From: a virus
DNA: 21,727 bases
Virus record (IMG/VR): IMGVR_UViG_3300044491_000269
Coordinates: 1 to 21,727 of that record
Direction: 5' to 3' (one strand)
Position numbers and translations under genes: made by a program. Below are positions 1-21,727 of this stretch, one piece after another (position 1 is the first letter of the stretch; each line of letters starts with the position of its first letter). The notes beneath the pieces are model-generated. The model did no database searches, was not told where the DNA came from, and saw only the letters and a program-made list of their open reading frames with translations.

Positions 1-27
1 ATAGTTGGTTGCTTCGGGGGTCTTTTT
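1..27 (+). terminator. Right half of a possible terminator cut by the window edge
   Basis: Positions 15-27 read CGGGGGTC followed by five T's on the plus strand. This looks like the descending arm and U-tract of a GACCCCC/GGGGGTC hairpin like the other hairpins in this window. The ascending arm would lie left of base 1, so the structure cannot be confirmed. It sits just beyond the gp41 stop codon, where a bidirectional terminator would make sense. Confidence 0.3.
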
Positions 28-32
28 CTTAG

Positions 33-1412
33 TCATACTTGCCAGGAATCAAATTTACTTTTGGTTTTCAGTTCGATGATTTCATCATCAGTGTTACCTG
101 AATCGATCAGGTTGTCTTGGGCGGACTGATCACAATCATACAGTCTCATCTTTGCTCTGTCAATACCAATAATGAAGCGTTTGTTCATCGTAGGATCGTT
201 GTATCTATTCTTCAACTGCTTAACCATAATCTGACCCATGTTCTCTAAGTCTTCGGTAGAAATGAGAGCGAACATCAAATCAGCAGTAGCAGGGAGACCG
301 AAAGATTCAGAGGTGTCTTTCAAGTCCACATCAGAGTTACCATAACCAGAACGAGTAGTCTGTGTGGCAGATACAATAGGAACATTGTGCTCAACAGCAA
401 GACCTCGCAGTTCCTCTGCAATAGATTTGATGAATGTGTAGGAGTTCACCACTGCATTCTTGTATCGTGCAGAGGCACAGATGTTTAGATAGTCAATGAA
501 GATAATATCAGGAGCGAAACCACGCTTCATGCTCAGTTCGTTCAAGAGAGACTTGAAGTGATTGACATGAGCAGAAGCAGTAGGGTACTCCTTAATTACC
601 AGACGACCTCGTGTCTTTTGTGTCAGGGCATCGACTTTGGTTCGGAATTGGTTCTTTGTGAAAAGTGGATCAGAGAGTTGCTTGATGTTGAGGTCGAGGA
701 GGTTGGCATCAATTCGTTCAGCAATCTTCTCCTCTGCCATTTCAAGTGTAATGTAGAGTACGTTGCGCCCCTGCATGAGTGCGGCACTAGCGACGTGGCA
801 CATGAATAGAGACTTGCCGACACCCGTACCAGCAAGAGCGATGTTGAGAGTCTTGCTAGGTAGACCACCTTTTGTAATCTTGTTGAAGTATTCAAGATCG
901 AAGGGAATTTTGTCTTCTTTCTTGTGGTAGAAATCGTAGCGGTCATCAGCGTCTAGTAAGTAATCGTGTCCAACAGTATCATCAAAACATGTACCCAACG
1001 CTTCCGACATGATGTGTGGGATAGCATCTTTGGTGCGAGTCTTATCTTGTCCATCAGCAATCTTGATAGACTCCATCAAGGCAAGATAGATTGCACGTTC
1101 TTTGCACCACTTCTCAGTGGTGTCCATCAACCAGTCATCGTTATATTGAGTTTCATCTAATTTATTATCAAGGAAGTCTTCGATCTCCTTGATAATATCA
1201 GAACTCAAATCGCGACGCTTTTCGATCTCAATTTTGAGAGCAGTAGGTTCGGGTTGCGTATTGTATTCAGTCACATACTCATTGATGTGATTGAATATAA
1301 TTTTGTAAGGTTGAAAATCAAAGTATTCATCTTTCAAAAAAGGCAAAACTGACCTGAGATATGTCTCGTTTAGGATCAGTTTGCTCAACGCAATCTCTTC
1401 AATTTTTTGCAT
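33..1412 (-). CDS. 41: gp41-like replicative DNA helicase (primase-helicase)
   Basis: A 459-residue protein matching the T4 gp41 family (about 475 aa), the hexameric 5'-3' helicase that unwinds the lagging-strand template and works with the phage primase. The RecA-type motor is visible: Walker A GTGVGKS at residues 195-201, the DnaB-type LYITLEM about 25 residues later, Walker B PDIIFIDY at 301-308, and the motif SATQTTR at 348-354. The first 150 residues form the helical N-terminal domain. The start ATG overlaps the stop of the upstream oxygenase gene as TAATG, so translation is probably coupled. It is the last gene of the 43-uvsX-41 series in this window. The call is firm. Confidence 0.96.
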   Translation of the reverse strand: MQKIEEIALSKLILNETYLRSVLPFLKDEYFDFQPYKIIFNHINEYVTEYNTQPEPTALKIEIEKRRDLSSDIIKEIEDFLDNKLDETQYNDDWLMDTTEKWCKERAIYLALMESIKIADGQDKTRTKDAIPHIMSEALGTCFDDTVGHDYLLDADDRYDFYHKKEDKIPFDLEYFNKITKGGLPSKTLNIALAGTGVGKSLFMCHVASAALMQGRNVLYITLEMAEEKIAERIDANLLDLNIKQLSDPLFTKNQFRTKVDALTQKTRGRLVIKEYPTASAHVNHFKSLLNELSMKRGFAPDIIFIDYLNICASARYKNAVVNSYTFIKSIAEELRGLAVEHNVPIVSATQTTRSGYGNSDVDLKDTSESFGLPATADLMFALISTEDLENMGQIMVKQLKNRYNDPTMNKRFIIGIDRAKMRLYDCDQSAQDNLIDSGNTDDEIIELKTKSKFDSWQV

Positions 1413-1975
1413 TAAATGTAGTGTAAGTAAGTGCCAACAATGTACTTGTCATTTGATACAGGGACAAGTCCTGCGTGTGGGTAAGTCCAAGTGGGTGGGA
1501 ACAACAAACACTTACCTCGTTCTGGTTTGATCTTCAAGTCCCTATCAGGGAACTCAGTCTCACCACCTTCGTCCACATCATTAAGGTAGAAGAACAATGC
1601 CAGGAATCTCCTAGCACTATCATGATTTCCAACATCAGCGTGGAGATCAAAACGATCATCCTCCGATACACTATATTTTTTGAGACGAACTTGCTCTAAG
1701 GTATTCTCAAAGGGCCAGTTTTCGCGACAGTTAGTGTCTTCCATGTATCGTTCGGAGACCTCTTTGATTGCCTCAATCAATCTGTTGTGAACCTTTGCCC
1801 ACCCAGAGGAGAGGTTGTCCTGTGCATACTCAGTTATATTGAACTGACTAAACTGTGGACGACCTTGCCTCTCCCAACGTTCAAAGTCAGTATCTCTACA
1901 CAGTTCAAGAATGTTCTTGCAGAGGTTATCGTCAAGAACATTGTCATATGTTCTGATGTAGAAATTAGGCTCCAT
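1412..1975 (-). CDS. 2OG-Fe(II) oxygenase, prolyl-4-hydroxylase-like
   Basis: A 187-residue protein with the double-stranded beta-helix signature of P4H-type 2-oxoglutarate/Fe(II) dioxygenases. The HAD motif gives His112 and Asp114, YPHAG gives His167, and Lys177 in KYIVGTYL is the expected 2-oxoglutarate contact. The substrate is unknown; a protein side chain is only the family precedent. The start at 1975 is preferred over an in-frame codon at 2005 because AGGAG lies about eight bases upstream and the start then overlaps the end of uvsX by only 11 bases. It is inserted between uvsX and 41, which in T4 are close neighbours. It is one of three different oxygenases in this window. Confidence 0.85.
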
Positions 1976-2978
1976 AACTAAACTCCTGACGTGCTGCTTC
2001 TTCAAGTTGTGCCATCACTTCTTCGGTGAAGTATTTCTCGGGATCAGCGAGAACAGACTTAGCAAAAACAGAAGATTCACCAATCTTCCAGCGAGTACCG
2101 ACCCTGGTGAATACTCCGTACTTCTCACCCAATTCCAGAAGTCCGTAATACTTGTCCAGTCCACGTTCGTCATAGAATAGTCTCGTCTGAATCTTGGAGT
2201 TCTCTTTGGTGAAGCGAGACTTCTTGGTCTCGCACTTGATAAGGTTGCCCACTACCTCAGTACCATCCTTCTCCTTGCTCTTGGATAGATACACAATAGT
2301 CGATGCAGCGTATTTAAGTCCACTACCACCGCCCATTTCTTTCATTGGCACATAGGATCCTACCACATCATAGGTGTGGTTGGTGACGAGCAGAGGGATG
2401 TCTGCCTTACCCAGTTTGAGAGTCAGCACACGGAAGATGGACTTGACGACCTGAGCGCGGGTCATGTCACGAGTCTCTTTACCTGCCTCAGAGTCTTCAA
2501 TCTCCTTGGTAGTGGAGAGCATACCCAGAGAGTCAAGCACAAACATGATGGGTTTGCGTTCTTCCTTGGGTTGTTTCAGATAGTTATCAACAATTTTGAT
2601 TGCTTGCTGACGGAACTCCTGCACAGTCACCACAGGTACAATGATCATACGATCAGAAGGGATACCACGGGACTCAATCATCTCACGAGAGATAGCAGAC
2701 TCGGACTCAAAATAAATGCATCCAGCATCAGGATTATTTCTAAGGAAATTACGAACGACAGAAAGAGCAAAGAAAGTCTTTCCCGTGCTCGATTCTCCTG
2801 CCAGGGCAGTAACTTTGTTGGAAGGAATCCCTCCAAAAAGCGAACCACTAACCACGGCATTGAATAAATAAGACCCAGTATCAACGAAAGATGCAACGTC
2901 GCCAGCAGCAACCCCCTCGCTAACAATGCCAGCGTATTCATTCCCAATCTCTTTTACTACATCTGTTAGGAAACTCAT
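1965..2978 (-). CDS. uvsX: UvsX RecA-like recombination protein
   Basis: A 337-residue RecA/UvsX family strand-exchange protein that forms filaments on single-stranded DNA during recombination-dependent replication and repair. Walker A GESSTGKT is at residues 61-68, and the Walker B strand IMFVLDS at 144-150. A DNA-binding loop region around the MKEMGGGSG stretch follows, as in RecA homologues. The reading frame extends to 3020, but the start is placed at 2978: the ATG overlaps the DNA polymerase stop (ATGA), GGAG lies about 11 bases upstream, and the protein then starts [12 protein letters not shown] without an odd leader. It sits directly downstream of gene 43. Confidence 0.95.
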
Positions 2979-5476
2979 GCGAATAAAAACTCCAATGTGA
3001 TACGTTTCTCGGGGGACCACCCAATAGCGTCAAGAATAACTTTGACAGGTGACAAGAAACTTTTGTTGAATTGTTCATCATAATTGATCGACCCATGGAT
3101 GTCAAACTCCTTGGGCAGGGTCTGGAAGAACGAGATAACGTTCTCACCAATCTTGTTTGGTGTGCGAAGATAGATGAACTTGATCTTCTCACCCTCCTGA
3201 ATCAGTGGATACTTATGTTGCAGTTTCAACTTCTTGATGTTGTAATTGTACATCAAGGATCCACGAACATGCATAGGACATCCCTTTGCATATATGTGTG
3301 ATGGGTCAGAGAACTTACCCAAGTTGTTACAACTACGAGGGAAAGCAATGTCTTCCAAAGGAAGACTCTCAAACTCACGACGGAACCTGGCGATGTACTT
3401 TTGAATGTCATCCTCAGTTCCATTCATGACAACTTTGAGTGCCTCTTTAATAGCACCACGACAGGGAGCAGGTGTGGAGGACTTCACTGCTTCGATGCCC
3501 ATGATCTTCAACTTGGGTTTCTCATAACGCACACCCTCACTGTCCCATACGTTGAGAATGTAACGCTTCTTCGCAGTCCAGATACCACGGTCAGCGATGT
3601 TCTCACGCTTCATGCTCATCTTTTGTTCATACGCCGAAGCATAATTCGCAAGTTCTTGATAAGAGGACTCGATGAACGGTTCCAGTTTCTCCTGACAGAT
3701 CTTGTCAAGTATCCCCACAACCGCTGCTTTGTCGCCAGACTTAGTACCAAGAAATTTAGTAACAAGAGGTCCAAGGTTAAGATAGATTGAGTCAGTGTCA
3801 GATGCAATGACATAATCCTCCCCCTCTGTTTGCAAAATCTTATTTAGGTAAACGTTTACCTTGTTCTCGATCCAACGAATCGAGACTTGACCCGAGAGAG
3901 TGATCGCCTCAGCATTTGCCAGATTGTAGTATCGGAAGTATTGGTTTCCGATGGCACCATAGGCAGAGTTGAGTTGAATCTTTCTTGCCATCTGGATGTT
4001 GTTGAATCGGGACACATCCTTTTGAAGTGCCAAGGTCTCTGATGCTTCCTTGGTATGTTCAAGATTCTGTTTCGCGGCCAACATCTTCCGCTTGTAAATT
4101 GATCGGTCATCATAAATGCGTTGCATCATCTCGGGTAGGAAACCGTGAATGTCCTTACGGTACTGAGCACCATTGGCACACACAGCATACTCCCCATTAA
4201 TCTCTACCTCTTTGGATAGCAGTTTGTCAACGGTCACTGTGGGGTGACGCCTCTCCACCAGGGTCTCTGGGGAGATGTTGTACTGCATGATGAGGTGAGG
4301 ATACAGGGAGTTAAGGTCAAAGGACACCACCCAGTCATATCCTCCTGGGATAGGTTCCTTAACATAGGCACCAGCATACTGATCGTTCTTGCTGCTGCTG
4401 ATCTTAGGAGGCACCACGATGTTACGCCTTTTCAGATCGTTATAGATCAAGGTGTCCCACATACGAACTTGCGAGTACACATCACTCAGGTTGACCTTAG
4501 CGTCATAGGCAAGAGTGAGTGCCAACTCAATCAATTTCATCTTGTCTTCCAGACGGTCAACAAGTTCCACGTCAACGATGTTATACTCAACAAACTTCTG
4601 CCAGTCCTTTGTGTAGAACTCTTTGAAGTTCTCATACTCACTGTGGTCGATCTTCGCCTGACCAAGTTCTACATTTGCAATGTGATCCAGACGATAAGAT
4701 TCCTGAGCAGAGTATGTAAACTTCTTGTAGAGATCAAGGTAGTCGAGGATAGCGACACCATTAATTTCGTAAGAGATATGCTTACGACCATGAATCTCGA
4801 TCTCTCTTTCAAGCACACGGTTCCACGGGGAGAGGGACTTTTTCCACTTCTCCCCTAGCACCCGTTCCAATCGACGACAAATGTACGGAATATCATACAG
4901 GTTGCAGTTCCAACCAGTGATGATATCAGGGGTATTTTCACACCACCATGCATGGAAGTTCTCCAACATCTCCACTTCCGTCCAAAAGACACGATACTCT
5001 GTGTCTTTTGGTGTAAATTCCCTGGTGCCCCAAGTAATAGTTTCCTTGGTGCTGAGATTCTTGATTGTGATGCAAAGCATCTCCTCTTGACATGCTTCCA
5101 CAGAGGGGAAACCATTGTCACATCCCACTTCGATGTCGATCGTATAGATCTTCATCTTGTCCATTTCAAAGAGAATCTCTTCTGGGAACTTGTCAGCGAT
5201 GAATTGATACACATACCTATCGTATCCATGCACTTCGAGACCTTCAACCTTCTCGTATTGTTCAATGAACGAACGAGCTTCCCTAGCGCCATCGAAACGC
5301 TTGGGGTGAGCATTACGCCCATCAAGAGTCTTGAACTTGGAACTCTTGGATTGATCCTTAGGTACGAAGTACAATGTAGGACGACACTTTTCCCTGTACT
5401 GAACAGGTGCTCCGTTCTCATAACCCCGATAGAGGATATCGTCACCGAGCAAAAGTACGTCCGTGTAAAACTTCAT
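2975..5476 (-). CDS. 43: gp43-like family B DNA polymerase
   Basis: An 833-residue replicative polymerase with proofreading exonuclease, shorter than T4 gp43 (898 aa). Exo I is IDIEVG with Asp114 and Glu116. Exo II lies in [13 protein letters not shown] (Asn190 to Asp195), and Exo III is YNIVD (Tyr298, Asp302). Polymerase motif A is SFDLNSLYP with Asp387, motif [10 protein letters not shown] at 499-507, and motif C SDTDSIYL with Asp560 and Asp562. All catalytic residues are present and there is no intron or split. The ATG at 5476 overlaps the preceding stop as TGATG. A TTG three bases earlier is in frame but less likely. Confidence 0.97.
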
Positions 5477-5718
5477 CAACTAACCATCGATTTATACTTG
5501 TCCACCAGGTCGGCAGACGGGTCAAGTATAGTAAAGATGAGGTCGGAAGTCAAGAACAGATCTCGCTGTTCTGTGTGCAAAGGGAACTTGGTCAGTCCCC
5601 CATGTCCATCGACTCGATAGCAATTCTCAATCAGAATCGACGGTTCCTCGTCCAGTTCCGTCATCTTCCCTATCAGGTACAGACTCGGATCGTTCTTCAA
5701 TAACATCAATTTGAGCAT
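5476..5718 (-). CDS. Small Sm-like (LSm/Hfq-fold) protein, second paralogue
   Basis: An 80-residue protein of unknown function. It aligns along its length with the product of the overlapping upstream gene at 5627-6040. Both start with a short strand (MLKLMLLKN here), continue through an acidic loop, and end in a hydrophobic strand plus a DPSADLVDKYK-type tail. A short five-strand protein of this kind suggests an Sm-like fold, and I recall a structural report of an Sm-like protein of presumed cyanophage origin. The assignment is inference. Its start lies 92 bases inside the upstream gene. The alignment supports that start even though no strong ribosome binding site is seen. The stop overlaps the gene 43 start. 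Confidence 0.7.
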   Translation of the reverse strand: MLKLMLLKNDPSLYLIGKMTELDEEPSILIENCYRVDGHGGLTKFPLHTEQRDLFLTSDLIFTILDPSADLVDKYKSMVS

Positions 5719-6040
5719 GGTTCGCGGTTAGTTCTTGGTACTTGTCTACCATCTGATCGATGGGGGAGTATATAAAGGAGACAGATTGGATAGGAAGGAA
5801 TACATGAGGTTCCTTAGAGAAAGGAACGAATGCTTCAAATTGCACATCCAACTGATCCAGAGTGGTTGGTTCATCAGTGTATTGGACTTCCTCAAAGAGA
5901 CTCTGAGGTCTTTGAATCACGAAGGTGTAAGGGCGATCAAGTTTGTATGCAAGTGGAGGACCATCCTTACCCTCTCGCATCTCATACACATCAGCGATTA
6001 CGTCCTCGCCGTTTTGCATTCTTACGATTCTTACGCTCAT
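5627..6040 (-). CDS. Sm-like (LSm/Hfq-fold) protein, first paralogue
   Basis: A 137-residue protein starting MSVRIVRMQNGEDVIADV, the beta-strand pattern of Sm-like proteins, where such folds bind RNA or form rings. Shared features with the next gene are the N-terminal strand, a late hydrophobic strand (FLPIQSVSFIYSP) and the ending DQMVDKYQ. The last 30 or so residues are acidic and disordered-looking (ERSESVPDREDD). They are encoded in the same DNA as the start of the downstream paralogue. The start overlaps the preceding gene by 50 bases. A role in RNA binding near the polymerase gene is a guess. The gene itself is well supported by its paralogue. Confidence 0.75.
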   Translation of the reverse strand: MSVRIVRMQNGEDVIADVYEMREGKDGPPLAYKLDRPYTFVIQRPQSLFEEVQYTDEPTTLDQLDVQFEAFVPFSKEPHVFLPIQSVSFIYSPIDQMVDKYQELTANHAQIDVIEERSESVPDREDDGTGRGTVDSD

Positions 6041-6233
6041 AGTCTTTGTTCATTAGGTTTTCATAAGTGTACTTCACCATGTCGGTGAATGCACGTCGTG
6101 CGCTGACGTTCTTTTCGTCTGCAAGGATGTGGACATACTGCATAAACATATCCATCTCTTCGGGTGGGATGTCTAGCGTTAGTGTCTCACTTTTTTCTGC
6201 GTACGGTGGACACAGATTAACATACATGTTCAT
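5991..6233 (-). CDS. Small conserved-looking protein with basic tail, function unknown
   Basis: An 80-residue protein, MNMYVNLCPPYAEK onward, not recognised. The frame runs back to 6293, but the start is fixed at 6233 by a clear GGAGG five bases upstream. A start further upstream would also place a transcription terminator hairpin inside the coding sequence. The middle (residues about 20-60) is probably helical, with EEMDMFMQYVHILADE. The last 19 residues are strongly basic (KNRKNAKRRGRNR) and are encoded in the 50 bases shared with the next gene. The tail could bind nucleic acid. Confidence 0.65.
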   Translation of the reverse strand: MNMYVNLCPPYAEKSETLTLDIPPEEMDMFMQYVHILADEKNVSARRAFTDMVKYTYENLMNKDYERKNRKNAKRRGRNR

Positions 6234-6250
6234 GGATTCCTCCAAATAAA

Positions 6251-6272
6251 AAGAGACCCAGGGGGGTCTCTT
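6251..6272 (-). terminator. Rho-independent terminator
   Basis: A perfect 9-bp stem, AAGAGACCC paired with GGGTCTCTT around a 4-base loop, is followed on the minus strand by TTT, A and TTT. It lies between the hsp20 region and the ribosome binding site of the gene at 5991-6233, so it would end or reduce transcripts coming from hsp20. It belongs to the GACCCCC hairpin group seen elsewhere in the window. Confidence 0.75.
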
Positions 6273-6289
6273 CACTTGTGTACTATATA

Positions 6290-6376
6290 TCAATCTCGGT
6301 TAACTATCCTTTCACAGGTCTTCATATTCTTTCGACAGAACGAGGTGACATAACTATCAACATCTACATCCATCAT
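6290..6376 (-). CDS. Doubtful short ORF (28 residues) between hsp20 and terminator
   Basis: The 200-base gap 6234-6434 holds a terminator at its left end and one frame that stays open through it. The frame's last two Met codons begin a 28-residue peptide (MMDVDVDSYVTSFCRKN and on). No ribosome binding site is visible. The peptide has a plausible mixed composition and ends shortly before the terminator, which is the only support. It could equally be untranslated spacer. Confidence 0.25.
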   Translation of the reverse strand: MMDVDVDSYVTSFCRKNMKTCERIVNRD

Positions 6377-6434
6377 ATAGTGTCCATGAAGGTGAATCCC
6401 TTGAATGAGACATAACGTACCGACTAAGATCAAG

Positions 6435-6914
6435 TTAAATTGAGTCACTTGGTGACTCAGGACTTTCAGAATTGATTTCATAAACTTTCAGTTTCTGATG
6501 GTCTGGGATGATCTTTCGTAATTCTACCATGAGCATACCATTTTTGAAACTGACTGTGCCGACTTCCACATCATCAGACAGATTGAAACCTCTGGCGAAG
6601 GTACGGGTAGCTACCCCTCGGTGCATGTACTCCTCCTCACCTTTGTTCTTCGCCGCCTTAGACCTGACCAGGAGGACGTTGCTCTCCGTGCTTACTTCAA
6701 TTTCGTCCTTACCCCAACCAGCAAGTGCCATTTCGATCCTCCACTTGACCTCAGATTCTTTCACGAGGTTGTAAGGGGGATACGCTTCGTTGACTGATCC
6801 CATTCCATAGGAATGCAGTCGATAAAAAATGTCGTCCAGTCCGACGCTATAACGCTCAGCAGCGTCGATGATCGCACCAAGATCTTTGGTGCCAAACTTA
6901 CGCAGTCCAGTCAT
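6435..6914 (-). CDS. hsp20: Hsp20 / alpha-crystallin small heat shock protein
   Basis: A 159-residue small heat shock protein, typical of T4-like cyanophages, where it is thought to hold unfolding proteins during infection or assembly. The N-terminal arm (residues 1-40) has GLDDIFYRLHSYG. The alpha-crystallin domain follows, from YPPYNLVKESEVKWRIEMALAGWGKDEIEVSTESNVLLV in outline, through the HRGVATRTFARGFNL strand, to the conserved FKNGMLMVELRK. The start at 6914 is chosen over 6968 because GGAG lies eight bases upstream and the protein then begins MTGLRKFG. It is transcribed away from the plus-strand block and has a late-like octamer at 6970-6977. A hairpin overlaps its last codons. Confidence 0.93.
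   Translation of the reverse strand: MTGLRKFGTKDLGAIIDAAERYSVGLDDIFYRLHSYGMGSVNEAYPPYNLVKESEVKWRIEMALAGWGKDEIEVSTESNVLLVRSKAAKNKGEEEYMHRGVATRTFARGFNLSDDVEVGTVSFKNGMLMVELRKIIPDHQKLKVYEINSESPESPSDSI
6441..6459 (-). terminator. Candidate terminator hairpin inside the end of hsp20
   Basis: A perfect 8-bp stem, TGAGTCAC and GTGACTCA around CAA, lies within the last eight codons of hsp20. It is followed on the minus strand by ATTTAAC, a weak U-tract that includes the stop codon. It could act as a terminator or as a 3' end stabiliser. Confidence 0.45.
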
Positions 6915-6969
6915 TTTAGTTCTCCAATTAAGCGAGATTCGTTGTGTGGTCCCCAAAGGCAACCACATT

Positions 6970-6977
6970 TATTTAGA
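6970..6977 (-). promoter_or_regulatory. Late-promoter-like octamer upstream of hsp20
   Basis: On the minus strand the sequence is TCTAAATA, two changes from the T4-type late octamer TATAAATA. It sits 56 bases before the hsp20 start codon. The match is imperfect, so the assignment is tentative. Confidence 0.35.
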
Positions 6978-7000
6978 GATGATACCTCAGATTTTAATAG

Positions 7001-7032
7001 TCGGTTGTCCGTATATAAAGTTTCGGTTGTCC
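7001..7032. repeat. 10-bp direct repeat in divergent promoter region
   Basis: TCGGTTGTCC occurs exactly twice, at 7001-7010 and 7023-7032. The copies are 22 bp apart from start to start, about two helical turns. Between them is TATATAAAG, which resembles an A/T-rich promoter core. The pair lies in the spacer between hsp20 (minus) and the exported-protein block (plus), as expected for a paired binding site. Confidence 0.6.
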
Positions 7033-7048
7033 ATAAGATGCAAGTAAA

Positions 7049-7056
7049 GATAAATA
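7049..7056 (+). promoter_or_regulatory. Late promoter for the plus-strand structural block
   Basis: GATAAATA matches seven of eight positions of the T4-type late octamer TATAAATA. It lies 27 bases upstream of the first plus-strand start codon. Late expression fits exported or virion-associated products. Confidence 0.55.
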
Positions 7057-7083
7057 GGAGAGAACCCAAACTTAGAGGATGGA

Positions 7084-7536
7084 ATGAAAAAACTTCTACC
7101 CCTCGTAATGATTTTGATGGCTTCACCTGCATACGCTGGTGGTCTTGTTACTAAACATGCTTCTAGCGTTCAACTAACTGTTGATGCTGCACGGTCTACT
7201 GCTGTAAGAATCGGTGGTAGTTATTCTGCCTCTGGGTCTAACATCACAGCAGGCACGATGGGTGGTATTTCCACTGGTGCTGGCACATATACTGTCACCA
7301 CATCTGGACAAGATTGGTCGTTGAGTGAAACATACAACGCAGCAGATAGTGTTCCTGCCTCTGCTGTTAGCACAGGTGATGTTCCTAACTTCGGTAACCT
7401 TACCTCTTATGCTGCTGGTTCTGCTGGCACACTCGCAGGCACGATTGACAGAACTCATGCTATCACGCTGACTGCTGGTGGAGCAGGTTCATCTGCGACA
7501 GGACAGTTCGTTACCGAAATCACGGTTATCGACTGA
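7084..7536 (+). CDS. Exported, probably virion-associated protein (first of a paralogous pair)
   Basis: A 150-residue protein with a clear signal peptide: MKK, a hydrophobic LLPLVMILMASP core, and an AYA/G cleavage site near residue 18. The mature part is rich in Gly, Ser, Thr and Ala and has no recognised catalytic motif. It looks like a beta-rich repetitive protein. It shares a layout with the next gene (YSASGSNIT, then SETYN, then FVTEIT), suggesting tandem duplication. GAGG lies five bases upstream of ATG and a late-type promoter precedes it. Similar secreted-looking proteins occur among the structural genes of cyanophages. A role in the virion is inferred from context, and the exact function is unknown. 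Confidence 0.75.
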   Translation: MKKLLPLVMILMASPAYAGGLVTKHASSVQLTVDAARSTAVRIGGSYSASGSNITAGTMGGISTGAGTYTVTTSGQDWSLSETYNAADSVPASAVSTGDVPNFGNLTSYAAGSAGTLAGTIDRTHAITLTAGGAGSSATGQFVTEITVID

Positions 7537-7547
7537 GACTATATATC

Positions 7548-7964
7548 ATGAAGAGATTATTTTTCGTGGCATTATTACTGGGATCACCAGCAATGGCGGT
7601 CCCAGTAGTCCCTAACTTCACACAGGGGTCGATGACAAGCCACACAGAGACCACACAAAAAATTACAGAGACCATCAATTCGATGGATTACAACACAGGG
7701 TATCAATACTCTGCAACTGGGAGTGGAATCACCGTCAACGGCAATCTTTCGCCAGGGACAGGTGCAACTAATGTAACTATTGACGGCGTGACTTCAACAT
7801 GGACAGGAATCAACAGCAAACCATCATTCACACAGACAATACCAGGAGCAGCGTTTCAGTTCACAGAAACCTATTCGGGTCCTGGTTTAAGCAATCAGAC
7901 AATAATTCAAAGAGTAACAGAAGTTACAAGCGTCACAGATACAACCTCTATTTTTTCGCAGTAG
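7548..7964 (+). CDS. Exported, probably virion-associated protein (second of a paralogous pair)
   Basis: A 138-residue protein with a signal peptide (MKRLFFVALLLGSPAMA, cut near residue 17) followed by a Thr- and Ser-rich mature region. It shares spaced motifs with the gene just upstream: YSATGSGIT, TETYS and RVTEVT. It follows that gene by 11 bases, in the same transcript. Its 3' end overlaps the reading frame of the next gene, and a run of six T's at 7951-7956 falls three codons before its stop. Function unknown. Confidence 0.72.
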   Translation: MKRLFFVALLLGSPAMAVPVVPNFTQGSMTSHTETTQKITETINSMDYNTGYQYSATGSGITVNGNLSPGTGATNVTIDGVTSTWTGINSKPSFTQTIPGAAFQFTETYSGPGLSNQTIIQRVTEVTSVTDTTSIFSQ

Positions 7965-8686
7965 GTCTCAGTGCTTTCTTACCTTCGCAAGCATTGGCAG
8001 AAACTATTGGTGGTGTTTCTGCTACTGCGAGTCCTGTCGCCAATAGTTCTGGTAGTGTTACTAACCAAGCAATCCAAGTCCTTCAAGGACCATATATCAC
8101 CAACACCTATGGTGGAGGAATCCAATGTCAAGGACCCACCAGAAACTTCACTCCGTATGTAACTGGTAGTGCGTCTGCACAGAAACCATACGAACCATAC
8201 TATATGGACCCCGTATATGATATTACTGATCTGGATGAGGATGGTCGTATAGACAATCCTGGGGATATTCTTTTCAGAAAGAAAACCAGAACAGGTCAGA
8301 AAGATAATTACAGTCTCGGTGTTGGTTTCTCTATCACATGGTCTACCCCTCTGGACAAAACACTGCAAGATCAATGTAAGCAAGCAGCATCAACTCAAAT
8401 TGAATTGCAGCAGCAACTTATCGCTAACAAGAGGTTAGATTTTGAGATCGCCAGACTTAAAAATTGTGGCGAGTTGATGAAAAATGGAATCCAATTCCAC
8501 CCTCGCAGTCCTTACTATAAGATATGTGCTGACGTAGTAGTGAATAATGTGAACACTGTCATGCAGCATCGTCACACTATCCCCTCCGCTTCTTCCGACG
8601 CGGGAACACTGAACGAAGTGCCCGCACAGCTTGGTTCATCTGGCGCTGCTCCGCTCGGCGCTCCCCTGACGACAGGACGGGAATAG
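7799..8686 (+). CDS. Exported structural-type protein with Ca-binding-like loop; start uncertain
   Basis: The frame is open for 295 codons from the ATG at 7799, but the true start is unclear. A convincing signal peptide (KRHRYNLYFFAVGLSAFLP, then SQALA/E) begins at about 7928. No ATG, GTG or TTG lies between 7799 and that point. The protein may carry a 43-residue polar extension, start at a non-standard codon, or be joined to the upstream gene by a -1 shift at the six T's. The mature part holds an EF-hand/dockerin-like loop DLDEDGRIDNPGD, a probable beta strand region GVGFSITWSTPL, and a Gln-rich coiled helix (IELQQQLIANKRLDFEIARL). The last 110 bases overlap the convergent minus-strand gene. 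Confidence 0.65.
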   Translation: MDRNQQQTIIHTDNTRSSVSVHRNLFGSWFKQSDNNSKSNRSYKRHRYNLYFFAVGLSAFLPSQALAETIGGVSATASPVANSSGSVTNQAIQVLQGPYITNTYGGGIQCQGPTRNFTPYVTGSASAQKPYEPYYMDPVYDITDLDEDGRIDNPGDILFRKKTRTGQKDNYSLGVGFSITWSTPLDKTLQDQCKQAASTQIELQQQLIANKRLDFEIARLKNCGELMKNGIQFHPRSPYYKICADVVVNNVNTVMQHRHTIPSASSDAGTLNEVPAQLGSSGAAPLGAPLTTGRE

Positions 8687-9365
8687 GTTTCTTCCTGATC
8701 GCTGCAATCTTCTTCATGACCTTTTTGATGGTAGGTTTCACTGACTTCAATAGGACATCAGCAAGAGGTTTTGCGAGCAACGCAGAACTTGTCGCAACGA
8801 CAGCAATACTACCCACCTGAACAACCTGACCACCACTAGGGAGTCCTGCCACTATCTGTTGAGGTAGTGGCACTGCTTCTGTTATCTGGACACACTCGTT
8901 GCCTATCAGTTTATATTCAGTAACTTTCTTTCGGAAACCTTCTACATATGTTCCGACAGGTTCCTTTGATTGCTGTGCTGCCGTAGGGCAATCCACCTTA
9001 GCAGTAGCAGGTGGAGCTGGATTAGGAATATCTACTTGTCCAGGTGGTTCTGGTTTCTTTTCTTGTTGTTTGGTATCAACACCAGCAGGAGCAGTAGGAA
9101 CAATCCGATTAGGTTCAAAGTTAATTGGATTGTATGAAGGAATTCCGCCATCACATAGCACCATGTTTCCCCTAGGGTCAACCTCCCTGAGGTCATCAGT
9201 ATCTCGTGTCTCTACACACCCAGGAATCTCAACAATAGGAAGACCCACTTGAACAGTCACTGGGGGAGTGATGTACGAAGGTATTGTTGGATCATTGAAA
9301 TTCCTGACAGGTATCTCAATAGATTTGATGCTAATACTTTTCTTACCAATATCAGGAATGTCCAT
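8577..9365 (-). CDS. Pro-rich protein with basic tail, probably structural
   Basis: A 262-residue protein, not recognised by family. The N-terminal half is rich in Pro, Ile and Val (ISIKSIEIPVRNF, then PSYITPPVTV). A Pro/Lys linker follows (KKPEPPGQVDIPNPAPP). Then comes a weakly hydrophobic segment, VGSIAVVATSSALLAKPLA, which could be membrane-associated. The tail is strongly basic (FPRRKKRRG). The ATG at 9365 overlaps the stop of a 38-codon gene as TGATG, so it is probably translated by coupling. Its 3' end runs 110 bases into the opposing plus-strand gene. Virion association is inferred only from the neighbouring genes. Confidence 0.65.
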   Translation of the reverse strand: MDIPDIGKKSISIKSIEIPVRNFNDPTIPSYITPPVTVQVGLPIVEIPGCVETRDTDDLREVDPRGNMVLCDGGIPSYNPINFEPNRIVPTAPAGVDTKQQEKKPEPPGQVDIPNPAPPATAKVDCPTAAQQSKEPVGTYVEGFRKKVTEYKLIGNECVQITEAVPLPQQIVAGLPSGGQVVQVGSIAVVATSSALLAKPLADVLLKSVKPTIKKVMKKIAAIRKKPIPVLSSGERRAEQRQMNQAVRALRSVFPRRKKRRG

Positions 9366-9481
9366 CAATCATCTGTAAATAATTTCATCAGTGCCGTAAA
9401 TGCAGAGTGAAAGGCAACGTAGAGAAAGAACTCTTCCTTGGCGTCACTTCCTCTACGTTGCCGTCTAGCTGTCTGAGTCAT
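9365..9481 (-). CDS. 38-residue small protein coupled to the downstream structural-type gene
   Basis: ATG at 9481 opens 38 codons: a basic start (MTQTARRQRRGS), an aromatic amphipathic middle (FFLYVAFHSAFTALMKLF) and an acidic end. The stop TGA overlaps the ATG of the next gene as TGATG, the same coupling used at most junctions in this window, which argues that it is real. No strong ribosome binding site is seen. A 12-bp inverted repeat lies inside it. Function unknown; the hydrophobic helix suggests a small membrane-associated peptide. Confidence 0.6.
   Translation of the reverse strand: MTQTARRQRRGSDAKEEFFLYVAFHSAFTALMKLFTDD
9413..9462. repeat. 12-bp perfect inverted repeat
   Basis: GGCAACGTAGAG at 9413-9424 and CTCTACGTTGCC at 9451-9462 are perfect reverse complements separated by 26 bases. 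On the minus strand the second arm is followed by TTTC. It lies within the 38-codon gene and could be an RNA hairpin affecting transcription or translation of the genes after it. Confidence 0.6.
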
Positions 9482-9502
9482 GGTATCAATTCATGTTAAG
9501 TC

Positions 9503-9510
9503 TATTTAAC
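9503..9510 (-). promoter_or_regulatory. Weak late-like octamer upstream of the 38-codon gene
   Basis: GTTAAATA on the minus strand differs from TATAAATA at two positions and lies 21 bases before the start codon at 9481. It is the only promoter-like A/T-rich element in the 9482-9526 spacer. Weak evidence. Confidence 0.25.
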
Positions 9511-9526
9511 ACATTTCATACAATTA

Positions 9527-9799
9527 TCAGAAAGGAATAGCACCACCTGTAACGTTTTGTGAGGGGGCAGGAGGAATCACACCACCAGTAGCACTAGGTA
9601 GTTCAGGCATCTTGGGCATAGCAGATTCAAGCATCCCTGGGAGGGCACCAGCGACTGCTTCTGTTGCTGCCTTGGTGGCAGCAGTCTTTGCCTGATCGAT
9701 CAGTGCATCCTTATTCAGAAGCACATAACCAGCACCACCGATAAGGGCGGCACTGGTAAGACCCGACAGGAGGGCGATGACGTTAATTAGTTTCTGCAT
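9527..9799 (-). CDS. Small single-span membrane protein
   Basis: A 90-residue protein. It has one N-terminal membrane helix (LINVIALLSGLTSAALIGGAG, residues about 4-24), an Ala/Lys-rich helix (QAKTAATKAATEAVAGALPG) and a Pro/Gly-rich tail ending GGAIPF. The frame is open to 10030, but the start at 9799 is right: earlier codons are a shadow of the upstream gene, and the 17-base overlap fits the gene packing here. Function unknown. Small membrane proteins at this place could be minor virion proteins or take part in lysis. Confidence 0.65.
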   Translation of the reverse strand: MQKLINVIALLSGLTSAALIGGAGYVLLNKDALIDQAKTAATKAATEAVAGALPGMLESAMPKMPELPSATGGVIPPAPSQNVTGGAIPF

Positions 9800-10136
9800 C
9801 TTTCTTAGGTTCGATAGTGGATACAACTTCTGGTTCTTTCTTTGCTGGTGCTTTACCATTACCATTAGCAGTACCACCACCTGCCTTAGCAGGAGACAGT
9901 CCGAAGGCAGCGAGCGATCCAGAGAACACAGATGCGATGAAGGTAGGGTCAAAGTCAAGAATCTTTTGACCGTTGGGAAGTCTAACGTAACTAAACGTGA
10001 GAAGAGAAGCGGACCAGATAAGTACGACAACTTTCACCAGATTACCGAGAACTTCACTTTTATCTTCATGCTGGTCGTCTTTCTCTTCTACATTTGCTTT
10101 GGATTTGCCGAGCATGTGTAGAGAGTAAGGCACCAT
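9783..10136 (-). CDS. Small two-span membrane protein, holin-like layout
   Basis: A 117-residue protein. A charged N-terminus (SKANVEEKDDQHEDK) is followed by a membrane helix (GNLVKVVVLIWSASLLTFSYV, about 31-51). A second, weaker hydrophobic stretch follows (PTFIASVFSGSLAAFGLS, about 64-81), then a Gly/Lys-rich hydrophilic tail. Size, two spans and charged ends resemble holins, but many phage membrane proteins look like this, so I do not name it as one. The start overlaps the carbamoyltransferase stop as TAATG. If the late-like octamer just upstream is used, the Met at codon 8 (10115) may be the real start. Confidence 0.65.
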   Translation of the reverse strand: MVPYSLHMLGKSKANVEEKDDQHEDKSEVLGNLVKVVVLIWSASLLTFSYVRLPNGQKILDFDPTFIASVFSGSLAAFGLSPAKAGGGTANGNGKAPAKKEPEVVSTIEPKKDAETN

Positions 10137-11599
10137 TATTTATGAAGTACATCATTCCCAATGACAAGAAAGTCCATATCAGTTTTGGAGAACAATTCTT
10201 TTGCTTCCCAATGCTTAGATGCAATAGGTTTACCCCCCAAGTTGAGTGACGTGTTCAATATGACACTAGAACCTGTCAGTTCTCTATATGCTCTGAGTAG
10301 TCTGGCATACTGACCATCCCCATCTACTGTCTGAATTCTACATGATCCATCGACATGAGTGACTGCTGCAAGATTCTCATCCTTACACTGAAATGATGCA
10401 TTCATCCAGGGGATAGGTTGCGATACACCCACAAAATGATCCTGCACATCCTCGTAGAGCACTGATGCACCGAAGGGACGGAAGTGTTCACGATGCTTGA
10501 CTCTACTGTTCAATGCATCCTTCATGTTTTTGATCCTAGGATTGCACAGGATACTCCTAGCACCCAGTGCTCTGGGTCCAATCTCACCATGTCCTTGATA
10601 CCACCCAACAATGTTACCTGCTGCAATCTCTTCTGCCATGGTGACGATAGTATCATCAGTAACTTCATCAGTTCCCTCATCATCTTGCCAGAATGGGAAC
10701 CCAGTTGCATCAAACTCCTCTTCGTGGAAGTGCTGACGCAAGAATTCAACAGCACCTAGTGACAGACCACAGTCATTAGCATGTGGAATGGTGCTCAACT
10801 TAGCACCCTTCTGGATAGCATCACCCACAAACACACAATTCTGTGCTACACCACCAGTAAATCCTACGGTATCAGTAGAGTAAACATTATCAACCATACC
10901 TACTAATAGGTCAGCAAGTTTCCGTGATGTGAGTTCATGTACAGTTCTCAACCAGTTGATGTCGAAGTCGTTATCCCACTTACGATCCCAAGAATCATAG
11001 TTCCAGATCTTCTTGATCTGACTAAGAGGATACTGGTCCATCTTCTGAAAATAATCTTTATCGATTAGACCGTATGCTGCTAGTCCCATGACCTTTCCAG
11101 CAAGATCTAGACCATCTGGGGTCACATCTTTCAGTCCTAGGGTAGCACCAACCTTCGCCATCTCGATACCGATGGATCCATGCTCGTTGACATTGTATTC
11201 TGTAACCAATTCTCTATTCGCGAATAGAGAATGCGAGCGTTCATTGCTACCATAACCATCAAACACATAGTTTTTTGTAGGAATACCCACTGTCCACTGT
11301 GACAGAACATGTGCCCAATGGTGGTCCACTGCAAAGCATCTACAATTGAGTCCTAAATCTATTTCACGATAGAGTTCACCATGATCAAACTGAATTTGAT
11401 CGCTGATGATAGCAAGAGCATCGATATCCTCTATTGTAATATCCCAATGATCTAGAATATCCGACCACTGCCATGTATTATTAAATCCATGATGCTTGAT
11501 ACCAAAATACCTCTCCGTAGAGAGGTACTTTACCTTGGTGCCGTCAGTGTATGTGAGATTGGAATCATGATCCTCAACTCTCAATCCAAGAAATTTCAT
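10136..11599 (-). CDS. Carbamoyltransferase (NodU/CmcH/TobZ family)
   Basis: A 487-residue carbamoyltransferase. In this family a Kae1-like N-terminal domain makes carbamoyl-adenylate from carbamoyl phosphate and ATP, and the C-terminal YrdC-like domain or the interface passes the carbamoyl group to a hydroxyl or amine. Visible are the EDHDSN start motif, the metal-binding DHHWAH, the glycine-rich VGFTGGVAQNCVFVGD, NDCGLSLGA, and the hallmark GEIGPRALGARSILCNPR near residue 350. T4-like cyanophages often carry such a gene; the acceptor is unknown, with nucleotide or glycan modification possible. The start at 11599 is preferred over a TTG at 11608. Its context TGTTAATTATG recurs at another gene here and lacks a Shine-Dalgarno sequence. 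Confidence 0.9.
   Translation of the reverse strand: MKFLGLRVEDHDSNLTYTDGTKVKYLSTERYFGIKHHGFNNTWQWSDILDHWDITIEDIDALAIISDQIQFDHGELYREIDLGLNCRCFAVDHHWAHVLSQWTVGIPTKNYVFDGYGSNERSHSLFANRELVTEYNVNEHGSIGIEMAKVGATLGLKDVTPDGLDLAGKVMGLAAYGLIDKDYFQKMDQYPLSQIKKIWNYDSWDRKWDNDFDINWLRTVHELTSRKLADLLVGMVDNVYSTDTVGFTGGVAQNCVFVGDAIQKGAKLSTIPHANDCGLSLGAVEFLRQHFHEEEFDATGFPFWQDDEGTDEVTDDTIVTMAEEIAAGNIVGWYQGHGEIGPRALGARSILCNPRIKNMKDALNSRVKHREHFRPFGASVLYEDVQDHFVGVSQPIPWMNASFQCKDENLAAVTHVDGSCRIQTVDGDGQYARLLRAYRELTGSSVILNTSLNLGGKPIASKHWEAKELFSKTDMDFLVIGNDVLHK
10137..10144 (-). promoter_or_regulatory. Late promoter octamer before the membrane protein genes
   Basis: CATAAATA on the minus strand matches seven of eight positions of TATAAATA and abuts the start codon at 10136. 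In T4 such octamers cover about -13 to -6, which would put the RNA start just inside the frame and favour the Met at 10115. Confidence 0.45.
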
Positions 11600-11601
11600 A
11601 A

Positions 11602-11790
11602 TTAACAATCATCACAATGATCTTTGTGCCATTTTTTGCGAACTCTTTTGAGTTCTTTCAGTTCCATTTTGATATTTTGATAGGCGGTCTCGGCGTCTAG
11701 TTTCTTTGCCATTTCCATGGCACAAATCATGCTCACACGAGTTCCAAATAGTTGGACCGCCTTATCATAACAGTCCATTTCGTCATACAT
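11602..11790 (-). CDS. Small Lys/Cys-rich protein, function unknown
   Basis: A 62-residue protein, not recognised. It has a Met/Ala-rich helix (VSMICAMEMAKKLDAETAY), a basic helix (ELKELKRVRKKWHK) and ends HCDDC, so clustered Cys and His residues could hold a metal. It starts three bases after the regA stop, and its stop lies two bases before the carbamoyltransferase ATG, so it belongs to the operon. The call rests on tight packing and ordinary composition. Confidence 0.55.
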   Translation of the reverse strand: MYDEMDCYDKAVQLFGTRVSMICAMEMAKKLDAETAYQNIKMELKELKRVRKKWHKDHCDDC

Positions 11791-11793
11791 AGG

Positions 11794-12213
11794 TCAAGAT
11801 TCGGCAGTAATCTTTTTCTTTCCAATATTGTACTTGGATTCAAGAGTCCATTCAGACTTATCCTTATATGATAGCACCTTAATTTGATTTAGAGGTGCAA
11901 TCTCAGTCAGACTATCAGCATTGAACTCAACCAGACCCCAATCGAACAGCAGTTTAGCGATGCGATTGCGACGCTCTACATCATTTTTGGTGATGTTGGC
12001 AGGTTTGCCATCTAGTGCAAACAATTCTTTGAAATGAACGATGTAATACTTGCCCTTCTTATGCAGGATATGGCAGGATTGGTATAGTTTACGATCCTTA
12101 CGGGATGCAACACCAATACGAGTCAAGGTTTCACGCACTTTCAGGAAGTCATCTGGTTCCTTCAATGCTACCTCTAACATCATATCCTGAGACCACGAGA
12201 TCTCTTCACTCAT
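11794..12213 (-). CDS. regA: RegA translational repressor
   Basis: A 139-residue homologue of T4 RegA (122 aa), the RNA-binding protein that shuts off translation of many early mRNAs by covering their initiation regions. Family stretches are plain: LKEPDDFLKVRETLTRIGVA, LYQSCHILHKKGKYYIVHFKE, RRNRIAKLLFDWGLVE and the KSEWTLESKYNIG ending. Compared with T4 it has an 11-residue N-terminal extension. The longer start is supported by GGAGGAG five bases upstream, and the ATGA overlap with gene 62 is the same junction as in T4. The C-terminus is also extended by a few basic residues. Confidence 0.95.
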   Translation of the reverse strand: MSEEISWSQDMMLEVALKEPDDFLKVRETLTRIGVASRKDRKLYQSCHILHKKGKYYIVHFKELFALDGKPANITKNDVERRNRIAKLLFDWGLVEFNADSLTEIAPLNQIKVLSYKDKSEWTLESKYNIGKKKITAES

Positions 12214-12605
12214 TTTACTCCTCCAACGTTTAATTTAGATTTGATGACTTCTAACTGACCTTTGTTGAGCAGTTTCAGGGCATCTCTCGCCTTGTCGGTG
12301 CTGTATCCGTAGAACTGTTTGACAAGTTCTAGATCATTATCTGTCTGGACTTTGTTCCAAGGCGCGAAGCGTTTGGATTTCCTGATACTATATAGGTAAT
12401 AATTATATTGTAGATCACCGTCCAGGTCATAATAGCGGTTCATCTCGTTGACGTGGAGGATACAATCAAGATGACCTGCTAGACACTTGTTGACAACGAA
12501 AGAAGGATACTTCTTCATCGCACGTTCGTCTTCGTGGATGTCTCCTTGCTTTAAGTTGATGCCGTTGAGATAGTCTTTGAGGGCATACTCATACTGTTTC
12601 TCCAT
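12210..12605 (-). CDS. 62: gp62-like clamp loader small subunit
   Basis: A 131-residue protein in the position of T4 gene 62, between the clamp loader large subunit and regA. In T4, gp62 (187 aa) joins four gp44 subunits to load the gp45 clamp. This protein is shorter. It keeps features I associate with cyanophage gp62: LKDYLNGINLKQGDI at the start, a central VNKCLAGHLDCILHVNEMNR, then FAPWNK and a C-terminal helix. It overlaps dam by 17 bases and regA by four. A GGAG lies about ten bases before ATG. Recognition rests on gene order and partial similarity. Confidence 0.85.
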   Translation of the reverse strand: MEKQYEYALKDYLNGINLKQGDIHEDERAMKKYPSFVVNKCLAGHLDCILHVNEMNRYYDLDGDLQYNYYLYSIRKSKRFAPWNKVQTDNDLELVKQFYGYSTDKARDALKLLNKGQLEVIKSKLNVGGVK

Positions 12606-13452
12606 AAAGCAAGGTCTCCAAAGGATTGGGTGGTTGTACGTTGTAGTTGCTAATGAGCAGTTCGTTCTTTCTGTTGTTCTCCCTATGCTTCATGCCATAG
12701 GTGAACGCAAAGTAACGTTGATTATAGGACTCAAACATCTGCTCGATGTCTTCATCTACATTATACGTCACCATCCACTTGTGATGAGACGCCTTACATG
12801 CCGCTGCAAAGTCTTCATGATTGAAATTCTTATGCAGTTCTGCCTGTGTACCATAAAGATAAGATCCAATCTTGTATGGTGGGTCAAGGAAAATAAATAC
12901 ACCTTCGTTATCACCACCAGGATCAATGTCTAGAAGGGGATCTGTGTAGTCAACATTAGTGATCTCCCAATGCTGAATGATATCTTGATACTTTTTTAGG
13001 TTTGTAGCACCACGAAGGGTGAAGTTTTGCTTAGATGCTGACTCAGAGAATGAAGAGTTCTCGGTCAACCCAGAGTAAGAACACTTATTAAGAACCCAAA
13101 ATAGCACAGCTTGGCGAAAAGGATCGGCCTCGTGTATCTCTTCCTTACTTCTCTTGAACAATTCCTTAGCAAGATCAACGGTGTGGTTCTCTTGTTTGAT
13201 TGCATAGCAGACATCAGACAATCTGTCACCATCTTCTTGTAGGTGTACCCAAAAGTTGTAGAGATAGAAGTATTTGTCATTGATCCAGACTGGAATTTCA
13301 GGGTGTAGTTGAGAAAAATACAGTGCCATAGAGGCACCACCACAAAAAGGTTCTCGATATTCCGTGATTCCAGAGGGGAACCAGTCATAGAGTTGTGCTG
13401 CTGCTCGTGATTTACCTCCTGGGTATCGCAGCGGGGTCTTCAATAGTTTCAT
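12589..13452 (-). CDS. dam: DNA adenine-N6 methyltransferase (Dam, D12 class)
   Basis: A 287-residue D12-class methyltransferase that moves a methyl group from S-adenosylmethionine to adenine N6; T4 Dam is 259 aa. The motifs are complete: PLRYPGGKS near residue 7 and FCGGAS around 36-41 for S-adenosylmethionine binding, CSYSGLTENS at 124-133, and the catalytic DPPY at 190-193. GATC is the likely target by family, but this is not shown here. The start overlaps the oxygenase stop as ATGA. It is inserted between genes 44 and 62, which are adjacent in T4. Confidence 0.93.
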   Translation of the reverse strand: MKLLKTPLRYPGGKSRAAAQLYDWFPSGITEYREPFCGGASMALYFSQLHPEIPVWINDKYFYLYNFWVHLQEDGDRLSDVCYAIKQENHTVDLAKELFKRSKEEIHEADPFRQAVLFWVLNKCSYSGLTENSSFSESASKQNFTLRGATNLKKYQDIIQHWEITNVDYTDPLLDIDPGGDNEGVFIFLDPPYKIGSYLYGTQAELHKNFNHEDFAAACKASHHKWMVTYNVDEDIEQMFESYNQRYFAFTYGMKHRENNRKNELLISNYNVQPPNPLETLLYGETV

Positions 13453-14072
13453 AATACATTAATGTTTGCCATTGGAACGCCCTGAGGACCAGCATTTACT
13501 GGACCATTAGGGAGGGAGTTGAAGGACATAGTGTACCGATCAGTCTCAGCAGAATGAGGTTCACTGTAATGCCTCAACCATCCAGGGAAGACAAGAAGTT
13601 TACCAGGTTCTGCGTTAAATCTTTCATAGGGTCCGTCGAACCAATCCCTAATGATCTCCAAGGTATCAAGATTGCGGATATCAACAGGGTCTTGAAAGAC
13701 TGTACTACTTCCTTCTGTGAAATAGAATACGCCAGACAGATAAGAATAATTGTGACGATGAAGAGGATGACCAGCACCTGAACCAGGAGGTGCCCAATTC
13801 GCCCAAGAAAGAGAGATTTTAAGTTCCTGTGCTTGGAGAGCAAGGTCGCAACGAATGAAGTCCAGACAATCATGGAAGAACCCAATCAGCGGTGCCATTT
13901 GTTCTTCCTTATGTATGTCTCCACGACTGGTTCTGACACCAGCAGGGAAGTTATACATCTGCATTTCTAGCGTCTTGATGTATTCAAGTGCTTGATCTGC
14001 CATCCACATATCTTCGGGACCGAGATTGAACTCATATACATCTGTCGGGAACAACCCGTGCTTCTTCATCAT
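13449..14072 (-). CDS. 2OG-Fe(II) oxygenase superfamily protein (TIGR02466-like)
   Basis: A 207-residue protein resembling the phage and marine bacterial 2OG-Fe(II) oxygenase family typified by LSGVYY-type motifs. The candidate metal site is GHPLHRHNYSYLSGVFYF (His102, His105, His107), followed by FPGWLRHYSEPH with His168 and DRYTMSFN with Arg179 as the likely 2-oxoglutarate contact. A classic H-x-D is not seen; HRHN stands in its place. Substrate unknown. It is stop-start overlapped with both gene 44 (ATGA) and dam (ATGA), so it is firmly inside the replication operon. Confidence 0.8.
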   Translation of the reverse strand: MMKKHGLFPTDVYEFNLGPEDMWMADQALEYIKTLEMQMYNFPAGVRTSRGDIHKEEQMAPLIGFFHDCLDFIRCDLALQAQELKISLSWANWAPPGSGAGHPLHRHNYSYLSGVFYFTEGSSTVFQDPVDIRNLDTLEIIRDWFDGPYERFNAEPGKLLVFPGWLRHYSEPHSAETDRYTMSFNSLPNGPVNAGPQGVPMANINVL

Positions 14073-15016
14073 TTGAACTCACACCTCATCATGATCTCTG
14101 TAAGGAAGGCGACCAAATTGATCTCCTGATCCATAACAAAGTTTGCTTTGTACTGGTACTCACCGATCACAAGCACTGCTTCGGGAATACTCTTCGGTTG
14201 TAAGTATGTATAGAGCGAATCATAGACCTTCCTCATGACAGTCTGAGGTTCATTGTCCATGTTGGCGACCACCCACTTCTTCATGTCGGTGAACTTACGA
14301 TTCTTCAACTGATCCATAAGTTCACTCATGGCACTATCAGACATGGTGCCACCAAGAATACCCACGTCAATCTTACCCTTGGAAGAATAACGTTGTAGTT
14401 CGTTCAGTGTGCGACGGAAGTCAGGGAAATGCTTCATGACAACTTCACGAAGGACTTCCAGTTCAAACTCAACGTTCTCCTGAGCGAGGACTTGATGCAC
14501 ACGCTTGAAGAATGCAGCGGCAAGGTGTGCTTTCTCCTTACCCTTGACAGAAAACTCGATCACAGAGCACCGAGAGTGCAGTGGTTGAATGATCTTATTC
14601 TTGTAGTTACAGGTGAAGATGAATCGACAGGTGCCCTGAAACTCCTCAATGAACGCCCTGAGCAGCATCTGCACGTCAGGGGTGGTGTTGTCTGCCTCAT
14701 CGATGATAAGCACCTTGTGACGTGCCTGAGAGGTCAGAGAGACGGTCGAAACGAAGGACTTGGCACGGTTCCTCACAGTGTCCAGGAAGCGACCTTCGTC
14801 AGATCCATTGATCACATAGTAATCAGCACCCAGTTCATTGCACAGTGCCTTGGCAATGGTAGTCTTACCAATGCCAGCAGGACCTGCCAGGAGGAGGTTA
14901 GGGATCTCACCCTTGTCAAGGAAACCCCTGAACATGGATGCCGTTGCCTCAGGCAGGATACACTCATCGACAGTCTGCGGGCGATACTTTTCGACCCAAA
15001 GAAAGTCGTTACTCAT
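14069..15016 (-). CDS. 44: gp44-like clamp loader large subunit (AAA+ ATPase)
   Basis: A 315-residue AAA+ ATPase matching T4 gp44 (319 aa), which with gp62 opens and loads the sliding clamp. It starts with the typical WVEKYRPQTVDE. Walker A GPAGIGKT is at residues 45-52, Walker B VLIIDEAD at 102-109, sensor 1 in FIFTCNYKNKI, and the clamp-loader SRC motif at 148-150 carries the arginine finger. The C-terminal helical collar follows. There is no Shine-Dalgarno sequence; the start is preceded by the A/T-rich TAATTATT, close to sites that RegA binds in T4. Confidence 0.96.
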   Translation of the reverse strand: MSNDFLWVEKYRPQTVDECILPEATASMFRGFLDKGEIPNLLLAGPAGIGKTTIAKALCNELGADYYVINGSDEGRFLDTVRNRAKSFVSTVSLTSQARHKVLIIDEADNTTPDVQMLLRAFIEEFQGTCRFIFTCNYKNKIIQPLHSRCSVIEFSVKGKEKAHLAAAFFKRVHQVLAQENVEFELEVLREVVMKHFPDFRRTLNELQRYSSKGKIDVGILGGTMSDSAMSELMDQLKNRKFTDMKKWVVANMDNEPQTVMRKVYDSLYTYLQPKSIPEAVLVIGEYQYKANFVMDQEINLVAFLTEIMMRCEFK

Positions 15017-15021
15017 AATAA

Positions 15022-15549
15022 TTAGATCCAGTCGGGTTTACGTTCGGGTAGTCTAACATAGTTGTCTGCTACCCATGGTTTAGATGCAATGTACATCTTG
15101 TAAGCATCAAAGGTTGAGATGCTTGTATCAAGTTTATAGCAGTCGGGCATTGCCCTTACGAATGGTGTGCATTCTTTGCCACTGCGACCCTGTGGGTCTG
15201 CCGTAGGGAAGATGACAGATGCATGTTCCAGAGCAGTTTGGCAGTTATGAACCTTGCCATAGCGGGTGGTGTACTCTCCACACAGTGCAAGACCATGCTG
15301 AATCAACCAACGCCAGTTTGTCACAAACTCACTTGCCCATTTCGTACATGGGTGGTTACGAAAAGCACCCTTCTCAGTGGCATAGGGAGTACCGTCTGCC
15401 TTGGGAAGGGTGCCGAAACCATGACCCCACTTGTCGGATGCCACGATAGAGAGCATTTGACAGCACTCTAAGGGCATCTTGACGATGTGCTTGTCGGGAA
15501 GCACGATCGCAGACAAGTGTGGACTAGGGTCAGTGACAAAGATGTTCAT
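15022..15549 (-). CDS. Conserved phage protein, function unknown (MNIF...DKH.VKM family)
   Basis: A 175-residue protein. I recognise the pattern from other phages (MNIFVTD start, then DKHIVKMPLECCQMLS, NHPCTKWASE, then EYTTRYGKVH) but cannot name a function. Several conserved His, Lys, Cys and Trp residues suggest an enzyme or nucleic-acid-binding fold. The start overlaps the gp45 stop as TGATG. It replaces the T4 gene rpbA in the 45-to-44 interval. Confidence 0.75.
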   Translation of the reverse strand: MNIFVTDPSPHLSAIVLPDKHIVKMPLECCQMLSIVASDKWGHGFGTLPKADGTPYATEKGAFRNHPCTKWASEFVTNWRWLIQHGLALCGEYTTRYGKVHNCQTALEHASVIFPTADPQGRSGKECTPFVRAMPDCYKLDTSISTFDAYKMYIASKPWVADNYVRLPERKPDWI

Positions 15550-16277
15550 CAGTATTCAGAATCAGGTTCCAATGCGATCAGCAGTTCGATGTTCTCGATA
15601 GAGGATGCTGCGGACTCACTAATGATACCTGTCAGACGAGCAATTTTCTGCTCAAACAGTTCCACATTGTAACCTTTGGCAGCCTTACAGGGACCACCAC
15701 CAGTGAAAAGGATGGAGATGTTCTCAATCTTCATGCAGAAGCAGAAGTCTTGATCAGTCTCACCCAGTTCGATCTCCAAGGTGTTGGAAGTAGCGTTACG
15801 CTTGTCGGTTACAGCAGCATACAGGCGACCATCTTTACCAGAGAAGCACAGATCAGGAAGTTGATAGAGTGATGCAGTCTGCTGAATCTGCATCAGTTGA
15901 CTGTTATTGATCTCAGTGACAACAGCAGCGGCACCGAGACTGCCAATTTGGTCAGGAGGAAGAGTGATATGACGTTCGTCAGCATAGTAATACTTCATGT
16001 GACTACGACCATGACTGATATCCACACGACTGTCAGTAAAGGTCACCTCAGGTACTTCACGAGAGTCACGGGAGAACAGACGGATCGTCTTCATCATGTT
16101 ACCCAGGTCATAGATGGGTGCCTTACGCTCAAACTCTACGTCCTTGAAGGTGCAAGCACCGAAGATGCTCTTGTTGTTTGAAATCGTGGAAACCTTTTGC
16201 CCAGGTTTGAACATGATCGAAGGATTAATGTTCATAAAGAGACCCAGGATATCCATCTGGGGTTCGGAGAATTTCAT
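15549..16277 (-). CDS. 45: gp45-like sliding clamp
   Basis: A 242-residue processivity clamp matching T4 gp45 (228 aa), a trimeric ring that holds the polymerase on DNA and in T4 also activates late transcription. Its start, MKFSEPQMDILGLFMNINP, lines up with the T4 N-terminus. Other support is the size, the beta-rich pattern with the repeated fold (MKYYYADERHITLPP in the middle) and the position between 46 and 44. The ATG at 16277 is chosen by that match. An ATG three codons earlier (16286) overlaps the previous stop as ATGA and may be used instead. Confidence 0.93.
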   Translation of the reverse strand: MKFSEPQMDILGLFMNINPSIMFKPGQKVSTISNNKSIFGACTFKDVEFERKAPIYDLGNMMKTIRLFSRDSREVPEVTFTDSRVDISHGRSHMKYYYADERHITLPPDQIGSLGAAAVVTEINNSQLMQIQQTASLYQLPDLCFSGKDGRLYAAVTDKRNATSNTLEIELGETDQDFCFCMKIENISILFTGGGPCKAAKGYNVELFEQKIARLTGIISESAASSIENIELLIALEPDSEY

Positions 16278-16282
16278 ACAAG

Positions 16283-16573
16283 TCATCGATTAGGGTATTC
16301 TTCAAGTTTGGCGTTTTTGTCGTTGAAGTGCATCAACAGTACACCATAGTGTAGCACCTTCATGATATCACGTCTAGCGGTGCCTTTCTTATCGTAGCGA
16401 GAAGCATACTTCAAGATATTGCTACGGCAGAATGCTTCTCCGTCACCACATGCTTCAATCAAATCAAGAGTTTGAATCTTATCATCACCAGCAGAATAAT
16501 GCTGCCGATATGTATCCGTGATGTAGTCACGCAATTCTTGGAGGATTGCTTCCTCATTGTACTTGTTTGCCAT
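16283..16573 (-). CDS. DUF3310-like small protein
   Basis: A 96-residue protein with the pattern of DUF3310, a domain common in phages and sometimes labelled nucleotide-kinase-like without biochemical proof. The segments are IQTLDLIEACG, FCRSNILKYASRYDKKGTARRDIMKVLHYG in outline, and a final hydrophobic helix. It starts two bases after the oxygenase stop in the context TGTTAATTATG, identical over 11 bases to the start of the carbamoyltransferase, with no Shine-Dalgarno sequence. Its stop overlaps an ATG in the gp45 frame. Confidence 0.75.
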   Translation of the reverse strand: MANKYNEEAILQELRDYITDTYRQHYSAGDDKIQTLDLIEACGDGEAFCRSNILKYASRYDKKGTARRDIMKVLHYGVLLMHFNDKNAKLEEYPNR

Positions 16574-16575
16574 AA

Positions 16576-17172
16576 TTAACAGAAACGTTCAAGTTGTGAA
16601 ATGTAGAGGTCAGTCTTTTCATTGCCTGATGTATCAAGAGCAATAACAGAATCCCTGATGAATGGATTCTGAATATTTGACTGATCCCACCAGTGAATGA
16701 CCTTACGAATACCAGACTTAACTGGTTGAACTCTATGAAGGAGACCCGTTGGGTATATGACAGCATACCCCGCTGGCAATTTTACACTAACACAAAAGTC
16801 ACCGAAACGCAAATCAAGTTCTCCCCCATCATACTCATCAGGATTATTCAAGAAGAGTGTGGTTGAAACATCGAGTCGTAGACCATCAGAAGAAACTACC
16901 TCATCTGAGTGCCATCCATAACTCTGACCTGCTCGGTACTCTTTGTATGTGTACCCCGTACGGGCATTACTGAGGGTCAGACGTTGATGGTCACTGGCAT
17001 CGACTTCATGGTCAAGTTCCTCAGCAGCAAATCCACCAAAAGAAGAACCATAACCTAGAAGTTCATAACAATATTTGTCTGGGGTGTTTCTTTTGATAAG
17101 AGTTGCCCCGACAGCAGAGGCGAGGGTACGTTCTACCTCGCTCTCATTCAGGATCTTAGTTCGATACAGCAT
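16576..17172 (-). CDS. 2OG-Fe(II) oxygenase, PKHD-type hydroxylase
   Basis: A 198-residue dioxygenase of the PKHD (PiuC-like) type. The Fe ligands are His88 and Asp90 in YGWHSDEV and His146 in GLLHRVQPV. Arg156 in SGIRKVIHWW is the expected 2-oxoglutarate contact. The core strand LDVSTTLFLNN and YDGGELDL are typical. Substrate unknown. The start overlaps the stop of the AAA+ ATPase gene as TGATG. It differs clearly from the two other oxygenases in the window, so it is not a recent duplicate. Confidence 0.87.
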   Translation of the reverse strand: MLYRTKILNESEVERTLASAVGATLIKRNTPDKYCYELLGYGSSFGGFAAEELDHEVDASDHQRLTLSNARTGYTYKEYRAGQSYGWHSDEVVSSDGLRLDVSTTLFLNNPDEYDGGELDLRFGDFCVSVKLPAGYAVIYPTGLLHRVQPVKSGIRKVIHWWDQSNIQNPFIRDSVIALDTSGNEKTDLYISQLERFC

Positions 17173-18269
17173 CAGTCTTGGAGAAGAGGGGATTCAGAAA
17201 GGTCAATCTTAGCATCAATCTTGCTGTACAGTTCGAGGAAGGACTCTTTGGTCTCGTCATCGAAACGGTTGAGGCAGAGTTTGATTGCTTTCAGACGGTC
17301 ACCAAAGATAGAGAATGCACGAATGACGTGAACCAGACGACGAGTGGAGATAACCTCATCAATACCACCCTCAGCAAAGGTCTTACGGATGATCTCTGCC
17401 CAGGTAGTCAGGTTCTCAATATACTCATCATCGCAACAGTTGAGTTCAGAGCAGTAGTTGTTGAGCATCTTCTTCTCAACGGAAGGGGTGGGATACTCCT
17501 GCTCGAAGGTAAGGGGGAAACGCTCCAAGAATGCTTCGTTGAGGACGTTGGTGCCAATGAAGCGACCGTCGTCGCTACCCTTACCCTTAGTGTTAGCGGT
17601 AGCGACCACAGTGAAACCTTTGGCAGGAGTCACAGTGCGACCAACTTTCTTCAAGAAGACACCCTTACCTTCCAGAATAGATTGCAGACAGAGGATCTTG
17701 TTAGAGGCAAGGTCAATCTCGTCAAGCAGAAGGACAGCACCACGTTCCAGTGCTTCGATGACGGGACCGTTGTGCCACACAGTATTACCATCGACGAGAC
17801 GGAAACCACCAATCAGGTCATCCTCGTCAGTCTCAACGGTAATGTTGACACGGATCAGGTCGCGACCCAGTTGAGCACATGCTTGCTCAACAGAGAAGGT
17901 CTTACCGTTACCAGACAGACCAGTAACGAACACAGGATAGAACACCTCAGAACGAATGATCTTTTTCAGATCATTGAAGTTCCCGAACGGGACATAATTG
18001 GAGTCTTTCTGAGGAATCAAGTTAGTATTTTCCCGATCGGTAACAGGAGTGGCAGCAGGTGCTTCATACGCACGTTGGATTTCCAGTGCAGTCAGGTTCC
18101 ACTTGCCACGACCAGACTTGTAAGAATCAAGACGCTTGGCAATGGTGGGGTAAGAAACGTTGAAGTGGTCAGCAGCACGAAGCAAGTGGTTGGTCTTGAC
18201 ATCTTCGCCAAAGTTACGAGAGAGGAAGTCAATGATATCGGTGGTGGTCACGTCAGCAGTGCGAGGCAT
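17172..18269 (-). CDS. cobS: MoxR/CobS-type AAA+ ATPase
   Basis: A 365-residue AAA+ ATPase of the type annotated as CobS in cyanophages. Residues 1-70 form a small N-terminal domain that may be helix-turn-helix-like (HFNVSYPTIAKRL). Walker A GLSGNGKT is at 117-124, Walker B AVLLLDEID at 178-186, sensor 1 ATAN at 223-226, and the arginine finger in FLERF at about 250. These fit the MoxR/CobS/NorQ branch, whose members act with a VWA-domain partner to remodel proteins or insert metal. The adjacent upstream gene is exactly such a VWA protein. A role in cobalamin synthesis is not supported by anything else here. It has its own leader with a TATACTAT box. Confidence 0.9.
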   Translation of the reverse strand: MPRTADVTTTDIIDFLSRNFGEDVKTNHLLRAADHFNVSYPTIAKRLDSYKSGRGKWNLTALEIQRAYEAPAATPVTDRENTNLIPQKDSNYVPFGNFNDLKKIIRSEVFYPVFVTGLSGNGKTFSVEQACAQLGRDLIRVNITVETDEDDLIGGFRLVDGNTVWHNGPVIEALERGAVLLLDEIDLASNKILCLQSILEGKGVFLKKVGRTVTPAKGFTVVATANTKGKGSDDGRFIGTNVLNEAFLERFPLTFEQEYPTPSVEKKMLNNYCSELNCCDDEYIENLTTWAEIIRKTFAEGGIDEVISTRRLVHVIRAFSIFGDRLKAIKLCLNRFDDETKESFLELYSKIDAKIDLSESPLLQD

Positions 18270-18295
18270 GATGTCGTCTGTTGTTTGGTATGTGA

Positions 18296-18303
18296 ATAGT
18301 ATA
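18296..18303 (-). promoter_or_regulatory. TATACTAT promoter-like box before the AAA+ ATPase gene
   Basis: The minus strand reads TATACTAT, three bases, CATAC, then CAGACG closer to the start codon. The same arrangement precedes the VWA protein gene. TATACT fits a sigma-70 -10 element, but no convincing -35 is seen because a G/C-rich hairpin occupies that place. Confidence 0.5.
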
Positions 18304-18310
18304 GGGGAGA

Positions 18311-18331
18311 AGGGGGGTAACAGACCCCCCT
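18311..18331 (-). terminator. Hairpin after the VWA/peptidase gene
   Basis: A perfect 8-bp stem, AGGGGGGT and ACCCCCCT with a 5-base loop, begins nine bases past the stop codon. The minus-strand sequence after it is TCTCCCC, so the U-tract is poor. It probably separates the two transcripts or protects an RNA 3' end. Confidence 0.55.
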
Positions 18332-18339
18332 AGGGGACA

Positions 18340-20517
18340 CTACGCGATCCGTCCAGCAAAGGAAGAGAGCATCTTGCGATTGACCGACTTGGACTTCAAG
18401 GTCTTCTTGAAGGCATTACGGATCTGACTCTTGGTAGCATCTTCATTAACGTCCATCTCTACTTCGGAAGAGTAAGAATTCGATTGAATTACATACAGTT
18501 CGTTGTAAGGAGAGTTGTTGACAACAACAGATTTGTCTCGTTTGAAGACTTTCGTATATTTATCAACAGTATGCCACAGACCGAAAGAACGAAGGTAGTG
18601 ACTAAGACCACGAGTATTGCAGATACGGAACCCAAGGACACTACTGTTGGGATGGGAGTCCCGAATGATACGAATCAGAGCATTTGTCATACTTTGGTTA
18701 GCATCAGTGATATCAGAGTAATAACGTCCCTTATGTCGAACCACAGTGTTATAACCAACGCTGCTCGGATAAGGTGCATCAAAGTATTGTGTCAGTTTAT
18801 GATCACGAGCATAACCGATGCACTGAGACTCACCATCAGTCAGGATAATCAGGTGGGATTTCTCAACACCATTACGAGTCTGCCACTCAGGAAGATACTG
18901 ATGCATAGCAACCAGTGCTTCATTAAGAGGAGTGCCACCCAGACCCATGAAGTAAGGAGGAGCAGGACGGAACTTGTAGCAAGTGTTACGCTGATGCCAA
19001 TAGTTTGCGACACGATACATGTTGCGACACTGACGTTTGAAGTCCTTCTGATTACCTTCACTGGTCAGAAGATTAACCAGTTTGAATCGATTGTCGATCC
19101 ACAACTGACCGACTTCATGACTAGCAACATCGGGGAGATCATTAACACTCTCATGAGTCTCGCACCCCAGGAAGGGATTGAGTGCTGCATCGGACACAAA
19201 GGAGTACACATCAAAAGGAATACCAACCTTCTTGCAGAACTGAACAAGGTTGATGACCTGACAAACAGTCTCGAAGATCTCCTGTGACATAGAACCAGAC
19301 CAGTCAAGTAAGAACACAAGACCATGATTCTTGCCATCAGTGGTACGAGTCACTTTTTTGAAGATGTCGTCACTGAACTTGTAATTGTGCAGTTTGGTGG
19401 TATCCAGAACACCAGTGCGAGAGGTAGAAGAACGTGCATAGGCAGATGCAGACTTCTTGCACTCAAACTCCTTGACCAGATAGTTCACATCTTTGGCAGT
19501 CTTGTTGCAGAACTCGTTGAACTCAGAGTCAACACCAGCAAAGACATCAACACCTTCGGAAGTTTCAGTTGCATAATACTGATCCCAGTATTCTTCTGCT
19601 TTGTCCCAAAGTTGCTTGTTGTTGACAATGATTTTGTCAGAGTAAATCTTGGGGAACTGAACATAAGTGGGAGACTGAGCATGACGATCGATCAGACTCT
19701 CAGCAGCACGGTCAAAGTTACGTTGAGTGGTGACGTTATCGATATCGGGATCAGCATACTCATAGGAAGGAGTATCAAGATCGGCAGGGTCGAGATTATC
19801 ATCGCCCTGATTATCACCCTTATCACTCTCCTCAGTAAACCAGGGGCGAGGAGTTTCACCCTGACCCTGTTGTTCGTCACTTTGCTCAAAAGAATTGGTG
19901 CTTTCCTCAGTAGAAGAAGAACCATTGCCAGGAGCACCTTGGGGTTGAGCAGGAGTGCTTTGCTTTTTCTCTTCGCGTTGCTGCTTGGTAAACTCGTAAA
20001 TAGCGTCAGCAGCAGCAATTGCCTCAGCAAACGTCTCAGCAGCGCCCACAGCGTCTCTAAGGGGGGTCTCAGAGTCTTCAAAAGGCATCATTGAATATGC
20101 ACCGATCTTATAGTGCAGGTTGACACGATCGATCAAAGGAAGCAGTTCGAGTTTCTCGTCCTTAATGCAGAAGAAATCCTGAGCATTGAGTTCCTGATAA
20201 CCACCATAGAAGTCCTTGGTCAGACCAGGGAACTTACGCTTCATCAGTTTTTCGATGCGAGCATCCTCAGTCACGTTGACATAGGACTTGGGGCAAGGAA
20301 GATCATCAAGACCTTCGTTGGGGGTGTAGAGGGCATGACCGACCTCGTGACCGACCAGCATGGTGTACACAGTATCGCTTGCTTTCTTCCACAGGGGCAG
20401 GGTCAGCACACGCTTCTCAACATCAAAGGAAGCAGTGGGGACTTGTTTGTGCTCTACCAGAAGGTTTTCGGTAGCAAGCAGGCGGGCGAGATTGCCCTTG
20501 ATCTCTTGGGTGTTCAT
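18340..20517 (-). CDS. Large VWA-domain protein with HExxH metallopeptidase-like N-terminus
   Basis: A 725-residue protein. Residues 1-130 hold a zincin-like site: HEVGH at 57-61 with Glu84 or Glu89 of the EDARIE stretch as a possible third ligand. Residues 180-250 are an acidic, Gln/Ser-rich linker. A VWA domain spans about 395-620 with a complete MIDAS: DWSGS at 405-409, Thr529 in GGTPLNEAL, and Asp561 in LIILTDGES. The layout resembles VWA-containing metallopeptidase-like proteins and CobT-type partners of MoxR ATPases; cyanophage versions are often just called peptidase. The next gene is such an ATPase, so the two likely form a chaperone or protease machine. It is the second largest protein in the window. 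The catalytic activity is inferred. Confidence 0.85.
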   Translation of the reverse strand: MNTQEIKGNLARLLATENLLVEHKQVPTASFDVEKRVLTLPLWKKASDTVYTMLVGHEVGHALYTPNEGLDDLPCPKSYVNVTEDARIEKLMKRKFPGLTKDFYGGYQELNAQDFFCIKDEKLELLPLIDRVNLHYKIGAYSMMPFEDSETPLRDAVGAAETFAEAIAAADAIYEFTKQQREEKKQSTPAQPQGAPGNGSSSTEESTNSFEQSDEQQGQGETPRPWFTEESDKGDNQGDDNLDPADLDTPSYEYADPDIDNVTTQRNFDRAAESLIDRHAQSPTYVQFPKIYSDKIIVNNKQLWDKAEEYWDQYYATETSEGVDVFAGVDSEFNEFCNKTAKDVNYLVKEFECKKSASAYARSSTSRTGVLDTTKLHNYKFSDDIFKKVTRTTDGKNHGLVFLLDWSGSMSQEIFETVCQVINLVQFCKKVGIPFDVYSFVSDAALNPFLGCETHESVNDLPDVASHEVGQLWIDNRFKLVNLLTSEGNQKDFKRQCRNMYRVANYWHQRNTCYKFRPAPPYFMGLGGTPLNEALVAMHQYLPEWQTRNGVEKSHLIILTDGESQCIGYARDHKLTQYFDAPYPSSVGYNTVVRHKGRYYSDITDANQSMTNALIRIIRDSHPNSSVLGFRICNTRGLSHYLRSFGLWHTVDKYTKVFKRDKSVVVNNSPYNELYVIQSNSYSSEVEMDVNEDATKSQIRNAFKKTLKSKSVNRKMLSSFAGRIA

Positions 20518-20538
20518 CGGGGTTCCGTCTGTATGCAG

Positions 20539-20546
20539 ATAGTATA
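20539..20546 (-). promoter_or_regulatory. TATACTAT promoter-like box before the VWA/peptidase gene
   Basis: The minus strand has TATACTAT, three bases, CATAC, and AGACG, matching the leader of the AAA+ gene. It sits 22 bases before the start codon, directly after a terminator hairpin, as expected for a new transcript. No clear -35. Confidence 0.5.
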
Positions 20547-20576
20547 AGACCCCCCAGGAGGAATCCTAGGGGGTCT
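20547..20576 (-). terminator. Terminator hairpin after speD
   Basis: AGACCCCC pairs with GGGGGTCT, and an inner AGGA/TCCT pairing closes a 4-base loop: 12 pairs with one mismatch. It begins eight bases past the speD stop on the minus strand. The sequence after it, TATACTAT, is only moderately T-rich and also serves as the next promoter-like box. Confidence 0.65.
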
Positions 20577-20583
20577 GTGCCAG

Positions 20584-20919
20584 TCATCCGACTGGTCGTT
20601 TAATGGTCTGGTAGCACCATCTTTTACTTAGTAATGCCTTTCTCATAAATGAAAATGCTTCATGAGGGTCTGTGTGATCACCACAGGTAAAGGCATCGCA
20701 CACTGCTTCTCCATTTTCTGGCCAAGTGTGAATACTGATATGACTCTCCGCTAACATGGCGATAGCGGTAACACCCTGGGGATCAAACTTATGAGATTGG
20801 ATACCCAACAAGGTGCTGTTTGCACATTGTGCTGCTGTAACCAGCATGTTGCGAATGTAAGACTCATCATCTAGGAGAGCGGAGTCACATTGGCGAAGAG
20901 TAAAAACTATATGTTTCAT
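20584..20919 (-). CDS. speD: S-adenosylmethionine decarboxylase proenzyme
   Basis: A 111-residue bacterial-type AdoMetDC, which cleaves itself to form a pyruvoyl group and makes decarboxylated S-adenosylmethionine for spermidine synthesis. The cleavage motif AESHISIHTWPE puts the pyruvoyl precursor at Ser59. His64 and Cys79 (in FTCGDHTDP) occupy the spacing known for the processing and catalytic residues of this class. Length is near that of the short bacterial form. speD is a known cyanophage auxiliary metabolic gene. The start overlaps the gp46 stop as ATGA, so translation is tied to a recombination gene. No spermidine synthase is present in the window. Confidence 0.95.
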   Translation of the reverse strand: MKHIVFTLRQCDSALLDDESYIRNMLVTAAQCANSTLLGIQSHKFDPQGVTAIAMLAESHISIHTWPENGEAVCDAFTCGDHTDPHEAFSFMRKALLSKRWCYQTIKRPVG

Positions 20920-21727
20920 CCTTGAATAGGCGTCATTACAGAAAAGTCTCCTTCTTTGGCGAACTGTACAATGCGTTCAAACTTATCATACAGAACGTCC
21001 CCTTTATGTGAAATAACAAAGAGGTTAGTCTTTTCTCCGAGACCTTTGAGGATTCTCATAAGTTCATCAGTGGCAGACTGATCGAGCGATGAATCAAACA
21101 CTTCATCCAAGAGGAGAAGATTTGTAGACACACTGTTTTTCAATGCAGCAACTTCTCTCCAAGTGAACAGAAGTGCTAGATCGATCTTTTGCTTTTCACC
21201 TTCCGAGAAGGATGCATAAGAGAAGTCATCACGGAAACGAGAAAGAATCTTCTCGTTAAAATTATCATCAAGCGTGAAGTTCACATAGAAGTCCATGCTT
21301 TGAAGATATTTATTGATGCGCTGGTTGATAACGGGAATGAACTTAGAAATAATCTTTGTTTTGATCCCGCCATCTTTGAGCAGACCAGCGACAACTTTGA
21401 GATGATCAGTCTGCTTGTTGATATTAGAACATGAAATTTGTTTTTTGTCAAGCAGATCTTGCATGACGATCAGTTCTTGCTTCTCCTTTTCTAAATTAGT
21501 GGAGTCACTACCAACATCACTCATGATCTTGGTGTTCTCTTTCAGGAGGTGCATCTCCTCTTTGGTGAGTGACTGAATCTCATACCGATATTCGTTGACC
21601 TTGCTCGCTTTGTCGCGAAGTTCTTTAACAGTCTTACTGAACTCATTGATGTTGTTAAGGATCTGTGTTCCAGCATCATGTAGTTCTTGGCATTTGAGAT
21701 TTAGTTCTGCTTGTTTATCAATCCGAA
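20916..21727 (-). CDS. 46: gp46-like recombination endonuclease subunit (C-terminal part)
   Basis: The frame is open from the right edge to the stop at 20916, giving about 269 residues of a longer protein. T4 gp46 is the Rad50/SbcC-type ATPase that, with gp47, resects DNA ends. The visible part starts in the coiled coil (RIDKQAELNLKCQEL at the edge) and reaches the C-terminal ATPase lobe. There the signature FSEGEKQKIDLALLFTW, the Walker B LLLLDEVFDSSLD and the switch His in VISHKGD are intact. The Met at 21554 is internal, not a start. The stop overlaps speD. Confidence 0.93.
   Translation of the reverse strand, partial: RIDKQAELNLKCQELHDAGTQILNNINEFSKTVKELRDKASKVNEYRYEIQSLTKEEMHLLKENTKIMSDVGSDSTNLEKEKQELIVMQDLLDKKQISCSNINKQTDHLKVVAGLLKDGGIKTKIISKFIPVINQRINKYLQSMDFYVNFTLDDNFNEKILSRFRDDFSYASFSEGEKQKIDLALLFTWREVAALKNSVSTNLLLLDEVFDSSLDQSATDELMRILKGLGEKTNLFVISHKGDVLYDKFERIVQFAKEGDFSVMTPIQG

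Follow-up and report, generated by a model that had tools for sequence, protein, structure and literature searches.

Two adjacent genes of a Kyanoviridae cyanophage probably encode an ATP-driven metalloprotease or remodeller of replication-stage protein complexes. A cobaltochelatase function of the pair, implied by the label 'CobS' of the ATPase homologue in phage S-WAM1, is contradicted. The genes were analysed in a window of 21,727 nucleotides, the whole of the DNA stretch (positions 1 to 21,727 of IMG/VR record IMGVR_UViG_3300044491_000269), and the source virus is 98.7% identical to S-WAM1. Both open reading frames lie where a sequence-only reading of the window had placed them (Table 1). 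Pairs of a MoxR ATPase and a metallopeptidase-vWA protein were described previously (Iyer et al. 2021, PMC7824862). The link to CobT, the tests for CobN and the genomic context are new in the present analysis.

Table 1 Positions of the gene pair, its motifs and its upstream elements within the window
Feature	Positions	Strand	Evidence
Zincin-linker-VWA protein, 725 aa	18340..20517	(-)	phrog_459 'peptidase', E 2.5e-253; AlphaFold model pLDDT 83
N-terminal gluzincin-like domain, residues 1-187	19957..20517	(-)	modelled separately, pLDDT 90.7
HEVGH, predicted zinc-binding/catalytic motif, residues 57-61	20335..20349	(-)	conservation across homologues
NVTEDARIE, residues 81-89, E84 candidate third zinc ligand	20251..20277	(-)	N81, E84, D85, R87 invariant
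Disordered acidic linker, residues 188-258	19744..19956	(-)	pLDDT <50; 18 D/E, 2 K/R
VWA domain with MIDAS, about residues 390-695	18433..19350	(-)	structural matches
MIDAS motif DWSGSM, residues 405-410	19288..19305	(-)	conserved in homologues
MoxR/CobS-type AAA+ ATPase, 365 aa	17172..18269	(-)	AAA_5 E 2.3e-17; phrog_249 E 2.9e-140
Walker A GLSGNGKT, residues 117-124	17898..17921	(-)	conserved in alignment
Walker B LLLDEID, residues 180-186	17712..17732	(-)	conserved in alignment
TATACTAT, -10-like element, 29 nt before peptidase start	20539..20546	(-)	TATA-type elements enriched in homologues
Strong hairpin immediately upstream of peptidase -10-like element	20547..20576	(-)	-25.6 kcal/mol, z -4.0
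TATACTAT, -10-like element, 34 nt before ATPase start	18296..18303	(-)	TATA-type elements in homologues
GC-rich hairpin separating peptidase and ATPase genes	18311..18331	(-)	-16.4 kcal/mol over 46-nt stretch, z -1.96

Architecture of the two proteins

The ATPase contains the features of a MoxR-type AAA+ protein: an AAA_5 domain, Walker A and Walker B motifs, sensor 1 (N226), and an arginine-finger candidate (R250). A sensor-2 region, STRRL, is formed by residues 308-312. All motifs are invariant or near-invariant in 12 divergent phage homologues, in agreement with the earlier claim that they are intact. In sequence searches, the ATPase resembles the AAA modules of NorQ, CbbQ and Midasin. The Midasin E value of 5e-52 is a sum over five AAA modules and should not be set against the CobS score, which comes from a single domain. 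The homologue from phage S-CREM1 was assigned to the CGN subfamily (PMC9964418).

The 725-residue protein is composed of an N-terminal gluzincin-like domain, an acidic linker, and a VWA domain. The HEVGH motif and full MIDAS site noticed earlier were confirmed, as 65 divergent homologues all retain H57, E58, H61, N81, E84, D85, R87 and the MIDAS residues. The MIDAS site (DxSxS...T...D) comprises DWSGS 405-409, T529 and D561, and the protein thus provides the ATPase with the neighbouring VWA partner characteristic of MoxR-VWA pairs. The HExxH motif is not a chance occurrence, since 0.027 such motifs are expected in a protein of this composition and the motif is invariant across homologues. In the model of the N-terminal domain, the helix of H57, E58 and H61 (residues 48-64) is followed by the helix of E84 (residues 77-95). 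The sequence pattern suggests that E84 of the NxxEDxR motif would complete a metal site of the gluzincin type. This motif, the acidic linker at residues 188-258, and the hairpin with the TATACTAT element before each gene were additional to the sequence-only reading.

A Foldseek search with the whole model showed the VWA part only, and the N-terminal domain was therefore folded alone for the search. Its leading structural matches are zinc-peptidase folds, namely ArdC (Z 6.7), selecase/jannalysin (Z 6.1-6.3), BepA, BlaR1 and IrrE; Z scores under 8 are modest and below an unambiguous level. Wss1 was matched with a Z score of 4.5. Minigluzincins/selecase, ArdC, IrrE and Wss1 resemble the phage domain in fold, at Z scores of only 4-7, and share its HExxH motif, and to our knowledge none of them is fused to a VWA domain or paired with an AAA+ gene. 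The best structural matches of the VWA domain, tied at a Z score of 16.3, are the MDN1 MIDAS and NorD VWA domains, both of which are AAA+ partners. A PDB sequence search with the 725-residue protein returned nothing useful. Midasin (MDN1/Rea1) is a single giant chain, and we know of no zincin domain in Midasin or NorQ-NorD. By analogy to PDB entries 9qh6 and 21vu, the phage ATPase and VWA protein may form a physical complex.

Distribution of the pair and its relation to CobS-CobT

Nearly all marine T4-like cyanophages have the gene pair, and cobS is a core gene of this group (PMC3037559). At a coverage of at least 80%, the peptidase was found in 457 and the ATPase in 459 records of the phage collection, with identical splits by name (365 Synechococcus, 61 Cyanophage and 24 Prochlorococcus). 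The two genes lie directly or almost directly next to each other and, where missing, are missing together: neither was found in S-B68, S-N03 or S-CBWM1, the first two of which are T4-like cyanophages. Loci were collected using an ATPase-only query, which avoids ascertainment by the HExxH motif. A VWA partner is present at 58 of 63 such loci, and the remaining five contigs stop within 1.5 kb upstream. The HExxH...NxxEDxR signature is kept in all 41 ATPase-selected partners with a complete N-terminus. The co-occurrence of the genes and the conservation of HExxH, both anticipated by the sequence-only reading, therefore hold. Staphylococcus phage SA5 was considered and rejected as a carrier; it encodes a related ATPase, yet its large upstream open reading frame (L033 945-2993) contains neither HExxH nor D.SGS.

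The ATPase is a true homolog of CobS, and PF02514 proteins are present in cyanobacterial hosts. However, its score against the CobS family (TIGR01650) is 68.2 bits, under the curated cut-off of 558.55 bits, and in the tree it branches apart from the CobS cluster. The 725-residue protein has no match to CobT (TIGR01651, curated cut-off 759.05 bits) at E≤10. No CobN was found in eight complete phage records or four large viral contigs; a search of 50,697 records gave two hits, neither from a cyanophage, and no cyanophage with CobN was found. CobN/ChlH proteins are present in 0 of 60 SAR11-family genomes, though two pelagiphages have the pair. Relatives infect E. coli, whose control genome gave no PF02514 match, and PF02514 is missing from nine of ten non-phage genomes bearing the pair. 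The earlier interpretation of the genes as a MoxR-type ATPase/VWA pair without a CobN partner, rather than a cobaltochelatase, is upheld by the missed cut-offs and the CobN searches.

The HExxH site had been regarded as an added feature, which does not stand. The N-terminal domain of CobT, from which HExxH is gone, is linked to the HExxH domain by profile comparisons through mobile-element relatives and appears degenerate. The phage domain aligns with DUF3150-linked mobile-element relatives at an hhalign probability of 99.4%; its direct comparison with the CobT domain gave 3.7%, which is not significant, and the relationship is significant only through the mobile-element chain. CobT structures were not among the matches of the N-domain fold search, which proves nothing. 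On the basis of these profiles, CobT looks like a decayed cousin, in which HExxH was more likely lost than it was gained in the phage protein. The phage pair shares with CobS-CobT (PDB 9uka series, 21vu) the AAA_5 ATPase and the succession of N-domain, acidic linker and VWA domain, but the two systems form separate clades. Of 33 CobT-encoding alphaproteobacterial genomes, 15 lack a CobN-family match, which suggests that bacterial CobS-CobT may also act beyond cobalt insertion. The DUF3150-linked operons of mobile elements and plasmids likewise share the AAA and HExxH-VWA proteins; they differ in that at least one gene, mostly DUF3150, usually separates the two, and in their shorter VWA protein, mostly of about 530-620 residues. 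The plasmid relatives were reached using an Ochrobactrum phage protein as the query, and the phage homologues gave no direct match to plasmid records.

Gene neighbourhood and expression signals

In about seven phage lineages as well as in mobile elements, the neighbours of the pair are mostly replication or recombination genes. The gene order gp46-[pair]-gp45-gp44 is found in cyanophages, pelagiphage HTVC008M and an Ochrobactrum phage; the neighbourhoods in T4-like phages reflect inherited synteny and do not count as independent observations. DNA polymerase III alpha and/or ligase genes are near the pair in Klebsiella, Salmonella, Rhizobium, Pseudomonas and Stenotrophomonas phages, as are primase/helicase genes in ICP2. 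In mobile elements and plasmids, the neighbours include Toprim primase, YqaJ, RecT and DUF3150. In Roseobacter phage CRP-810, the genes close to the pair encode a DNA-repair glycosylase and an integrase rather than a polymerase.

TATA-type elements precede the peptidase in 40% of 110 homologous regions, compared to 9.4% of 637 control open reading frames, and the ATPase in 56% of 107 homologous regions. The enrichment of these promoter-like elements has p values of 4e-14 and 3e-26. Scans for sigma-70 promoters and T-run terminators gave results at no more than chance level. The hairpin upstream of the peptidase may mark where the speD transcript ends; the terminator scan, which requires a T-run, did not list it.

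Proposed mechanism and alternatives

We hypothesize that the CobS-like protein would form a MoxR-type AAA+ ring, and that the VWA domain would recognise or tether the target through its MIDAS metal site, by analogy to Midasin and NorQ-NorD. Flexibility of the acidic linker would let the N-terminal zincin reach a target exposed by the motor. The target would most likely be a complex of the DNA-replication or recombination phase, such as a DNA-bound protein of the phage or the host, because each gene has its own early/middle-type promoter-like element and both have replication or recombination neighbours. It would be neither a corrin nor the finished virion.

It is conceivable, though doubtful, that the putative protease instead eliminates a host protein at an early stage of infection, in host takeover or counter-defence. 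The early/middle-type elements, the occurrence of the pair in unrelated phages and conjugative elements, and the resemblance of the N-domain structure to that of the antirestriction protein ArdC are consistent with such a role. However, ATPases from phages that infect cyanobacteria, SAR11 and Stenotrophomonas remain roughly 48-60% identical, which fits better with a conserved phage-side or universal target than with one specific to the host. A chaperone without cleavage, in which the zinc site is structural or adaptor-like, is unlikely. The scaffold persists without HExxH in CobT and in two related phage lineages, phiK7B1 and ANB28, which still keep the pair, and judging from these sequences the putative proteolysis is dispensable in some relatives; however, the putative catalytic E58, needless for a structural site, is invariant too.

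A function in virion assembly, with the ATPase and VWA protein as an assembly chaperone and the zincin processing structural proteins, was proposed for the group 2.2 jumbo phages with Acidianus two-tailed virus as a precedent (Iyer et al. 2021, PMC7824862). By published description, that pair has the same architecture, a MoxR AAA+ protein next to a vWA protein whose N-terminal domain is a metallopeptidase, whereas cyanophages belong to group 2.1 and their gene context points to replication. The pair lies in the replication block and not the structural block, and is absent from S-B68 and S-N03 but present in mobile elements and plasmids. The late-promoter motif was found before the peptidase in 0 of 110 distinct upstream regions, a weak test, as the motif finds only 3 of 12 structural/late-region genes of S-WAM1. 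An assembly factor could be absent from the final virion; in the published virion proteomes of S-SZBM1 and S-SCSM1, neither protein appears by name among those given a function (PMC9146016, PMC9602691). An assembly function is therefore improbable, and the role in virion maturation and presence in virions considered in the sequence-only reading fit poorly with these observations. The hijacking of host CobN by phage CobST to supply ribonucleotide reduction with more B12 (Liu et al. 2021, PMC8651126), which is also the usual auxiliary-metabolic-gene reading, is highly improbable given the family scores and the distribution of CobN, despite the homology to CobS and, via intermediates, to CobT.

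A remodeller of replication-stage complexes thus remains our preferred reading, and CobT would be a relative in which the ATPase/VWA scaffold was retained but the protease site disappeared. More tentatively, we speculate that proteins on replicating or recombining DNA are extracted and cut by a machine widespread in mobile elements, consisting of an AAA+ motor and a VWA-tethered zincin; that bacterial CobS-CobT is the domesticated, protease-dead descendant of this machine; and that a cyanophage 'auxiliary metabolic gene' ranking among the best known is non-metabolic. Based on fold resemblance and gene context, such a machine may be likened to Cdc48 with Wss1/Spartan, as a phage counterpart.

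Many marine virus surveys score cobS as viral B12 metabolism, and the presence of 'cobS', long classed as a vitamin B12 gene, should not be taken as a sign that viruses engage in vitamin B12 metabolism. Should the pair prove to be an ATP-dependent metalloprotease that acts on DNA-phase complexes, the B12 inferences of these surveys would need revising, the origin of CobT would gain an explanation, and point changes at H57/E58 and at the Walker B glutamate would provide a test of a core cyanophage function.

Organisation and conservation of the gene pair

The window is a 21.7 kb cyanophage fragment with 98.7% identity over its full length to Synechococcus phage S-WAM1 (Kyanoviridae). In gene direction, the S-WAM1 order is gp55, gp47, gp46, speD, 'peptidase', 'CobS', 2OG-Fe(II) oxygenase, gp45 (sliding clamp), gp44 and regA, with polymerase, recombinase and primase-helicase beyond. 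The pair formed by the 'peptidase' and the CobS/MoxR-type ATPase is therefore located inside the T4-type replication/recombination block. The sequence-only reading had described the pair as a likely remodelling or protease machine, and both of its open reading frames and every motif it named are present.

Positions of the gene pair, its neighbours and related features
Sequence	Feature	Position	Remark
Window	'Peptidase', 725 aa, phrog_459	18340-20517 (-)	
Window	CobS/MoxR-type ATPase, 365 aa, phrog_249	17172-18269 (-)	
Window	speD	20584-20919	Host-type metabolic gene inserted just before the pair
Window	DNA methyltransferase	12589-13452	Cytosine-specific in S-WAM1 record; D12 class N6-adenine by Pfam (E 2.4e-27)
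Window	Pyrimidine dimer DNA glycosylase	15022-15549	E 2.3e-15; located between the genes for clamp and clamp loader; hypothetical in S-WAM1
725-aa protein	N-domain	1-187	Holds HEVGH (57-61) and NVTEDARIE (81-89)
725-aa protein	Acidic linker	188-258	Disordered
725-aa protein	Helical stretch		After the linker
725-aa protein	VWA domain		After the helical stretch; full MIDAS
P-SSM4 (L028)	pcyA	6220-6909	Host-type metabolic gene inserted between the two pair genes
Pelagiphage loci L026; L273	Ribosomal protein S21 gene	8673-8882; 7351-7554	Shortly after CobS-like gene
Phage loci L035; L282	Loss of HExxH	2442-4526; 3486-5471	Two phage lineages; pair retained
Planctomycetota contig L160 (also L168)	Zincin-VWA protein	5893-7611	Intact HECAH...NALEDARVE

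The full-length model of the 725-residue protein has a mean pLDDT of 83. Its VWA part best matches human MDN1 MIDAS and the NorD VWA of NorQ-NorD complexes, tied at Z 16.3 each. The zincin-like N-domain, modelled separately (pLDDT 90.7), is predicted to contain three strands, the HExxH helix, and then a helix bearing E84. Its top matches, the zinc-peptidase folds of ArdC, selecase, jannalysin, abylysin, BepA, BlaR1 and IrrE (Z 5.5-6.7), give a signal that is modest yet consistent.

Residues H57, E58, H61, N81, E84, D85 and R87 and the MIDAS residues D405, S407, S409, T529 and D561 are invariant among 65 divergent homologues. Because the first homologue collections were found partly through the conserved motifs themselves, a second was gathered with the ATPase as the sole query. 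A partner is seen at 58 of the 63 loci selected by the ATPase, and the remaining five contigs stop at most 1.5 kb upstream. Each of the 41 partners whose N-terminus is complete retains the HExxH...NxxEDxR motif. In the phage collection, 457 records cover the peptidase well and 459 the ATPase; the two genes give the same counts among records named Synechococcus, Cyanophage or Prochlorococcus. The T4-like cyanophages S-B68 and S-N03, reported to be missing cobS (PMC10665884), likewise lack the peptidase; S-CRM01 has both genes.

Genomic context, expression and possible roles

Synteny among T4-like phages is inherited, and the non-T4-like lineages with the pair are separate. In phages of Klebsiella, Pseudomonas, Salmonella, Rhizobium and Stenotrophomonas, the pair adjoins DNA polymerase III alpha and/or DNA ligase. 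It lies upstream of the ICP2 primase and helicase, CRP-810 has a pyrimidine-dimer glycosylase near it, and in mobile elements it occurs together with genes for primase, YqaJ nuclease and RecT. Mobile-element modules of AAA, DUF3150 and HExxH-VWA genes occur beside primase, YqaJ nuclease or RecT (L030, L031, L148-L164); a literature search on DUF3150 and cobS together found nothing.

Upstream of each pair gene, a hairpin is followed by the octamer TATACTAT, at -29 (peptidase) and -34 (ATPase), its only two sites on the window minus strand. Of 110 distinct regions upstream of the peptidase, 40% contain a TATA-type element; for the ATPase the share is 56% of 107 distinct regions, and for the control set of other ORFs it is 9.4% of 637. 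The regions taken for the ATPase exceed the others by 30 nt and related phages do not count as independent, so the p-values overstate the significance. The T4-type late motif was found in none of the 110 peptidase regions and in 3 of the 107 ATPase regions. Its absence is weak evidence, since the S-WAM1 control detected it at only 3 of 12 genes, mostly structural.

The observed motifs, fold predictions, linkage, joint absence and context are elements of a proposed mechanism in which the ATPase would form an AAA+ ring and the VWA partner would dock a target via its MIDAS site, positioning the tethered putative zincin to cleave whatever the motor makes accessible. Within this proposal the oligomer, the contact between the two proteins, the bound metal, the cleavage and the target are inferred. 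The most probable target class, named tentatively, belongs to the replication/recombination phase. Virion assembly, host takeover and a chaperone function without proteolysis are live alternatives; the virion proteomes published for S-SZBM1 and S-SCSM1 name neither pair protein.

CobN and the origin of the CobT N-domain

Cobaltochelatase activity requires CobN. The CobN/ChlH family profile PF02514 has no match in eight complete phage records and four large viral contigs, and a tblastn search of 50,697 phage records with a Prochlorococcus PF02514 query matched 2, neither of them from a cyanophage. The unannotated record OQ572414.1 (Pseudomonas phage Y13; match H142), which may include host DNA, encodes a near full-length CobN-like protein covering 95% of the query. 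The pair is also present in HTVC008M and Mosig, two pelagiphages propagated on Pelagibacter HTCC1062. A 16S probe sequence was used to identify two SAR11 genomes, and none of 60 genomes from their family has a PF02514 match. The match is also missing from nine of ten pair-bearing non-phage genomes. On these results the B12 reading fails as a general explanation; a cobaltochelatase role keeps some room in cyanobacteria, hosts with CobN/ChlH-family proteins.

Among 33 alphaproteobacterial genomes with above-cut-off CobT (G016, G020-G076; L242-L271), whose assemblies may be incomplete, 15 have no PF02514 match, and the Caulobacter control behaves in the same way. In bacteria, CobS-CobT may serve a function that does not depend on CobN.

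Against the CobS equivalog, with its cut-off of 558.55, the window ATPase reaches 68 bits, and its partner does not match the CobT family model. In the AAA-core tree, phage ATPases form one clade (support 1.0), and all 29 CobS sequences group on a long separate stem, whose support was not clearly resolved once the tree had been re-rooted. Relatives from cells and plasmids encode an HExxH-VWA protein as well as a CobS-like ATPase, and in most cases a DUF3150 gene separates the two; four of these HExxH-VWA proteins have an N-domain that is matched by the CobT model (E 8e-9 to 5e-7). Profile comparisons link the phage N-domain to that of mobile elements (99.4%, E 8.5e-22) and the latter to that of CobT (97.5%, E 5.4e-12); the direct phage-CobT comparison is not significant. 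Aligned CobT sequences have ALALR or similar at the HExxH position and an E.EQxR-like stretch in place of NxxEDxR. The simplest reading of these alignments is that the CobT N-domain would be a decayed zincin.

HExxH is kept in SSU5, RHEph10, ICP2 (which has no recognisable NxxED), CRP-810, HTVC008M and a Klebsiella phage. It is missing in phages phiK7B1 and ANB28, two lineages that provide a natural parallel to CobT, likewise without HExxH. In the Planctomycetota genome encoding the L160 protein, VWA stretches have matches to CobT (E 2e-22; positions 327-528), and the ATPase branches apart; the protein may represent a stage between zincin-VWA proteins and CobT.

Relative to the literature searched, the new points are the cyanophage core pair tested as an intact-site form, the CobN-free hosts, the DNA-replication context common to pair lineages, and the proposed degenerate-zincin origin of the CobT N-domain. 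According to a published remark, phage cobT was 'mistakenly annotated as a peptidase' (PMC8651126); a decayed zincin in CobT would reverse it.
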